A stretch of 64,000 nucleotides of DNA, from positions 310,001 through 374,000 of the forward strand of contig NZ_JATM01000001.1 in assembly GCF_002003665.1 (NCBI RefSeq). Reading direction: 5' to 3'. This document shows, piece after piece, positions 1-64,000 of the stretch. The position numbers were made by a program, and so were the translations under genes. The number at the start of each line of letters is the position of its first letter. Position 1 is the first letter of the stretch. Source of the DNA: Bombella intestini (lineage in GTDB: Bacteria; Pseudomonadota; Alphaproteobacteria; Acetobacterales; Acetobacteraceae). Below the pieces are notes generated by a model, which searched no databases, was not told the origin of the DNA, and saw nothing but the letters and a program-made list of their open reading frames with translations.

Positions 1-1
1 A

Positions 2-2038
2 CAGGTTATCGTAGTGGGGACGGGTAATGCTCTGTCTCGACAACGGCTAGATCAGGCTGTTGAAGGCCTGCAGCATATCGTCAGTGATAAGCTTCTGCCA
101 CAAGCGCAGCAACTGCAGCGAGCTGTGCCGCTTCTTGCTGGAGAGCGCATTCTGCTGTTGGAATCTGGCGTGCAATTGCTGCCAATGACTCTTCCTACCG
201 CTTTGACCTTCATGATGGAGGAAGGAACTGAAGGTGGCGGTAAACTGTTAACAAGCAGCAATACTGTACTAGAGGCAGGCAGCGCCGTGTGGCGTGATGG
301 TAGTATGACCTGCCACGGGCAAGGAGAGAAAGCACAAGCGCAATCCGTCAGTTTCCAGAGGATTGTAGAGGCTGTGCAGGGAGGGATGCTATTCTGCCAT
401 CGCAAGGGTCTGGAAGACGCTCTAGGGTATCTAGACGGACATAAAGCAGAACCTTTCTTTCCTTGTTTCTCCATAGCATTGAGAGCAACGGGAAGGACGT
501 TGTCATATTGGCCCACTGTTCAGGCCAAAATGCTAAATACTACGCCGGAAAATTATACAAGCCGGACCATGGAAAGGGAGGCATTACGGCGACTATTTCC
601 TATTTTTCTACCTGGACATGCCATAGCTGGGGGAAGTGTCAGAACCGGGAAAAGTTATCGCCCTCTTGTTATGATGGTTTTCCCTCATCTGCCACGTTTG
701 GTTGAGGGGGGGCCAACGCAGCGGATTATGCAGCAGATTGACGCTTTCCGCTGGCTAGGGTGGCGTGTGCTTATTGTCGGTCTGGACCGGAGGCATGAGG
801 ATCGGCTGGTTGTCCCTCATGACTATCCGGCTGATGTGGAATGCTGGCGGGGCATAGAGGATTTTCCATCCTTCTTGCGAGAATGGCAGGCCGACATGAA
901 GATGCTCTGGCTAAGTGGGACGCAGGTTCTTTCCAGCCTTGGCCCCGTTCTTGCGACAGGAGACTTTGCTGTCCAAGACAGGCTGATTGTTCTGGATACC
1001 GTCAATCAAGATGGCACGTCCCTCAAGGTTATGGAAGAACATCTACGGCGGCTGGTTGGTGTCGTAGATGAGCCGGCACGCCTCATGAGAGAGGCCCGGA
1101 AGGAGCTGGAATATGCTTGGCTCTGTCAGGGGATTGTAACAGGCGATGAGCGGACGGCTGCACTGTTGCACAGGCTGGGCTATGGCATTGTAACGTCTCT
1201 TCCTTACGCTGTTTCTTCTCGTCAGTTGGGGAGGGACGATGAATTTGGGCGGCGTCAGGGTATTCTTTTCCCCCTGTCCATCTATCGTACCGGGGATGCT
1301 GGGCATGATGGCTTTGACTGGTTTTGCCTTTCTGTAATGCCGCATCTGCAGCGTCACTTTGGCACACAGCCCTCTATCGGCATTGGGGGATATCATCACC
1401 CTCTGGTTGATTTAGGCTTCTATGAACGTTTGGCACCGCTGGACGGGCTGGCCGAGATGGACACGTTGCCGAGCATGATGGATCGCTGCCGTATTCTTAT
1501 GGATCCATCACGAGTTCTCACGACGCAGGCTACTGAAATACTGGAAGCCGCAGGGCGGGGTGTGCCGGCCGTATTGAATAGCGTCCAGATGGAGCGTCTT
1601 GGCTGGAAGGATGAAGAAGAAGCGTTGGATGGTGGGTTTAATGATCCGCAGCGCTTTGCCCAGCAGATCATCCGTCTTTATGAAGACCCGCAGCTTTGGA
1701 GTCGGATACGCCACAAAGCGCGTGACACGGTGCGTGAAAGGCATGGTCATGACCGTCTGCATAAGATGTTCGGACAATTTATCGAGACATTGCTTAAGGG
1801 GCCCACCACGATGGAACGGCCTTGTAGGGAGGAGAGCAGGCCACAGCGCCGGGCTTTTGCGCCATCCCCCTTGCGTATTGTGCTGAAACCAAGTGGCGAA
1901 GTGTTATCTGCTGTAAAAGAGAATTCAGAAGAGCTTGACGAGGAATTGGAAGACGAGCTCATGCCACTTCCCACCCGTTTGGGCGTGACATTGCCAGAGG
2001 AACAGCGGGGCCAGAAGGAGAATGCTGAAAATGAGTGA
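2..2038 (+). CDS. Two-domain glycosyltransferase, 5' end cut by window
   Basis: The reading frame is open to the first bases of the window. A GTG at 14 is possible, but the codons before it read smoothly as protein (QVIVVGTGN), so the true start probably lies upstream. The first ~200 residues resemble the end of a GT2 glycosyltransferase, with an aromatic and glycine-rich segment around GGMLFCHRKGLEDALG. From about residue 215 the protein looks like a GT4-type enzyme: an N-terminal Rossmann half with VEGGPTQRI and a C-terminal half with EILEAAGRGVPAVLN. The last ~50 residues are acidic. It probably transfers sugars to a surface polysaccharide; donor and acceptor are unknown. It overlaps the next gene by 8 bp. 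Confidence 0.65.
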   Translation, partial: QVIVVGTGNALSRQRLDQAVEGLQHIVSDKLLPQAQQLQRAVPLLAGERILLLESGVQLLPMTLPTALTFMMEEGTEGGGKLLTSSNTVLEAGSAVWRDGSMTCHGQGEKAQAQSVSFQRIVEAVQGGMLFCHRKGLEDALGYLDGHKAEPFFPCFSIALRATGRTLSYWPTVQAKMLNTTPENYTSRTMEREALRRLFPIFLPGHAIAGGSVRTGKSYRPLVMMVFPHLPRLVEGGPTQRIMQQIDAFRWLGWRVLIVGLDRRHEDRLVVPHDYPADVECWRGIEDFPSFLREWQADMKMLWLSGTQVLSSLGPVLATGDFAVQDRLIVLDTVNQDGTSLKVMEEHLRRLVGVVDEPARLMREARKELEYAWLCQGIVTGDERTAALLHRLGYGIVTSLPYAVSSRQLGRDDEFGRRQGILFPLSIYRTGDAGHDGFDWFCLSVMPHLQRHFGTQPSIGIGGYHHPLVDLGFYERLAPLDGLAEMDTLPSMMDRCRILMDPSRVLTTQATEILEAAGRGVPAVLNSVQMERLGWKDEEEALDGGFNDPQRFAQQIIRLYEDPQLWSRIRHKARDTVRERHGHDRLHKMFGQFIETLLKGPTTMERPCREESRPQRRAFAPSPLRIVLKPSGEVLSAVKENSEELDEELEDELMPLPTRLGVTLPEEQRGQKENAENE

Positions 2039-3446
2039 AAAAATGGCAGAAGTTCTCCGCTATGTGGAGAGCAATGGGGATGCCGCTTTGGAAAGGCTGT
2101 GTGATCTGCTGCGTATTCCCAGCATTTCTACACAAAAGCATCACTCTGCTGATTGCCGAAAAGCTGCGGGCTGGTTGGCTGATGAACTACGGGGGCTTGG
2201 TTTTACAGCTTCTCTTCGAGAGGTTTCGTGGGCGGAGCCGGGACACCCTATGGTGGTCGGACATGATGAAGCCAATGAAGAGAAGTTACAGAGCGGGCAG
2301 ACGCATGTTTTGTTTTATGGTCATTACGATGTGCAGCCGACAGACCCTGAAGTGCTTTGGAACACAGACCCGTTTAAACCTTGCCTGAAAGAAACTGATG
2401 ATGGCCGTAAAGTCATCGTGGCACGGGGGGCGAGTGATGATAAAGGGCAGGTGATGACCTTTATCGAGGCCTGCCGGGCGTGGAAGGCTGTCCATGGTGA
2501 ATTGCCTGTCGCCGTGAGTTTTCTACTGGAGGGTGAAGAAGAATCCGGTGGGGAGAATCTGCTACCCTTCCTCAAGGCGAATCTGGAGGAGTTAAAAGCC
2601 GATGTCGCTCTGATCTGCGACACTGCCATGCCGGACCGGAAGACACCCGCTATCACGACCTCTCTTCGTGGCACTGTGGCAGAGGAGATAGAACTTGTCG
2701 CTGCGTGTCAGGATCTTCATTCTGGCATGTATGGTAATGCAGCTGCCAATCCGGCTTTTCTGCTTTGTCAGATCATTAGTGGTCTGCGTGATGAGAAGGG
2801 GCGGGTTACACTGCCCGGTTTTTATGATGGCGTGACTGAACCAGATGAACAGGTACGTGCGCAGTGGCGGGCTCTTTATCCTGATGATGCGGCCCTACTG
2901 GAAGGTGTCGGTCTTTCTCAGGCGGCAGGGGAACGGGGATTCAGTGCTATTGAACAGACGTGGTGCCGTCCGAGTTTTGAAGTCAATGGCCTGACGGGTG
3001 GTTATCAAGATGACGGATTTAAGACCATTATTCCGGCACGGGCTTCCGCAAAATTGTCATTTCGTCTGGTACCAGGGCAGGACCCTCTAAAGATTCGAGA
3101 GGCGTTCCGGGCTTATGTTCGTGCCGCTCTTCCTGAAGATGTTGATGCTGTTTTTACGAGCCATGGAGCTTCCCCTGGCTTTGCGGTGAATGGCGAAAGT
3201 CCCTTTCTGCTGGCAACGTTGGAGGCATTAAGTTCGGAATGGGGACAGCGGGCCGTCATGACTGGGTGCGGAGGATCGATCCCGGTAGCCGAGGAAATTC
3301 GTGAAGCCCTCGGGATGGATGCACTCATGGTTGGCTTTGCCCAGGCTGATGATCGGATTCATTCGCCCAATGAGCAGTATGGTCTGGATTCGTTCTTCCA
3401 TGGCATCCGCTCATGGGTGCGTATACTGGCAGCTCTGGCACGCTGA
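2031..3446 (+). CDS. M20 family zinc dipeptidase
   Basis: A cytosolic metallopeptidase of the M20 dipeptidase/carboxypeptidase group. Visible metal-site motifs are GHYDVQP (His near residue 98), ARGASDDKGQ (Asp near 136) and EGEEESGG (the catalytic Glu-Glu pair). The dimerisation lid follows and the catalytic fold resumes towards the end. An ATG also exists at 2022, but the AAGGAG at 2015-2020 is one base from it and ten from the ATG at 2031, so 2031 is preferred. The length (471 aa) is normal for the family. The likely role is hydrolysis of small peptides; the exact substrate cannot be read from sequence. Confidence 0.85.
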   Translation: MSEKMAEVLRYVESNGDAALERLCDLLRIPSISTQKHHSADCRKAAGWLADELRGLGFTASLREVSWAEPGHPMVVGHDEANEEKLQSGQTHVLFYGHYDVQPTDPEVLWNTDPFKPCLKETDDGRKVIVARGASDDKGQVMTFIEACRAWKAVHGELPVAVSFLLEGEEESGGENLLPFLKANLEELKADVALICDTAMPDRKTPAITTSLRGTVAEEIELVAACQDLHSGMYGNAAANPAFLLCQIISGLRDEKGRVTLPGFYDGVTEPDEQVRAQWRALYPDDAALLEGVGLSQAAGERGFSAIEQTWCRPSFEVNGLTGGYQDDGFKTIIPARASAKLSFRLVPGQDPLKIREAFRAYVRAALPEDVDAVFTSHGASPGFAVNGESPFLLATLEALSSEWGQRAVMTGCGGSIPVAEEIREALGMDALMVGFAQADDRIHSPNEQYGLDSFFHGIRSWVRILAALAR

Positions 3447-3464
3447 TTCCTATAGGAGGCCGAT

Positions 3465-4469
3465 ATGGCATTGCCCATTGCTCTGACTATGGGAGACCCA
3501 GCTGGCATAGGGCCAGAACTGACACGTCGTGTATGGAGCAACCTTAAGGCCAGCGGGCGGGTGTTTTTCTGGATAGGTGACCCCGCTCTATTGGGGGCGA
3601 ACACTCCATATCGTGAGATACGACATCCCTCAGAAGCGGCCTCCTGTTTTGTTGATGCATTGCCCGTGCTGCCGTTATCTTGCCCGGAGCCGGTTTATTC
3701 TGGCTGTCCTTCGCCGGGCAATGCCGTAACGGTAATTGAGAGTATCAGAAAGGCCGTTCATTACACGTTAGAAGGTGCTGCCAGTGCTGTTGTGACGAAT
3801 CCGATTGCCAAGCATGTGCTTATGGCATCCGGCTTTCCTCATCCGGGACATACAGAGTTTCTTGCAGCGTTATGTGGAGCGACTGGGCAAGAGGTTATGA
3901 TGTTGGCCTGCCCGGAGCTCAGGGTCACGCTGACTAGCGTCCATATTCCTTTAAAGAAAGCTATTGATACACTTTCGACAGATCGGATCGTTGCCGTGTC
4001 ACGAGTGACAGAAGCGTCACTTCGGCGGGATTTTGGCCTTCCTCAGCCACGGCTTGCCGTAGCAGGCTTGAATCCTCATGCCGGGGAAAATGGTATGATG
4101 GGGGGTGAGGAGATGCGGATCATCCAGCCTGCTGTGGAGGCCCTTCGCAGAGAAGGAATGAATGTAATCGGTCCTATGCCGCCCGATACGATGTTCAGCG
4201 CAGCTGCCCGTCCTCGGTATGATGCGGCTATTTGTTTATATCACGATCAAGGGTTGATCCCAGTTAAGACGCTAGACATGGCCGGAGGTGTGAATATCAC
4301 GTTAGGGCTGCCTATTATTCGCACTTCGCCGGACCACGGCACGGCCTTTGATATTGCTGTCGGGCCGGAAGAAACAGGAAAGGCAAGTATTTCAAGCCTT
4401 TTGTCTGCTCTCGCTATGGCCCATGATATGGCTCTCCAGCGTGTCATGAGTGATGCGCAGACTTCATGA
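3465..4469 (+). CDS. pdxA: 4-hydroxythreonine-4-phosphate dehydrogenase PdxA
   Basis: PdxA oxidises 4-phosphohydroxy-L-threonine in the DXP-dependent route to pyridoxal phosphate. The N-terminus carries the family hallmark [12 protein letters not shown]. Further family segments are the GHTEFLA region, LNPHAGENG with its metal-binding His, [10 protein letters not shown], and the terminal [12 protein letters not shown]. The length of 334 aa is typical. A GGAGG-like ribosome site (taggagg) lies just before the ATG. The next gene is pdxJ, which uses the PdxA product, so the pair forms a short B6 operon. Confidence 0.96.
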
Positions 4470-4488
4470 AGAGGGAAAGGAACGGTCC

Positions 4489-5184
4489 ATGATCCGTCTT
4501 GGTATCAATGTTGACCATGTTGCGACATTGCGTAACGCACGGGGGGAGTGTTACCCGGACCCTGTCCGTGCCGCTAAACTTGCTTTAGAGCATGGGGCTG
4601 ATGGCATCACTGCCCATCTACGTGAGGACCGCCGTCATATTCGGGATGAGGATATCAGACGCCTTAGGGATCTGTCTGCACCTCTCAATTTCGAAATGGC
4701 AGTTACGGATGAGATGGTCGCTATGGCCTGTGACCTGAAACCTCACGCTTGTTGTCTCGTCCCTGAAAGGCGGGAAGAACTGACAACCGAAGGGGGGCTT
4801 GATGTCGTAGGATTGCGGGATAGCATAGCGTCGCCTATCAAAAGTCTTCTGGAAGCAGGTATCCGTGTTTCATTATTCATTGACCCAGAACCAGAAGCTA
4901 TCCGTACGGCAGCTGCGCTGGGCGCTCCGGTGATTGAACTGCACACGGGGGCTTATGCTTTGGGGAAGGAAGGAGAGTTGGAGCGTCTGCACAAGGCTGC
5001 CCAAATCGCTATAGAATGTGGTCTGGAACTTCATGCAGGGCATGGGCTGACCTATGAAAATGTGTCTCCCATTACAAAACTACCAGGCTTGAGAGAACTC
5101 AATATTGGGCATTTTCTGATTAGTGAGGCTGTTTTTGTAGGGTTGGGAGCATCTGTACGGCGAATGAAAGATCTACTTTCTTAA
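4489..5184 (+). CDS. pdxJ: Pyridoxine 5'-phosphate synthase PdxJ
   Basis: PdxJ condenses 1-deoxyxylulose 5-phosphate with the PdxA product to make pyridoxine 5'-phosphate. It is a TIM barrel with the canonical start [17 protein letters not shown], the [18 protein letters not shown] segment with the catalytic Glu/His, FEMAV, and the phosphate-binding end [12 protein letters not shown] and LNIGHFLI. The open frame extends upstream to GTG 4450 inside pdxA, but the family start matches ATG 4489, which has a GGGAAAGGA ribosome site. It therefore begins about 20 bases after pdxA ends. 231 aa. Confidence 0.96.
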
Positions 5185-5201
5185 AACAAGTAGCTTTTTA
5201 T

Positions 5202-5233
5202 GGAGAGTTTCCTTGCCGGTGCGGAAACTCTCC
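5202..5233. terminator. Hairpin between pdxJ and the lipoprotein gene
   Basis: An 11-bp perfect inverted repeat: GGAGAGTTTCC at 5202-5212 and GGAAACTCTCC at 5223-5233 around a 10-base loop. It sits between two convergent genes. The flanks are only moderately T-rich (TGTTGTTGTT on +), so termination efficiency is uncertain. Confidence 0.6.
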
Positions 5234-5241
5234 TGTTGTTG

Positions 5242-5952
5242 TTACTTGGATTGCATGTTGATGATGGGCAAGCCGTCATTACCCTGATGGATGTTGAGCA
5301 ATCCATTATTCCGATAGACCTTCGGGATAGCTCCATCCTTAGGGGCGGGCTGGATAAGAGGTTCGCCCGGCTTATGATCGTAGTTTGGAACAAACTTGCC
5401 CGATTTGTCGGAATAGGTAGCCTCCGGACGCTGCTCCTCTGTCGGCATAGAATGGAAAGCTGAGATCGGTCCCATTGGCCAGAAGCCCGGGGCACTACGC
5501 ATTGTTCCTTCAGGCTGTCGTGCGCAGCCGCGGGTGATCATAGAGCAGATACCATCTTCACCTACATATTCGTCATTGTCCCCCGCGTAATGGATCTCAG
5601 AAATGCGGTCATGGTCAATACGGACGAGCATACGGCATGCTGAACCCGGTTTTCCAAAAAGCTGTTGATACCCGTTGATAACATCAGGGATATTGATAGG
5701 AAAAAGAGACGTACCCTGCGTACTGCTGACTGTCGCAACAGAGCGGGTTATATCATATTCCCATATGGCAACATCATTGGTAAGGGCTTTGGTAGAGTTG
5801 GGAGCTCCCGCGCAGGCCTGTAGATCAAATGTTGTCATGCCCACCATTTCATATTGTGCTTTGTGAGCTTCTAGAGCATCCCAGTAACCACAAGCAGACA
5901 AAGGTATGGGTAGTAGACAGGTAAGCCGGAATAGGATTTTCCGAAACGTCAT
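5242..5952 (-). CDS. Uncharacterised lipoprotein
   Basis: The N-terminus is a lipoprotein signal: a basic start, a hydrophobic stretch and the lipobox LSAC with Cys near residue 21. The following segment (GMTTFDLQACAGAPN...WEYDI) resembles the small SmpA/BamE-like fold that measures gene-product stability in outer-membrane assembly, but this is only a pattern match. The last ~90 residues are rich in Pro, Gly and Asn and look unstructured. A GGAGAGAG ribosome site precedes the ATG. It is divergent from the DUF3126 gene. Probably anchored in the outer membrane facing the periplasm; function unknown. Confidence 0.7.
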   Translation of the reverse strand: MTFRKILFRLTCLLPIPLSACGYWDALEAHKAQYEMVGMTTFDLQACAGAPNSTKALTNDVAIWEYDITRSVATVSSTQGTSLFPINIPDVINGYQQLFGKPGSACRMLVRIDHDRISEIHYAGDNDEYVGEDGICSMITRGCARQPEGTMRSAPGFWPMGPISAFHSMPTEEQRPEATYSDKSGKFVPNYDHKPGEPLIQPAPKDGAIPKVYRNNGLLNIHQGNDGLPIINMQSK

Positions 5953-6090
5953 TCTCTCTCCATAAGAGTAGAAAGGCAGGTAAGTATGAGATGCTGTATC
6001 ATGTTTTTCTTTCTGTCGGAAAGATGGGTTTTAGTCTCCGGAGCAATCGGTTAGAGAGGAGGGCCGTTTCCCCTTTTTGGAGTTTTCTTT

Positions 6091-6315
6091 ATGGCCGATA
6101 TTTCAGCTGCTGAAGCCCCCCGTTTGCAGAAAGCACTACGCCGTCTTTTGGGTTCGCCAGAATTGACGGTGCAGCTTCCACCCCGTAAGGGCATGAGTGT
6201 CGAAATTGCAGTGGCTGGTGAGGTCGTTGGAACCGTTTATCGTGATGAAGATGAAGGCGAAGTATCTTACGCCATCAATATGACGGTATTGGAAGAAGAT
6301 CTACCCCCAGCCTGA
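6091..6315 (+). CDS. DUF3126 family small protein
   Basis: A 74-residue protein matching the alphaproteobacterial DUF3126 pattern: an N-terminal helix ending in LQKALRRLLGSPELTV, a beta region with VVGTVYRDEDEGEVSYAINM, and an acidic end (LEEDL). It has no signal peptide or membrane segment, so it should be cytosolic. The family is widespread in alphaproteobacteria but has no established function. It is a single-gene unit with a GGAG ribosome site and a strong terminator directly after it. Confidence 0.85.
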   Translation: MADISAAEAPRLQKALRRLLGSPELTVQLPPRKGMSVEIAVAGEVVGTVYRDEDEGEVSYAINMTVLEEDLPPA

Positions 6316-6340
6316 TCAACGGGATAGTTTGTTGATCAGA

Positions 6341-6373
6341 ACCTCTCACCCTAAAAGGTGAGAGGTTTTTTTT
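6341..6373 (+). terminator. Rho-independent terminator after DUF3126 gene
   Basis: A 10-bp stem, ACCTCTCACC (6341-6350) with GGTGAGAGGT (6357-6366), a six-base loop, then a run of T to 6373. Confidence 0.93.
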
Positions 6374-6386
6374 ATGTCTTTTGCCT

Positions 6387-8156
6387 TCACGATAGAGGTG
6401 CACAATTACGCTTCAGCCAAGGATGAAGCTCTGTTTCCAACAGTGGGAGCAATTTGTCTAAAACCACAGCGTGATAGCGGTCTAACCAGTGACGCTCTTC
6501 TGTGGTTAGTTGCTCTATGGCAATCAGTCTGCGATCAATAGGTGTATGAGTTAGAACCTCGAACTCAAGGGAAGGTCGAGTGCCTTCGGGAAGGGAGCTT
6601 TCTCGTACAAGAAGCAGATTTTCAATACGGATGCCATAAGCCCCGACTTCGTAATAACCTGGCTCATTGGAGAGAATCATTCCCGGCACAAGGCCAGTTG
6701 GTCGTGGTGCCACGGAAATGGATTGAGGCCCTTCATGCACGGAAAGATAGCTGCCGATGCCGTGGCCTGTTCCGTGATCAAAGTCTAGCCCTTGATTCCA
6801 GAGGGCTGAGCGAGCGAGACTATCCAGTCGGTAACCGGGGAGCCCCACGGGGAAGCGTTGGCGGCTGAGGGCGATATGACCTTTCAGAACAGCTGTAAAG
6901 GCTTGTCGGATGGCAGGGGGGGCTTCATCCGGACCGGTCCAGACTGTTCGTGTAATGTCCGTAGTGCCGAAAGGATATTGAGCACCGCTATCAACCAGAT
7001 AGACGCTATTCTCCTGAAGTATGCTATCACGCCCAACCTCTGCCCGATAATGGGGGTAGGCTCCATTCTGTCCAGCTGCTGAAATTGTCTCGAAACTAGG
7101 ACCTTTATAGGCTGGAGACATAGCCCGGAAAGTTTCAAGTTTTTCCGCCAGTTCTGTTTCATGATGGCCAATACCATGCTCTTCCAGCCAGTAGAGGAAA
7201 CGAGCAAGGGCAATGCTATCCAACTCATGCGCTTGACGACTGCCATCCTGCTCTACAACCGTTTTGATGGCCTTCGGAAGGGTGCAAATATCCGTTGCAT
7301 CAATAATGTGAGCTCCGGCCTCCTTGAGCATCATGTTAAACCAGACGGGCGTGGTCGCCGGGTCTACTCGGACCACTTTGCTGGAAAGAGCCTTCAGAGC
7401 ATCGGGAAGTTCATCAGGGTGTCGTGGGTGTATGCCTGAATCTTCAATTTCATCATGAAAACGTGAAGCATCGGCGAAAATAGTCGCCGTGCTGTCAGCA
7501 TGAAGGATACCATAGGCGTGAGCGACGGGGGTCATAGCAATATCTTGCCCCCTGATGTTTAGAAGCCAAGCAAGGGACGGACAGTCCGCAAGGATGATGG
7601 CGTCCTGTCCTTCTTCACGCAGCTGCTGAGCCAGACGATTCCGTTTGCTCTGGCTGGTTTCGCCCGTAAGGTTGAAAGGCTGATGATAAATCAGATCAGC
7701 TGGTGGAGGTGGCTGATCGTGCCAAGCCAAATCAATCGGGTTTTCAGATAAAGGAATTAACTGAACTCCAGCAGTTTGCCATGAGGAGAGATCCCTTTGG
7801 CTGGTCAATCTGGGATCATATCCAATACGTAGACCTTGTCCATTCTGGGATAGCCACTGCCGGGGAGGAACGTGCCCGCTATGATGGGTTTTCCATAAAG
7901 TGGAAGGTGCTTGTTCGGCCATTTGGACTGTGTAGCGGCCATCTGAAAAGACGCTGCCTTTTTCTTCCAGAAGAATGGCAAGCCCAGCACTGCCAGTAAA
8001 CCCTGTTAACCAAGCTAGTCTTTCGGAATGTGGGGCGACATATTCCCCTAAATATTCATCACCACGCGTGATGATGAAGCCAGAAATACCGAGCTTATTG
8101 AAATATTGGCGAACGAGGGCAGGACGTTCCTGTAGGGGGATGGAAGAGAGAGACAC
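6387..8156 (-). CDS. pepP: Xaa-Pro aminopeptidase (M24B, aminopeptidase P)
   Basis: Removes N-terminal residues that precede proline. At 589 aa it belongs to the long, three-domain aminopeptidase P form rather than the ~440-aa E. coli type. Two creatinase-like N-terminal domains are followed by the pita-bread catalytic domain. The five metal ligands are all visible: D389 (VDSGAQY), D400 (TTDITRT), H465 (HGTGHGIGSY), E498 (SNEPGYY) and E512 (RIENLL). The extra C-terminal segment of this subfamily is present. It is the last gene of a minus-strand run uvrD-prmA-pepP and starts 33 bases after prmA ends. Confidence 0.92.
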   Translation of the reverse strand: MSLSSIPLQERPALVRQYFNKLGISGFIITRGDEYLGEYVAPHSERLAWLTGFTGSAGLAILLEEKGSVFSDGRYTVQMAEQAPSTLWKTHHSGHVPPRQWLSQNGQGLRIGYDPRLTSQRDLSSWQTAGVQLIPLSENPIDLAWHDQPPPPADLIYHQPFNLTGETSQSKRNRLAQQLREEGQDAIILADCPSLAWLLNIRGQDIAMTPVAHAYGILHADSTATIFADASRFHDEIEDSGIHPRHPDELPDALKALSSKVVRVDPATTPVWFNMMLKEAGAHIIDATDICTLPKAIKTVVEQDGSRQAHELDSIALARFLYWLEEHGIGHHETELAEKLETFRAMSPAYKGPSFETISAAGQNGAYPHYRAEVGRDSILQENSVYLVDSGAQYPFGTTDITRTVWTGPDEAPPAIRQAFTAVLKGHIALSRQRFPVGLPGYRLDSLARSALWNQGLDFDHGTGHGIGSYLSVHEGPQSISVAPRPTGLVPGMILSNEPGYYEVGAYGIRIENLLLVRESSLPEGTRPSLEFEVLTHTPIDRRLIAIEQLTTEERHWLDRYHAVVLDKLLPLLETELHPWLKRNCAPLS

Positions 8157-8189
8157 AAGGCCACCATTGAAAAAATGAAAGGAAGAAGG

Positions 8190-9116
8190 TTAGGCGGGTT
8201 TCCGAAGGATGAGTGTACTCCAGGGGCCTTCTCGGAGCTGTTTTTCTAGGACTAGGCCTTGTCTCTGGTGGGCTACCAGTACCATACGGGCTTGCGTATT
8301 GAGCAGCCCAGCTAGAATGGCCGTTCCCCCAGCTTGAAGATTACGGGCAAGGTCCTTGGCCATGCGACACAGCGGGCGGGCTAGAATATTGGCAAATACA
8401 AGGTCATACGGTGCGTTCCGGCGGACAGCTTCTGTATGCCAGCCATTGCCGAAGCGGCAGTCAAGCAGTGGACCGATACCGTTCAGCCGAGCATTCGAGG
8501 CAGCGACACGGACGGACCATGGCTCAATATCTACGGCTAGAACAGGGCGATGGAGTAGACTAGCCGCTGCCATAGCAAGAATACCCGACCCACACCCCAT
8601 ATCTAGAATATGCCGGGGGTGGCGATGGGCGATCATTTCCAATGCCCTCAGGCACCCACGAGTAGAGCCATGTTCTCCAGAGCCAAAGGCAATGCCGGCA
8701 TCTAATGTGATGTTTAGCTTGTTAGAAGGGGGTGTTTCCTGCAAATGCGTTCCTCGGATGCAGAAACGCCGGCCTACATATTGTGGAGGGAAAGCCTCCT
8801 GCGTGCGTGCAAGCCAGCCTTCAGCCTCGATATTCTGTCGGTGTAGGGGAGCTTCAACACCTGTCATAGCACGAACAAGGGCTAGGGCATTGTCCAACTC
8901 CTCTTCGTTCCGGCCCTTTTCCTTAACGGCTTCTAGCCGCCAGTAACGCTGCTCATCATCTTCTTCAAACATCCCGACTGTGTCGCACACTCCAAGAAGA
9001 GCTTGTTCGAAGAGAGGTACATGCATTTCCTCTACTACGATGGAGAGTGTTTCCAGTGCCCGGGCGTGGCGGGTACCAATATGGGACGGGGCGATGGAAC
9101 TTTGTTTGGTCTTCAC
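8190..9116 (-). CDS. prmA: Ribosomal protein L11 methyltransferase PrmA
   Basis: An S-adenosylmethionine-dependent methyltransferase that modifies ribosomal protein L11. The N-terminal substrate-recognition domain is followed by the SAM-binding core with motif I (ILDMGCGSGILAMAA), the acidic end of strand 2 (AVDIEPWSV) and motif IV (DLVFANILARPL), in which Asn-Ile-Leu is typical of PrmA. FGSGEHGSTRGCL before motif I is also characteristic. 308 aa, normal length. Its start overlaps the end of uvrD by 4 bp (ATGA), so translation is likely coupled. Confidence 0.94.
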   Translation of the reverse strand: MKTKQSSIAPSHIGTRHARALETLSIVVEEMHVPLFEQALLGVCDTVGMFEEDDEQRYWRLEAVKEKGRNEEELDNALALVRAMTGVEAPLHRQNIEAEGWLARTQEAFPPQYVGRRFCIRGTHLQETPPSNKLNITLDAGIAFGSGEHGSTRGCLRALEMIAHRHPRHILDMGCGSGILAMAAASLLHRPVLAVDIEPWSVRVAASNARLNGIGPLLDCRFGNGWHTEAVRRNAPYDLVFANILARPLCRMAKDLARNLQAGGTAILAGLLNTQARMVLVAHQRQGLVLEKQLREGPWSTLILRKPA

Positions 9117-11326
9117 GATACGATCTCCACAAAACCGGCCATGATCCGTTTCAGACCGATATTTTCAAAATTGATAGACAGACGATCTTCTTCCGCCCCA
9201 ATGACTACACCTTCACCATAACGTTTATGGCGTACTGTTGCTCCTATAGGGATAGTTGCCTGTACAGGGGAGGGCTTTATGGTGCGTTTTGCTGGGAAAG
9301 GAGCTTGACGATTAAAAAAGCTCTTTGAACCTAGAGCGTGTTCAGCTTTTGCAACATTTCTGATGATGTGGCTTTCAGGCAATTCATCAAGGAAACGGCT
9401 TGGTATAGAATCTTGCCAGTTGGCATAAAGCCTACGGTTATTCGCATACGATATAACCACTCGCTCACGAGCACGGGTCAAGCCAACATAAGCCAACCGC
9501 CTTTCTTCCTCCAAGGACTTATTTCCCCCTTCATCCAAAGAACGCTGAGAAGGGAAGAGACCTTCTTCCCAACCCGGAAGAAAAACATTCGGAAACTCTA
9601 ACCCTTTAGCAGCATGTAAAGTCATTAAACTGACCTTATTCGGGTCGTCCTGTGCATTATCGCTATCCATGACAAGGGCAATATGCTCCAGAAACGCATC
9701 CATTGTCGGAAATTCACCAAGTGCTCGAAGCAATTCCCGTATATTATCAAGGCGTCCCGCTGCCTCTACAGTTTTAGGATCATCCCGCCACATATCCAGA
9801 TAGCCGCTTTCTTCAAGCACCATATCTGTTGCAACAACATGACCCTCCTTACTGACAACCTCCCGAATCTTTACAAGAATATTCATTAGGTCTGTCAAAC
9901 TAGACGCTAACTTACTCTTCAATTCTCCCTGCTGTAACTGATGCTGAAGTGTCTGCTGAAGAGAACAGCCCATATTTTTTGCTGCCGCACGCAGACGGGT
10001 TAAAGCAACCTTGCCAAAGCCTCGTTTGGGTAGATTGACGATACGTTCAAAAGCAAGATCATCAGTAGGGTATAAGACCGCTCGCATATAAGCGATAGCG
10101 TCTCGTATTTCAGCCCGTTCGTAGAACCTTAGACCACCAATGATCTGATAAGGAATCCCCATTTTCATTAATGCATCTTCAAAGGGACGTGTCTGAAAAC
10201 CCGCGCGCATGAGAATAGCAATGGAACCGTAGGACTGACCCGCTGTGTGCAACTCTTGAATACGCCGTCCAATAACACGCGCTTCATCATCTGAATCCGG
10301 CGTATTGATCACCTCGATAGGTTCACCTTCTTCAGTCTTCAACCCAGGACGTAAGACCTTACCCAACCGACCTTCATTATGGGCAATAACCTGTGAAGCT
10401 ACACTCAGAATACGAGGCGTAGAACGGTAGTTCTGTTCCAATCGAATAACTTTTGCACCAGGGAAATCTTTTTCAAATCGCAAAATATTTGCAATATCAG
10501 CACCACGCCACGAATAGATCGATTGGTCATCATCTCCAACACAAGCGATATTCGAATCCTCTCCATCCTGCCTTTTAGCTAGCAAACGGAGCCATAAATA
10601 CTGAATAGCATTCGTATCTTGATACTCATCAACCAGAATATACCGAAAGCGCTGCTGATACTGTTCCAGTACGTCAGGATGCTGACGTAGGATAGTCATC
10701 ATATGCAACATGAGATCCCCAAAATCACATGCGTTTAGCTCTTTAAGACGGGTCTGATAGGCCACATAAATAGCCGGAGCTTGGCCATTCGCTAGTTCAG
10801 ATGTCTGTGCGGGAGTGAGGGCGTCAGGGAGTAGAGCTTGATCTTTCCATAACTGGATCTGATGCATAATCTGGGCCGGAGGGAAGCGTTTAAGATCAAG
10901 TTTCCAAGGTTCAATAACCTGCTTGAGTAGGCGGAGCTGATCATCCGTATCTAGAATGGTGAAGTTACGCTCCAGTCCGACAAGCGGTGCATGTTGCCGT
11001 AGCATACGGGCACAAAGGGAATGAAATGTGCCCAACCATAGGCTATCTATCGACCTGCCAAGGATGGCACTAATACGCTCCCTCATTTCTCTGGCAGCTT
11101 TATTGGTAAAGGTCACAGCAAGAATCTGTTCCGGCCATGCCAGTTTCTCTAACAGGATATGAGCAAACCGTGTTGTCAGAACCCTGGTCTTTCCTGTACC
11201 AGCACCAGCTAGAATCAGGAGGGGACCTTGTGTTGTTTCAACGGCAAGACGCTGCTCTTCATTCAGACCCTGCAGATAATCAGGACCTGCGGGCGGGAAG
11301 CGGGGGGAAAAAAGATCATCCATCAC
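9113..11326 (-). CDS. uvrD: UvrD/PcrA-type DNA helicase
   Basis: A superfamily 1A 3'-5' DNA helicase for repair and for clearing recombination or replication intermediates. Motifs in order: Q motif region LNEEQRLAV, Walker A AGAGTGKT (residues 40-47), motif II VDEYQDTN, motif III GDDDQSIYSWRGA, motif IV LEQNYRST, motif V TLHAAKGLEF and motif VI VGLTRARERV. The C-terminus ends in a Tudor-like domain (GATVRHKRYGEGVV), as in PcrA. 737 aa, so slightly longer than E. coli UvrD (720). UvrD and PcrA cannot be told apart by name here. First gene of the uvrD-prmA-pepP run; divergent from the RadC genes. Confidence 0.93.
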   Translation of the reverse strand: MMDDLFSPRFPPAGPDYLQGLNEEQRLAVETTQGPLLILAGAGTGKTRVLTTRFAHILLEKLAWPEQILAVTFTNKAAREMRERISAILGRSIDSLWLGTFHSLCARMLRQHAPLVGLERNFTILDTDDQLRLLKQVIEPWKLDLKRFPPAQIMHQIQLWKDQALLPDALTPAQTSELANGQAPAIYVAYQTRLKELNACDFGDLMLHMMTILRQHPDVLEQYQQRFRYILVDEYQDTNAIQYLWLRLLAKRQDGEDSNIACVGDDDQSIYSWRGADIANILRFEKDFPGAKVIRLEQNYRSTPRILSVASQVIAHNEGRLGKVLRPGLKTEEGEPIEVINTPDSDDEARVIGRRIQELHTAGQSYGSIAILMRAGFQTRPFEDALMKMGIPYQIIGGLRFYERAEIRDAIAYMRAVLYPTDDLAFERIVNLPKRGFGKVALTRLRAAAKNMGCSLQQTLQHQLQQGELKSKLASSLTDLMNILVKIREVVSKEGHVVATDMVLEESGYLDMWRDDPKTVEAAGRLDNIRELLRALGEFPTMDAFLEHIALVMDSDNAQDDPNKVSLMTLHAAKGLEFPNVFLPGWEEGLFPSQRSLDEGGNKSLEEERRLAYVGLTRARERVVISYANNRRLYANWQDSIPSRFLDELPESHIIRNVAKAEHALGSKSFFNRQAPFPAKRTIKPSPVQATIPIGATVRHKRYGEGVVIGAEEDRLSINFENIGLKRIMAGFVEIVS

Positions 11327-11380
11327 GATTATCTGGTATAATGCGGCTCATACACGCTGGCTAGGATATAACCATAGATT

Positions 11381-12046
11381 GTGAAAAAAGCAGTTTCATC
11401 CAAACAAGGACATAGAGCTAGGATGCGAGAACGTATCCTCATACACGGGGCAGAGACCCTTGCTGATTATGAGCTGTTGGAAGTGTTACTTTTTTACGCC
11501 ATACCAAGACGAGATACGAACCCGCAGGCTAAGGCATTGCTTACGGCTTTTGGATCATTAGGAAGGTTGCTGCAATCTTCTCAAGCCAAACTGAAACAGC
11601 ACGGTCTTACTGACCGTCTCATCACCCTCTTGGAGCTCCCAGTATTGGTTGCTCGTTCTCTCATGGAAAGTGATGATGACATACCACTCCAACTGGGTAA
11701 TGCCTCAGCCTTGATGAATTATCTGAAGGGCACCTTACAGAGAATGCACGAACCGAAAATCGGCCTGATCTGTCTGGATAGTAACAACAGCCTCATTACA
11801 GAAAAGCTCTTGCCTGCCAGCAGCAATTTACACAGCTCCCATCGCTTGATAGCGCAGCATCTTCTTTCTTGTCATGCCACGGCCGCTATCATCGTTTATT
11901 ACCATTCACAATCTCCAGCCACAGCGTTAGCCCCTGAAATACGTGGATTGAAGTTGGCATTGCAAACTTTGGATATCCTCGTACATGAGGGAGTCCTCAT
12001 AGGGGATGGGTGGTATGTCAGTATGAGCGAATCAGGGCTTCTATAA
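11381..12046 (+). CDS. RadC-family protein with degenerate JAMM motif
   Basis: A full-length RadC/UPF0758 protein (221 aa). The N-terminal part is well kept: GHRARMRERIL, DYELLEVLLFYAIPRRDTNPQAKALL and FGSLGRLL. The C-terminal JAB/MPN domain is recognisable but its metal site is altered. Where active members read H-N-H-P-S-G and a downstream Asp, this one has Y173-Y174-H175, and E186 stands at the Asp position. A zinc-dependent peptidase or deubiquitinase-like activity is therefore unlikely. An intact-motif RadC gene follows 33 bases later, which suggests a pseudoenzyme/enzyme pair. Despite the name, a DNA-repair role for RadC is not established. Confidence 0.85.
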   Translation: MKKAVSSKQGHRARMRERILIHGAETLADYELLEVLLFYAIPRRDTNPQAKALLTAFGSLGRLLQSSQAKLKQHGLTDRLITLLELPVLVARSLMESDDDIPLQLGNASALMNYLKGTLQRMHEPKIGLICLDSNNSLITEKLLPASSNLHSSHRLIAQHLLSCHATAAIIVYYHSQSPATALAPEIRGLKLALQTLDILVHEGVLIGDGWYVSMSESGLL

Positions 12047-12079
12047 GGAGCAAAAATAATTACAAAGCATCAATTATCC

Positions 12080-12691
12080 GTGGAAGAAATCTTCCACAGG
12101 GTTGCGTCTTTTATCGTATCTAGTGAAGAAGCACGTAAAGAATTAGCAAAACATTTACTGCTCCATCATGAATCACTAGCTGCACTTATTTTTGATCAAC
12201 CAACGGACCGAAAGAATATCGCCAAAGAGAACATATCTCTGGCCGTATTTTGTGCTGTATTGAAAGAGCTTGCCCATCGGTATGGACGTGCCCTTCTACC
12301 AGAAGGGAATTTGTTAGAACAACCGGATGTGCTGAAAGACTACTTGATGGTTCAGATGGCTCGGGAAAAGGTGGAGCAATTCCGTATCCTTTTCCTTAAC
12401 CAGAAGAACTACCTTATCCGTGATGAAGTACAGAACCATGGTACAACCAACCATGTATCAGTCTATCCACGAGAGATAGCCAAACGCTGCTTGGAGTTAA
12501 AAGCAACGGGCATCATCATAGTTCACAACCATCCATCAGGACAGGTCAACCCATCTCGCAGTGATATCATCATGACTCAAAATATTGAAAAGGCCCTAGC
12601 TGTCATAGATATCAAACTGATTGACCATTTCATCATCACAAAAAAAGCCCAAACCAGCTTTCGCCAGCTCGGGCTTTTTGATGATGATTGA
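12080..12691 (+). CDS. radC: RadC-family protein with intact JAMM motif
   Basis: A 203-residue RadC-like protein. The JAB/MPN domain is complete, with H149-N-H151-P-S-G and D162 giving the canonical H-x-H-x10-D zinc site; DEVQNHGTTNH and VYPREI precede it, and the family ending SFRQLGLF is present. The N-terminal region is short and very diverged: the usual HRERLRER and helix-hairpin-helix-like segments are not recognisable. The first GTG, at 12080, has no ribosome site, while AAGGAG at 12045-12050 is 8 bases from an in-frame ATT at 12059. The true start may be that rare codon. Its stop abuts that of purK. Confidence 0.85.
   Translation: MEEIFHRVASFIVSSEEARKELAKHLLLHHESLAALIFDQPTDRKNIAKENISLAVFCAVLKELAHRYGRALLPEGNLLEQPDVLKDYLMVQMAREKVEQFRILFLNQKNYLIRDEVQNHGTTNHVSVYPREIAKRCLELKATGIIIVHNHPSGQVNPSRSDIIMTQNIEKALAVIDIKLIDHFIITKKAQTSFRQLGLFDDD
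12642..12679 (-). terminator. Bidirectional terminator inside the radC 3' end, serving purK
   Basis: AAAAAGCCC (12642-12650) pairs with GGGCTTTTT (12671-12679). On the minus strand this lies 13 bases after the purK stop and ends in a T-run. On the plus strand it lies within the last codons of radC, which encode the conserved family ending. The sequence thus appears to serve as both code and terminator. Confidence 0.7.
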
Positions 12692-13828
12692 TCACCCCTC
12701 AAGCCTAGGTTGATAACTAGATAGAACCATGCTTCCAGGTAGCCCCCCACGAGGGAAGATTCGATTAACGTGACCCATCTTACGACCGGGACGAGCTTCT
12801 TTCTTCCCGTAAAGATGGATGGACGCATTTTCTTCCTGAAAAATCCCCGGCAACAGGGCCATATCATCCGGGCCAATCAAATTATGCATATACGCATCTG
12901 AATGACGCCGGGCAGGAGGAAGAGGAAGCCCTGTCACGGCACGAATATGCATCTCGAACTGATCTACAAGACAGGCATTCATGGTCCAATGGCCTGAATT
13001 ATGAGGCCGGGGAGCAATCTCATTGACCAGAAGGGTCCCGTTCCGATCCTCGAACAGTTCTACCCCCATAATACCGATTAGCCCGAGCTTTTCAGCTAGT
13101 TCTGTTGCTAGAGCCTGCGCCTTTTCAGCCAATGAAGGCATAATGGGCGCCGGAGCAACGGAAACACGCAAAATACCCTGTCGATGATGGTTCTCTGACA
13201 CATCGAAACAACGAATAGTCCCTTCAGCATTCCGGGCTACCATCACACTGACCTCACGAGCAAAATCAATTTTTTGCTCAGCGACCAGAGGGTAGGGGAG
13301 AGCATCCGCTTTTTCTAGAAGTGTTCTGAAAGCCTCTTCATCATCTAAGCGGAACTGGCCTTTCCCGTCATATCCAAAACGAGTGGTTTTCAGGATACAA
13401 GGGAATCCGAATGACGACAGGGAACGTAACTCATCTGGAGAGGCAACCTCCCGCCACGGTGCTACGGGCAACCCAAAAGAGCCAAGCGTTGTCTTTTCCG
13501 TTATACGATCTTGACTAATTTCCAAGATGCGTCCCGATGGATGAACCGGACAAAAACGAGCAAGATGGCTCAAACCTTCTGCACTGATATTCTCAAACTC
13601 AAAAGTGATGACATCACAGGACCGAGCGAATTTCTCCAAACAGATAGGGTCATCATAGGAGCCGATCGTCAAATAAGCGGACGTTTCTGCTGCGGGGTTA
13701 GGCTGACTATCGGAAAGGATATGAACCTTATAGCCCAACCTAGCGGCGGCAACAGCAGACATACGCCCCAGCTGTCCACCACCAACAATACCGATACAGG
13801 CGCCGGGCTTTAATGCTTCAGTCTTCAT
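12692..13828 (-). CDS. purK: N5-carboxyaminoimidazole ribonucleotide synthase PurK
   Basis: PurK makes N5-CAIR from AIR, bicarbonate and ATP, the step before PurE in purine synthesis. It is an ATP-grasp enzyme: [11 protein letters not shown] opens the N-terminal Rossmann domain, followed by ATP-binding segments ([24 protein letters not shown]) and the metal-binding end [14 protein letters not shown]. 378 aa, typical length. Its start overlaps the end of purE by 4 bp. Its TGA touches the radC stop on the opposite strand. Confidence 0.96.
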
Positions 13829-14319
13829 CCAACAGGCACCTCTGCAACAGAATGCGTCTGTTTATCTCGGAACCCTTTTAGCCGTGCGGCAAGCTCGTCA
13901 TTAGAAAGCGATAAAACGGAAGCTGCCAGCAGAGCCGCATTAATGGCCCCGGCTTTCCCAATAGCCAATGTTCCTACAGGAACGCCAGCGGGCATTTGCA
14001 CGATAGACAGCAGGCTATCCTGTCCCTTGAGCGTTCGACTTTCCACAGGGACGCCGAAAACGGGTAGGGTCGTCCATGCAGCACACATTCCCGGAAGATG
14101 TGCTGCCCCACCGGCTCCTGCGATGATAACCTTCAAGCCACGTTCACGGGCAGTTTTGGCATAATCAGCAAGACGGTCCGGGGTTCTGTGCGCAGAGACA
14201 ATCCGGGCCTCGTAGGCAATACCTAGAGCTTCCAGCTGTTCACAGCCATGTTTCATGGTCTCCCAATCGGACTGACTGCCCATGATCACACCCACTGTCG
14301 GCATCGGTGAGGCATTCAT
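13825..14319 (-). CDS. purE: N5-CAIR mutase PurE
   Basis: Class I PurE rearranges N5-CAIR to CAIR. Clear motifs are [13 protein letters not shown] (phosphate-binding loop with the catalytic Asp), SAHRTPDRL with the conserved His, [11 protein letters not shown] and [22 protein letters not shown]. 164 aa, as expected for the octameric class I form. A purine-rich ribosome site (GGAAGGAGG) lies upstream. It sits between trcR (20 bases upstream) and purK (4-bp overlap), so all three are probably cotranscribed. Confidence 0.97.
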
Positions 14320-14339
14320 CGTCTTTTCTCTCCTCCTTC

Positions 14340-14951
14340 CTAGATGTTGGAATCTGTTCCATCATGGGATGAGAAGAGACTGTTTGGATCAAGGTCCTCA
14401 TGAAGGGTCTCAAGCGGCTTACCCTCACGGACGAGGCGGTCATTGGCCGCCTGTACCGCAGCATTCAGGTCTGTCTGGGTGCAAAGACCAAGGATGACCG
14501 GATCACGCGGCTTGATGTTGGGGCTATTCCAATGTTCACGATTACGAATCTTGGCGATTGTGTCTTTCGTGGTACCCAGAAGCCGAACGATCTGTGTATC
14601 ATTCAACTGAGGGAACTGCCGTAGGACAAAAGCAATCGCATCAGGACGATCATGACGCTTAGCAACAGGAGTATAGCGTGCGCCCTTAGCACGGCGTGCT
14701 ACAGGATTCGGGGTAGCGATCAGCTTAAGACGAGCGGAAGGATTGGCCTCACAGCGCTTGATCTCAACTTCGGTTAGCTGATTGTTTTTTACAGGATCAT
14801 AACCATTGATCCCACCGCCAACTTCGCCATCGGCAATAGCCTGAATCTCTAGCGGATGCATCCCGCAGAAAGTAGCGATCTGATCAAAAGTAAGGCCAGT
14901 TTTCTCAATCAGCCAGACGGCGGTCGCCTTCGGCATTAGCGGCAGGGTCAT
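14340..14951 (-). CDS. trcR: TrcR / DUF1013 family regulator
   Basis: Matches the alphaproteobacterial DUF1013 family, one member of which is known in Caulobacter as the cell-cycle regulator TrcR. The start [20 protein letters not shown] is the family N-terminus and fixes ATG 14951, although the frame extends upstream to 15011. Visible elements are [22 protein letters not shown] (a helix-turn-helix-like segment) and a second DNA-binding-like region, [17 protein letters not shown]. 203 aa, cytosolic. It heads the trcR-purE-purK run. The link to purine genes may simply be conserved order. Confidence 0.85.
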
Positions 14952-15141
14952 GTCAACGCAGTCCTTTGCAGAGCGATAATATGGTCCGGCATCTGGCAGG
15001 GCCCGGGCCACTCTGGAAAAGAATCACCCGCCACCCTGATAAGGGGCGGTGCCTGCATAATGCACGACATTCCCGCCAAAATGCGCTAGAGAGTATGAGA
15101 GGTCAAGATACGAATGCTGCAAAAATTGAATGGATATTGCA

Positions 15142-15186
15142 GCAAAAAAAGAACCCCTCCGCTTCCTCATAAGGGAAGGGAGGGGT
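15142..15186 (-). terminator. Terminator after rpmE
   Basis: On the minus strand ACCCCTCC (15186-15179) pairs with GGAGGGGT (15160-15153), with a further CTTCC/GGAAG inner stem, and is followed by a run of seven T. It lies about 35 bases after the rpmE stop. The rest of 14952-15141 holds only the trcR 5' region; I see no gene there. Confidence 0.88.
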
Positions 15187-15220
15187 CTTGCTCCGGGTTT
15201 CCCACAGAGTGAAGTCAATT

Positions 15221-15448
15221 TTACTTCTTGATATTACCGATACCGGAGAAGCGCTTGTTGAACTTGGCAACCTGCCCCCCTGTATCCAGAATACGCTGAA
15301 CACCAGTCCAGGCCGGATGGGTCTTGGGGTCAACGTCCAGACGCAGCTTAGCGCCAGGCTCGCCGTAGCAGGAGCGGGTCTTGTACTCGCTGCCATCAGC
15401 CATCACGACTGTGATTTCGTGGTAGTCGGGGTGGATGCCGGATTTCAT
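15221..15448 (-). CDS. rpmE: 50S ribosomal protein L31
   Basis: Component of the large ribosomal subunit that bridges to the small subunit. The family signature is clear: [30 protein letters not shown] and the terminal FNKRFSGIG. 75 aa. Only one Cys is present, so this is the zinc-free form without the paired CxxC motifs, as is usual in alphaproteobacteria. The ribosome site is AGGAAA before ATG 15448. Upstream lies a leader with competing hairpins (separate entry). Confidence 0.96.
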
Positions 15449-15474
15449 AATATTTCCTGAACCTGATGAAAGAA

Positions 15475-15503
15475 GCTCCGATACCGACCGGAGCAGACGG
15501 AGC
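15475..15503 (-). promoter_or_regulatory. Candidate rpmE leader with mutually exclusive hairpins
   Basis: On the minus strand the order is GCTCCG (15503-15498), GCTCCG (15494-15489), then CGGAGC (15480-15475). Both copies of GCTCCG can pair with the single CGGAGC, so two alternative stems are possible 27-55 bases before the rpmE ATG. L31 leaders that bind L31 are known in other bacterial groups, so autogenous control is plausible. No motif here proves it. Confidence 0.4.
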
Positions 15504-15590
15504 CTTCCATAAAGGATTTAGCCCATAAAATAAAGGTTGAGTGTCATTCTTTTTGCCGATAGGGCAATTTCTGAAAAACCTCATACAGTT

Positions 15591-15617
15591 TTGCCATAAT
15601 GCGCTGTATGCTACGAT
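15591..15617 (+). promoter_or_regulatory. Possible mscL promoter
   Basis: TTGCCA (15591-15596), a 15-base spacer and TACGAT (15612-15617), about 75 bases before the mscL ATG. The match to the sigma-70 consensus is modest and the spacer short. Confidence 0.3.
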
Positions 15618-15693
15618 GAGGTAAACGCTGTACTAACCAGTGGCAGAGCATCTGCCAACAGCGTCTGTTCTCCAAATTTCAGGGAAAGGCTAT

Positions 15694-16158
15694 ATGAGCC
15701 CCATAAAGAGCCCTATTAAAGCACCTGGCTGGGTGGCTGATTTCCAGAAGTTCATCATGCGTGGCAATGTTGTGGACTTGGCCATCGGTGTGGTCGTTGG
15801 TGCTGCGTTCAGCTCCATCGTCAACAGTGCTGTCAAGGATATCTTGACCCCGATTCTAGGCCTCCTGACCGGAGGAGTGGATTTCAGCAATATCTTCATT
15901 ACCTTGAAGGGGCCGGTTAAGGATACGCTAGCAGAAGCCCAAAAGGTGGGAGCAGTGACCATCAATGTTGGTCTGTTCCTCAATGCAGTGATTCAATTCC
16001 TGATCATTGCTTTCTTTATCTTCTGGATGATGCGCCTTCTTAGTAAACTGCACCGCAAAGAAGAGGCTCAGCCTGCTGCCCCGCCTGCACCGTCCAAAGA
16101 AGAAGTGTTGCTGACCGAGATCCGCGACATTCTGGCTGCGCGTTCATCCGAAAAATGA
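15694..16158 (+). CDS. mscL: Large-conductance mechanosensitive channel MscL
   Basis: A pentameric inner-membrane channel that opens under membrane tension and releases solutes on hypo-osmotic shock. The pore helix TM1 reads [20 protein letters not shown] after the N-terminal [13 protein letters not shown]2 is around [18 protein letters not shown]; and a charged, proline-rich cytoplasmic helix ends the protein. ATG 15694 with AGGGAAAGG upstream gives 154 aa; the frame opens earlier at 15640, but that would add an untypical tail. It overlaps the next gene by 4 bp (ATGA). Confidence 0.96.
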
Positions 16159-16493
16159 TCTGTTCTCTTGTTACGAAAACATTAGGGCGGGTTTCTATGG
16201 CAGCCCTCGTCTTGGCGGGGGCTGTCTCTATCGGTCCTGCAAGGGCGGAGAGTACTGCTTTTGGCGTACCCTTATCCCCCAACGTGCATCTTTATTCGTA
16301 TTTCATCATCAACGGTATGGCTCGTGGGGCCTTTCTTCTTGGTAAGTTACACCAGAAGGATATGCCCCTGTTGATCCAGATGGATGAAACAACCCGCAAA
16401 GTAGTGCTTCGTAATCTAGACTCCCAGACGATCCGGTCAGATTTCAAAGCAGAACAGGTGCTGACCCGTTATCTTGACCTGATCTTGAAATGA
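16155..16493 (+). CDS. Small secreted protein of unknown function
   Basis: 112 residues with a classical Sec signal peptide: a basic start, a hydrophobic core ([12 protein letters not shown]) and a likely cleavage after ARA near residue 31. The mature ~80 residues show no family I recognise; they begin [34 protein letters not shown] and have no cysteine. The ATGA overlap with mscL implies translational coupling. This suggests a periplasmic or envelope protein made together with the osmotic safety valve, but no function can be assigned. Confidence 0.7.
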
Positions 16494-16517
16494 AGGAACG
16501 TCTGGAAAAAAGGTCAT

Positions 16518-16547
16518 AAAAAAGGGGGCATCACGCCCCCTTTTTTT
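16518..16547. terminator. Bidirectional terminator between mscL operon and secF
   Basis: GGGGGC (16524-16529), loop ATCAC, GCCCCC (16535-16540), flanked by A-runs on the left and seven T on the right. It can stop transcription from both convergent units. Confidence 0.92.
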
Positions 16548-16571
16548 ATCCAACTATTGAAAAACTTCTTC

Positions 16572-17501
16572 TCATCCTTCCCGCCGCAATCTCTTCTGTC
16601 CCATTAAAAGCAGAAGCGGGGCAGCAATAAAGATAGATGATGATGTTCCTACCACGATACCGAACAGCATGACGGTAGCAAAGCCTGTCAAGGTACTGCC
16701 ACCAAACAGAGCCAAAGGCAAAGCAGCGAGAAACACTGTCATAGATGTTCCCAGTGTCCGGTTAAGCGTCTCATTGATGGAAAGGTCAAGAAGTTCCCGT
16801 AGAGGCATTGTCCGATACTTGCGGAGATTCTCACGAACACGGTCATAAACGACGACTTTATCGTTTGTGGAGTACCCAAGAATGGTAAGCAGTGCGGCTA
16901 CCATGACGAGATCAAATTCAAAACGTGTGACTATCAGAAAACCGATGGTCTTTGTTAGGTCCAGCACAAGTGTAATGACGGCACTTAGGGCAAATTCTCG
17001 TTCAAATCGAAACCAGATATAAATGAGAATCATTCCAAGACTGAATAGGAGTGCCAGAACACCATCACGGAACAGCTCAGAGGAAACGGCCCCGCCCACT
17101 GCATCGGCCCTTTGAATCTGAACACCGGGAATAGCCTGCACAATGACAGCCCGGACATGATCGACCAGTTTCTGGGTAACATGCTCATCCTCCCCACCGC
17201 GGGGGAGATTGATAGCAATTCGGACATCCTGAGGTGACCCGAAGGATTGAACAGAAGCCGCATTGATCTGACCAGCCTTCAGAACAGCCCGCATATGTGC
17301 AGGGTCTTCCGCAGTTGGAGAGTGGGTCTCTACGATAACGCCGCCACGGAAATCCAACCCAAGATTCAGGCCAGGTGCGAAAAACAACACCACCGAAGCG
17401 ATGGAAAGGAGTGCAGAAACGATCAAACCGGCATGACGGCCACGCATGAAGCGGATCTGTCGGTCATCACGTACGAAACGGAGAAGAGGGCGAGAAAACA
17501 T
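16572..17501 (-). CDS. secF: Protein translocase subunit SecF
   Basis: Works with SecD to drive late export through SecYEG using the proton motive force. It is a six-TM protein of the RND superfamily: TM1 near residues 27-47, a periplasmic domain beginning GLDFRGGVIVETHSP, then five TM helices with GYSTNDKVVVYDRVREN and the conserved NETLNRTLGTSMTVFLA. 309 aa, typical. It follows secD by five bases and ends at a strong terminator, so the unit is secD-secF. yajC is not next to it. Confidence 0.97.
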   Translation of the reverse strand: MFSRPLLRFVRDDRQIRFMRGRHAGLIVSALLSIASVVLFFAPGLNLGLDFRGGVIVETHSPTAEDPAHMRAVLKAGQINAASVQSFGSPQDVRIAINLPRGGEDEHVTQKLVDHVRAVIVQAIPGVQIQRADAVGGAVSSELFRDGVLALLFSLGMILIYIWFRFEREFALSAVITLVLDLTKTIGFLIVTRFEFDLVMVAALLTILGYSTNDKVVVYDRVRENLRKYRTMPLRELLDLSINETLNRTLGTSMTVFLAALPLALFGGSTLTGFATVMLFGIVVGTSSSIFIAAPLLLLMGQKRLRREG

Positions 17502-17506
17502 GGCGA

Positions 17507-19045
17507 TCAGACCGGCAGTTCTTGTGGACGTTTATGAGCATACCAACGGACAATCAGCATGCGGGATAGTACCAGTGTCGTGAACAGTGTGGTGACGATA
17601 CCAATGGTGATGGTCAAGGCAAAGTTTCGGACAGCCCCAGTACCGAAGACAAAGAGCATGACATGCGCAAGAAAGGCTGTGGCATTACTGTCGATAATCG
17701 TACTCGTTGCCCGCTGGAACCCAGCCTGTAGAGCCTGAAGTGGCTTGCGCCCATTCCGGACTTCTTCCCGAATACGTTCATTGATGAGGATGTTAGCATC
17801 CACAGCCATACCGAGCGTCAACAAGATGCCTGCCATACCCGGCAATGTCAGGGTTGCTTCGAAAAGAGATAGAATAGCCAAAATCATGACAAGGTTGGCA
17901 AAAAGAGCAACATCCGCATAAAGGCCAAACCGACCGTAGAAGAGCAGCATGAACAGTACGACCAGCACAAAGCCAACAATAAGGCTGATAATACCTGCAT
18001 GAATGGATGCTGCACCTAGGCTTGGCCCAATGCTCCGCTGTTCCACCACGGTAAGCGGGGCGGGAAGCGCACCGGCACGTAGCAGTAATGCCAGATCAGA
18101 GGCCGACCGAGCCGTAAAGCTGCCTGTGATAATCCCTTGGCCAGCCGTAATTGGGCCATTGATGACCGGACTTGTCAGGATGCGGCCATCCAGCACGATA
18201 GCAAATGGCTTGCCAACATTCTGTGTTGTGATGCGGGCAAAGTCATCGGCTCCCTTATTGTCGAACTTCAATTCGACAACCCACTGTCCTTCGCTCATCG
18301 TGGCGGCAGCATCCGTCAGGTTAGCACCATCGACATCAATTCTGTCTTCCACAGCCAGCTCCCCACGCCCTTCGGACAAAGGCAGCATAGTTGTGCCGGG
18401 TCCAGCATGAATAGGGTCTGGAGAGACAAGGTGAAAGGTCATACGAGCCGTCGTACCGAGTAACGTTTTGATACGCTGAGGATCGCTAATGCCAGGGAGC
18501 TCCAGCACAATACGATCTTCACCTTCACGGGCGATGCTTGGATCAATGGCACCGGTGCTGTCGATACGGCGGCGCACGATCTCAATAGAACGTGAAACGG
18601 CCTCCCGGGCACGGCTACGGATGGCCTCTGGTGTCAGGCTGACGATAAACTGGCCATTCTTTTCACTGACAGCAAGTTCACCGGGACTAGATGGTGTCAG
18701 CCCTTCTAGAACTTTTCGGTCGCTATCTTTTTCGCTATCTGACCGAGGCGTAACCAGCACGGAAGCCATAGCATCATCACGCTCAATATTGCGATAGCCG
18801 AGATGAGCCGTCAGCAATCCCTGGCGTACTTCACCCTCTAGAGACTGAAGCCGGTCATGCTGGAGTGTCTTCGTATCCAGCTGCAACAGGAGATAGGAAC
18901 CACCTCGCAGATCAAGCCCAAGATGCACCTGATGCCAGGGCAGGAATGATGAGGGGGATTTCATGAAATTAGGAAGACAGAGGAGGGCACTGATCAGGCA
19001 GATGCCCACCACGCCTAACATCCTGAGGCGACTGTAATACAACAT
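17507..19045 (-). CDS. secD: Protein translocase subunit SecD
   Basis: Partner of SecF. One N-terminal TM helix is followed by HLGLDLRGGSYLLLQ, a large P1 periplasmic domain (with RIVLELPGI and the GRILTSPVINGPI region), and a C-terminal five-TM block containing GMAVDANILINERIREE, the conserved SecD signature. 512 aa, within the usual range for alphaproteobacteria, which have a shorter P1 head than E. coli. Divergent from the Gfo/Idh oxidoreductase gene. Confidence 0.97.
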   Translation of the reverse strand: MLYYSRLRMLGVVGICLISALLCLPNFMKSPSSFLPWHQVHLGLDLRGGSYLLLQLDTKTLQHDRLQSLEGEVRQGLLTAHLGYRNIERDDAMASVLVTPRSDSEKDSDRKVLEGLTPSSPGELAVSEKNGQFIVSLTPEAIRSRAREAVSRSIEIVRRRIDSTGAIDPSIAREGEDRIVLELPGISDPQRIKTLLGTTARMTFHLVSPDPIHAGPGTTMLPLSEGRGELAVEDRIDVDGANLTDAAATMSEGQWVVELKFDNKGADDFARITTQNVGKPFAIVLDGRILTSPVINGPITAGQGIITGSFTARSASDLALLLRAGALPAPLTVVEQRSIGPSLGAASIHAGIISLIVGFVLVVLFMLLFYGRFGLYADVALFANLVMILAILSLFEATLTLPGMAGILLTLGMAVDANILINERIREEVRNGRKPLQALQAGFQRATSTIIDSNATAFLAHVMLFVFGTGAVRNFALTITIGIVTTLFTTLVLSRMLIVRWYAHKRPQELPV

Positions 19046-19189
19046 AGGGGGTCAGAGAACCTCAAAAGCGTGAAGAGGAAGTGGCCAGAACTAATCTCGC
19101 AGATGGGGTGTGACCATGCCCGTTCCGGTCTTTTATTGCAACCATTATGCAGGGGTGTATAGCGTCTTGCACAACCTCCACTGGGTGCT

Positions 19190-20182
19190 ATGATCGCCCA
19201 CATGATAGAGAGACGGCCCCTTAATGTTGCCATTGCAGGCGCAGGCTATTTTGGCCGCTTCCATGCACTTCAGGCCTCCCGGCATAAGCGGGAGCATCTT
19301 GTTGGGCTTTATGACTCTGACCATGGACGGGCTCAAATAGTCTCACGAGAGGCAGGAACTATTGCCTTCAAGACCTATGAAGACTTGCTGAAACAGTGTG
19401 ACGCTGTTTTTATCGCTTCTCCCGCCGAGACACATTATCATCTAGCCCGACAGGCTTTAGAAGCCGGATGTCATGTAATGGTTGAGAAGCCCCTTGCTTC
19501 TACAAGGGAGGAAGGAGCGGAACTGGTTCGTTATGCGGAGGAACAGGGCCGCATTCTCCAAGTAGGGCATTTGTTACGTTACTCTGCTGAGCATCAGGCC
19601 ATTAGTACCCGCATAAAACATCCCCTTTATATCGAGGCTACAAGAATTGCCCCTTACAAGGAGCGGGGAACAGACGTATCTGTCGTGTTGGATCTGATGA
19701 TTCATGATCTAGATTTCATTCTTTCCCTTGTAGACAGTCCCATCGTGCATATTGACGCTATGGGGGCTGCTGTTTCCAGTGCGCATGAAGATATCGCGAA
19801 TGCTCGTGTCCGTTTTGAAAATGGTTGCGTTGCTTCCATTACGGCCAGTCGCATTTCGTTTAAAACCGAGCGTAGAATGCGCCTTTTTGCACAAGAAGGT
19901 TATCTTTCAGCAGATTTTATGAGCCGGAAGTTAACCTTCATCAATCGTGATGAGGGCATACTTTTGCCGAGCAGCAACGGTTTCAGACGGCAGAGCCTTC
20001 ATTGGAAAGAACATGATAACCTTGCCGCCGAGCATGATGCTTTTGTTGCATCCTGTCTGGATGGAGCCTCCGTAATGGTGGATGGACGGGCTGGGTTAAG
20101 GGCTCTTGACGCCGCCTTGAGAGTCGGAGAAGAGATACAGGCTGCACAGGCTCTGGTCCGGCAGGCGGGCTTGATTGACTGA
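19190..20182 (+). CDS. Gfo/Idh/MocA family NAD(P)-dependent oxidoreductase
   Basis: The N-terminal Rossmann fold reads NVAIAGAGYFGRFHA, followed by FIASPAETHYHLA and the family lysine in VMVEKPLA. The C-terminal alpha/beta domain has DLMIHDLDFILSLV, as in sugar or inositol dehydrogenases. 330 aa. The substrate cannot be named; members act on sugars, inositols or UDP-sugars. Two ATG codons (19190 and 19202) are possible and neither has a strong ribosome site. It stands alone, divergent from secD. Confidence 0.85.
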   Translation: MIAHMIERRPLNVAIAGAGYFGRFHALQASRHKREHLVGLYDSDHGRAQIVSREAGTIAFKTYEDLLKQCDAVFIASPAETHYHLARQALEAGCHVMVEKPLASTREEGAELVRYAEEQGRILQVGHLLRYSAEHQAISTRIKHPLYIEATRIAPYKERGTDVSVVLDLMIHDLDFILSLVDSPIVHIDAMGAAVSSAHEDIANARVRFENGCVASITASRISFKTERRMRLFAQEGYLSADFMSRKLTFINRDEGILLPSSNGFRRQSLHWKEHDNLAAEHDAFVASCLDGASVMVDGRAGLRALDAALRVGEEIQAAQALVRQAGLID

Positions 20183-20229
20183 CCGGCTTACCGCCCCATA
20201 ATTCCTTATACTATGGAGAGACAATTCTC

Positions 20230-20652
20230 ATGGACGTGACCGACTATACGCAGCAGCTTAATGCGATAAATCCGTATCTTAGCCTGCTGATCTTTGCCAT
20301 CCTTATGCTTTCCATGCTGGTGCTATATTTCCTGCCTAGCATTATCGCTATTATGCGACAGCACCCACAGAAATGGTTACTCATCGCCTTGAACGTATTT
20401 GCAGGCTGGACCGGGTTTTTCTGGATTGGTCTGCTCATTTGGGCGCTTTGGCCAAAAGAAAAATTAACCGCTTTCCAGGCCGGGCAAGAGCAGGGCTGGG
20501 GGCCTTATCAGGCACACAGTCAGACGCAATCTTTCGACGGTTCCGGCTCTACAGCTGAGACACTAGCTCAACTTGCTCGAATGAGAGATCACGGAACGCT
20601 GACAGAAGAAGAATTTACCAAGGCGAAAGAACGGCTCATCAATCGTCTGTAA
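20230..20652 (+). CDS. Membrane protein with Imm-like superinfection-immunity and SHOCT domains
   Basis: 140 residues. Two hydrophobic helices (about 19-45 and 56-76) enclose the short loop IIAIMRQHPQKWLLIALN, followed by FAGWTGFFWIGLLIWALWP; this is the pattern of the T4 Imm superinfection-immunity family. The last ~30 residues (LAQLARMRDHGTLTEEEFTKAKERLI) are a clear SHOCT domain. In T4, Imm blocks DNA entry of later phages; chromosomal relatives are common and mostly uncharacterised. GGAGAGAC lies before the ATG. No phage genes are nearby. Confidence 0.75.
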   Translation: MDVTDYTQQLNAINPYLSLLIFAILMLSMLVLYFLPSIIAIMRQHPQKWLLIALNVFAGWTGFFWIGLLIWALWPKEKLTAFQAGQEQGWGPYQAHSQTQSFDGSGSTAETLAQLARMRDHGTLTEEEFTKAKERLINRL

Positions 20653-20662
20653 GGCAATGCCA

Positions 20663-20697
20663 TTCCAGCCCGCCTACCTGCAATAGACGGGCTGGAA
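20663..20697. terminator. Hairpin between Imm-like gene and uup
   Basis: TTCCAGCCCG (20663-20672) pairs perfectly with CGGGCTGGAA (20688-20697) around a 15-base loop. No T-run follows on either side, so it is a probable transcript-end structure rather than a clear intrinsic terminator. Confidence 0.5.
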
Positions 20698-20711
20698 CAA
20701 TCCTACTGAGG

Positions 20712-22523
20712 TCACCCCTCCAGTTCTTCCCGTTTACTCTCTAACTCGACCCAGCGTTCTTCAGCGAGACTTAGTTTCTGTTCAGTCTCCGCCAATGCAG
20801 CTGTAATTTTTTCAAAACGGACTGGGTCTCGCGTATAAAGTTCAGGATCGGCCAGAGCGTTCCGGCAGAGTACTGCATCTTTTTCGAGTTTCTCGAGCTT
20901 TTCCGGCAGCTGGTCTAGTTCCCGCTGCTCCTTGTAGCTCAATTTAGCAGGGCTTTTTTCAGAGCGAGCGGAGGATGAATTTTTTTCATCTGAAGATGAT
21001 ACAGCATCTTTCTGCTGTCTTTCCGCAGGTTGTTGCCCCCTGCGTTGGACCAACATATCCGAATAGCCACCGGCATATTCAATCCAGCTACCATTACCTT
21101 CCGCGACTAAAGTGGATGTTGCTAACCTATCCAAAAAATCACGATCATGGCTGACGAGTAGGACTGTCCCAGCGTAATCGCCGAGCATGTCCTGCAATAG
21201 GTCTAGCGTTTCAAGATCCAGATCGTTCGTTGGCTCATCCAGCACTAGTAGATTGGAAGGGCGGGCAAGAGCTGCTGCCAAAGCCAACCGCCCACGCTCA
21301 CCTCCCGAAAGGTGGCTAACCGGTGTGCGTGCTTGCTCCGGCCGGAAGAGAAAGTCCTTCATGTAACCAATGACATGACGTTTCTCTGTACCAACCTGCA
21401 CCATCTCGCCATGGCCGTCCGTCAGGAAGTTCGCAACACTCTGATCTCCATCCAGCGCACTGCGCTGCTGGTCCAGTGTGACCATCTGAATAGATGGGCT
21501 ACGCTTAATCTCTCCTGTTTGCGGCTCCATATCACCTATAAGAAGGCGCAAGAGCGTTGTTTTCCCAGCGCCATTGGCGCCGCAAATACCTAGCCGGTCT
21601 CCCTTGGTAACCTTGAGTGTCAAATCAGAGATGAGGGGACGTTCGGGGTAGGTCCAGCCTATGGATTCGGCATCCATGACAATCTTGCTGGTGTTCTCCG
21701 CTTCACTGGCTTCAAGCTTTAGAGTGCCTCTCTGACGAGAAGCTACCTCACGTCGCTCTGCTCTCAGGGCTGCTAACTCGGCAACACGCCGGACGTTTCG
21801 CTTCCGCCGAGCTGTCACACCATATCGCATCCAGTCTTCTTCACGAGCGATCTGGCGATCCAGTTTATGAGCTGCTCGTTCGGCAAGTTCGATCTGTTCA
21901 TCTCGCCATGACTCGAAATGAGCAAAGCTAGCATCAAGCCTCTGCGTGCCACCCTGATCCAGCCAGATAACAGCCTTACACAAGGTTTCCAAAAAGCGAC
22001 GGTCATGGCTGATGATAACCATCCCGGCATTCGAGGCTAAAAGTTCTCGTTCCAGCCAAGCGATGCAGGGGAGGTCCAGATGATTGGTTGGCTCATCTAG
22101 CAGAAGAAGGTCAGGCTCAGTCGCTAGGGCACGAGCTAAAGCACTCCGGCGCGCTTCCCCTCCAGAAAGGCTGGCACATTTCTCATTACCGCTCATACCC
22201 AACTCGCTGAGCATGGAACGAGCTCGATAATGTGTCGTTTCATCCAAATCTGCCGTGACATAATCGAAGACTGTGTCCCAAACGGACAGATCCGGCTCCT
22301 GCGGCAGGTAATGTACTTTTAGGCCGGGCTGTAGAAAATGTTTCCCGCTATCAGCCTCCAGCTCTCCTGCAGCGATACGGAGCAGAGTGGATTTGCCCGA
22401 GCCATTACGCCCGACAAGGCAGAGCCTCTCGCCCGGTTGTACGGAGAGCGTAGCGCCGTCCAGTAGGGGACGCCCGCCCAGCGTGTATGAAATGTTCTGT
22501 AGATTGAGAATTGGTGCAGACAT
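20712..22523 (-). CDS. uup: ABC-F ATPase, Uup type
   Basis: A soluble ABC-F protein with two ATPase domains and no membrane part. Domain 1 has Walker A GRNGSGKSTLL, signature LSGGEARRSALARAL and LLLLDEPTNHLD. After a charged linker with many Arg, domain 2 has GANGAGKTTLL, LSGGERGRLALAAAL and LLVLDEPTNDLD. The last ~90 residues are a Lys/Glu-rich coiled coil, the Uup hallmark. Uup relatives act on ribosomes and affect transposon excision. 603 aa. Divergent from cydDC. Confidence 0.9.
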   Translation of the reverse strand: MSAPILNLQNISYTLGGRPLLDGATLSVQPGERLCLVGRNGSGKSTLLRIAAGELEADSGKHFLQPGLKVHYLPQEPDLSVWDTVFDYVTADLDETTHYRARSMLSELGMSGNEKCASLSGGEARRSALARALATEPDLLLLDEPTNHLDLPCIAWLERELLASNAGMVIISHDRRFLETLCKAVIWLDQGGTQRLDASFAHFESWRDEQIELAERAAHKLDRQIAREEDWMRYGVTARRKRNVRRVAELAALRAERREVASRQRGTLKLEASEAENTSKIVMDAESIGWTYPERPLISDLTLKVTKGDRLGICGANGAGKTTLLRLLIGDMEPQTGEIKRSPSIQMVTLDQQRSALDGDQSVANFLTDGHGEMVQVGTEKRHVIGYMKDFLFRPEQARTPVSHLSGGERGRLALAAALARPSNLLVLDEPTNDLDLETLDLLQDMLGDYAGTVLLVSHDRDFLDRLATSTLVAEGNGSWIEYAGGYSDMLVQRRGQQPAERQQKDAVSSSDEKNSSSARSEKSPAKLSYKEQRELDQLPEKLEKLEKDAVLCRNALADPELYTRDPVRFEKITAALAETEQKLSLAEERWVELESKREELEG

Positions 22524-22562
22524 GTGCCTGATGTGCGGAAAACTGAACAGATTTGCAATATG

Positions 22563-22636
22563 AAACAGGGAAAGAGATGTAAGAAAGATTTTTCCGATAG
22601 AAAACTTTTACTCTGTCTGTTTCTATTTCCCTGTTT
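22563..22636. repeat. Inverted repeat in the uup/cydD divergent region
   Basis: AAACAGGGAAA (22563-22573) and TTTCCCTGTTT (22626-22636) form a perfect 11-bp inverted repeat separated by 52 bases, in the 133-base gap between divergent genes. It could be a paired operator or a long hairpin in the cydD leader. No regulator can be named. Confidence 0.45.
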
Positions 22637-22656
22637 TCACCTGTATATATCCCCGC

Positions 22657-24351
22657 ATGAAGGCAGACAAGAAGATGCTAAAAAGCTGGGTACGGCAGCA
22701 GAATAGCGCCAATCGCTCGGCTACTATGATGATGGCTCTGGTGGGGATGTGTAACGTTCTTACCGGAATGGTTCTGGTGTGGAGCCTCGCTTCCATTCTG
22801 GCGGAGCTACTAGCAGACGGGCAGGGGATAACTCTGCGCTGGCTTGTACTCTTCGTCCTAGCTTCTGTCCTCCGTGTCATTCTGGGCTATGCGCAAGAAC
22901 AACTGGCTGTGTCCAGCGGTGAAAAAGCTCGCAAACGCTTGAGGCGTGAGTTGCTTGCTCGTTTCTTTGCACAAGGGCCTGCGTTACTTCGGCACCAGCA
23001 CAGCGCGGCACTGGCCTCCCTTCTGACAGATCGCATCGAAGCGTTAGAAGGGTATTTTGCCCGTTGGCTACCTGCCTCAGCCCTGTGGGTGGTAGCCCAG
23101 TGGTCTGTTGTGCTCGTTGTATTCTGGCAGAATCATCGTGCCGGTTTCATTTTGGGAGGGTGCTGCCTTTCTCTCCCAGTCTTTCAAGCTGTCTTTGGTA
23201 TTGCTACGGCCATTGCCTCACGTCGCCAACTGCTAGCACTCAACCGCCTTCAGGTTCGTTTTCTTGACCGCATCCGCGGTATCGCTACCATTGTGCTCTC
23301 GGGTAATGCAGAAAAGGATGCCCAGAACCTCGGTCATGCCGCTGATGAGTTACGTCAGCGGACCATGAAGGTGCTGCGTATGGCGTTCCTAACTTCCGCT
23401 TCAACCGACATTGCTATGATTGTCGCACTAGTCTGGATTGTGATCGACCAGCGTCACAGTCTGCTCCATGGTGGTTCCATCACACAAACAACTAGCATCC
23501 TGTTTGCTGTTCTTATGGTGCCAGAAGCCTTTGCACCATTCCGAGCTCTCTCTGCAGCTTATCAGGACAGGGCACAGATTACTAACAGTGGTGAGGCCAT
23601 CCAGAAACTACCGCTCCTACCTAAATTGACAGTAGAAGAATCCGCCACCCGTCTCGTCCCGGAACGGACGGATATGGGTATTGATCTGGCTGTGCGGAAT
23701 ATTTCCTATCAGTGGGTGGAGGACCGCCCCTTAGCACTAGACGATGTCTCCTTCCACCTCAAAGCCGGCGATATTGCCCTGCTAACTGGCCCTTCGGGAG
23801 CTGGAAAATCGACTCTTATAGAGATGCTTTTGGGCTTTATCCGTCCACTTGAAGGACATATCCTGCTTGGTGGTGCTGACCTTCAAACATTACAACCAGC
23901 CGATGTAACACGTCAGGTCAGTTGGATTGGTCAGAAGCCGGTTATTTTCGCTGGAACTCTGCGTGAGAACATCATGTTTGCAGCACCGGCTGCCTCAGAA
24001 AAACAGCTTCAAGAAGCTCTGGAGGCTTCTGCCATTGTGGATTATCTGCCTCTTTTGCCTGATGGACTGGAAACAAAACTAGGTGAGGGAGGGTATGGCC
24101 TTTCTGGCGGACAAGCACAGCGTATCGCTATTGCCAGAGCCTTCCTGAAAGATGCACCGTTACTCATCATGGATGAACCAACAGCCCATCTCGACCCTGC
24201 GACAGAACAGGACATACTTGTTTCCCTACGGCGCCTTCTAAAGGGACGCACCGCTCTGATCTCCACTCATTCTTCCCAGTTCCACAATATCGGCGAGACT
24301 GTGCATCTCGCTATCGAAAAAGGACGGGTTATGGAACAGGAGATTCTGTAA
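22657..24351 (+). CDS. cydD: Thiol reductant ABC exporter subunit CydD
   Basis: Half of the heterodimeric CydDC exporter of glutathione/cysteine, needed to assemble cytochrome bd. An N-terminal six-TM region (residues ~20-300) is followed by an ATPase domain with Walker A GPSGAGKSTLIEM, Q-loop region SWIGQKPVIFAGTLREN, signature LSGGQAQRIAIARA and Walker B LLIMDEPTAHLD. 564 aa. The stop overlaps the cydC start in TAATG. The cydAB oxidase genes are not in the window. Confidence 0.9.
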   Translation: MKADKKMLKSWVRQQNSANRSATMMMALVGMCNVLTGMVLVWSLASILAELLADGQGITLRWLVLFVLASVLRVILGYAQEQLAVSSGEKARKRLRRELLARFFAQGPALLRHQHSAALASLLTDRIEALEGYFARWLPASALWVVAQWSVVLVVFWQNHRAGFILGGCCLSLPVFQAVFGIATAIASRRQLLALNRLQVRFLDRIRGIATIVLSGNAEKDAQNLGHAADELRQRTMKVLRMAFLTSASTDIAMIVALVWIVIDQRHSLLHGGSITQTTSILFAVLMVPEAFAPFRALSAAYQDRAQITNSGEAIQKLPLLPKLTVEESATRLVPERTDMGIDLAVRNISYQWVEDRPLALDDVSFHLKAGDIALLTGPSGAGKSTLIEMLLGFIRPLEGHILLGGADLQTLQPADVTRQVSWIGQKPVIFAGTLRENIMFAAPAASEKQLQEALEASAIVDYLPLLPDGLETKLGEGGYGLSGGQAQRIAIARAFLKDAPLLIMDEPTAHLDPATEQDILVSLRRLLKGRTALISTHSSQFHNIGETVHLAIEKGRVMEQEIL

Positions 24352-25988
24352 TGAAACAGCTACAGCCATTATGGAATATATGGAAATCCCGTGGAGGTCG
24401 CCTGCTTGTGGGGCTTCTTCTGGCTGAACTCTCCGTCTGTGCCGCCTTTCTTCTCATGGGGCAGACAGGGTCTCGCCTCGGATTGATTGCTGTTGGTGGG
24501 GTCGCTGCATTCGGAATACTTAGATTTGCTGGGGCTTCCCGCATCATACTGCGTTATCTGGAACGTCTAGCAACACACGATGCTACCTTCCGGGTTTTGG
24601 CTGATATACGTCTCTGGTTTTATAGGGGGCTTGCCAAAGGAGCCGCAGCTGGACTGGGATTCCGCCGTTCTGGTGATCTATTGTCACGTCTTGTTGCTGA
24701 CGTGCAAAGCCTAGACAGCTTCTATCTACGTATTTTGGTTCCTCTGGCGACCGCCCTGTTTAGCCTGTGCATCGTCCTTTGGATCTGCCTGAAGGGAAGC
24801 GTCTTACTGGCATTCAGCATAGGAATTATTTTCTGTCTGGTCGCCTTTGCCTTACCTGCCCTCATGGCAAGAATCTCATATCGTTGGGGACCAGAACTCC
24901 AGAGAACACAGGCTGAAATGAATAATCAGGCCCTTGATCTTGTTGGCGGTATGCGTGAACTGCGGATTTTCGGACAGGAAGATGCAGCCACGAAGCGTTT
25001 CCTAGCGGCTGAGGATGTTTTCTATACAGCGCAACGTCAACAAGGACGTGCTATGGCGCATGTCCACGCACTGTCTCTGTTACTAACTCGTTTAGGTGTC
25101 ATATTTGCTTTAGCGGGGTGTGCTGGTTTCTTCTTCCCAAAAGAACAAGCAGTCATGGGAATTACCATTCTGTTTGTTGTCATGACCGCTCTCGACAATA
25201 TTGTAGACCTCCCGAGAGCCGGCTTGCTGTTTGGTCGTATCCGTCATGCGGCAGAGCGTGTCGTGGAAGCTACGATCGTTCCTGACGGAACGCCGAAGGA
25301 AGGAACAGAGCCTGCGCCTAATGGGCATGAAATTGAAGGAAAGAACATCACCTTTGGCTGGCTTCCAGATAAGACCATTCTGCACAATGTGAATTTCAGA
25401 ATCCGGGAAGGGGAAAGAGCAGCATTGATCGGACCTTCTGGCGCAGGAAAGTCCAGTCTTGCGGCTCTGCTTCTTAAGGTGGTTGCTCCTCAAAAGGGGA
25501 GTATCACTCTAGGTGGGCATGATATCGTTTCCATCCAGACTGAAGCTCTGCGGAGCAAAGTTGCGTGGCTCTCACAGTCAAGCCATCTTTTTGATGATAC
25601 AGTTCGCTCCAACCTTTTGCTGGGGAGAGATGGCGTCTCCGAAGACGTTATATGGGCGGCTCTTGAGCAAGCCCAGATTGCCGATTTCGTGCGCTCCCTG
25701 CCTGATGGGTTGGATAGCTGGATTGGTGAAAATGGATCACACATATCTGGAGGGCAGGGGCGTCGTATTGCTCTGGCTCGTGTCCTACTCTCCGATGCTC
25801 CGGTACTGATTCTTGATGAACCCGGTTCCGGGCTTGATATGGAGACCGAGCGCGCTTTTCTGGCAACCCTCAATCAGTTGGACCGTTCCCGTACTATCTT
25901 GCTGATCACTCATCGCCTTACGGGGGTAGAGCAGCTTGACCATCTGTGGACGATTCAGGATGGCACCTTAACCTCCCACTCTCTTTGA
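24351..25988 (+). CDS. cydC: Thiol reductant ABC exporter subunit CydC
   Basis: Second half of CydDC. A six-TM domain, with ILRYLERLATHDATFRVLADIR at its start as is typical for CydC, is followed by an ATPase domain: GPSGAGKSSLAALL, signature ISGGQGRRIALARVL and VLILDEPGSGLD. 545 aa. It overlaps cydD by one base, so the two subunits are made in equal amounts. Confidence 0.9.
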   Translation: MKQLQPLWNIWKSRGGRLLVGLLLAELSVCAAFLLMGQTGSRLGLIAVGGVAAFGILRFAGASRIILRYLERLATHDATFRVLADIRLWFYRGLAKGAAAGLGFRRSGDLLSRLVADVQSLDSFYLRILVPLATALFSLCIVLWICLKGSVLLAFSIGIIFCLVAFALPALMARISYRWGPELQRTQAEMNNQALDLVGGMRELRIFGQEDAATKRFLAAEDVFYTAQRQQGRAMAHVHALSLLLTRLGVIFALAGCAGFFFPKEQAVMGITILFVVMTALDNIVDLPRAGLLFGRIRHAAERVVEATIVPDGTPKEGTEPAPNGHEIEGKNITFGWLPDKTILHNVNFRIREGERAALIGPSGAGKSSLAALLLKVVAPQKGSITLGGHDIVSIQTEALRSKVAWLSQSSHLFDDTVRSNLLLGRDGVSEDVIWAALEQAQIADFVRSLPDGLDSWIGENGSHISGGQGRRIALARVLLSDAPVLILDEPGSGLDMETERAFLATLNQLDRSRTILLITHRLTGVEQLDHLWTIQDGTLTSHSL

Positions 25989-26097
25989 GAAGAGGGGCAT
26001 TTTTACTGTTATTGAGCGCTGGGCCATATTGACCACAGAGCAAAGCACGGGCAGTTAAAGATGAGGTTTTTTATCGCTGATGAGAAAAGGGGCTCCC

Positions 26098-26514
26098 ATG
26101 AAGAAGGTTTCTGCTTTCATGCGTCGTCTTGCTCCCGTGGGGGCGACTTCCCTCATGGTAGCCGGGCTTCTGGCTGGCTGTGTTTCGCACTTACCGCGAA
26201 ATGATTATGTCATTTTCTTTGATACAGAATCTGTGACGCTCACCCCTACGGGGAAAGCTATCATTGCTAGTGCTGTAGAGGCAGCTCATAAGCGTCACAT
26301 TTCGCATATCACTGTGGCCGGCTCTGCCGGGAAAAGTGGCGATGCGGATGTGTTGAAAAAAGTGGCTGATGCGCGGGCAGATACCGTGATTGATGTGCTG
26401 GTGCAGGATGGCATCAAACGTGAAGACATCCGGAAGGAAACTTTCATCCCGACAGATGTTGAGAATTCACGCGTTGCGTTCCGCCGTGTCACGGTTCATT
26501 TGGCCGACCATTGA
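26098..26514 (+). CDS. OmpA-like lipoprotein
   Basis: A lipoprotein signal with lipobox LAGC (Cys near residue 28) is followed by a short OmpA/MotB-type domain: NDYVIFFDTESVTLTPTGKAII, then ITVAGSAGKSGDADVL and ADARADTVIDVLVQDGI. It may contact peptidoglycan, though the usual LSxxRAxxV is altered to KKVADARADTV. ATG 26098 is chosen because AAAAGGGG precedes it at a good distance; a start at 26080 is less likely. 138 aa. Its last bases overlap the recQ start. Confidence 0.75.
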   Translation: MKKVSAFMRRLAPVGATSLMVAGLLAGCVSHLPRNDYVIFFDTESVTLTPTGKAIIASAVEAAHKRHISHITVAGSAGKSGDADVLKKVADARADTVIDVLVQDGIKREDIRKETFIPTDVENSRVAFRRVTVHLADH

Positions 26515-28400
26515 TCCAGTATCATGATCAGCGTGACGGGGAGCTTTACGAAGGGATAGGTAACCCGATCGATCATTTCACCCGCCACGTTGGCGAATCT
26601 CCTGAAGAAGTCCTCCATAAAGTATTTGGCTTTACGGCTTTTCGAGGACTCCAGGAGAGTGCGGTTCAGGCCGTTATGAATCATGAGGATGTTCTCGTCC
26701 TCATGCCTACAGGGGGCGGTAAGAGCCTATGTTATCAGGTTCCTGCTCTCTGCCGTAAAGGGGTAGGACTCATCATCTCGCCTCTAATTGCCCTGATGGA
26801 AGATCAGGTCGCTGGGCTAAGGCAACTCGGGGTAAGGGCAGCCGCCCTGCACTCTGAAATGGATCATCAGGATCAGCAGACAGTCCGGGAAGATCTAATC
26901 TGTGATCAACTTGATCTTCTTTATATTTCGCCAGAACGGCTATTAACCCCGTACAGTCTCAATCTGCTCAAACGATGCAGCCTATCCCTCATTGCGATTG
27001 ATGAAGCTCACTGCGTCTCTGCTTGGGGGCATGATTTCAGGCCGGAGTATCGGGAACTGGCTAATCTGAAGGAACTGTTCCCCGGCGTTCCTCGCATTGC
27101 GCTAACAGCTACGGCAGACCCTCGTACACGTAGTGATATACTCTCTGCGCTGGACATGCCGCAGGCCCGCATCCTAATGGGTAGTTTCCACAGAAATAAC
27201 CTATTTCTTCAAGCGCAGCCAAAACTCTCCGAGACACGGCAAGTACTAGATGCTTTGAGCCGCCATATGGGGCAGGGAGCGGCCATTGTCTATTGTGGCA
27301 GTCGAAAAAAGACGGAATCATTAGCCCGGCAGCTTCGTGAGAAGGGCTATACAGCTTTCTCATTCCACGCTGGCATGTCTCCAGCAGATAAGAAAAATGT
27401 TCTTTTACGGTTTCGCTCTGGCGAACCAATGGTTGTGGCCGCCACTATCGCCTTTGGTATGGGGATTGATCGTCCCGATGTCCGTACTGTTATTCACCTG
27501 GATATGCCAACATCACCAGAAGGATATTACCAGCAGATAGGACGTGCTGGCCGTGATGGTGAACTTTCGCATACGTTGTTGTTATATAATGGGGAGGGGG
27601 TTGCCAGAGCCCGCTATTGGCTCGAGGAAGCGCAAGTTCCTGAAAGTGAAAAACGGGCGATGCAGGGACGCCTAGAAAGCATGATTTCTCTGACAGAAAC
27701 GACAGGTTGCCGAACACAGGCTGTCCTCGCCTGTTTTGGAGAGGCACTGCATGAACCATGCGGACATTGCGACAACTGCCTGCATCCGCCTTCTACTTTC
27801 GATGCAACTGAAGCTGCCCAGAAGGTTCTTTCTACTATCTACCGAACAGGAGAACGGTTTGGAGCTGTACAGCTTATTGCTGTTCTGAAGGGGAAAATGA
27901 CCGAAGCTGTAGAACGTCATGCTCTTCAGCATCTTTCAGTCTTTGGTATTGGTAAGGATAGAACGGATGTTTGGTGGCGAATGGTTATTCGGCAGCTCAT
28001 AGCCCGTGGTGCCATTGGAATGGTAGGAGATCACGGTGGCCTAGGGCTGAAACGGGAAACGGCCCGCCCCATCCTACGAGGCGATGTTGCTGTTAGTTTG
28101 AGGGAAGATGCAACATTACGCCATCTAGCCAGCATGGGGAATACTACACCGGGCTCCCCCTCTGAAGAGCTTTCAGAGGAAGAACATCGTTATTTTCTGG
28201 CGCTAAAAATGTGGCGACGAGAAGAGGCCTATCAACAAGAGATTCCGCCTTACATCATCTTCCGTGATGCCACACTACGGGATATCATCCGGGCCCACCC
28301 TACCAGCAAGCAGGAGCTAGGCGAGATACGGGGAGTTGGGCAAAGCAAGATCGACCGTTACGGCGATGCTGTTCTGGCGATTCTTCAAGAAGCACCTTGA
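26511..28400 (+). CDS. recQ: ATP-dependent DNA helicase RecQ
   Basis: A superfamily 2 3'-5' helicase that starts recombination and resolves stalled forks. Motifs: FRGLQESAVQAV (motif 0), MPTGGGKSLCYQVPAL (Walker A), IDEAHCVSAWGHDFR, YCGSRKKTE and QIGRAGRDG. Zinc-binding cysteines follow (CRTQ...CGHCDNC), then the RQC winged helix and a C-terminal HRDC-like domain (KQELGEIRGVGQSKIDRYG). 629 aa from a TTG at 26511 that overlaps the upstream stop as TTGA; no in-frame ATG lies close by, so the exact start is uncertain. Confidence 0.93.
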   Translation: MIQYHDQRDGELYEGIGNPIDHFTRHVGESPEEVLHKVFGFTAFRGLQESAVQAVMNHEDVLVLMPTGGGKSLCYQVPALCRKGVGLIISPLIALMEDQVAGLRQLGVRAAALHSEMDHQDQQTVREDLICDQLDLLYISPERLLTPYSLNLLKRCSLSLIAIDEAHCVSAWGHDFRPEYRELANLKELFPGVPRIALTATADPRTRSDILSALDMPQARILMGSFHRNNLFLQAQPKLSETRQVLDALSRHMGQGAAIVYCGSRKKTESLARQLREKGYTAFSFHAGMSPADKKNVLLRFRSGEPMVVAATIAFGMGIDRPDVRTVIHLDMPTSPEGYYQQIGRAGRDGELSHTLLLYNGEGVARARYWLEEAQVPESEKRAMQGRLESMISLTETTGCRTQAVLACFGEALHEPCGHCDNCLHPPSTFDATEAAQKVLSTIYRTGERFGAVQLIAVLKGKMTEAVERHALQHLSVFGIGKDRTDVWWRMVIRQLIARGAIGMVGDHGGLGLKRETARPILRGDVAVSLREDATLRHLASMGNTTPGSPSEELSEEEHRYFLALKMWRREEAYQQEIPPYIIFRDATLRDIIRAHPTSKQELGEIRGVGQSKIDRYGDAVLAILQEAP

Positions 28401-28418
28401 AGGTTTATTCCTTCAAGG
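28395..28418. terminator. Hairpin spanning recQ and PCuAC-like gene stops
   Basis: CCTTGAAGG (28395-28403), loop TTTATT, CCTTCAAGG (28410-28418). The recQ TGA lies in the left arm and the TGA of the opposite gene in the right arm. There is no T-run, so it is a weak or protein-assisted terminator. Confidence 0.5.
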
Positions 28419-28925
28419 GCCGACGTGCTTTTCTTCCACGATGGGCTGCATAGTGAAGGAAGCAGTTACATCACCAACATCTTGAAAATGGAATGTGAAA
28501 TCCAGCTTGTTACCTGGCTGATAAGGAACTTTCAGCCCGTGGCAGATCAAATGATAACCACTGATAGGAAAGACGAGTGTTCCTTCATGCGGGACAGCCA
28601 TACGCTGGAAAATATCGTAAGTCTGCCGAGGAGACTGAATCGCTACCTGACTACTCCGGTTTGATGTGACAGAGTTGCAGCCGGGGGAAGTGATACCACG
28701 AAGCAGCATGTCCGTTACGCCATGATTTGTCAGCGAAAACGTACCGAAAATAAAAGGGGCTTCTTTATACCGTGTATGCAGGGCGGTATCACTGATAGTG
28801 ATGCTCTTTATAGAAACTGGTGGGGGCGCCGCATCGTTACCCACTGCAATGGCACTTCTTCCTACACTCTGACTGATTAGCAAGGCCGCCACTGTCAAGG
28901 TGTTGCGTATCGTCCTATTCATCAT
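28413..28925 (-). CDS. PCu(A)C-like periplasmic protein with altered metal site
   Basis: 170 aa with a signal peptide (hydrophobic stretch around residues 9-27). The mature part follows the periplasmic copper chaperone PCu(A)C fold: APFIFGTFSLTNHG, TDMLLRGITSPGC, IFQRMAVPHEGTLVFP, then GYHLICHGLKVPYQPGNKLDFTFHF. The usual copper ligands are changed: the first His-x-Met is not seen, and the later HLM is HLI followed by CH. Copper delivery to cytochrome oxidase is the family role, but this copy may bind metal differently or not at all. It stands alone, convergent with recQ. Confidence 0.65.
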   Translation of the reverse strand: MMNRTIRNTLTVAALLISQSVGRSAIAVGNDAAPPPVSIKSITISDTALHTRYKEAPFIFGTFSLTNHGVTDMLLRGITSPGCNSVTSNRSSQVAIQSPRQTYDIFQRMAVPHEGTLVFPISGYHLICHGLKVPYQPGNKLDFTFHFQDVGDVTASFTMQPIVEEKHVGP

Positions 28926-29074
28926 TCCTGCTCCCGCTTTTAAACTGAGGGAAAATACCGGGCAATCATAAAGAAAAAGACCCTTCCATATTCCTCAGTG
29001 CCGCCATTTCCGATAGACTGTGCACCATGCAGGGTCAAGGAAGACCATGCTTTGGTTGCTTTTCGGATTATGTC

Positions 29075-29560
29075 ATGTACTGCCCTTTTTGTGGAAATCA
29101 GGAAACGCAGGTGAAGGATAGCCGCTCGGCGGAGGATGGTGCTGCTATCCGCCGTCGCCGTGTCTGCTGTGCTTGTACCCAGCGCTTTACTACCATTGAA
29201 CGTGTGCAGCTGCGAGAACTGACCGTCATCAAGGCGGACGGTAGGCGTATTCCATTCGATCGTGACAAGCTGGCCCGATCCATCCGTATCGCCTTACGGA
29301 AACGGCCGGTTGATGATGTAAGGCAGGAACGCCTGCTTAACGGACTTGTCAGGCAGCTGGAATCATCTGGTGAGCAGGAAATCCCATCTTATAGGATCGG
29401 AGAACTTGCCATGGATGCACTACGTGACATTGATGACGTAGCTTATGTCCGCTTTGCCAGTGTTTATAAAGATTTTCGGGAGATTGAGGCCTTCTCCAAG
29501 ATACTTGTTGATATGAATATGGACAAGCCTGCCAATCCCCCCTCTCAGGAGACCCCATGA
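29075..29560 (+). CDS. nrdR: Transcriptional repressor NrdR
   Basis: Represses ribonucleotide reductase genes according to ATP/dATP level. The N-terminal zinc ribbon MYCPFCG...[14 protein letters not shown] has both Cys pairs, and the ATP-cone domain follows ([18 protein letters not shown]). The start at ATG 29075 is fixed by the family N-terminus; the frame opens at 29027. 161 aa. It overlaps nusB by 4 bp (ATGA). In many alphaproteobacteria riboflavin genes stand between nrdR and nusB; here they are absent. Confidence 0.95.
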
Positions 29561-30039
29561 CTGAACCGTCATCCGCTACCCCCCGCAAACGCAGCCGGAC
29601 CATTGCCCGCATGGCGGCAACTCAGGCCCTGTATCAATGCGAACAGACCGGGGCCAATCCTGAAAGCGTCATCATGGAGTTTATCCGGCACAGGCATATT
29701 GCTCCTACAGCCAGTTTTGAAGACGGCCATATTCCTGATGCAGATCTGAATTTGTTGGAAGAGATTGTTCGCAATGCTGTTCTGAAACAAGATGCGATCG
29801 ATAGCACATTAATCAGTCTTCTTCCGGAAAGCTGGCCGATGGATCGACTTGACCCAGTTTTACGCTCCTTATTGCGGACAGCCATCGGCGAGATGATGGC
29901 AGGTCTTCCTGCTCAAATTGCCATTAATGAATATCTGGATGTTGCCCATGGTTTCTTCAGCGGTGACGCCCCAAAGATGGTTAACGGGATTTTGGATAAA
30001 TTTGCTCGCCAACAAGGCGGAGAACAAAGCGTAAAATAA
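29557..30039 (+). CDS. nusB: Transcription antitermination factor NusB
   Basis: An all-helical factor that binds boxA RNA with S10 for rRNA antitermination. Visible family segments are [16 protein letters not shown] near the start and, later, [27 protein letters not shown] and [12 protein letters not shown]. 160 aa. Translation is coupled to nrdR by the ATGA overlap, and thiL follows 11 bases on. Confidence 0.95.
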
Positions 30040-30050
30040 GGCGGCAATTA

Positions 30051-30995
30051 ATGGGAGAGTTTGATTTCATTGCGCGGCATTTTCGGCCACTCGCTGGCCG
30101 GGGTGCTATGGAGCTCCGCAATGATGGAGCGACTATGTCCCTTCCAGAGGGAGGGGAGCTTGTCCTTTCCAGCGATACCATGGTCGAAGGGTTACATTTC
30201 CTCCCAGATGATCCACCCTACACTGTGGCCCAGAAATTGTTACGTTGTAACCTTTCTGACTTGGCAGCTATGGGTAGTCGCCCACAGCACTATATGCTGA
30301 ATGTCAGCGTCCCATCTGGTCGCCATTATAATGAAGACTGGTTTACACGATTTGCCGCTGGTCTGGCAGCGGATCAGAAACAATATGATATTTCTCTGTT
30401 GGGAGGGGATACAACTGGTAGCCCCTCTCCTTTGATGTTGAATGTCACCATCCTTGGGTCGGTTCGTCAGGGAGAAGCTTTACGACGTGACGGTGCCCAG
30501 CCGGGGGATGGCGTCTGGGTTACTGGCAGCCTCGGTCGAGCTGCATTAGGTTTGCAGGTTCGCCTAGGTAAACTGAATGGTGGGAAAACGTCTCTTGTAG
30601 AGGCATATCGCGTACCAACACCCCGCATTGGCCTTTCCTTATATGGTATAGTCAGTGCAGCCATGGATATATCGGACGGTCTGTTACAGGATTGCGGACA
30701 TATTGCCGAAGAGTCTGGTGTCGGCATCACTCTGTTTGAGGAAGAGTTGCCTTTTGCACCTGAGGTTATGGCTCACATGGAAACGCATCGAGAAATGATT
30801 CTTCTTGGAGGCGATGATTATGAGTTGCTCATGACCTGTCCTGTTACTCAGGAGGCGGCCTTACAGGCCCATTGCAAAGAGCACGATGTCCCTCTCACTA
30901 AAGTAGGAACGGTGAGGGAGGGGCGAGGAGTAGCCATGTTGGACAAACAGCGACGCCCCATAAATTTCTCACGGACAGGTTGGCAGCATTTTTGA
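30051..30995 (+). CDS. thiL: Thiamine-monophosphate kinase ThiL
   Basis: Phosphorylates thiamine monophosphate to the active cofactor thiamine diphosphate. Motifs: GEFDFIARHF at the start, SSDTMVEGLHF, NLSDLAAMGSRP with the metal-binding Asp, LLGGDTTGSP, VTGSLGRAALGL, AMDISDGLLQDCGHIAEESGVG and LGGDDYELL. 314 aa, typical. Third gene of nrdR-nusB-thiL. thiD lies at the other end of the window, so thiamine genes are dispersed. Confidence 0.96.
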   Translation: MGEFDFIARHFRPLAGRGAMELRNDGATMSLPEGGELVLSSDTMVEGLHFLPDDPPYTVAQKLLRCNLSDLAAMGSRPQHYMLNVSVPSGRHYNEDWFTRFAAGLAADQKQYDISLLGGDTTGSPSPLMLNVTILGSVRQGEALRRDGAQPGDGVWVTGSLGRAALGLQVRLGKLNGGKTSLVEAYRVPTPRIGLSLYGIVSAAMDISDGLLQDCGHIAEESGVGITLFEEELPFAPEVMAHMETHREMILLGGDDYELLMTCPVTQEAALQAHCKEHDVPLTKVGTVREGRGVAMLDKQRRPINFSRTGWQHF

Positions 30996-31029
30996 GCTGA
31001 CTACTCAATAACCATATTAGAGAAATACG

Positions 31030-31067
31030 CCTTCTTTCCTGAAAATTTCAGGAAAGAAGGGTCTTTT
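31030..31067. terminator. Bidirectional terminator after thiL
   Basis: CCTTCTTTCCTGA (31030-31042) pairs with TCAGGAAAGAAGG (31048-31060), followed on + by GTCTTTT. The stop codon of the minus-strand gene (31048-31050) lies inside the right arm. Confidence 0.75.
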
Positions 31068-32226
31068 CGTAGAGGCGGTGCGTCTTATGAGGATGGGGTA
31101 CGAGAGATTCGGCTAGATTTCTCATCGCTGCATCACTCTCTAGGACCCAGCCCAGCTCAACCCATTTATAAGGCAGTGAATTCCCTCGGCGCATTAGCTC
31201 CACGATAGCAAAAGAGGGAAGTAGTGACCCAAGTATCGTTCCCCGCATTTTGCTGGAAACACCAAGCAAAATGACACGAGCGGAATGGAAACGATGCGTG
31301 GCTAACCGGTAACCAAGGCGTAGCCAACCAAGAGGTGAGGGTGCTCCCCCTAAATCTCCCGCAATATCATAAAGATTAGGCAGAACCATCGCCATGGCGA
31401 CTGGCTCACCATTTTGGTCAATTTGGACATAATGCTCGGGGCGTAAAAGCGGCTTAATTTGCTCAATCATCGCCGTCATTTCGTAATCCTGCATAGGCAC
31501 GAAATTATATTTATGCGACCATGCATCATTATATAGCTTCCGCAACACTTCACCTTGAGCGGTGATCTCCTTTTTGGAAAGATTGCGGGTGGTTATCTTG
31601 CTGAGACGTCCTTCACCGAGTCTCATATCACCAGGAACTCTGAAGCGCTCTTCCATGTTACCATCAAGTTCTAGGCGGTAACTCAGTAGATCCTGAGCCT
31701 TCTCATACCCGCACTGGCGGACAAGGGCATCCAGACCTTTAGGGTGCCATGGGATGGCAATCATGGGGGCAGAACGTTGCCCCTCTACCATGGTACCACT
31801 CTCCGCATTTCCACTCAGCGTGACAGGCCCACGTACCTTAGATATCTGCCGTTTTTGAAACCATTTTTCCGCAGCCTGTAGAAGGGCTGAAACGACTTCC
31901 ATTTTAGGAATAGCATCGAGTGCACCAAACTGCCCGATAACTTCCTGCCAATGCTCAATTGCCTTATGATCGACGATAGCGGCGATTCGACCAACAGGAC
32001 GATCTCCATGCCAAGCAAGGAAATACTGTATCTCCGCATGGCGGAAAACTGGTGATTCCTTAGGGCTGAGCAAATGTCTTTGCTCCATATCCAACGGAGG
32101 AACAAAGCCGTCCATTCCTTTGTAGATATGGCGTGGAAGTGTGATAAAACGACGTAAATCTCCCCGTGTGTTCACGGGACGAACATCGACCTTGGCAGAC
32201 TGAGAGTTTGGCGCTTCACATTGCAT
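31048..32226 (-). CDS. GNAT-like protein of unknown substrate
   Basis: 392 aa, without signal peptide. The overall look is of a two-part acyl-CoA N-acyltransferase-like protein of the kind sometimes named YghO. The first half includes FVPPLDMEQRHLLSP, HAEIQYFLAWHGDRPVGRIAAIVD (a GNAT-like strand with the R/Q-x-x-G/A region) and VRGPVTLSGNAESG. The second half has a similar core with GEPVAMAMVLPNLYDI and ends in WVLESDAAMRNLAE. The substrate is unknown. It is divergent from the SDR gene and ends within the thiL terminator. Confidence 0.6.
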   Translation of the reverse strand: MQCEAPNSQSAKVDVRPVNTRGDLRRFITLPRHIYKGMDGFVPPLDMEQRHLLSPKESPVFRHAEIQYFLAWHGDRPVGRIAAIVDHKAIEHWQEVIGQFGALDAIPKMEVVSALLQAAEKWFQKRQISKVRGPVTLSGNAESGTMVEGQRSAPMIAIPWHPKGLDALVRQCGYEKAQDLLSYRLELDGNMEERFRVPGDMRLGEGRLSKITTRNLSKKEITAQGEVLRKLYNDAWSHKYNFVPMQDYEMTAMIEQIKPLLRPEHYVQIDQNGEPVAMAMVLPNLYDIAGDLGGAPSPLGWLRLGYRLATHRFHSARVILLGVSSKMRGTILGSLLPSFAIVELMRRGNSLPYKWVELGWVLESDAAMRNLAESLVPHPHKTHRLYEKTLLS

Positions 32227-32286
32227 AGCAATGGCTATACTCGTACACGAGCCTTCCCGCTAGAGGGCAAAAATGAAAGGGGCTTC

Positions 32287-33108
32287 ATGTCCAGACCAGA
32301 AAAAAACTCAACGATGCCTCGGCATCACATCCTCATAACTGGCGCTTCTAGTGGCATTGGGGCTGCTCTGGCGGAATATTATGCCCGGCCCGGCGTACAT
32401 TTGACACTATGGGGACGGAGTAAAGAACGGCTAGAAAAAACGGCGTTCGTGGCACGCACGAAGGGCGCTAGCGTAGATACGCTTAGCATTGACCTAACAA
32501 AGGCTGACGAAGCGTTAAAAGCTCTGGCCAGTGCAGATGACGCTCTATCTATTGATATTTTGATCCTTTCGGCAGGCATGGCGGATATTCGTCCCCATAA
32601 TGCTCTAGCCGAATCAGCTGAGACAGCTCTCAAGATGTCTATGGTTAATTTTGCTACGCCGGTAGCTATGGCAACCGAGATGGCGAACCGCATGGCCGCC
32701 CGCCGACATGGTCGTATCGCTCTTATGGGGTCCGTAGCATCCTTCCATGATCTACCACTGGCAACGGTCTATAGCGGTTCCAAGGCTGGGATAGGCCGTT
32801 TCAGTACCGCTCTTCAGGCTGCCATGACGCCTTATAACGTTCGTGTCTGCCTGATTGCTCCGGGCTTTGTAGACACACCTATGAGCCAGCGTTTGGATGG
32901 TGACCAAGCGTTTCTCGTGCCAGTAGATAAAGCCGCCCGTAAGATTGCGCGCTGCATCAATCAGGGTAAAGGTGTGCTGGTATTCCCTTGGGTGTTCCAG
33001 TTGACCCGCCTTCTGGAAATGGTTTTGCCTAGGCCGATTGCACATCGCATCCTGCGTCGTCTGGATGTTATGCAGCATCCGGAAAATGAAAAAACCACTA
33101 AAGCCTAA
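32287..33108 (+). CDS. Short-chain dehydrogenase/reductase
   Basis: A classical SDR: cofactor loop ITGASSGIGAALAEYYA, LSAGMAD in place of NNAG, LMGSVASF with the catalytic Ser, and YSGSKAGIGRFS supplying Tyr and Lys. After that comes APGFVDTPMS. The C-terminus (FPWVFQLTRLLEMVLPRPIAH) is hydrophobic and may associate with membrane. ATG 32287 is preferred because AAAGGGG precedes it; the frame opens at 32221. 273 aa. The substrate is not predictable. Confidence 0.85.
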   Translation: MSRPEKNSTMPRHHILITGASSGIGAALAEYYARPGVHLTLWGRSKERLEKTAFVARTKGASVDTLSIDLTKADEALKALASADDALSIDILILSAGMADIRPHNALAESAETALKMSMVNFATPVAMATEMANRMAARRHGRIALMGSVASFHDLPLATVYSGSKAGIGRFSTALQAAMTPYNVRVCLIAPGFVDTPMSQRLDGDQAFLVPVDKAARKIARCINQGKGVLVFPWVFQLTRLLEMVLPRPIAHRILRRLDVMQHPENEKTTKA

Positions 33109-33202
33109 TTGCGAAGAGCCTCACGGGCTAGGTGCTTGCAGACACGATAGCGGCGTGGGAAAAGGGGCGACACATCTCTCTGCGTACTGAAGGAATAGAC
33201 GT

Positions 33203-34192
33203 ATGAAGGAAATTGTTGCCGTTGATATCGGCGGAACCCACGCCCGCTTTGCCATCGCTGAAATCAAGGATGGTCATGTGGTCTCTCTCGGAGAGGCCAC
33301 CACGCTGAAATGTGCAGAACATGCTTCTCTCGCACTGGCATGGGAAGCATTCGGTCGTTCATTGGGAAGACCTATACCGCGGGAGGCAGGCATTGCCGTG
33401 GCCTGCCCGATTAACGGTGAAATCCTGAAGATGACCAACAACCCGTGGATCATCCAGCCTGCACAGCTTGGTAGTCGTCTAAAGCTGGATGATTTCGCTC
33501 TGGTAAATGATTTTGGCGCGATCGGTCATGCAGTGGCTCAGGTTGGCCCAGAATATATGAACCATCTGTGCGGACCGGATGTTGATCTTCCTACTAAGGG
33601 AACCATCACCATTCTAGGCCCGGGGACAGGGCTGGGAGTTGCGACTCTCCTGCGGGGCGAGAAGGGCTATCATGTGATCGAAACGGAAGGAGGACATATG
33701 GACTTCTCTCCGCTAGATGCCGTTGAAGATCATATTCTCAGAGCCCTACGGGATCGTTTCCGGCGTGTTTCGGTTGAACGAATCGTTTCCGGCCCCGGCC
33801 TGACCAACCTGTATGAGGTTATTGCGGAGCTTCAGGATCGTCCTATCACCATTAAGGACAATCGTGCCCTATGGACCACAGCGATGGAAGGAACGGATAC
33901 TCTAGCCGCCGCTGCCCTAGAACGCTTCTTCCTGAGCCTTGGTGCAGTGGCCGGGGATCTTGCTCTTGCCCATGGAGCGCACGGTGTTGTCGTAGCTGGT
34001 GGTTTGGGACAGCGTCTGGCCCATATCCTGCCACATTCAGGTTTCTCCGAACGTTTCATCGCTAAGGGTCGTTTTGAAACCATGATGAGCGAGATGCCGG
34101 TGAAAATTATCACCCATCCTCAGCCGGGACTGTACGGGGCTGCTGCTGCTTACGCCAGCAAGGCAGCACGTGCGGAATCAGCTATAGGTTAA
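33203..34192 (+). CDS. glk: Glucokinase
   Basis: Phosphorylates glucose with ATP at the entry to pentose phosphate or Entner-Doudoroff metabolism. It belongs to the bacterial Glk family of the ASKHA fold: phosphate loop VDIGGTHARFA, NNPWII and VNDFGAIGHAV with the catalytic Asp, ILGPGTGLGVA, ETEGGHMDFSP with glucose-contacting Glu and His, and a late adenosine motif GVVVAGGLGQR. 329 aa. A strong terminator follows. Confidence 0.95.
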   Translation: MKEIVAVDIGGTHARFAIAEIKDGHVVSLGEATTLKCAEHASLALAWEAFGRSLGRPIPREAGIAVACPINGEILKMTNNPWIIQPAQLGSRLKLDDFALVNDFGAIGHAVAQVGPEYMNHLCGPDVDLPTKGTITILGPGTGLGVATLLRGEKGYHVIETEGGHMDFSPLDAVEDHILRALRDRFRRVSVERIVSGPGLTNLYEVIAELQDRPITIKDNRALWTTAMEGTDTLAAAALERFFLSLGAVAGDLALAHGAHGVVVAGGLGQRLAHILPHSGFSERFIAKGRFETMMSEMPVKIITHPQPGLYGAAAAYASKAARAESAIG

Positions 34193-34202
34193 CATGACAG
34201 CG

Positions 34203-34239
34203 AAAAAGGCCACCCATGCATCGCATAGGTGGCCTTTTT
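34203..34239. terminator. Terminator after glk
   Basis: AAAAAGGCCACC (34203-34214) pairs with GGTGGCCTTTTT (34228-34239). The A and T flanks make it bidirectional. It closes the glk unit at the left edge of the 466-base gap between genes. Confidence 0.92.
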
Positions 34240-34297
34240 CCTAAAAAAATACGAAACAAGAGCAGGCAACAGCACTTACGGAGCTTGTTTCAAAACG

Positions 34298-34322
34298 ATA
34301 CCCCCCAAAAATACCCCCAAAA
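34298..34322. repeat. Tandem repeat of ATACCCCC-AAAA units
   Basis: Two direct copies, 13 and 12 bases long, differing by one C. See the att-like scar entry. Confidence 0.85.
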
Positions 34323-34399
34323 TTGCGGGATACACCGGGTCTTATCGGTACTAATTGGGACGGTTGATAACCCGAGAATGGCGATTTCTCAAGGGTTTT

Positions 34400-34429
34400 G
34401 GGATGCATAGGGATGTATGGGAATGGTAC
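34400..34429. repeat. Three imperfect 10-base direct repeats
   Basis: GGGATGCATA, GGGATGTATG and GGAATGGTAC stand head to tail just outside the 3' end of tRNA-Cys. They could be integrase arm-binding sites. Confidence 0.6.
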
Positions 34430-34431
34430 AC

Positions 34432-34505
34432 TGGAGGTCTGGGCGGGAATCGAACCCACATACGCGGATTTGCAGTCCGATGCATAGCCATTCTGCCACC
34501 AGACC
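34432..34505 (-). tRNA. tRNA-Cys (GCA)
   Basis: A full cloverleaf is seen on the minus strand. The acceptor arm GGTCTGG (34505-34499) pairs with CCAGACC (34442-34436); discriminator T and an encoded CCA follow at 34434-34432. The anticodon loop CTGCAAA gives anticodon GCA, for cysteine. The T loop is GTTCGATTC. Total 74 bases. A promoter-like TTGACC/TATTAA lies just upstream. Confidence 0.95.
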
Positions 34506-34519
34506 TCAGGTGTGCGTCC

Positions 34520-34547
34520 TTAATAAAGAATATTGCTCACAGGTCAA
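34520..34547 (-). promoter_or_regulatory. Sigma-70 promoter for tRNA-Cys
   Basis: On the minus strand TTGACC (34547-34542), a 16-base spacer and TATTAA (34525-34520); transcription would start about 8 bases before the tRNA 5' end. Confidence 0.65.
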
Positions 34548-34658
34548 TAGGGGAAAACGACATGTGCCATTTTTCTCTTATTTTCAGTGTGATTCTCCCT
34601 TATAGTCCTCTCTGGCAACTTTTTAGAAACAGACAGTCAGATCGGCAGATCCACAAAC

Positions 34659-36152
34659 ATGAAACAAGCGTCCCATTTTTTTTCAAAAATCCGGAAATCA
34701 ATGCAGATGGGGATGAGCCTGTGTGTCGGTACGGGGCTGCTGTGCCAAAGTGGCTTTGCCCAAACTGCTGTTACAAACCCCAATGGTAATCCAGAGTTTA
34801 TACCACATACTCTTAAAGAAGCACTTTCTCTGGCTTACCTAACCAATCCACAATTAAGAGAAGCACGAGCGCAGTTACGAGCCGTAGATGAGCAAATGCC
34901 TGCAGCAGAAGCAGGGTGGCGACCAAACATTACAGCCAGCGGTGCTCTGACCTATTATAAGGGAAGTAGCAGCTATACACAGCAGACCACCATTGGTGGC
35001 CGGGTAATCAAGTTACCCAATATTCAGCGTTACAGTAGCGGCGGCTATAATACGACAGTCTCGCTGACCCAACCCATCTATCAAGGGGGGAAGACCGTTG
35101 CGAGTACGCATATGGCTAAAAACCAGATATTTGCCCAGAGAGCACGTCTGATCGAAACCGAGCAGGAAGTACTTTACAGTGCTATGAATGCTTATATCCG
35201 TCTGGTTGCCAACCTACAGCTCTTACAGGTCAGCATTAATAATGAACGTGCTCTAAGGGAGCAGCTGGATGCAGCAAACAGGCGATTCCGCCTAGGGGAG
35301 CTGAGCCGCACCGATGTGGCACAGGCTCAGGGCGCACTCGCCACGGCAACAGCTGACCTTCATCAGACAGAAGGTGCCGTACAAGCTGCACAGGCCAGCT
35401 ACCTTCAGGTTATAGGAGTGCCAGCTCCTCCGAATCTGGTGCCCCCACAGCCTTTAGCGCTGCCGGTCCGCACCGAGCAGGAGGCCGTAGCGGAAGCCAT
35501 GCGCAATAATCCCAACGTTATTGCGGCACTTTTTAATGAAGCCCAACAAAAAGATAACATTTCTGTGCAGATGGCGGCCATTTTGCCTAAAATCTCCGCT
35601 GGAATTGCTTATCAGCGGTCGAAAGATCAAGGGCAGGATAATTCACTGCAGGATAACAAATACGCAACTCTCAGTCTGCAAGTGCCTCTCTATCAAGGTG
35701 GCAGTGAGTATGCTGCAGTCCGTCAGGCTCGTCAGACCGCCATTGCCGCCCGCAATGAAGTGGATGTCCAGCGCAGAACCGCTCTAGAGCAGACATCAGA
35801 GAGCTGGCAGCTCTATATGTCGATCAAAGAGACGCTACGCAGTCATCAGATAGCCGTTTCTTCCAATGCTGCGGCCCTTGCTGGGGTAGAGCGGCAGGCT
35901 CTGGTTGGCACAGCCACAACGCTTTCTGTTCTTCAACAACAGGAAACATTGTTACAGTCCCAGCGAGCCCTCATCCAGAGTGTAACGTCTCTGGTTACAT
36001 CATCCTACGATATTGCCCGTGCTATGGGACATCTGACCGCTGTGGACCTAAAACTGAATGTTCCGTTGTACGATGAGAAGGCCTATTACCGGGCCGTTAA
36101 GAATCGTCTCTGGGGCATTGGAGACTATCAAACAGACCAGCCTGGTCGGTAA
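34659..36152 (+). CDS. tolC: TolC-family outer membrane efflux protein
   Basis: A trimeric outer-membrane channel for type I secretion and drug efflux. A signal peptide (residues ~1-35, cleavage near GFAQ) is followed by the two internally related halves of the TolC fold. Half 1 begins LKEALSLAYLTNPQLREARAQLRAVDEQ, with SLTQPIYQGGKT; half 2 has AEAMRNNPNVIAALFNE and LQVPLYQGGSEY. Long heptad helices rich in Gln and Ala fill the space between. 497 aa. valS follows after 97 bases, a usual pairing, but the popZ-like gene often between them is missing. Confidence 0.93.
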   Translation: MKQASHFFSKIRKSMQMGMSLCVGTGLLCQSGFAQTAVTNPNGNPEFIPHTLKEALSLAYLTNPQLREARAQLRAVDEQMPAAEAGWRPNITASGALTYYKGSSSYTQQTTIGGRVIKLPNIQRYSSGGYNTTVSLTQPIYQGGKTVASTHMAKNQIFAQRARLIETEQEVLYSAMNAYIRLVANLQLLQVSINNERALREQLDAANRRFRLGELSRTDVAQAQGALATATADLHQTEGAVQAAQASYLQVIGVPAPPNLVPPQPLALPVRTEQEAVAEAMRNNPNVIAALFNEAQQKDNISVQMAAILPKISAGIAYQRSKDQGQDNSLQDNKYATLSLQVPLYQGGSEYAAVRQARQTAIAARNEVDVQRRTALEQTSESWQLYMSIKETLRSHQIAVSSNAAALAGVERQALVGTATTLSVLQQQETLLQSQRALIQSVTSLVTSSYDIARAMGHLTAVDLKLNVPLYDEKAYYRAVKNRLWGIGDYQTDQPGR

Positions 36153-36249
36153 GGGCGGGGGAGTTTTTCATCTCCACCTATCGGCAAGTTTTCACGCCGA
36201 TGATATGAACGACACTACCTAACACGATTGACTTAATACCCGGGAAACC

Positions 36250-38955
36250 ATGTCCGAACAGAACGCACACATCTCTCTGGCTCCCTCCGCTCTGGAAAAA
36301 GCCTTCATTCCTGCTGACTATGAAAATACACTTTACGCTGCCTGGGAAGAGGCCGGAACATTCGAGGCAAAGCCCGGAAAAGGCGGTACGCCTTATTCCA
36401 TCATGTTCCCACCACCGAACGTCACGGGTACGCTGCATCTTGGACACGCTCTGACCTTCACTCTTCAGGATATCCTCATCCGTTGGCAGAGAGAGAAGGG
36501 GGCTAATGTTCTTTGGCAGCCCGGAACAGATCATGCCGGTATCGCCACACAGATGGTTGTAGAACGGGCACTGGACAAAGAAGGCATCAATCGCAAAGAA
36601 CTCGGCCGCCCTGGCTTCATGGATCGTGTCTGGGAGTGGAAGAATGAATATGGCGGCACTATCATTACACAGCTGCGCCGTCTCGGAGCTTCTGCTGACT
36701 GGACGCGTGAACGCTTCACAATGGATGAAGGATTGTCTCGTGCTGTTCGCAAGGTATTCGTTCAGCTTCACAAAGAAGGGCTGATTTATCGAGACCGCCG
36801 TCTGGTTAACTGGGACCCGGTATTCCGTTCTGCCATTTCAGATCTTGAAGTGGAGAACAAGGAAACAAAGGGGTCAATGTGGCATATCCGTTATCCTTTA
36901 GAGAACGGTGGAACCATAACGATCGCCACAACCCGGCCGGAAACTATGCTGGGTGACGTTGCTGTTGCCGTCAATCCTGAAGACGAGCGATATGCCAGTA
37001 TGATCGGCCAGACCGTCATCCTGCCTTTGACAGGACGACACATTACTATCGTAGCAGATGAGCATTCAGACCCTGAAAAAGGCACTGGAGCTGTCAAAAT
37101 CACTCCAGCTCACGATTTCAATGATTTTGAGGTTGGGAAACGTCATAATCTACCAGCACCAACCATTCTGGATGAAAGTGCCTGCATTTGGTTGGATGAG
37201 ATCCGCCCCGAGTTGGCTGATTATGAAGGCGTGAGCGATACAGGGTTCGTACGTTCTCTAGAAGGGCTTCACCGTGATGAAGCTCGTAAAAAGATCGTTG
37301 AACGTCTGGACGAAATGGGATGGCTGGAAAAGATTGAGCCTCATGTCCTCCAAGTTCCTACCGCGGAACGTGGCGGCGCCATTGTAGAGCCCCGCTTGAC
37401 ATTACAATGGTACTGTGATGCCCCCAAATTGGCCCAGCCTGCCGTGGATGCTGTCACATCGGGTGATATGGTTTTTGAACCCCGGCAGTGGGAAAATACC
37501 TTCTTCGCTTGGATGAGAGACCTGCAACCATGGTGCATCAGCCGTCAGCTCTGGTGGGGCCATCAGATACCAGCTTGGTATGGTTCCGATGGGAAGACCT
37601 ACGTTGCAGAAACAGTAGAGGATGCCCAGAAACAGGCAGGCCCCTCTGTCACTCTGACGCAAGATGAGGATGTGCTGGATACATGGTTCAGCTCGGCTCT
37701 CTGGCCGTTCACAACGCTGGGCTGGCCGGATAAAACAGAGGCACTGGAATTCTATTATCCGACGAGCACTCTAGTTACTGGCTTTGACATCATTTTCTTC
37801 TGGGTATCCCGGATGATGATGATGGGGCTCCACTTCATGGGCAAGGTTCCCTTCCGCAAGATATTGATCCATGGACTTGTCCGAGACGAAAAGGGGCAGA
37901 AGATGTCCAAGTCTCGGGGGAACGGTATCGACCCATTAGATCTGATTGCTGATTATGGTGCTGATGCCACCCGCCTTGCCATTGCCGCTGGTGCTGGCTT
38001 AGGACGAGATATCAAGCTAGGACGCAATCGCGTTGAAGAGCATCGGGCATTCATCACAAAGCTTTGGAATGCCTCCCGTTTCCTTCAGATGAACGGTGTG
38101 GAGCCACAGCCTGACTTCAACCCGTCCAACGTCCAATCCACTCTAGCCCGCTGGATTCTAGAAGAAGCCCGCAAAGCGGTAGCTCAGGCAGATGCTGCGC
38201 TAGAAGCATCCCGTTTTGATGAATACACACGCTGCTGCTACAATTTTGTGTGGAATATTTTCTGTGACTGGTTTGTAGAATTTTCCAAGCCAACCTTCCG
38301 TGCTGGAGGGTCCGAGGCGGACGAGCTGAAGGCGACCGGGGCGTATGTGCTTGGTATCATTCTGCGCATGATGCATCCTGTCATCCCATTTGTAACTAGC
38401 ACGCTCTGGCAGAAGCTGGGTTATTCCGGCCCGTTCGGGATCAGCAGCTGGCCTGAAGTTCCCCTGATTGCTGGTGCTGAGGATGCCGCTGATGAAATTA
38501 ACTGGGTCATTCGTCTGATAAGTGATGTTCGGACAGTCCGTGCAGAAATGAACGTTCCACCATCTCAGAAAGCACCACTACTCCTTCGTGATGCGTCTGA
38601 CCGGACAATTGAGCGTGCTCGAAAATGGCAAGCCGCCATCGACCAGATGGCTCGTGCTTCCGATGTTTCCCCTCTGACGGAGGAAGCACCAAAAATGGCT
38701 GCTCAACTTATTTTGGATGAAGCTACTATCTTCCTGCCATTGGAAGGGGTGATCGACCTTGATGCTGAAAAAGCTCGCCTTCAGAAGGAAATCCTTCGCC
38801 TAGAAGGAGAGATTGGCAAAGTTGAAAAGAAACTCAGCAACGAAAATTTCGTTGCTCGTGCCAAACCTGAGGTTGTTCAAGAAAATCGTGATCGGTTAGA
38901 TACATTCCAGCAAGAGCTTACCAAACAGAAAACAGCTCTGAGCCGTATTAGCTAA
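36250..38955 (+). CDS. valS: Valine-tRNA ligase
   Basis: Charges tRNA-Val. A class I synthetase with HIGH as HLGHAL in PPPNVTGTLHLGHALTF, the large CP1 editing domain (ATTRPETMLGDVAVAVNPED), DTWFSSALWPF, the KMSKS loop KMSKSRGNGIDP, an anticodon-binding helical domain and a C-terminal coiled coil (KARLQKEILRLEGEIGKVEKKL) that holds the tRNA elbow. 901 aa, a normal length. Ends at a strong bidirectional terminator. Confidence 0.98.
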   Translation: MSEQNAHISLAPSALEKAFIPADYENTLYAAWEEAGTFEAKPGKGGTPYSIMFPPPNVTGTLHLGHALTFTLQDILIRWQREKGANVLWQPGTDHAGIATQMVVERALDKEGINRKELGRPGFMDRVWEWKNEYGGTIITQLRRLGASADWTRERFTMDEGLSRAVRKVFVQLHKEGLIYRDRRLVNWDPVFRSAISDLEVENKETKGSMWHIRYPLENGGTITIATTRPETMLGDVAVAVNPEDERYASMIGQTVILPLTGRHITIVADEHSDPEKGTGAVKITPAHDFNDFEVGKRHNLPAPTILDESACIWLDEIRPELADYEGVSDTGFVRSLEGLHRDEARKKIVERLDEMGWLEKIEPHVLQVPTAERGGAIVEPRLTLQWYCDAPKLAQPAVDAVTSGDMVFEPRQWENTFFAWMRDLQPWCISRQLWWGHQIPAWYGSDGKTYVAETVEDAQKQAGPSVTLTQDEDVLDTWFSSALWPFTTLGWPDKTEALEFYYPTSTLVTGFDIIFFWVSRMMMMGLHFMGKVPFRKILIHGLVRDEKGQKMSKSRGNGIDPLDLIADYGADATRLAIAAGAGLGRDIKLGRNRVEEHRAFITKLWNASRFLQMNGVEPQPDFNPSNVQSTLARWILEEARKAVAQADAALEASRFDEYTRCCYNFVWNIFCDWFVEFSKPTFRAGGSEADELKATGAYVLGIILRMMHPVIPFVTSTLWQKLGYSGPFGISSWPEVPLIAGAEDAADEINWVIRLISDVRTVRAEMNVPPSQKAPLLLRDASDRTIERARKWQAAIDQMARASDVSPLTEEAPKMAAQLILDEATIFLPLEGVIDLDAEKARLQKEILRLEGEIGKVEKKLSNENFVARAKPEVVQENRDRLDTFQQELTKQKTALSRIS

Positions 38956-38977
38956 CCGCAACCAACCTTCTACACAC

Positions 38978-39011
38978 AAAAAAGCCTGCCTTTTTAGGGC
39001 AGGCTTTTTTT
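38978..39011. terminator. Bidirectional terminator between valS and ilvD
   Basis: GCCTGCC (38984-38990), a seven-base loop, GGCAGGC (38998-39004), with an A-run before and a T-run after. Confidence 0.93.
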
Positions 39012-39032
39012 ATTGGGAACTCAATGTTTCCC

Positions 39033-40886
39033 TTAGCGCTTCTTCACAACAATCTGGGAAAGGTCACGCACCGCTCCATGTGCGGCACTGGTTGTCATGG
39101 CCGCATAGGCCCTCAGAGCCGTTGAGACAATACGTTCACGTTGAGGCTGCCAGCCAGCTGGACCTTTTGCATACATAGCAGCACGGCGATCCTTCAACTC
39201 AGCTTCTGTTACATCCAGATGTAGCAGCCGTTCGGGAATATCAATGACGATGATGTCACCTTCTTCTACTAACCCAATCAAACCACCTTCGGCAGCTTCT
39301 GGTGAGATATGCCCCACCGAAAGGCCCGAACTTCCCCCAGAGAACCGTCCATCCGTGATCAAAGCACAAGATTCTCCCAGCCCCATGGATTTGAGATAGC
39401 TAGTCGGGTAGAGCATTTCCTGCATCCCTGGACCGCCTTTGGGGCCTTCATACCGAATGACTACAACATCACCCGGGACGATCTCTTTACCCAAAATGGC
39501 ATTTACAGCGGCATCTTGACTATCGAAAACCCGGGCACGGCCTTTGAACTTTAAAATATGCTCTGCCACACCAGCCGTTTTGACGATGGCTCCATCTAGC
39601 GCCAAATTACCATAGAGAACAGCGAGCCCTCCATCCTGCGAAAACGCATGCTCCCGGTCCCGCAAAACACCCGTACCCCGATCTTTATCCAGCTCCTTAT
39701 AAAGACTGTTTTGGGAAAAGGCCTTAACAGTCCGAACCCCGCCGGGCGCTGCCCGGAACAGTTCTTCCGCTTCACTACCTTTTTGGATGATATCCCAGCG
39801 TTTTAAAGATTCTGCCAGAGTGGGAGAGTGAACGGTCGGCGTACTTGTATCAATCAGGCCAGCACGATCCAGCTCTCCAAGAATAGCTGGGATACCGCCA
39901 GCCCGATGAACATCTTCCATATGCACATTGGCAACAGAAGGTGACACTTTGCAGAGATGAGGAACCTTCCGGGATAGGGCATCGATATCACTCATCGTGA
40001 AATCGACCTCAGCCTCTCGTGCAGCTGCAAGCAGATGCAGCACAGTATTGGTAGACCCCCCCATGGCAATATCTAGCGTCATAGCGTTCGCAAAAGCAGC
40101 CTTGGTAGCAATACCACGGGGCAGGGCGGTCAAATCATCCTGCTCATACCACCGTTTAGCCAGCTCTACGCTTAAACGACCTGCGTTTAGAAAAAGCTCT
40201 TTTCGCTTGGCGTGTGTTGCCAACAGTGACCCATTGCCTGGGAGAGAGAGTCCAAGGGCCTCTGTTAAGCAATTCATGGAGTTTGCCGTAAACATGCCCG
40301 AACATGAGCCACAGGTCGGACAAGCAGAACGTTCTACACGCTCCGACACGTCATCACTAACACGATCATCAGCTGCGGCTACCATAGAGGTCACGAGATC
40401 AACGGCTCGCTCGATCCCGTCCATATCTGCTTTACCGGCTTCCATCGGTCCGCCAGATACAAAAACGGTGGGAATATTCAGCCGCAGAGACGCCATGAGC
40501 ATGCCCGGCGTGATCTTGTCGCAGTTACTGATGCAGACCAAAGCATCAGCGCAATGGGCGTTAACCATGTACTCCACGGAGTCAGCGATCAGCTCTCGTG
40601 AAGGTAGAGAATACAACATCCCCCCATGACCCATGGCGATACCGTCATCTACGGCAATCGTATTGAACTCTCTGGCAATGCCGCCTGCTTCCTCAACAGC
40701 AGATGCAACAAGAGCCCCCATATCTTTGAGATGAACGTGTCCGGGCACAAACTGGGTATATGAATTAGCAATAGCAATGATGGGTTTATTGAAGTCATCA
40801 TCGCCCATGCCTGTCGCCCTCCAGAGCGCACGGGCCCCTGCCATATTGCGGCCACGGGTGCTTGTATGAGAGCGATAGGCAGGCAT
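39033..40886 (-). CDS. ilvD: Dihydroxy-acid dehydratase
   Basis: Dehydrates dihydroxy acids in isoleucine and valine synthesis using an iron-sulfur cluster. Motifs: the start [68 protein letters not shown] with cluster cysteines, [26 protein letters not shown] and [21 protein letters not shown]. 617 aa, typical of the E. coli type. A single-gene unit, divergent from msrA. Confidence 0.97.
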
Positions 40887-41028
40887 CTAAAGAACCTCTT
40901 CCGAAAAGAAACGTTTTATGGCGTCTTACAGTAAGAAACGATAATCTAAAATAGAAAAATTGAAAGATATGAAAAGCCTGCCCGTCACCCCCTAGCCGTG
41001 TGCGCCTCTGAAGGCCATATGCAGGACT

Positions 41029-41046
41029 TTCATGACTGTACATGAA
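41029..41046. promoter_or_regulatory. Palindrome just before msrA
   Basis: TTCATG (41029-41034), six bases, CATGAA (41041-41046), ending 11 bases before the msrA ATG in the ilvD/msrA divergent region. Possible operator; no regulator is identifiable. The remainder of 40887-41057 is AT-rich with no gene. Confidence 0.35.
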
Positions 41047-41057
41047 CAGGATCAACT

Positions 41058-41591
41058 ATGACACGCACATCATCTATCATTCTCGGGGGCGGCTGCTTCT
41101 GGTGTGTTGAAGCCATCTTCAACGGCCTTCGGGGGATCATTTCAGCTAAACCCGGTTATGCTGGTGGTCATACTGAACATCCCGATTATAAGGCCGTCTG
41201 TACAGGTGAAACAGGCCATGCCGAGGTGATACAAGTTGTATTCAACTCTACCGAGATCAGTTTGGAAGATATCCTGCGGGTCTTCTTTACAACCCATGAT
41301 CCGACTCAGCTGAATCGACAGGGCAATGATATTGGAACTCAGTACCGGTCCGTCATTTTTGGTGATGATGCCCAACAAGCTATCGCCCGGACCATTCGTG
41401 ATGAGATTGCAGAACAGAATATCTGGGGAGCGCCGCTTGTTACATCTATTGAAGGGCCTGCCCATTTCTGGGAGGCGGAAGAAAGCCATCATGACTACTT
41501 CGCTCGTAACCCAGAAACAGCTTATTGCGCAGCTGTTGTCGCTCCTAAAGTCGCCAAGGCTCGAAAGCTCTATCGTGACCGCTTAAAATAA
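41058..41591 (+). CDS. msrA: Peptide methionine sulfoxide reductase MsrA
   Basis: Repairs S-methionine sulfoxide in proteins. The catalytic motif GGCFWCVEAIF sits at residues ~11-21, and the substrate pocket and resolving region follow: GYAGGHTEHPDYKAVCTGETGHAEV, FFTTHDPTQLNRQGNDIGTQYRS. 177 aa. An AGGA ribosome site is present. Oxidative stress defence would suit an acetic acid bacterium. Confidence 0.96.
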   Translation: MTRTSSIILGGGCFWCVEAIFNGLRGIISAKPGYAGGHTEHPDYKAVCTGETGHAEVIQVVFNSTEISLEDILRVFFTTHDPTQLNRQGNDIGTQYRSVIFGDDAQQAIARTIRDEIAEQNIWGAPLVTSIEGPAHFWEAEESHHDYFARNPETAYCAAVVAPKVAKARKLYRDRLK

Positions 41592-41616
41592 ACATCACAA
41601 TCAATGACATACAGTT

Positions 41617-41640
41617 TGAAGGAGCTGACGGGCTCCTTCA
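41617..41640. terminator. Hairpin at the msrA / ABC ATPase junction
   Basis: TGAAGGAGC (41617-41625), loop TGACGG, GCTCCTTCA (41632-41640). The minus-strand gene's stop (41638-41640) is the end of the right arm. No T-run. Confidence 0.55.
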
Positions 41641-42957
41641 TTCATCATATTCTAACAAAACACGATCTGTTTCTTCATCATAGCCAAACAGATTGGCATA
41701 GCGTGCCCATGAAATGGCCGTATTAAGTGTCTGCCGCGCATAAGTGGTCGACATGGTATCTTCTAGTTTGCGTCGGAAAATGTCGGCATCCATCGCATGA
41801 TTACTCCGCTCATCCAGCGTTCCACGGATCAGCTTTAATAAAGGAACGGAATGGAGCAGAGCTGTCCGCATAATGTCCCGACGTGCATCTGCATCGCCTT
41901 CTACGAAAGTACGCCCCGTACTGGTAAGCATAATGTCGCCATCTTCCAGCTCCGCAAAATCAAGAAGCTGCAAGGTCTCACCAAGAGGGAAGAGGTCATC
42001 CAACGTCATCTGGAGCTGATTGGCTAATTCCGGCAAATCAGCTCGACCGGAGAGCGGGGCATGCTCAAGGGATTCCATCAGACCAACTAATAGTTCGATC
42101 GAAATATCAGGTAGCACGCTGAAGGAATCGCTTTCATCCTGCACATCACCTTGTTCAGGCACAGCAAGATCAGCCTCAGAAACACTCGGGGCTCGAAGTG
42201 TCATCAAGGTATATATCTGGTCCACAAAATGCCGGAAATCATCATCCTGACGGTTTCTGGGATGTGGGAAAGGCACAACAATTTCGTGTGTAATGCGCCC
42301 CGGTCCAGACGAGAAAAGCAGGATTCTGTCGCACATCAACACAGCTTCCTCAATAGCATGTGTTGCCAGCACCATAGCCTTGAGCGGTCCTAACCGATGC
42401 TCCTGCCACAGTTCAATCAAGTCGGTTCGTAAATTTTCTGCACTCAGATGATCGATATTGAGGAATGGTTCATCAAGCAGCAAAATTTCAGGCTGTCGGG
42501 CCAGAGCACGGATCAAGGAAGCTCGTTCCGCCAGAGCATCAGAAAGTTCTCTCGGATAGGCACCTTCATAGCCATCCATATCAAGAACCTCAATGATGGC
42601 ATCGGCGATCTTTTCACGCTCTTCTCGTGGCTGACGTTTAGCCTCCAGTGCTAGCAGAACATTTTCTCGAACCGTTAGCCATGGAAAGAGAACATCATCC
42701 TGTAAGATGATGGACACTGCTTCCAGCGATTGTGCTGTAGCACGACCTTCTCGCCAAAACACTTTCCCTTTTTTAGGTGCTTCTAACCCCGCCATGATCT
42801 TTAAAAGGCTGGATTTACCCGACCCTGAACGTCCAACAAGCCCCAGAATCTCACCCTCACGGACTTCCATATTGACCTGTTCAACAATCGGGACATCCTG
42901 ATTGCGGGCCTTGTGTGCAAATTGTGCGCAATCAGCTAAGCGTAAGATAGCACTCAT
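41638..42957 (-). CDS. ABC transporter ATPase with AAA-associated C-terminal domain, degenerate signature
   Basis: The N-terminal ~250 residues are an ATPase of the nitrate/sulfonate/taurine class: Walker A GRSGSGKSSLLK (42-53), Q-loop ILQDD, Walker B ILLLDEP (158-164) and H-loop His200. The signature motif that should read LSGGQ is LSDAL (138-142), losing both glycines. The C-terminal ~180 residues match the AAA-associated domain found on some ATPases of this class. Substrate unknown. The fused permease gene is immediately upstream, and no binding protein is nearby. Confidence 0.8.
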   Translation of the reverse strand: MSAILRLADCAQFAHKARNQDVPIVEQVNMEVREGEILGLVGRSGSGKSSLLKIMAGLEAPKKGKVFWREGRATAQSLEAVSIILQDDVLFPWLTVRENVLLALEAKRQPREEREKIADAIIEVLDMDGYEGAYPRELSDALAERASLIRALARQPEILLLDEPFLNIDHLSAENLRTDLIELWQEHRLGPLKAMVLATHAIEEAVLMCDRILLFSSGPGRITHEIVVPFPHPRNRQDDDFRHFVDQIYTLMTLRAPSVSEADLAVPEQGDVQDESDSFSVLPDISIELLVGLMESLEHAPLSGRADLPELANQLQMTLDDLFPLGETLQLLDFAELEDGDIMLTSTGRTFVEGDADARRDIMRTALLHSVPLLKLIRGTLDERSNHAMDADIFRRKLEDTMSTTYARQTLNTAISWARYANLFGYDEETDRVLLEYDE

Positions 42958-42960
42958 GAG

Positions 42961-44424
42961 CTAGATCCTATAACGGTGCGCCATACGTTCCTGCAGCGGG
43001 ATACAAAGCCCCCACCGAACAGAGATGGCCATTAACGTCATTAGACACAGAAGAACACCCTGCACTCCATAAGCGTGTGCCTGAAGAATACGGAGATGAA
43101 GCGTTTTTCTCTCAAGCAAAGCGGCTAGATAAACATTATCCCAAAAGAACGGGAGTGCCACGATGATCGCTTGCATCAGTGCTGGACAAAGCAGGGGGAT
43201 GCGAACCTCTTTCCAGAATGACCAGAGGGGCAGACGAAGATAATGTCCCATAATGATGAACTGACGCCCCACTGCATCATATTCCCGTAGGAAAGCCCAA
43301 CCAACAAGTCCCATGATAGCCAGAGTAGGTACAGTCACTAAGGGAATAGGAAGAGACAAGCCCAGCCAGGCCATAAAAACAGGGAAGAGGGCCAAGACTA
43401 GACAGCATTTCCGGATACGCTTTTGTACTATTGTGGGAAGCCCTAGCAGTAGCCCGCCGACCCAGCCCCAAACTCCACCAATCAAACAAATGGCTATAAC
43501 CAGCGTTCCTAAAGGACCTGGCACACCCCAAAAGCCACATGCCAAGAATAAGGTCAGAACAGTACCGATCGCACCAAGTAAACAGCGAGTTCTCCAAGAT
43601 AAAGAGTGATCTTCTGATCTACTTTTCTGCACCTGATCACAGACCGCATAATGACGCCCATATCCCCGCAGAGGGTCAATGAGACCATGCTGAACCAGGA
43701 AAATAGGAATTAGCATGAGGATCAATACAACACAGGCAGATAATTCCCCATTGCCGCCAGCCATGAGGGATGAGAGAAGGGCACCTCCAAGCCCGGAATC
43801 CGGAGGAAGAAATAGAGCCATCATCAGCTCCCCCCCCAGAATACACAGCCAGAAATCAGGGAGGTCCCGCAGGACAGCCCTTACTAACTCGGGAAAAGCG
43901 AAAGGAAGATGAAGCCGCCAGAATGTCTGCCAGCGACTCAACCTTAGAGCTCTGGCAGTTTTCAGGAAACTAGATGGGATACCGGTTTCCGCTTTTAAGG
44001 TGGCATGAACACTTCTGACTAGCAAACTGAGAAACGCTACCGTCAGAACACTCCAGAAGGGCGGAAAGATAGCGCAGAACAATCCCAGAAGGCAGAGAGA
44101 CGGTATTTCGCCTAGGATGGCTGTTACCCCAATAAGAATCCGCCGCAGCACGGTTGAACAGGCCGCTAGAGATAGCAGAATCCCATGACCCATTATTGCC
44201 AGTAAAAGTGCAGCTACACTTTTACCCAATGTCCAGAACATGTCTTCCCACGGGGATGGAAAGATCGGGGTGGATATGAGGTCACAATTTCGAAGAAGAC
44301 CGTACAGGGCCCCAGCGACCAGAATACAGCAGGACACCCCGCTGCCTCGATACGCAAATAGCCAATGCCTGCATCTTTCTCCCCAGCTAGAAAGATGAGC
44401 AAAGGGCCAAGTATCTCTCCTCAT
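42961..44424 (-). CDS. Fused double-permease ABC transporter subunit
   Basis: 487 aa with about 12 hydrophobic segments in two halves. Half 1 has the inner-membrane-component EAA-like loop ARALRLSRWQTFWRLHLPFAFPELV; half 2 carries a weaker copy at HYLRLPLWSFWKEVRIPLLCPALM. Two permease units of the NitT/TauT type thus appear joined in one chain, with both loops diverged. It ends three bases before the ATPase gene and follows dut. The substrate is unknown. No periplasmic binding protein is present. Confidence 0.75.
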   Translation of the reverse strand: MRRDTWPFAHLSSWGERCRHWLFAYRGSGVSCCILVAGALYGLLRNCDLISTPIFPSPWEDMFWTLGKSVAALLLAIMGHGILLSLAACSTVLRRILIGVTAILGEIPSLCLLGLFCAIFPPFWSVLTVAFLSLLVRSVHATLKAETGIPSSFLKTARALRLSRWQTFWRLHLPFAFPELVRAVLRDLPDFWLCILGGELMMALFLPPDSGLGGALLSSLMAGGNGELSACVVLILMLIPIFLVQHGLIDPLRGYGRHYAVCDQVQKSRSEDHSLSWRTRCLLGAIGTVLTLFLACGFWGVPGPLGTLVIAICLIGGVWGWVGGLLLGLPTIVQKRIRKCCLVLALFPVFMAWLGLSLPIPLVTVPTLAIMGLVGWAFLREYDAVGRQFIIMGHYLRLPLWSFWKEVRIPLLCPALMQAIIVALPFFWDNVYLAALLERKTLHLRILQAHAYGVQGVLLCLMTLMAISVRWGLCIPLQERMAHRYRI

Positions 44425-44495
44425 GACTGGCCCATGGGTAAATGAATATTCATGACCGGCCCTTTAAATGTCAGCCTTTGGGTATGGGGAAACTG

Positions 44496-44948
44496 TCAGT
44501 GACCGGTACTGCCGAAGCCACCATGCCCACGGTCAGTTGTATCAAGGCTGCTGCATTCCTGCCACTGCATTCTCACGACGGGAGCCAGAACACCTTGAGC
44601 AATCCTCATGCCACGTTCGATGACAAACTCCTCTGTGCCTGCATTGATAAGAATAATGCGAATTTCTCCACGATAGTCTTCATCAATGGTACCGGGGCTA
44701 TTGGGAACCATAATACCATGCTTCAACGCCAATCCCGAACGAGGACGTATCTGCAGTTCATAGCCTTCAGGGAGAGCAATACAAAGTCCTGTCGGTACCA
44801 AAGTACGTTCCCCCGGCTTAAGAGACAAAGGTGCCTCTACGGCGGCCTGAAAATCCACTCCTGCCGCACCGGCTGTACCATAAGCGGGTAAGTCCAAACC
44901 TTCAGAATGAGGAAGGCGGAGAATACGGACATTCATAATGTTCGACAT
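44496..44948 (-). CDS. dut: dUTP diphosphatase
   Basis: Hydrolyses dUTP to dUMP, keeping uracil out of DNA. The five trimeric dUTPase motifs are present: [54 protein letters not shown] and the C-terminal arm [14 protein letters not shown] 44948 with GAGGGG upstream is chosen; the open frame runs to a TTG at 44966 and a second ATG lies at 44936. ~150 aa. Follows coaBC after 35 bases. Confidence 0.96.
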
Positions 44949-44983
44949 GGCTTGGCAACCCCTCAAATAAGAATGGGTGACTG

Positions 44984-46171
44984 TTAACCCTGTTTCTGGA
45001 AAAAGGCTACTACCTGCTCAGAAAGACGTTCTGCCAGAGCGGATTTGTCCATTTCAGGCCAATCTTCCGTGCCCATTTCCGTTAGGAATAGAACCTGATT
45101 GCGATGTCCTCCAAAACGATGCTTACTTACATCATTAGCGAGAAGCCAATCACAGCCCTTGCGACGTCTTTTCTGTTCTGCATGCTTCCGGAGATCATCC
45201 GTCTCTGCTGCAAAGCCAATAACAAGAGTAGGGCGCTCCTTCATCTGAGACAATGTCGCCAGAATGTCAGGATTTTCACGAAGTATTAGGGTTGGAGGAC
45301 CGTCAGCAGACTTCTTCATCTTTCGATTGCTGACACTCTCTGGCCGCCAATCGCTGACCGCTGCTACACAAATGGCCGCATCAGCTGGCAGCTGCTCAAG
45401 ACATGCTGCTTTCATGTCTTCTGCTGTCCGCACATTAATCCGCTGTACGGACGGCGGGGTAGGCAATGAGACCGGACCACTTACAAGCCGAACATCTGCA
45501 CCTTTTGCCGCCAGAGCACTCGCAATGGCATATCCTTGAAGACCTGACGAATGGTTGGAAATAAAGCGCACCGGGTCAATCGGCTCAACGGTCGGACCAG
45601 CCGTTACGATAATACGGCGACCAACCAGATCAGTTGTTTTTCCCAAAGATGATCTGACCGCTGCAAGAATCTCATCAAGCTCTGCTAGCCGCCCTGTACC
45701 AGTTTCCCCACATGCTACATTACCATGTGATGGCCCAACACAACGGACACCACGCTGTTGTAGCAAAGAAAGATTTGCCTGAGTGGCAGGATGGCCCCAC
45801 ATATGCGGGTTCATGGCGGGAGCTAGGAGAATAGGGGCCTCTGTAGCCAGAAGAAGGGTTGTTGCCAAATCATCAGCCATCCCATGCGCTATACGGGCTA
45901 TGAGATTGGCTGTCGCCGGGCAGACTAGCACCATATCAGCCGAGCGAGCGAGTGCTATATGCCCGATTTCACTCTCTTGCCCGGGCCGAAACAGTTCATC
46001 ATGAACAGGATTGCCGCATAATGCTTCCAGTGAAAGCGGCGTTACGAATTCTCGTGCTGCTTCTGTCATCACGGGAATGATCTCCATTCCCTCACGCCGC
46101 AACTCTCTGGCAAGATCTAACGCCTTATAGGCAGCAATCCCTCCTCCCAAAATGAGAATGATACGAGACAT
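44984..46171 (-). CDS. coaBC: Bifunctional CoaBC (phosphopantothenoylcysteine decarboxylase/synthase)
   Basis: Carries out two consecutive steps of coenzyme A synthesis. The N-terminal flavin-dependent CoaC decarboxylase has [55 protein letters not shown] and a [11 protein letters not shown] active-site loop. The C-terminal CoaB synthetase has [21 protein letters not shown] and LLANDVSK. 395 aa, as expected. Starts three bases after ubiE. Confidence 0.96.
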
Positions 46172-46174
46172 AAA

Positions 46175-46963
46175 TCAAAGCCGCCAACCAGAATGAATGG
46201 CCACAATGCCCCCGGAAAGATTCTGATAGGACACACGCTCCATTCCGGCAGCTCGCATCATACCAGCCAACGTTTCCTGATCAGGGAACATGCGGATACT
46301 CTCAGCAAGATACTGGTAACTCTCTGCATCGCCGGCAATCATCTGGCCCATGCGAGGTAGAACCTGAAATGACCACAGATCATAAATGGCGGACAGAGCA
46401 GCAACATCCACTTTCGAAAATTCAAGACAGAGGAAACGCCCCCCCGGTTTCAAGACACGCCGTACCTCACGCAGGACAGCCTCCTTGTCCGTACAGTTCC
46501 GCAATCCGAACGCCATAGAAACACGATCCATAGACGCATCCGGGAAGGGAAGGGTTTCAGCATCGACAACGCAGACATCCATCTTTCCGATTAGCCCTGC
46601 CTTGATGGCACGTTTCCGACCAACCTCTAGCATCGCTTCGTTAATGTCTGAAAGAACAGCATGACCACCACCACGTCGCAGCCAACCAAATGTGATATCA
46701 CCCGTTCCACCGGCCAGATCGAGTAATTTATGCCCTGGCTGTGGAGAGAGCATGGTCACGAAAATACGCTTCCAAACCCTGTGAATCCCCAGAGACATAG
46801 CATCGTTCATGATGTCGTATTTACCGGCAACACTTTCAAACACCTGCCGGACCAGCGGTTTTTTTTCGCCCCGTGGCACATCACGATAGCCGAAATCAAT
46901 CGTATCAGCCTCAAAATCAGCTGACGAAGAAGAGGAGGTATGGGAAGAATGGTTCTCAGTCAT
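46175..46963 (-). CDS. ubiE: Ubiquinone/menaquinone C-methyltransferase UbiE
   Basis: Adds a methyl group to the quinone ring using SAM. Motifs: VFESVAGKYDIMNDAMSLGIHRVWK, SAM site KLLDLAGGTGDITF, AFGLRNCTDKEAVLREVRRVLKPGGRF and the terminal NLSGGIVAIHSGWR. A Ser/Thr-rich N-terminal stretch (residues ~5-18) is extra. 262 aa. Divergent from mutM with only ~30 bases between starts. ubiB, often next to it in relatives, is absent. Confidence 0.94.
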   Translation of the reverse strand: MTENHSSHTSSSSSADFEADTIDFGYRDVPRGEKKPLVRQVFESVAGKYDIMNDAMSLGIHRVWKRIFVTMLSPQPGHKLLDLAGGTGDITFGWLRRGGGHAVLSDINEAMLEVGRKRAIKAGLIGKMDVCVVDAETLPFPDASMDRVSMAFGLRNCTDKEAVLREVRRVLKPGGRFLCLEFSKVDVAALSAIYDLWSFQVLPRMGQMIAGDAESYQYLAESIRMFPDQETLAGMMRAAGMERVSYQNLSGGIVAIHSGWRL

Positions 46964-46992
46964 ACATCCTCGTTATCTCATTGCGGATATTT

Positions 46993-47847
46993 ATGCCAGA
47001 ACTCCCGGAAGTTGAAACCATCCTCCAGAGCATGAAATCAGTCTTGGAAGGGCAGACCCTATCATCCATAGATGTCAATCGGCTGGATTTACGCCTACCT
47101 TTCCCATCAGGGCTGTCCACCATACCGCTACATCAACCGATCATACGGCTGCGACGTCGTGCTAAATACATTCTTATTGATTTCCAACATGATTGGACCA
47201 TCCTCATACATCTAGGTATGTCCGGCAGACTGTTCATTAACCATGCAGGAGAGAATCTTCCCCCTCGTAAGCATGAGCACCTTGTTCTTTGGACGGGAAA
47301 CAAGTGCCGTATTGCTCTCGTTGATCCCAGACGGTTCGGCATGGTCTGTCTCTTTCAAACAAAGAAGGAGGGGCAACAGCCACAGCTGGCTCATCTGGGT
47401 ATCGAACCACTCTCCAGCCACTTTACGGTACAAGCTCTTGCAGAAGCTCTTGCCACAACCCGCATGCCCATCAAAAACGCCCTGTTAGACCAACGCCGTA
47501 TTGTTGGGCTGGGAAATATTTACGTTTGTGAAGCCTTATTTAAGGCGCACATTCATCCCCAAAGAGCAGCGAATAGTTTGGACAAAAAAGAAATGAAGCG
47601 CCTCCATGGTTTCATTGTGGAGATACTTCAGGCCGCTATTGCAGCGGGAGGTTCTACCCTCAGGGATTATGTCCACACAGATGGCCAGCCCGGCGCCTTT
47701 CAGAACTTACACCTCGTATATGGCAGAGAAGGGGAATGCTGCCCAATTTGCCTAACAAAAGGACGCTCTGTCCCTGTGCAACGCATAACACAAAGCAGCC
47801 GATCCACGTTTTTCTGTCCACACTGCCAGAAAAATCCGCATAAGTGA
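46993..47847 (+). CDS. mutM: Formamidopyrimidine-DNA glycosylase MutM
   Basis: Removes 8-oxoguanine and other oxidised purines and cuts the resulting site. The start MPELPEVETI holds the catalytic Pro and Glu, and RRRAKYILID supplies the conserved Lys. The H2TH domain contains DQRRIVGLGNIYVCEALF, and the C-terminal zinc finger has CCPICLTKG...FFCPHCQK. ATG 46993 is fixed by the N-terminal Pro; the open frame runs upstream to 46873. 284 aa. rpsT follows. Confidence 0.96.
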   Translation: MPELPEVETILQSMKSVLEGQTLSSIDVNRLDLRLPFPSGLSTIPLHQPIIRLRRRAKYILIDFQHDWTILIHLGMSGRLFINHAGENLPPRKHEHLVLWTGNKCRIALVDPRRFGMVCLFQTKKEGQQPQLAHLGIEPLSSHFTVQALAEALATTRMPIKNALLDQRRIVGLGNIYVCEALFKAHIHPQRAANSLDKKEMKRLHGFIVEILQAAIAAGGSTLRDYVHTDGQPGAFQNLHLVYGREGECCPICLTKGRSVPVQRITQSSRSTFFCPHCQKNPHK

Positions 47848-47879
47848 TCTATCATCGTTATCGAACATAAAGACAATGC

Positions 47880-47908
47880 TTGACGTAATGCTGGCATGGG
47901 GGTAGAGG
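47880..47908 (+). promoter_or_regulatory. Possible rpsT promoter
   Basis: TTGACG (47880-47885), 17 bases, TAGAGG (47903-47908), about 48 bases before the rpsT ATG. The -35 is strong and the -10 weak. Confidence 0.45.
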
Positions 47909-47955
47909 AGCAGACATTATTTTTTAGCGAACTATCCGCAGGAAACCTGAAGCCC

Positions 47956-48228
47956 ATGGCAAACAACGCATCTGCCCGTAAACGCATCCGTCAGAACGAG
48001 CGCCGCCGTCTGCGCAACGCTTCTCGTCTGTCCCGTATGCGTACCTTCATCAAGAATGTTGAGAAGGCTATCCTGTCCGGCGACAAGACAGCAGCAGCTG
48101 AAGCACTGCGCGCCGCTCAGCCTGAGATGCAGCGTGCAGCTGGTAAGGGCGTGATTTCCCGCAATACGGTCAGCCGCAAGATCTCTCGCTTGTCTGCCCG
48201 TATCAAATCCCTTGCCGCCGCTGCCTGA
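47956..48228 (+). CDS. rpsT: 30S ribosomal protein S20
   Basis: An early-assembling 30S protein made of three long helices. The sequence [32 protein letters not shown] is the family N-terminus and sets the start at ATG 47956. The C-terminal helix is [23 protein letters not shown]. 90 aa, very basic. It is in its usual alphaproteobacterial place directly before dnaA. Confidence 0.97.
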
Positions 48229-48284
48229 TCAACTGATCAAAGCAGAATGGCCCGCTTCGTCAGGAATGATGAAGCGGTTCTGGG

Positions 48285-48311
48285 CGCGCCCGCTGGGCGC
48301 GTTCTTTTTTT
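48285..48311 (+). terminator. Terminator after rpsT
   Basis: CGCGCCC (48285-48291), GCT, GGGCGCG (48295-48301) followed by TTCTTTTTTT. Confidence 0.92.
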
Positions 48312-48412
48312 GCCGCCCGTAGGGAACGAAGGTAATGCAACCCTGAACAGGCTTTCCCTTCCATGAAGGTTAAGGTAGTGTGACGGGATATCTACCACAC
48401 CGGCAAAAACAC

Positions 48413-48442
48413 TTGATTACCCCTTCCAGCGGGTTCTACCCT
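48413..48442 (+). promoter_or_regulatory. Possible dnaA promoter
   Basis: TTGATT (48413-48418), 18 bases, TACCCT (48437-48442), about 40 bases before the proposed GTG start. I saw no clear DnaA boxes in 48229-48482. Confidence 0.35.
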
Positions 48443-48482
48443 AGCTGAAGGTTTGCCAGACTACAAAGTACGGAGATCAGAA

Positions 48483-49961
48483 GTGGAAAAAGCTCAGTCC
48501 CAGGACGCTGCTATGGCCTCTTCTGATGGTTCTTCCCTCAAAATATCTTGGTTACGCATCTGCGACCGTCTGAAAAGTGAGGTCGGTGATGTGGAGTATC
48601 GGATGTGGATCCAGCGCATCACCTTGGGGCCGCTGGATGATGATGAAATCACACTCTACTTGCCGGAACGTTTCCTGAGAGATTGGGTCCGGGCACAATA
48701 TGGCCAGCGTCTTCAGTCTTTGTGGCGAGAAGAAAACCCGGTTGTTCAGCATGTCGAACTCCGTATCGACAAAAAGGCACAACGTGCGGCGGCTATGGAT
48801 AGTCTACCACAGGCTAGTGGTGACGGTGTCGCTCGCAGCTCTTCCATCAGCGCTATAGCCAATGAAGACGCTGCCGCTTTGGAACGTGAAGAGGCGACTA
48901 TAGCTGCGCCCACTTCAACAAATGAAGTTCGGAACGATCTGGCTGTCCCGCTGGACCGGCGTTTTACGTTCGATAATTTCGTTGTCGGCAAGCCTAATGA
49001 ATTTGCCTACGCCTGCGCAGGGCGTGTAGCTGACCATCCAGCTAGCCCTGGCTTTAATCCCCTTTTCCTTTATGGCGGGGTAGGTCTTGGCAAGACGCAT
49101 CTCATGCATGCTATTGGTCTTAAGTTGATTGAACGGGGGAATATTTCGGTCGCCTACATGTCCGCCGAAAAATTTATGTACCGTTTCATCGCTTCCATGC
49201 AGTCCAAATCTCAGATGGAATTCAAGGAGCAGCTCCGGTCGGTCGATGTGCTGATGATCGATGATCTGCAGTTCCTGATTGGGAAAAACAGTACGCAGGA
49301 AGAATTTTTCCATACATTTAATGCGCTGGTAGATGCTGGACGGCAGATCATCGTTAGTGCTGATAAGAGTCCCTCAGATCTTTCTGGTCTGGAAGACAGG
49401 CTCCGCACACGACTTGGCTGCGGTATGGTGGCGGATATTCATGCCACAACGTTCGAGTTGCGAATTTCCATTCTGGAAGCGAAAGCCAAAGCCTCTGGAA
49501 CGCCAGTTCCCCCTAAGGTTCTGGAGTATTTGGCCCATAAAATTACCACCAATGTCCGGGAGCTGGAAGGGGCCCTAAATCGCCTCATTGCACATGCCGA
49601 TCTCGTTGGTCGCCCTGTGACACTGGAATCGACACAGGATGTCCTGAAGGACATGCTCAAAGCTCATGAGCGCCGTGTTACGATTGATGAGATTCAGCGT
49701 AAGGTAGCGGAACATTTTAATATCCGCCTGACGGATATGTCCTCTGCTCGCCGCGCTCGAGCCGTAGCCCGTCCTCGGCAAATTGCCATGTATCTGGCTA
49801 AACAACTTACAAGCCGGAGCTTGCCAGAAATTGGTCGTAAATTTGGTAATCGAGACCATACAACCGTCATGCACGCTGTAAACCGCATTTCGGAATTAAT
49901 GGAGCAGGACCCCGGGCTAGCCGAAAGCGTTGAACTGCTTCGCCATATGCTAGAAAGCTGA
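48483..49961 (+). CDS. dnaA: Chromosomal replication initiator DnaA
   Basis: Binds DnaA boxes and melts the origin. Domain I (SWLRICDRLKSEVGDVEYRMWIQRI) and a variable domain II lead to the AAA+ domain with Walker A GGVGLGKTH (residues ~198-206), DVLMIDDLQFL and the sensor region LRTRLGCGMVADI. Domain IV ends in the DNA-binding FGNRDHTTVMHAVNRI. GTG 48483 with CGGAG upstream is preferred; a TTG at 48453 lies too near the likely promoter. 492 aa. First of dnaA-dnaN-recF-gyrB. Confidence 0.96.
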   Translation: MEKAQSQDAAMASSDGSSLKISWLRICDRLKSEVGDVEYRMWIQRITLGPLDDDEITLYLPERFLRDWVRAQYGQRLQSLWREENPVVQHVELRIDKKAQRAAAMDSLPQASGDGVARSSSISAIANEDAAALEREEATIAAPTSTNEVRNDLAVPLDRRFTFDNFVVGKPNEFAYACAGRVADHPASPGFNPLFLYGGVGLGKTHLMHAIGLKLIERGNISVAYMSAEKFMYRFIASMQSKSQMEFKEQLRSVDVLMIDDLQFLIGKNSTQEEFFHTFNALVDAGRQIIVSADKSPSDLSGLEDRLRTRLGCGMVADIHATTFELRISILEAKAKASGTPVPPKVLEYLAHKITTNVRELEGALNRLIAHADLVGRPVTLESTQDVLKDMLKAHERRVTIDEIQRKVAEHFNIRLTDMSSARRARAVARPRQIAMYLAKQLTSRSLPEIGRKFGNRDHTTVMHAVNRISELMEQDPGLAESVELLRHMLES

Positions 49962-50035
49962 AGATGGCTTTTCAAACATGTTCTTATTTTGCTAGAGAGA
50001 CATATTACTCTTCCCGATAAGGCTTTGGGGTTGTC

Positions 50036-51160
50036 ATGAAGTTCACGGTTGATCGCGCGCCGCTCCTGCGTGCATTGTCTCACATTCAGGGTGTAGCTGA
50101 AAAACGGAACACCATCCCCATTCTCGCCAACGTGCTGATGGAGCATGACGGTGAAGTTCTACGTCTAACAGCAACGGATATGGAAATTGCCGTTGTTGAG
50201 GAAATTCCTTCTGAAGCCACGCAGGCAGGCTCAGTCACCGTTCCTGCTGCTGTCCTTTTTGAGATTGTCCGTAAACTCACTGACGGTTCATTGATTGAGT
50301 TTACGCAGACAGATGCGGAGAGCCCCCTACAGTTGAGGGCTGGACGGTATGAAACAAGCTTGAATGTTCTACCTGTAGATGACTTCCCAGCCATGGTTGC
50401 TGGCGATCTTCCTCACCATTTCACCATTCAGGGAGGTGATCTAAGGGGGCTGATTGACCGCACTCGCTTTGCCATGTCTAATGAGGAAACCCGTTACTAC
50501 TTAAACGGCATCTATCTCCATATTGTACTGGAGGGGAAGAAAAACTACCTGAGAGCTGTTGCCACCGATGGGCACCGGCTGGCCAAGGTTGATGTTCCTG
50601 CACCTTTTGGTGTCAAAGAAATGCCAGGGATCATCGTTCCACGCAAAACAGTTACAGAGGTTCGGAAATTACTGGACAATGATGGAGCTTCTGTAGAAGT
50701 AGCTCTGTCCGAGACACGCATACAGTTCCGCATCGGCTCCATTCTTCTGACGTCCAAATTGGTGGATGGCACTTTCCCGGAATATAGCCGAGTCATCCCC
50801 CAGTCCAATTCACGCCTCTTGCGGGTTACCAAACAGGACCTCGCAGCAGCTGTAGGGCGGGTAGCGGCCATCAGTCAGGAGCGTCATCGCCCTGTTAAAC
50901 TGACCATCACCAAGGATCATCTAACTCTTTCAGCTACCAGCCCCGATCAGGGGATCGCTCAGGAAGAATTGGATGAGAATAGCGTCACTTATGGTGGTGA
51001 TGACATGGAGATTGGCTTCCAAGCTCGGTATCTGACAGATATTACGGATCAGATTGATGTTGAGGCCGAATTTGCCTTTGCAGATAGCTCGTCCCCAACA
51101 TTGATCCGCGATACTAGTCAGCCAGCAGCTCTATACGTTCTTATGCCCATCCGGGTTTAA
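50036..51160 (+). CDS. dnaN: DNA polymerase III beta sliding clamp
   Basis: Ring-shaped processivity clamp. Three repeated clamp domains are evident: MKFTVDRAPLLRALSHIQGVAEKRNTIPILANV at the start, LIDRTRFAMSNEETRYYLNGIYL in the middle, and a C-terminus ending ALYVLMPIRV that is typical for the dimer surface. 374 aa. It follows dnaA by 74 bases and recF comes 10 bases later. Confidence 0.97.
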   Translation: MKFTVDRAPLLRALSHIQGVAEKRNTIPILANVLMEHDGEVLRLTATDMEIAVVEEIPSEATQAGSVTVPAAVLFEIVRKLTDGSLIEFTQTDAESPLQLRAGRYETSLNVLPVDDFPAMVAGDLPHHFTIQGGDLRGLIDRTRFAMSNEETRYYLNGIYLHIVLEGKKNYLRAVATDGHRLAKVDVPAPFGVKEMPGIIVPRKTVTEVRKLLDNDGASVEVALSETRIQFRIGSILLTSKLVDGTFPEYSRVIPQSNSRLLRVTKQDLAAAVGRVAAISQERHRPVKLTITKDHLTLSATSPDQGIAQEELDENSVTYGGDDMEIGFQARYLTDITDQIDVEAEFAFADSSSPTLIRDTSQPAALYVLMPIRV

Positions 51161-51169
51161 ACGATTTCC

Positions 51170-52270
51170 TTGAACCTGCAACGTCTGACATTAACGGATT
51201 TTCGTAATTACAGACGTTGCGTCTGGGAGCCATCAACAGCCCTGTCTGTCCTAACGGGGGAAAATGGCAGCGGCAAAACCAACTTTCTAGAAGCTCTCTC
51301 TCTACTTGCTCCGGGGCGAGGGCTTTTAGGGTCACCGGCTCATGTACTGCCCCGTTATGGGGCAACTCATTGGGGTATCGCCGCCCATCTTGATAGAAAT
51401 GGACAACAGTTCCAATTATCTACTGGTCTAGCAGAGGGGCGGGGACGGCGTATCTTTCTCCTTGATGGTGAACGGACCAAAACACTCTCAGAAATTGCCC
51501 ATTTATATTCTTGCGTCTGGTTAACACCGCAAATGGAGCGCCTCTTTCTGGAAGGCGCCTCCAGCCGTAGGCGTTTTCTAGACCGGTTAACCGTGGCGCT
51601 TCTTCCTGATCATACCCAACAGCTTATGGCCCATGAACGTTCCGTCATGAGTCGGAACCGTGTCCTTTTAGAACAACCCCACGAAACCGCTTGGTTGACC
51701 TCATTGGAGGAATCTATAAGCCGCCATGCCGTTGCAGCTACTGCGGCTCGTCTGCACCTTGTCGAAACGCTGGCTGAAACCCCCTTCGGTAATGAATCCT
51801 TTCCTCAAACCACTTTGAACCTACATTGCCCCGTTGCCGCCGCTCTGAGGACCAGTCCAGCGCTGGAGGTCGAAGACAGGCTACGTCATGCCTTGCAACA
51901 GTCACGGGAGCAGGACCGATCCCGTAAAAGCACATCTATCGGGGCGCATAAGGCAGATATAACTCTGCAGGATTCCATGACTGGCCGTGAAGCATCTCAG
52001 TCTAGTAGTGGACAAAAGAAAATTATGCTCCTCAGCATCATCCTGTCGCACGCTTATGCCATCAGCAGAATTTGGGGACATGCTCCGGTCATCTTATTGG
52101 ATGAACCCTTAACCCATCTTGATGAGCGTCGCCGTATCATTCTGATGGAAAGTCTTTCCGCTCTGCAAACAACAACCATCTTGACTGGAACGGAAGCAGA
52201 ACTTTTTGCTCCCATCAAAAAAGCTGCCTCTTTCTTTCACATTCATGATGACACTCTCCATCCAGCATAA
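51170..52270 (+). CDS. recF: DNA replication and repair protein RecF
   Basis: An SMC-like ATPase that helps RecOR load RecA at gaps. LTLTDFRNYR starts the protein, Walker A is GENGSGKTNFLEALS, the ABC-type signature is SSSGQKKIMLLSIILS and Walker B is VILLDEPLTHLD. The only sensible start is TTG at 51170; there is no strong ribosome site, so low-level or coupled translation after dnaN is likely. 366 aa. Confidence 0.95.
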   Translation: MNLQRLTLTDFRNYRRCVWEPSTALSVLTGENGSGKTNFLEALSLLAPGRGLLGSPAHVLPRYGATHWGIAAHLDRNGQQFQLSTGLAEGRGRRIFLLDGERTKTLSEIAHLYSCVWLTPQMERLFLEGASSRRRFLDRLTVALLPDHTQQLMAHERSVMSRNRVLLEQPHETAWLTSLEESISRHAVAATAARLHLVETLAETPFGNESFPQTTLNLHCPVAAALRTSPALEVEDRLRHALQQSREQDRSRKSTSIGAHKADITLQDSMTGREASQSSSGQKKIMLLSIILSHAYAISRIWGHAPVILLDEPLTHLDERRRIILMESLSALQTTTILTGTEAELFAPIKKAASFFHIHDDTLHPA

Positions 52271-52388
52271 CTGAATGGGGATACGGCACTTTTCTTACGG
52301 TTTTCGGGATAACACGGGCGACAGCACTGGTCAGGAAAGGGTTCTGACAGTATATTCGCTTATCAGAGCTCTCAGCTAACCGGAGTAA

Positions 52389-55746
<3,358 letters not shown>

Positions 55747-55796
55747 AGATTTTTTACACGCTAAGCCTGTTCAAGTACCCTAAGGAGACCTGACCT

Positions 55797-57125
55797 ATGA
55801 GTTCTACAACTACTGCCGTCATTTTGGCTGCCGGTATGGGAACACGCATGAAGTCTCGGCTCCCCAAAGCCATGCAGCGTCTGGGAAATCGTCCCATGAT
55901 CTGGCATCTCATCGAAACAGCCCGACAAATTGTTGATCGTATTGTTGTTGTCATCGGGCCGGGCATGGATGAACTAGCCCAGCAAGTTTCTCCTCACGAG
56001 ACAGTCATTCAGTATGATCGTTTAGGGACGGGCCATGCTGCCAAAATAGGCGTGGATATACTGCATGACGGTAGAGCCATTATTCTGTATGCAGATAATC
56101 CCCTACTAACAGCAAATACGATGCAACGCTTGCTAAATGCTCATGACGAGGGGCATGCCTTGTCACTCTTGGGTATGCGCCCTGTAGTAGCAGGTCATTA
56201 TGGTAGGATCGTAACGAGAGTAGATGGGCAAGTAGAGCGTATTGTTGAGTTCAAAGATGCTTCTGAAGCAGAGCGCAGTATTACGCTTTGTAACGCTGGC
56301 ATGATGTGTGCAGATGTTACTCACCTTAAAAACTGGCTGAACAACATTACTCCCGAAAATGCCCAAAACGAATACTACCTGACAGATATTGTTGCTCTGG
56401 CAGCTAAACAAGGGCCGGTCAGTTGCGTAGAAGGAACTGAAGAAGAACTGGCGGGTATTAACTCTCGTGCCGAACTGGCACAAGCAGAAAACCGCCTTCA
56501 GCAAAGATTAAGACAGAACGCCCTAGAACAGGGGGCAACTCTTATTGACCCCTCAAGCATCTTCCTTGATCCTGATACAATCATTGCTCGTGATGTCGTG
56601 ATTGAGCCCAATGTGTTTATCGGGCCGGGCGTTACTCTGGAAGAAGGTTGCGTAATCCGTGCCTTTTCCCATCTGGAGGGCTGCCTTGTGAAGAAGGGAG
56701 CTACGATTGGCCCCTATGCCCGGTTACGTCCTGGCACAGTTTGCCGTGAAAATAGTCATATCGGTAATTTCGTGGAACTCAAAAACACCGATCTAGGCGT
56801 TGGTAGCAAAGTGAATCATCTGACTTACTTGGGTGATACTAAAGTAGGAAAGATGAGCAATATCGGAGCTGGTAGTATTACCTGCAATTATGATGGTGTC
56901 TTCAAACATAGAACCACCATTGGCAACAATTGCTTCATCGGCTCTAACAGCGTCATGGTAGCACCGGTTCAAATCGAAGATGACGCCATGACAGCTGCTG
57001 GTAGCGTCATTACACAGGCCGTGCCATCTGGTGCTCTTGCATTCGGGCGGGCACGGCAAGAGAATAAGGCAGGCAAGGGGAGAGCCCTTCAGCAGGCACT
57101 CCAGAAAAAGAAGGAACAGGGCTGA
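55797..57125 (+). CDS. glmU: Bifunctional GlmU (N-acetyltransferase/uridyltransferase)
   Basis: Makes UDP-N-acetylglucosamine for peptidoglycan and LPS. The N-terminal uridyltransferase has VILAAGMGTRMKSRLPKAM and DRLGTGHAAK. A C-terminal left-handed beta helix with hexapeptide repeats acts as the acetyltransferase (KVNHLTYLGDTKVGKMSNIGAG, then TCNYDG). AAGGAG stands before the ATG. 442 aa, slightly short of E. coli. The stop overlaps glmS by one base. Confidence 0.97.
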   Translation: MSSTTTAVILAAGMGTRMKSRLPKAMQRLGNRPMIWHLIETARQIVDRIVVVIGPGMDELAQQVSPHETVIQYDRLGTGHAAKIGVDILHDGRAIILYADNPLLTANTMQRLLNAHDEGHALSLLGMRPVVAGHYGRIVTRVDGQVERIVEFKDASEAERSITLCNAGMMCADVTHLKNWLNNITPENAQNEYYLTDIVALAAKQGPVSCVEGTEEELAGINSRAELAQAENRLQQRLRQNALEQGATLIDPSSIFLDPDTIIARDVVIEPNVFIGPGVTLEEGCVIRAFSHLEGCLVKKGATIGPYARLRPGTVCRENSHIGNFVELKNTDLGVGSKVNHLTYLGDTKVGKMSNIGAGSITCNYDGVFKHRTTIGNNCFIGSNSVMVAPVQIEDDAMTAAGSVITQAVPSGALAFGRARQENKAGKGRALQQALQKKKEQG

Positions 57126-58948
57126 TGTGTGGTATTTGTGGCGTCGTTGGACACCGTCCTGCTACTCCGATTATCTTTGAAGGGCTCCGCCGCTTGGAAT
57201 ATCGTGGCTACGATTCCTCCGGCATTGCGACTGTAGAGCATGGCCGCCTTGCATGTTGCCGTGCTGCAGGGAAGCTAGATAATCTGAAAAATGCTCTAGA
57301 AGACACGCCCCTTGCAGGTACAACAGGCATTGGCCATACTCGTTGGGCTACTCATGGGGCTCCAACCACTAACAATGCTCATCCTCATAAGGTTGGTCAG
57401 GTAGCCATTGTCCATAATGGCATTATCGAGAACTTTGCAGATTTAAAAAAAGCTCTGGAATCTAAGGGCCGCACCTTCAAGACGGAGACTGATTCAGAGG
57501 CTGTTGCCCACCTTCTAGATGAGCATATGCAACAGGGCATGTCTCCAAAAGACGCCGCCTTTGCAACAATCCGTCAACTCCAGGGAGCCTATGCCATTGG
57601 CATGATTTTTGAGGGCCATGACAATCTTCTTATTGGCGCTCGTCATGGTGCTCCTCTGGCCATCGGATATGGCGAAGGCGAAATGTTTCTTGGTTCCGAC
57701 AGTCTGGCACTAGCACCACTGTCCAACCGGATAACCTACCTTGAGGATGGAGACTGGTGTGTCCTAACACAGGATCATGTTGAGATTCTGAACGGGCAGG
57801 GTAAAGTCGTCGAACGTCCTGTTCAGACAACTTCTTTGACAACAGGCCAGATTGGCAAAGATGGATACCGGCACTTCATGGAGAAGGAGCTTCATGAGCA
57901 TCCTGTTGCCATTGGCCAGACTCTTCAGCGTATCATCGACCCGGTAACACGCCGCGTTGCGCTACCTGACATGCCATTTGATGTTGCTACACTTTCTCGT
58001 GCCACTATTACAGCCTGCGGTTCGGCTTTTTATGCTGGTATGGTTGGGCGTTATTGGCTTGAGGAGCTTGCTCGGTTACCGGTGGATATTGATGTTGCTT
58101 CGGAGCTGCGTTACCGCAATCCGCCACAGCCGGATAAGGGTCTTGCCCTGCTGATATCGCAGTCTGGTGAGACTGCCGATACACTCGGTGTGTTGAGAGA
58201 ACTTAAGGGAGCAGGGCAGAGTATTGTCTCGATCCTAAATGTAGAACATTCCACTATGGGCCGAGAAAGCGATCTTGTTCTAGGTATGGTGGCTGGACCG
58301 GAGATATCTGTTGCCTCTACTAAGGCCTTTACAGCTCAATTGTCTGTTCTTGCGGCACTAACCATTGATTTTTCCCGCCAACGTGGACTGCTTAGCGAGC
58401 AAAAAGAACGGGAACTGACGGACAATCTGTTGGACCTTCCTTCTCATGCCATGGAAGTACTTGGCCTTTTCGACCAGATACGTACTATGGCTCGTGTCAT
58501 TGCCCAGGCCCGTGATGTCCTGTATCTGGGGCGTGGTATCTGCATGCCTGTAGCACAGGAAGGGGCACTGAAGCTTAAGGAAATTAGCTACATTCACGCC
58601 GAAGCCTACGCCGCTGGAGAATTGAAACACGGTCCTATCAGCCTGATTGATCCAAGCGTGCCTGTAGTAGCCATTGCTCCGTCTACCATCCTGTTCGACA
58701 AAACGCTTTCCAACCTTCAAGAAGCCCGTGCTCGTGGCGGGTGTATTCTTGTCTTCACGGATGCAAAAGGAGCCGAGCGACTGAAGGATATTGCTGAGCA
58801 TATTGTCATCCTTCCGGATGTCAGTGCTTTTGCTGCTCCCATTCTCTACACTATTCCGGTTCAGATTCTGGCCTATGAAGTTGCCCTGCTGAAGGGTACG
58901 GACGTAGACCAGCCCCGCAATCTGGCCAAGTCTGTTACTGTGGAGTAA
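57125..58948 (+). CDS. glmS: Glutamine-fructose-6-phosphate aminotransferase GlmS
   Basis: Makes glucosamine 6-phosphate, the first committed step to UDP-GlcNAc. The class II glutaminase domain begins MCGICGVVGHRP with the nucleophile Cys2 and includes GIGHTRWATHGAP. Two SIS domains follow: TACGSAFYAGMVG, LLISQSGETADTLG, VASTKAFTAQL and the closing DQPRNLAKSVTVE. 607 aa, standard length. Overlaps glmU by one base; a terminator follows. Confidence 0.98.
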   Translation: MCGICGVVGHRPATPIIFEGLRRLEYRGYDSSGIATVEHGRLACCRAAGKLDNLKNALEDTPLAGTTGIGHTRWATHGAPTTNNAHPHKVGQVAIVHNGIIENFADLKKALESKGRTFKTETDSEAVAHLLDEHMQQGMSPKDAAFATIRQLQGAYAIGMIFEGHDNLLIGARHGAPLAIGYGEGEMFLGSDSLALAPLSNRITYLEDGDWCVLTQDHVEILNGQGKVVERPVQTTSLTTGQIGKDGYRHFMEKELHEHPVAIGQTLQRIIDPVTRRVALPDMPFDVATLSRATITACGSAFYAGMVGRYWLEELARLPVDIDVASELRYRNPPQPDKGLALLISQSGETADTLGVLRELKGAGQSIVSILNVEHSTMGRESDLVLGMVAGPEISVASTKAFTAQLSVLAALTIDFSRQRGLLSEQKERELTDNLLDLPSHAMEVLGLFDQIRTMARVIAQARDVLYLGRGICMPVAQEGALKLKEISYIHAEAYAAGELKHGPISLIDPSVPVVAIAPSTILFDKTLSNLQEARARGGCILVFTDAKGAERLKDIAEHIVILPDVSAFAAPILYTIPVQILAYEVALLKGTDVDQPRNLAKSVTVE

Positions 58949-58995
58949 AGGTCACTTTCCGTTAATATCCCACTGGAGATGGAAAACAGGTAATG

Positions 58996-59028
58996 AACCC
59001 CTGTAAGGCTTGCCTGACAGGGGTTTTA
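58996..59028 (+). terminator. Terminator after glmS
   Basis: AACCCCTGT (58996-59004) pairs with ACAGGGGTT (59017-59025), followed by TTTT overlapping the end of the arm. Confidence 0.8.
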
Positions 59029-59076
59029 CGCTTACTCTCCGACCAGAATATCAGAGGGTGAGAAAGGGGACATCAG

Positions 59077-61662
59077 ATGGAAATAGGGCTGGCAGCTGTT
59101 CTTCTGACCCTTGTTTTCCTCCTTTTTCTCATCAGCTTTATTCCGCCTCTGGCCAAGAAGATCAATCTACCAGAAACGGTCATCATTGCCGTTCTGGGAA
59201 TAGGGTTAGGGGCGGCGTCATCTCTCATTAATAATTCCATGGGGCTAGACCTGCTAGAAGGGCCTGCAGGGGCCTTGCTGTCTTTTCCTATAAGCAGTGA
59301 GGGCTTCCTGCTTATCTTCCTGCCGCTTCTGGTCTTTCAAGGAGCCATGGGAATTAATGTCCGTAGTCTGACGCACGAAATTGCCACGGTTCTACTACTG
59401 GCCATCGTGGCGGTCATAGTCTCCACAGCAACAATCGGTTTTGCTTTATATCCCTTTGCACAGCAGAGTCTCATCGCCTGCTTACTCCTTGGTGCTATTG
59501 TTGCCACGACAGACCCTTCTGCTGTAGCCAGCATCTTCCGGGAAATCGGTGCCGCCGCTAGGCTAAGTCGTTTGGTGGAAGGGGAGGCATTGCTAAACGA
59601 TGCAGCCGCCATTGCTATCTTTACTATTCTTGTTGCGGCCATTACGGCTCATCATCAGATCAGCTTCAGTGAAGCTTGTATCGACTTTCTGACCAATTTT
59701 GCTGGTGCCGTCATCATCGGTGTCGCCGTGGCACGGTTGGCCCTGATCATGATTACTGCCATTAGCGGGTTTCCTGCCGCCGAAATTACACTTTCCCTCG
59801 TGTTGCCTTACGGGGTGTATATTCTTTGTGACGATATTCTGGGATTTTCTGGCGTTGTAGCGACAGCTTCTGCTGGTCTGACCATCTCTGCCTTCGGCCC
59901 GTCCACATTTCGTCCGCAGACATGGCGCTTCCTTCGAGAGCTATGGGAACAGATAGAATTCTGGGCCAGTACACTTGTTTTCATGCTGGCTGCTATGCTT
60001 GTCCCTCGCATGATGATCGGCATGACGAAATGGGATTTATTCCTAATCCTCATTGCCAGTCTGGCCGGACTCATTGCAAGAGCGGCGGTCATTTTCGGTC
60101 TTCTACCACTTCTGATCATTACCAGACTTTCACCGCCTGTGCCTCTGCGTTTTAAAACAACCATGGCATGGGGAGGGCTGCGAGGAGCTATTACACTAGC
60201 CCTAGCGTTAGCCGTAAATGAAAACCCCCATATTAATGATTCCATTACCCATTTTGTGGGGATTGTGGCGACAGGATTCGTACTAACGACACTTCTTGTT
60301 AATGGTACGACCCTGCGTTCTCTCGTTCTCTTCTTGAAACTGGATAGACTGTCTCCTGTTGATGAAGCACTGCGAAATCAGATCATTGGTATCGGGTTAA
60401 GTCATGTCGCCCAACGTGTAGCCCATGTGTCTGATGAACTTAGCTTTGGTGCCCGTACACGAGGGGGAGTAATCAGCCGACTGGAGCAACGTGCTGAAAA
60501 AGAAAAAGCCAGCAACAACTTTGAAACTGCTCTGACTGACAAAGACCGCGTTAACATGGCGCTGCTCACTATTGCCAATCAAGAACGCTCTCTATTGCTG
60601 GACCTTTTCCGCGTTCAGGGAATGTCTAGTCGTCGGGTGATTGAGACGTTGTTACGTGCGACTGAAGCTATTGTGGATGCGACCCAGCTGGAAGGACGGT
60701 ATGGGTATGTCAAAACACGCCGTAAGAGTCTTCAACCTTCATGGCGTCTTCGTCTGGCCCAAATGCTACATAGACGCTTCCATATAGATCGCCCCCTGAC
60801 AATCTGCATGATGGAGCGTTTTGAGACACTAATTATTTCTCATCTGGTCTCAACATCCCTAATCCGTTTTGTTCGGGAGCGTATGGAACCGACCTTAGGG
60901 CTCCGTATTACCGAGATCGTATCTGAGGTATTAGGCAGACAGCGCAAACTTTTGGACGACGCCCTAGCAACCTTACGTCTCCATTATTCTGGTTATTCCG
61001 AAGCCCTAGAAGGGCGTCTCTTACGCCAAATTGCGCTACGTTTGGAAGATGAAGAATATGCTACACTTGCAAAAGATAATCTCATCTCTCAGGAACTGCA
61101 TCGTGAGCTTCACCAGTCCATTGAGCGGCAGAGAAACCGACTTGATACTCCGCTGCGTTTCAATCTCCGCAGTGGTATCGAGCAGCGATTAAGATCATTC
61201 CCAGCCTTTAATGGTGTACCAGATGCAGCTCTCCACGATTTGGCTGGGCGGGTGTTTATCTGCTTCCTTTCACCAGGGGAGATCCTGATCCGTAAAGGTG
61301 AACGTATTCGTACCATTTATGCACAGGTTGCTGGCCTTGTTGAATCATCCACCAGTTCAGAAACACAAGAGATCATGTTGGGAGCAGGGGACCTGATCGG
61401 AGCTAATAGCCATATTCAAGGACAAAGAGCCCATAATACTGTTCGCTCCCTACAGTTCTCCCATATGCTGGCTATTCCAAAGGCTGATTTTGATAAGCTT
61501 CTCCAACGTTTCCCTATAGTAAAGCGTCAAATCATGAAAAGGCATAATATGCGACTGAATGGTTCTCTTGAAGCTAATGTGGTAATTACCAGAGATGGCA
61601 ACACTATTTCTCCCGTCCACGAGGCCGGATTCATCATTTCACCTATTGTGGAGAAACGCTGA
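59077..61662 (+). CDS. CPA1-type Na+/H+ antiporter with C-terminal cyclic-nucleotide-binding-like domain
   Basis: A cation/proton antiporter. The first ~430 residues form about 12 TM helices with LLGAIVATTDPSAVASIFREIGAAARLSRLVEGEALLNDAAAIAIF, which has the family's paired acidic residues, and TTMAWGGLRGAITLALALAV. A long charged cytoplasmic region follows, with KTRRKSL and predicted helices. It ends in a cNMP-binding-like beta roll (FICFLSPGEILIRKGERI...LGAGDLIGANS) that lacks a clear phosphate-binding RAA motif. 861 aa. Likely helps pH and salt control; the ligand may not be cAMP. Confidence 0.88.
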   Translation: MEIGLAAVLLTLVFLLFLISFIPPLAKKINLPETVIIAVLGIGLGAASSLINNSMGLDLLEGPAGALLSFPISSEGFLLIFLPLLVFQGAMGINVRSLTHEIATVLLLAIVAVIVSTATIGFALYPFAQQSLIACLLLGAIVATTDPSAVASIFREIGAAARLSRLVEGEALLNDAAAIAIFTILVAAITAHHQISFSEACIDFLTNFAGAVIIGVAVARLALIMITAISGFPAAEITLSLVLPYGVYILCDDILGFSGVVATASAGLTISAFGPSTFRPQTWRFLRELWEQIEFWASTLVFMLAAMLVPRMMIGMTKWDLFLILIASLAGLIARAAVIFGLLPLLIITRLSPPVPLRFKTTMAWGGLRGAITLALALAVNENPHINDSITHFVGIVATGFVLTTLLVNGTTLRSLVLFLKLDRLSPVDEALRNQIIGIGLSHVAQRVAHVSDELSFGARTRGGVISRLEQRAEKEKASNNFETALTDKDRVNMALLTIANQERSLLLDLFRVQGMSSRRVIETLLRATEAIVDATQLEGRYGYVKTRRKSLQPSWRLRLAQMLHRRFHIDRPLTICMMERFETLIISHLVSTSLIRFVRERMEPTLGLRITEIVSEVLGRQRKLLDDALATLRLHYSGYSEALEGRLLRQIALRLEDEEYATLAKDNLISQELHRELHQSIERQRNRLDTPLRFNLRSGIEQRLRSFPAFNGVPDAALHDLAGRVFICFLSPGEILIRKGERIRTIYAQVAGLVESSTSSETQEIMLGAGDLIGANSHIQGQRAHNTVRSLQFSHMLAIPKADFDKLLQRFPIVKRQIMKRHNMRLNGSLEANVVITRDGNTISPVHEAGFIISPIVEKR

Positions 61663-61677
61663 CGTCCAAAAGAAAGA

Positions 61678-63063
61678 TTAGGACGCCGTCGTAGAAAATA
61701 GGCGGCTACTAATCCGACTGGACGCCATTAACCCAAGAGTGGAGAGTAATGCCGCTCCTGAATGAAGGGACCAGAATGTGACATCTGGAATCTGATGTAA
61801 CATTCCGGCTAGTTTACCGACCATTAAATTCCCTAGGAAAATATGAAGCGTAAAACAGGATATTAATGTTGTATTATGCCGTTCTGGCGCATAACGGGAG
61901 AAAAGTGCCATTCCAATAGGGAAGGTCATCCCACAACCAATATCGTTGATGGTATGGAAAGCCACACCCCACCATAGGCTTATTTGATGAGAAGCTGGTT
62001 GGAGATACTCTCCTGCAATAAGGAAAAGAGGCCCTGCTGTAGCAATTGCACTTCCGATGATGATCTTCATCATGTCACGAACTGCACCATATCGGTAATC
62101 ATACCAACGCCAGAACCATAGCACTAGAAACCCTGTAATCATGCTTATTATGCTATCTAGCGATACCAGCGTGCTCACAGGGCATGTAATTCCGAGTACT
62201 GTTAATTGATAATGCTCTTCTCCCCAAAGAAGATAACCATCCATAATTTCTTGGTTAGGAAGAATACCAAGCGCAAACAACCCGACCAGCCAAAGTAAAA
62301 AAAAGATACGTTGTTTTTCTATCTTTGAACAGCTTCTGACTTGGATTGTTTGTTTTGTATTTGAATGACTTCTTTCTATTGGAAGATAAGTTCGCCCCAT
62401 AAGATAGCCGACCAACCCCATAATCATACCGCAGGTTGTCGCCATAAATGCCCAACGCCAAGCAATTGTTCCTAGAAAAGCGCAGAGTAGGGGAGAGATA
62501 ATAGCCATGATCTGTATGCTCTGGCTGTAAAGTTGATAAGCATCAGAGCGACGGCGATCCTCAAGATCATATAAGGCTCCAACCTGTGCCTTCAAACTTC
62601 CTGAAAAACCAACCCCAGCAAGGAACAACCATAGTGCTAGAACAAAACAGGTTTCTTCCTCCATAAGAGCGAAACTAACTGTCAGTAGGCTGATACCTAT
62701 GATAGCGGAACGTGTTCTACCAAGGCCACGATCGGTTATAAAGCTTCCAATAAATGGAGCAGCAAAAATGACAGCCATTATAAGACCTGAAAGGCTACCA
62801 GCCGTGGCATCTAATCCTTTAGGTGCATAAAAACTATGATTAATAGCTAAGAGGGAGGGGAGCCCTATGATTTTTTTAGCTCGTTCAGGATGTTGGAAAA
62901 TGTCTTTTAAATATAGCACTAATATGGAAAGCATTCCGTATTGTGCAAAAGAGAGCCAACCTTCCGTCCAGAATAGGACCCATAAACCTTTTGGGTGTCC
63001 CAGTACGTTAGAAGTAGGCTGATGTTCGCTGCTGGACAATATGTTAGCCGAATCTTCGTTCAT
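61678..63063 (-). CDS. POT/PTR2-like MFS transporter with altered proton-coupling motif
   Basis: 461 aa with about 12 TM helices. The start LFWTEGWLSFAQYGMLSILVLYLKDIF aligns with the peptide-transporter (POT) N-terminal helix, in which the ExxERFxYYG motif would lie; here the E and R of that motif read L and S. GSFITDRGLGRTRSAI is the usual loop. Di/tripeptide uptake is the family role, but the altered motif makes proton-coupled peptide transport uncertain. It ends 15 bases from the antiporter stop, on the opposite strand. Confidence 0.65.
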   Translation of the reverse strand: MNEDSANILSSSEHQPTSNVLGHPKGLWVLFWTEGWLSFAQYGMLSILVLYLKDIFQHPERAKKIIGLPSLLAINHSFYAPKGLDATAGSLSGLIMAVIFAAPFIGSFITDRGLGRTRSAIIGISLLTVSFALMEEETCFVLALWLFLAGVGFSGSLKAQVGALYDLEDRRRSDAYQLYSQSIQIMAIISPLLCAFLGTIAWRWAFMATTCGMIMGLVGYLMGRTYLPIERSHSNTKQTIQVRSCSKIEKQRIFFLLWLVGLFALGILPNQEIMDGYLLWGEEHYQLTVLGITCPVSTLVSLDSIISMITGFLVLWFWRWYDYRYGAVRDMMKIIIGSAIATAGPLFLIAGEYLQPASHQISLWWGVAFHTINDIGCGMTFPIGMALFSRYAPERHNTTLISCFTLHIFLGNLMVGKLAGMLHQIPDVTFWSLHSGAALLSTLGLMASSRISSRLFSTTAS

Positions 63064-63124
63064 GAAGGTTTTATAGCATTATAATCATTTATACGGGAGG
63101 ATTGTTCGTCCATACAAAAGTCGT

Positions 63125-63138
63125 ATAATATATATTAT
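63125..63138. promoter_or_regulatory. 14-bp AT palindrome upstream of the POT-like gene
   Basis: ATAATATATATTAT is a perfect palindrome in the 107-base gap between thiD and the transporter gene. A TTGTAT (18 bases) TATAAA promoter-like pair lies downstream of it on the minus strand. It may be an operator or chance in AT-rich DNA. Confidence 0.3.
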
Positions 63139-63170
63139 GCCAACTTATAGATGCAAAACCACCCATAACA

Positions 63171-63992
63171 TTATGATACCTTCGAATAATTAAAATGATT
63201 CAAAGGGCCACGTGTCACAACAAGCTGCAACTCATTAGCTGTCCGCAATGTCTGGGTTACATAATTCTTTGCCAACCCGACAGCATCCTGCATTGTATGA
63301 TCTATCAAGAAAAATGCCAAAGCTGATGCCAACGTACAACCTGTTCCTCGGTCATGAGATGTAACAATTCGTTCTACCTCATACCAGCGCCTGGTATCAT
63401 CTTCAGTTACTAATAAATCAGAGCTTACGTTTTCAGTAGAAAGATGCCCCCCTTTTAATAAAACATTGGCTATCCCCAGCTTCCGTAAAGCCTCTGCCTG
63501 CAAAATCATTTCATTTCGTGTCTGGGCTACATCTCTCTCTAACAACCGAGCAGATTCAGATAAATTGGGAGTTACCAAGCTAACATACGGAAAAATATGT
63601 TCTCTCATTATGCAAGAAACAACATCATCTGCGAGACACTGTTGCGTACTAGCCTGTAAAACAGGGTCTAGTACAACAATAGGGCCTGACTGTTTCATTT
63701 GCATTAGAAATGACGATACAGCCTGTACGCTCTCTACTGAAGGTAATAATCCTATTTTAATCGCATCAATAGGCATAGCCTCTCGAACGGCTTCCAGCTG
63801 CGCAAAAATCATCTCTGCCGCTACCGGCAACCGCCTTAATACCCGGTAACTATTTTGGGCAATGACAGCTGTCACAACGGGCAGTGCATATCCGCCGAGA
63901 GCTGAGATGGTTTTTACATCTGCTAGAATACCCGCACTGCCTGTCGGATCTGTTCCGGCTATAGTAAGAACAGTAGGACTACGATCCGTCAT
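63171..63992 (-). CDS. thiD: Hydroxymethylpyrimidine/phosphomethylpyrimidine kinase ThiD
   Basis: Phosphorylates HMP and HMP-P to give HMP-PP for thiamine. It belongs to the ribokinase fold: VLTIAGTDPTGSAGILADVKTISALGGYALPVVTAVIAQNS near the start, VTPNLSESARLL, VLLKGGH and the anion hole and catalytic Asp region SHDRGTGCTLASALAF. 273 aa, complete; the start at 63992 lies eight bases inside the window. The canonical AGSD is AGTD, a mild variant. Confidence 0.93.
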   Translation of the reverse strand: MTDRSPTVLTIAGTDPTGSAGILADVKTISALGGYALPVVTAVIAQNSYRVLRRLPVAAEMIFAQLEAVREAMPIDAIKIGLLPSVESVQAVSSFLMQMKQSGPIVVLDPVLQASTQQCLADDVVSCIMREHIFPYVSLVTPNLSESARLLERDVAQTRNEMILQAEALRKLGIANVLLKGGHLSTENVSSDLLVTEDDTRRWYEVERIVTSHDRGTGCTLASALAFFLIDHTMQDAVGLAKNYVTQTLRTANELQLVVTRGPLNHFNYSKVS

Positions 63993-64000
63993 ATATTTGC

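What the first reader, a model, noticed from the sequence alone, without database searches (positions are those of the whole stretch)
11381..12691. Adjacent RadC proteins: an MPN-minus pseudoenzyme next to an MPN-plus enzyme
Both genes encode RadC/JAB-domain proteins. The first keeps the N-terminal domain but has Y173-x-H175-x10-E186 where zinc ligands are needed. The second keeps H149-x-H151-x10-D162 but has lost a recognisable N-terminal domain. The loss is complementary: one has the DNA-binding-like part, the other the catalytic site. In eukaryotes MPN-plus and MPN-minus proteins work as obligate pairs (Rpn11/Rpn8). A bacterial RadC pair of this kind, cotranscribed and spaced 33 bp apart, may act as a heterodimer. 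RadC's true function is unsettled, so this is a useful handle.
Basis: partly seen in the sequence, partly recalled or inferred. Interest (0 to 1): 0.62.

Follow-up and report, generated by a model that had tools for sequence, protein, structure and literature searches.

The report
RadC split into dead and live halves
Acetic acid bacteria carry two copies of the poorly understood protein RadC that have worn down in opposite ways, one keeping the front domain and the other the metal-binding active site, which suggests that the two proteins now do one job together.

Summary
Gene A (11381-12046) keeps RadC's N-terminal domain, but its JAB domain lacks the zinc site. Gene B (12059 or 12080-12691) keeps the zinc ligands and has no recognisable N-terminal domain. 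Of 112 acetic-acid-bacterium (AAB) genomes that I picked, 109 carry both parts and 3 neither. No A copy of 107 keeps both histidines; all 110 B-type copies keep H-x-H, S and D. UPF0758_N is found in 106 of 107 A and 1 of 108 B. A and B form one clade each: one old split. A's dead JAB domain is under purifying selection, weaker than B's. One genome fuses A and B. In 111 control RadC genes none lost both histidines this way; 106 are intact. So A is not decaying. A physical A-B complex is likely, not shown: AlphaFold pTM 0.68 in one pair, an indecisive 0.58 in another. In 49 of 55 wide-gap pairs an opposite-strand HAD gene lies between A and B, so co-transcription is not general.

The parts
11381..12046 (+). 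gene A: RadC paralogue with UPF0758_N domain and MPN-minus (zinc-site-less) JAB domain, 221 aa, GTG start
11417..11608 (+). UPF0758_N domain of A (residues 13-76); holds most of the columns of A conserved at 90% or more across genera
11699..12040 (+). JAB domain of A (residues 107-220), zinc site lost
11897..11938 (+). Y173-Y174-H175 ... L183 ... E186 in place of H-x-H-x7-S-x2-D
12045..12050 (+). AAGGAG, Shine-Dalgarno-like, overlapping the TAA stop of A
   Evidence: inference
12059..12061 (+). ATT, the likely non-canonical start codon of B in this species group (GTG at 12080 is not conserved)
   Evidence: inference
12317..12673 (+). JAB domain of B (residues 80-198)
12524..12565 (+). JAMM motif of B: H149-N-H151-x7-S159-x2-D162
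11334..11342 (+). TGGTATAAT, extended -10-like sequence upstream of A; not reported by the two-hexamer promoter scan
   Evidence: read directly; the scan found one site only, elsewhere on the minus strand, against 2.6 expected
9113..11326 (-). uvrD/pcrA-type helicase gene, divergent from A; also beside A, the A remnant or the A-B fusion in G049, G337 and G075
   Evidence: gene name from recall

Best explanation
RadC was duplicated once, at or before the base of the sampled acetic-acid-bacterium clade, and the copies then lost opposite parts. A kept the N-terminal UPF0758_N domain and a JAB domain without the zinc site. B kept the zinc ligands and let its N-terminal region decay. Most likely mechanism: A and B form an obligate heteromer, probably through their JAB domains. 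A supplies the N-terminal binding function (DNA or another partner) and B supplies the single active site. So one MPN-minus and one MPN-plus subunit replace an ancestral RadC that carried both parts in one chain. Shown: complementary degeneration, long retention under selection, joint presence and joint loss, one natural fusion. Inferred: physical binding, the interface, what the N-terminal domain binds, and any enzymatic activity.
For: Motif: 0 of 107 A keep both His; 110 of 110 B-type copies keep H-x-H, S and D. Domains: UPF0758_N in 106 of 107 A (the miss, L146, is cut by a contig end) and 1 of 108 B; RadC JAB in 106 of 107 A and 108 of 108 B. Tree: A one clade (34 rows, SH-aLRT 100), B one clade (36 rows, 99) in a quick tree of 88 rows. 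Selection: pooled dN/dS of A's JAB domain 0.075 (g85, 11 pairs) to 0.361 (g56, 6 pairs) in eight genera; in the window's genus 0.079 from 5 of 55 pairs in the dS range. Presence: both parts in 109 of 112 chosen genomes, neither in 3. Joint loss: G337 keeps only remnants of both; G039 and G125 (g30, inside the AAB clade of the UvrD tree) have neither. Fusion: in G075 one 626-codon stop-free frame holds the A part with its dead JAB and a live RadC JAB. Pairs on one fetched locus: same strand in 93 of 93, tight or overlapping in 38 of 93; 4-nt overlap in 3 of 3 g101 genomes and one Bombella. Distances: partial r(A,B given UvrD) 0.69, reached by 0 of 2000 permutations, 18 genomes. AlphaFold of the window pair as one read-through chain: pLDDT 82.6, pTM 0.68, against about 0.54-0.57 at most with no information across subunits.
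Against: The second pair gave pTM 0.58, near its no-information bound of 0.55-0.58, and no interface could be inspected. The read-through chain has an artificial short linker. In 49 of 55 wide-gap pairs an opposite-strand gene separates A and B, in 15 genomes the genes are not side by side, and in G019 they point in opposite directions. Joint loss counts only two independent events. The fusion is one genome; a stop-free 135-codon linker has chance about 0.045 by composition. In G134 B has an in-frame stop while A is open. A's JAB domain is less constrained than B's in 8 of 8 genera. In 13 of 110 B-type copies the motif's Glu aligns with a letter other than E or D, so B is not always a textbook JAMM enzyme. 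The distance correlation used one control gene. I picked the 112 genomes partly by their match pattern, so co-occurrence is not an unbiased estimate.
Confidence: 0.6

Rival explanations
1. Division of labour without a complex: A became a free-standing N-domain (DNA-binding or regulatory) protein and B a free-standing JAMM metalloenzyme in the same pathway; the dead JAB of A is kept only as a scaffold or for A-A dimers.
For: Genes not side by side in eight g40 genomes, four g31 genomes, G019, G023 and G256; an opposite-strand HAD gene between them in 49 of 55 wide-gap pairs. AlphaFold evidence for contact indecisive in one of two pairs.
Against: Natural A-B fusion, overlapping genes in g101, joint decay in G337 and joint absence in g30, distance correlation beyond UvrD.
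Confidence: 0.27
2. Regulatory pseudoenzyme: A and B each form their own dimers and A competes with or inhibits the assembly or activity of B.
For: A keeps a JAB-like order of strands and helices in the model and purifying selection on that domain; pseudoenzyme regulators are common (recalled).
Against: No direct evidence; steady joint retention and a fusion fit a constitutive partner better than an inhibitor.
Confidence: 0.08
3. A is a decaying pseudogene copy beside the working gene B.
For: A's JAB domain has lost its zinc site and A scores below the NCBIfam RadC cut-offs.
Against: 107 A genes in 23 genera, 106 of them full-length open frames and one cut by a contig end; dN/dS well under 1 in both domains; N-terminal columns conserved at 90% or more.
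Confidence: 0.02

Closest known systems
RadC family (PF20582 UPF0758_N + PF04002 RadC JAB; NCBIfam TIGR00608, NF000642)
   Same: Both proteins descend from it; A keeps its N-terminal domain, B its JAB domain with the zinc ligands. The B part of the model aligns to C. tepidum RadC 2qlc_A with Z 17.0, 2.5 A, 126 residues.
   Different: Canonical RadC carries both in one chain: of 111 control genes with UPF0758_N from other proteobacteria 106 have an intact motif and 105 have it in the same open frame as the N-terminal part. Here the two parts sit on two proteins.
MPN-plus/MPN-minus heterodimers: Rpn11-Rpn8, CSN5-CSN6, BRCC36-KIAA0157
   Same: One catalytic and one ligand-less MPN domain kept together (recalled; titles of PDB rows and paper listings). 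Chains of 4ocl and 5cw3 are among the structural matches of the B domain, Z 7.2 and 8.0, a range that may mean only a common fold.
   Different: No shared ancestry of the pairing is suggested, and binding is not shown here.
JAB-type proteases of bacterial systems: BubCD (9ea4), Cap3 (9ild)
   Same: JAB fold, Z 9.3 and 6.8.
   Different: I saw no ubiquitin-like, E1 or E2 gene among the immediate neighbours in the window by eye (no family search made for them): uvrD upstream and purK/purE-like genes downstream, names recalled.

Membership tests
RadC (protein A) | UPF0758_N domain over Pfam cut-off | tested here: met
   31.2 bits against 27.1; 106 of 107 A at E <= 0.01
RadC (protein A) | RadC JAB domain over Pfam cut-off | tested here: met
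   38.6 bits against 22.1
RadC (protein A) | JAMM zinc site H-x-H-x7-S-x2-D | tested here: not met
   window A has Y, H, L, E at these places; 0 of 107 A with both His
RadC (protein A) | NCBIfam TIGR00608 / NF000642 cut-offs | tested here: not met
   73.7 of 133.85 and 80.6 of 180 bits
RadC (protein B) | RadC JAB domain and zinc ligands of the JAMM motif | tested here: met
   141.9 bits; H-x-H, S, D in 110 of 110 B-type copies
RadC (protein B) | UPF0758_N domain | tested here: not met
   not found in the window B; 1 of 108 B at E <= 0.01
RadC (protein B) | NCBIfam TIGR00608 / NF000642 cut-offs | tested here: inconclusive
   146.5 against 133.85 (passes) and 162.9 against 180 (fails)
MPN-plus/MPN-minus heterodimer (kind of system) | one partner with, one without the zinc site, stably paired | tested here: met
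   both parts in 109 of 112 chosen genomes, neither in 3
MPN-plus/MPN-minus heterodimer (kind of system) | the two MPN domains bind each other | tested here: inconclusive
   pTM 0.68 and 0.58 for two read-through pairs; no interface could be read
MPN-plus/MPN-minus heterodimer (kind of system) | catalysis by the MPN-plus partner depends on the MPN-minus partner | not testable with these tools
   needs biochemistry

The most novel reading that the evidence does not exclude
A bacterial MPN-plus/MPN-minus obligate heterodimer that arose by splitting RadC between two duplicates at the base of the acetic acid bacteria, independently of the eukaryotic Rpn11-Rpn8 type. One subunit carries the N-terminal binding domain and the other the only active site, so RadC's two functions can be deleted one at a time in a natural system.
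Probability: 0.5. Interest if true: 0.78.

Novelty: new variant of a known kind. Interest (0 to 1): 0.62.

Why it matters
RadC is widespread and its function is unsettled: PMC11981726 (passages) says it appears unrelated to DNA repair, while PMC5571576 (passages) describes it as acting in recombination repair at replication forks. In acetic acid bacteria evolution has already separated its N-terminal domain from its zinc site. Deleting one gene, the other, or both would show whether the two parts serve one pathway and which part carries any phenotype. If A and B bind, it is a bacterial parallel to the MPN-plus/MPN-minus pairs of the proteasome and signalosome. I found no report of it in the held library; most subscription journals and all bioRxiv preprints are outside it.

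Tried and rejected
Recent decay of A: rejected. MPN-minus RadC as a common event elsewhere: not seen in 111 control loci (68, all its 70 rows but G000 and G049; 43 new ones, six of its rows not fetched: G482, G492, G495, G500, G501, G508). Of the 111, 106 have an intact motif, 1 has Asp to Asn (L286) and 4 are interrupted (L303, L314, L319, L347); one of the 106, L346, has the N-terminal part and the motif in different frames. Co-transcription as a general property: rejected. The two-hexamer promoter scan found nothing for A. A first mixed alignment (A4) put most diverged A rows on the B half, A7 misplaced three B rows, and A6 was made but not used; A5 and A8 were folded. Foldseek and VIA on the joined model are dominated by the B domain, so A's own fold was not tested by structure search; the second model was not searched.

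No unbiased draw of AAB genera was made. I chose 99 genomes of 24 genera from the 397-genome tables by match pattern or small genome, to which I added the window's genus (11 genomes) and g30 (2). In the UvrD tree 21 of these 26 genera form one clade; g23, g26, g34, g37 and g48 were not in that tree, and the other genera of the family were not placed. Rows dropped before counts: from the motif counts the fusion G075, G023's A (found later), and pieces under 110 aa (G337, G023's L151); L152 and L172 are extra B-type paralogues counted in the 110 and left out of the 108. L146, L142, L152 and L197 were left out of the RadC tree, which used at most 2 rows per genus and type and every second canonical row; the UvrD row of G043 was lost in extraction.

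Full report
What is in the window. Two RadC-type genes lie head to tail at 11381-12046 (A) and 12059 or 12080-12691 (B), with a uvrD-type helicase gene divergent upstream and, downstream on the other strand, a gene I name purK from recall. Pfam finds UPF0758_N and a weak RadC JAB domain in A, and a strong RadC JAB domain without UPF0758_N in B. The genome, 2.02 Mb in 12 contigs, has no other RadC hit. A narrow scan of named genomes returned five relatives of A: Bombella favorum, B. apis, B. dulcis and B. mellum and one isolate named only as Acetobacteraceae, 78-95% identical.

Zinc site. The JAMM motif is E-xn-H-S/T-H-x7-S-x2-D (abstract of PMC300881 as shown). B has H149, H151, S159 and D162. 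A has Y173, H175, L183 and E186 at the same spacing, so it keeps at most two possible ligands. Over 107 A copies the first His position is R in 45, Y in 18, H in 16, Q in 11 and others in 17; no copy keeps both His. All 110 B-type copies keep both His, S and D. The Glu of the motif is E in 89 of the 110, D in 8 and other letters in 13: eight g40 genomes, four g73 genomes and G023. This goes against the simple reading that B is always a complete JAMM enzyme, unless the alignment is shifted there.

How wide. A Pfam search of 397 Acetobacteraceae genomes gave RadC hits at E <= 0.01 in 382. From its table I picked 99 genomes of 24 genera with the strong-plus-weak pattern or small genomes, and took coordinates and DNA. 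With 11 Bombella-type genomes (genus g1) and two genomes of g30 that is 112. A and B as separate genes are in 107 of these plus G023, whose A was found 109 kb from B. G075 has them fused. That makes 109. G337 has only remnants of both. G039 and G125 have neither. One of the 109, G134, has an in-frame stop in B. Picking by pattern is a bias: the count shows that the pair is widespread, not its exact frequency. A UvrD tree (29 rows) puts 21 of the 26 genera, g30 included, in one clade with support 91/87, and g77, which also lacks RadC, outside it.

Origin and age. In a quick maximum-likelihood tree of 88 RadC rows A is one side of a branch (34 rows, SH-aLRT 100) and B another (36 rows, 99); B branches from among the 18 canonical RadC rows of other Acetobacteraceae. 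G075's two halves and B of G023 are long rows of unsure place. This fits one duplication at or before the base of the sampled clade, then loss of the zinc site in A and of the N-terminal domain in B.

Is A alive? Nei-Gojobori dN/dS over pairs with dS 0.1-1.5 gives medians for A of 0.07-0.29 in five genera. Split by domain in eight genera, A's dead JAB domain has pooled values 0.075-0.361 and its N-terminal part 0.061-0.383; B's JAB domain has 0.026-0.239 and is the more constrained in 8 of 8 genera. So both parts of A are under purifying selection, the dead domain less strongly than its live counterpart. In A the columns conserved at 90% or more lie mostly in the N-terminal domain; in B the 12 invariant columns include the motif's two His, Ser and Asp.

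Is this usual for RadC? As a control I took UPF0758_N-bearing genes from 68 genomes, one for each of 68 other alphaproteobacterial families, and from 43 further proteobacterial genomes. Intact motif: 64 of 68 and 42 of 43, and in 105 of the 111 it is in the same open frame as the N-terminal part. The exceptions are one Asp to Asn change and four interrupted genes. No control gene lost the two histidines the way A did.

Do A and B touch? For: the fusion in G075, a 626-codon stop-free frame with UPF0758_N (19.7 bits, below the cut-off), an A-type dead JAB and a RadC JAB at 119 bits. Its 135-codon linker has no stop in frame, against 1 and 5 in the other forward frames; chance by composition 0.045. 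For: overlapping or abutting genes (gap 125 nt or less) in 38 of 93 pairs held on one locus. For: after regression on UvrD distances, A and B distances still correlate (0.69; 0 of 2000 permutations; 18 genomes). AlphaFold on the window pair read through the stop gave pTM 0.68. With no information across subunits the most to expect is about 0.54-0.57, so the model places the subunits with moderate confidence. The same test on a pair from genus g54 gave pTM 0.58, too close to its bound (0.55-0.58) to count, though 56 of its 476 residues have pLDDT under 50. Against: in 49 of the 55 wide-gap pairs an opposite-strand frame with a DLDGT-type motif lies between A and B; four of four that I scanned are HAD hydrolases by Pfam. 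In 15 genomes the genes are not side by side. Close linkage is therefore not required for the pair to persist.

Structure. The B half of the model matches C. tepidum RadC 2qlc_A (Z 17.0, rmsd 2.5, 126 aligned) and, lower, archaeal and eukaryotic MPN proteins including Rpn8-Rpn11 chains (Z 6.7-7.2, a range that may mean only a common arrangement). A's strand and helix order in the model follows the same pattern, but no row tests the A half.

Start of B. In G000, G003 and G009 the stop of A overlaps a Shine-Dalgarno-like stretch (AAGGAG in G000 and G003, AAGGAA in G009), followed by ATAATTAC in all three. ATT is a known rare start codon (recalled). I take 12059 as the likely start, untested.

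Literature. Searches in the held library returned no report, as far as listings and abstract starts show, of a RadC pair in acetic acid bacteria or of an MPN-minus RadC. PMC11981726 (passages) says that no study exists on RadC-like DinG proteins and that RadC appears unrelated to DNA repair, citing Attaiech 2008. PMC5571576 (passages) lists Zymomonas radC among thermotolerance genes and, citing Saveson and Lovett 1999, describes RadC as a recombination repair protein. PMC300881: passages only. Other papers were seen as listings only.

Verdict. A real, old and well-conserved split of RadC. The heteromer reading is the best explanation at 0.6, with division of labour without contact as the main rival.

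Noticed in passing
window 12045-12080: Gene B in the window and two sister genomes (G003, G009) seems to lack a conserved ATG/GTG/TTG start; a Shine-Dalgarno-like stretch on the A stop is followed by ATA-ATT, suggesting a rare ATT start.
   Followed up: partly
L326 about 17393-18850, L327 about 686-2130, L347 (same genes as L314, L319): In three other alphaproteobacterial families radC is cut at the same point, just after the codons for HNHP (CACAACCAYCCCACT), by DNA that begins with related tyrosine recombinases (Phage_integrase by Pfam in L326 and L327; by sequence likeness in L347). The other half of radC was not found in the 19-20 kb fetched for two of them. radC's active-site codons look like an attachment site.
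   Followed up: partly
L328 155-18324: radC of G458 is interrupted by about 17.5 kb of DNA that includes a serine-recombinase-like gene (named from recall); the two radC parts lie at its ends.
   Followed up: no
L156 3438-3779: In G224 (g54) a CRISPR-like array of 6 repeats at 61-nt spacing lies in the A-B gap.
   Followed up: no
between A and B in 49 of 55 wide-gap loci, e.g. L173 3464-4156, L194 3372-4067, L143 3516-4217: An opposite-strand HAD hydrolase gene sits between A and B, a conserved but unexplained gene order (Pfam on four).
   Followed up: partly
B of eight g40 genomes (L111-L125) and four g73 genomes (L188-L191): B there keeps H-x-H, S and D but has S/T/I or R where the motif's Glu aligns; possibly an alignment shift or a change in chemistry.
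   Followed up: no
L142 (G134): B has an in-frame TGA while A is open; sequencing error or early loss not decided.
   Followed up: no
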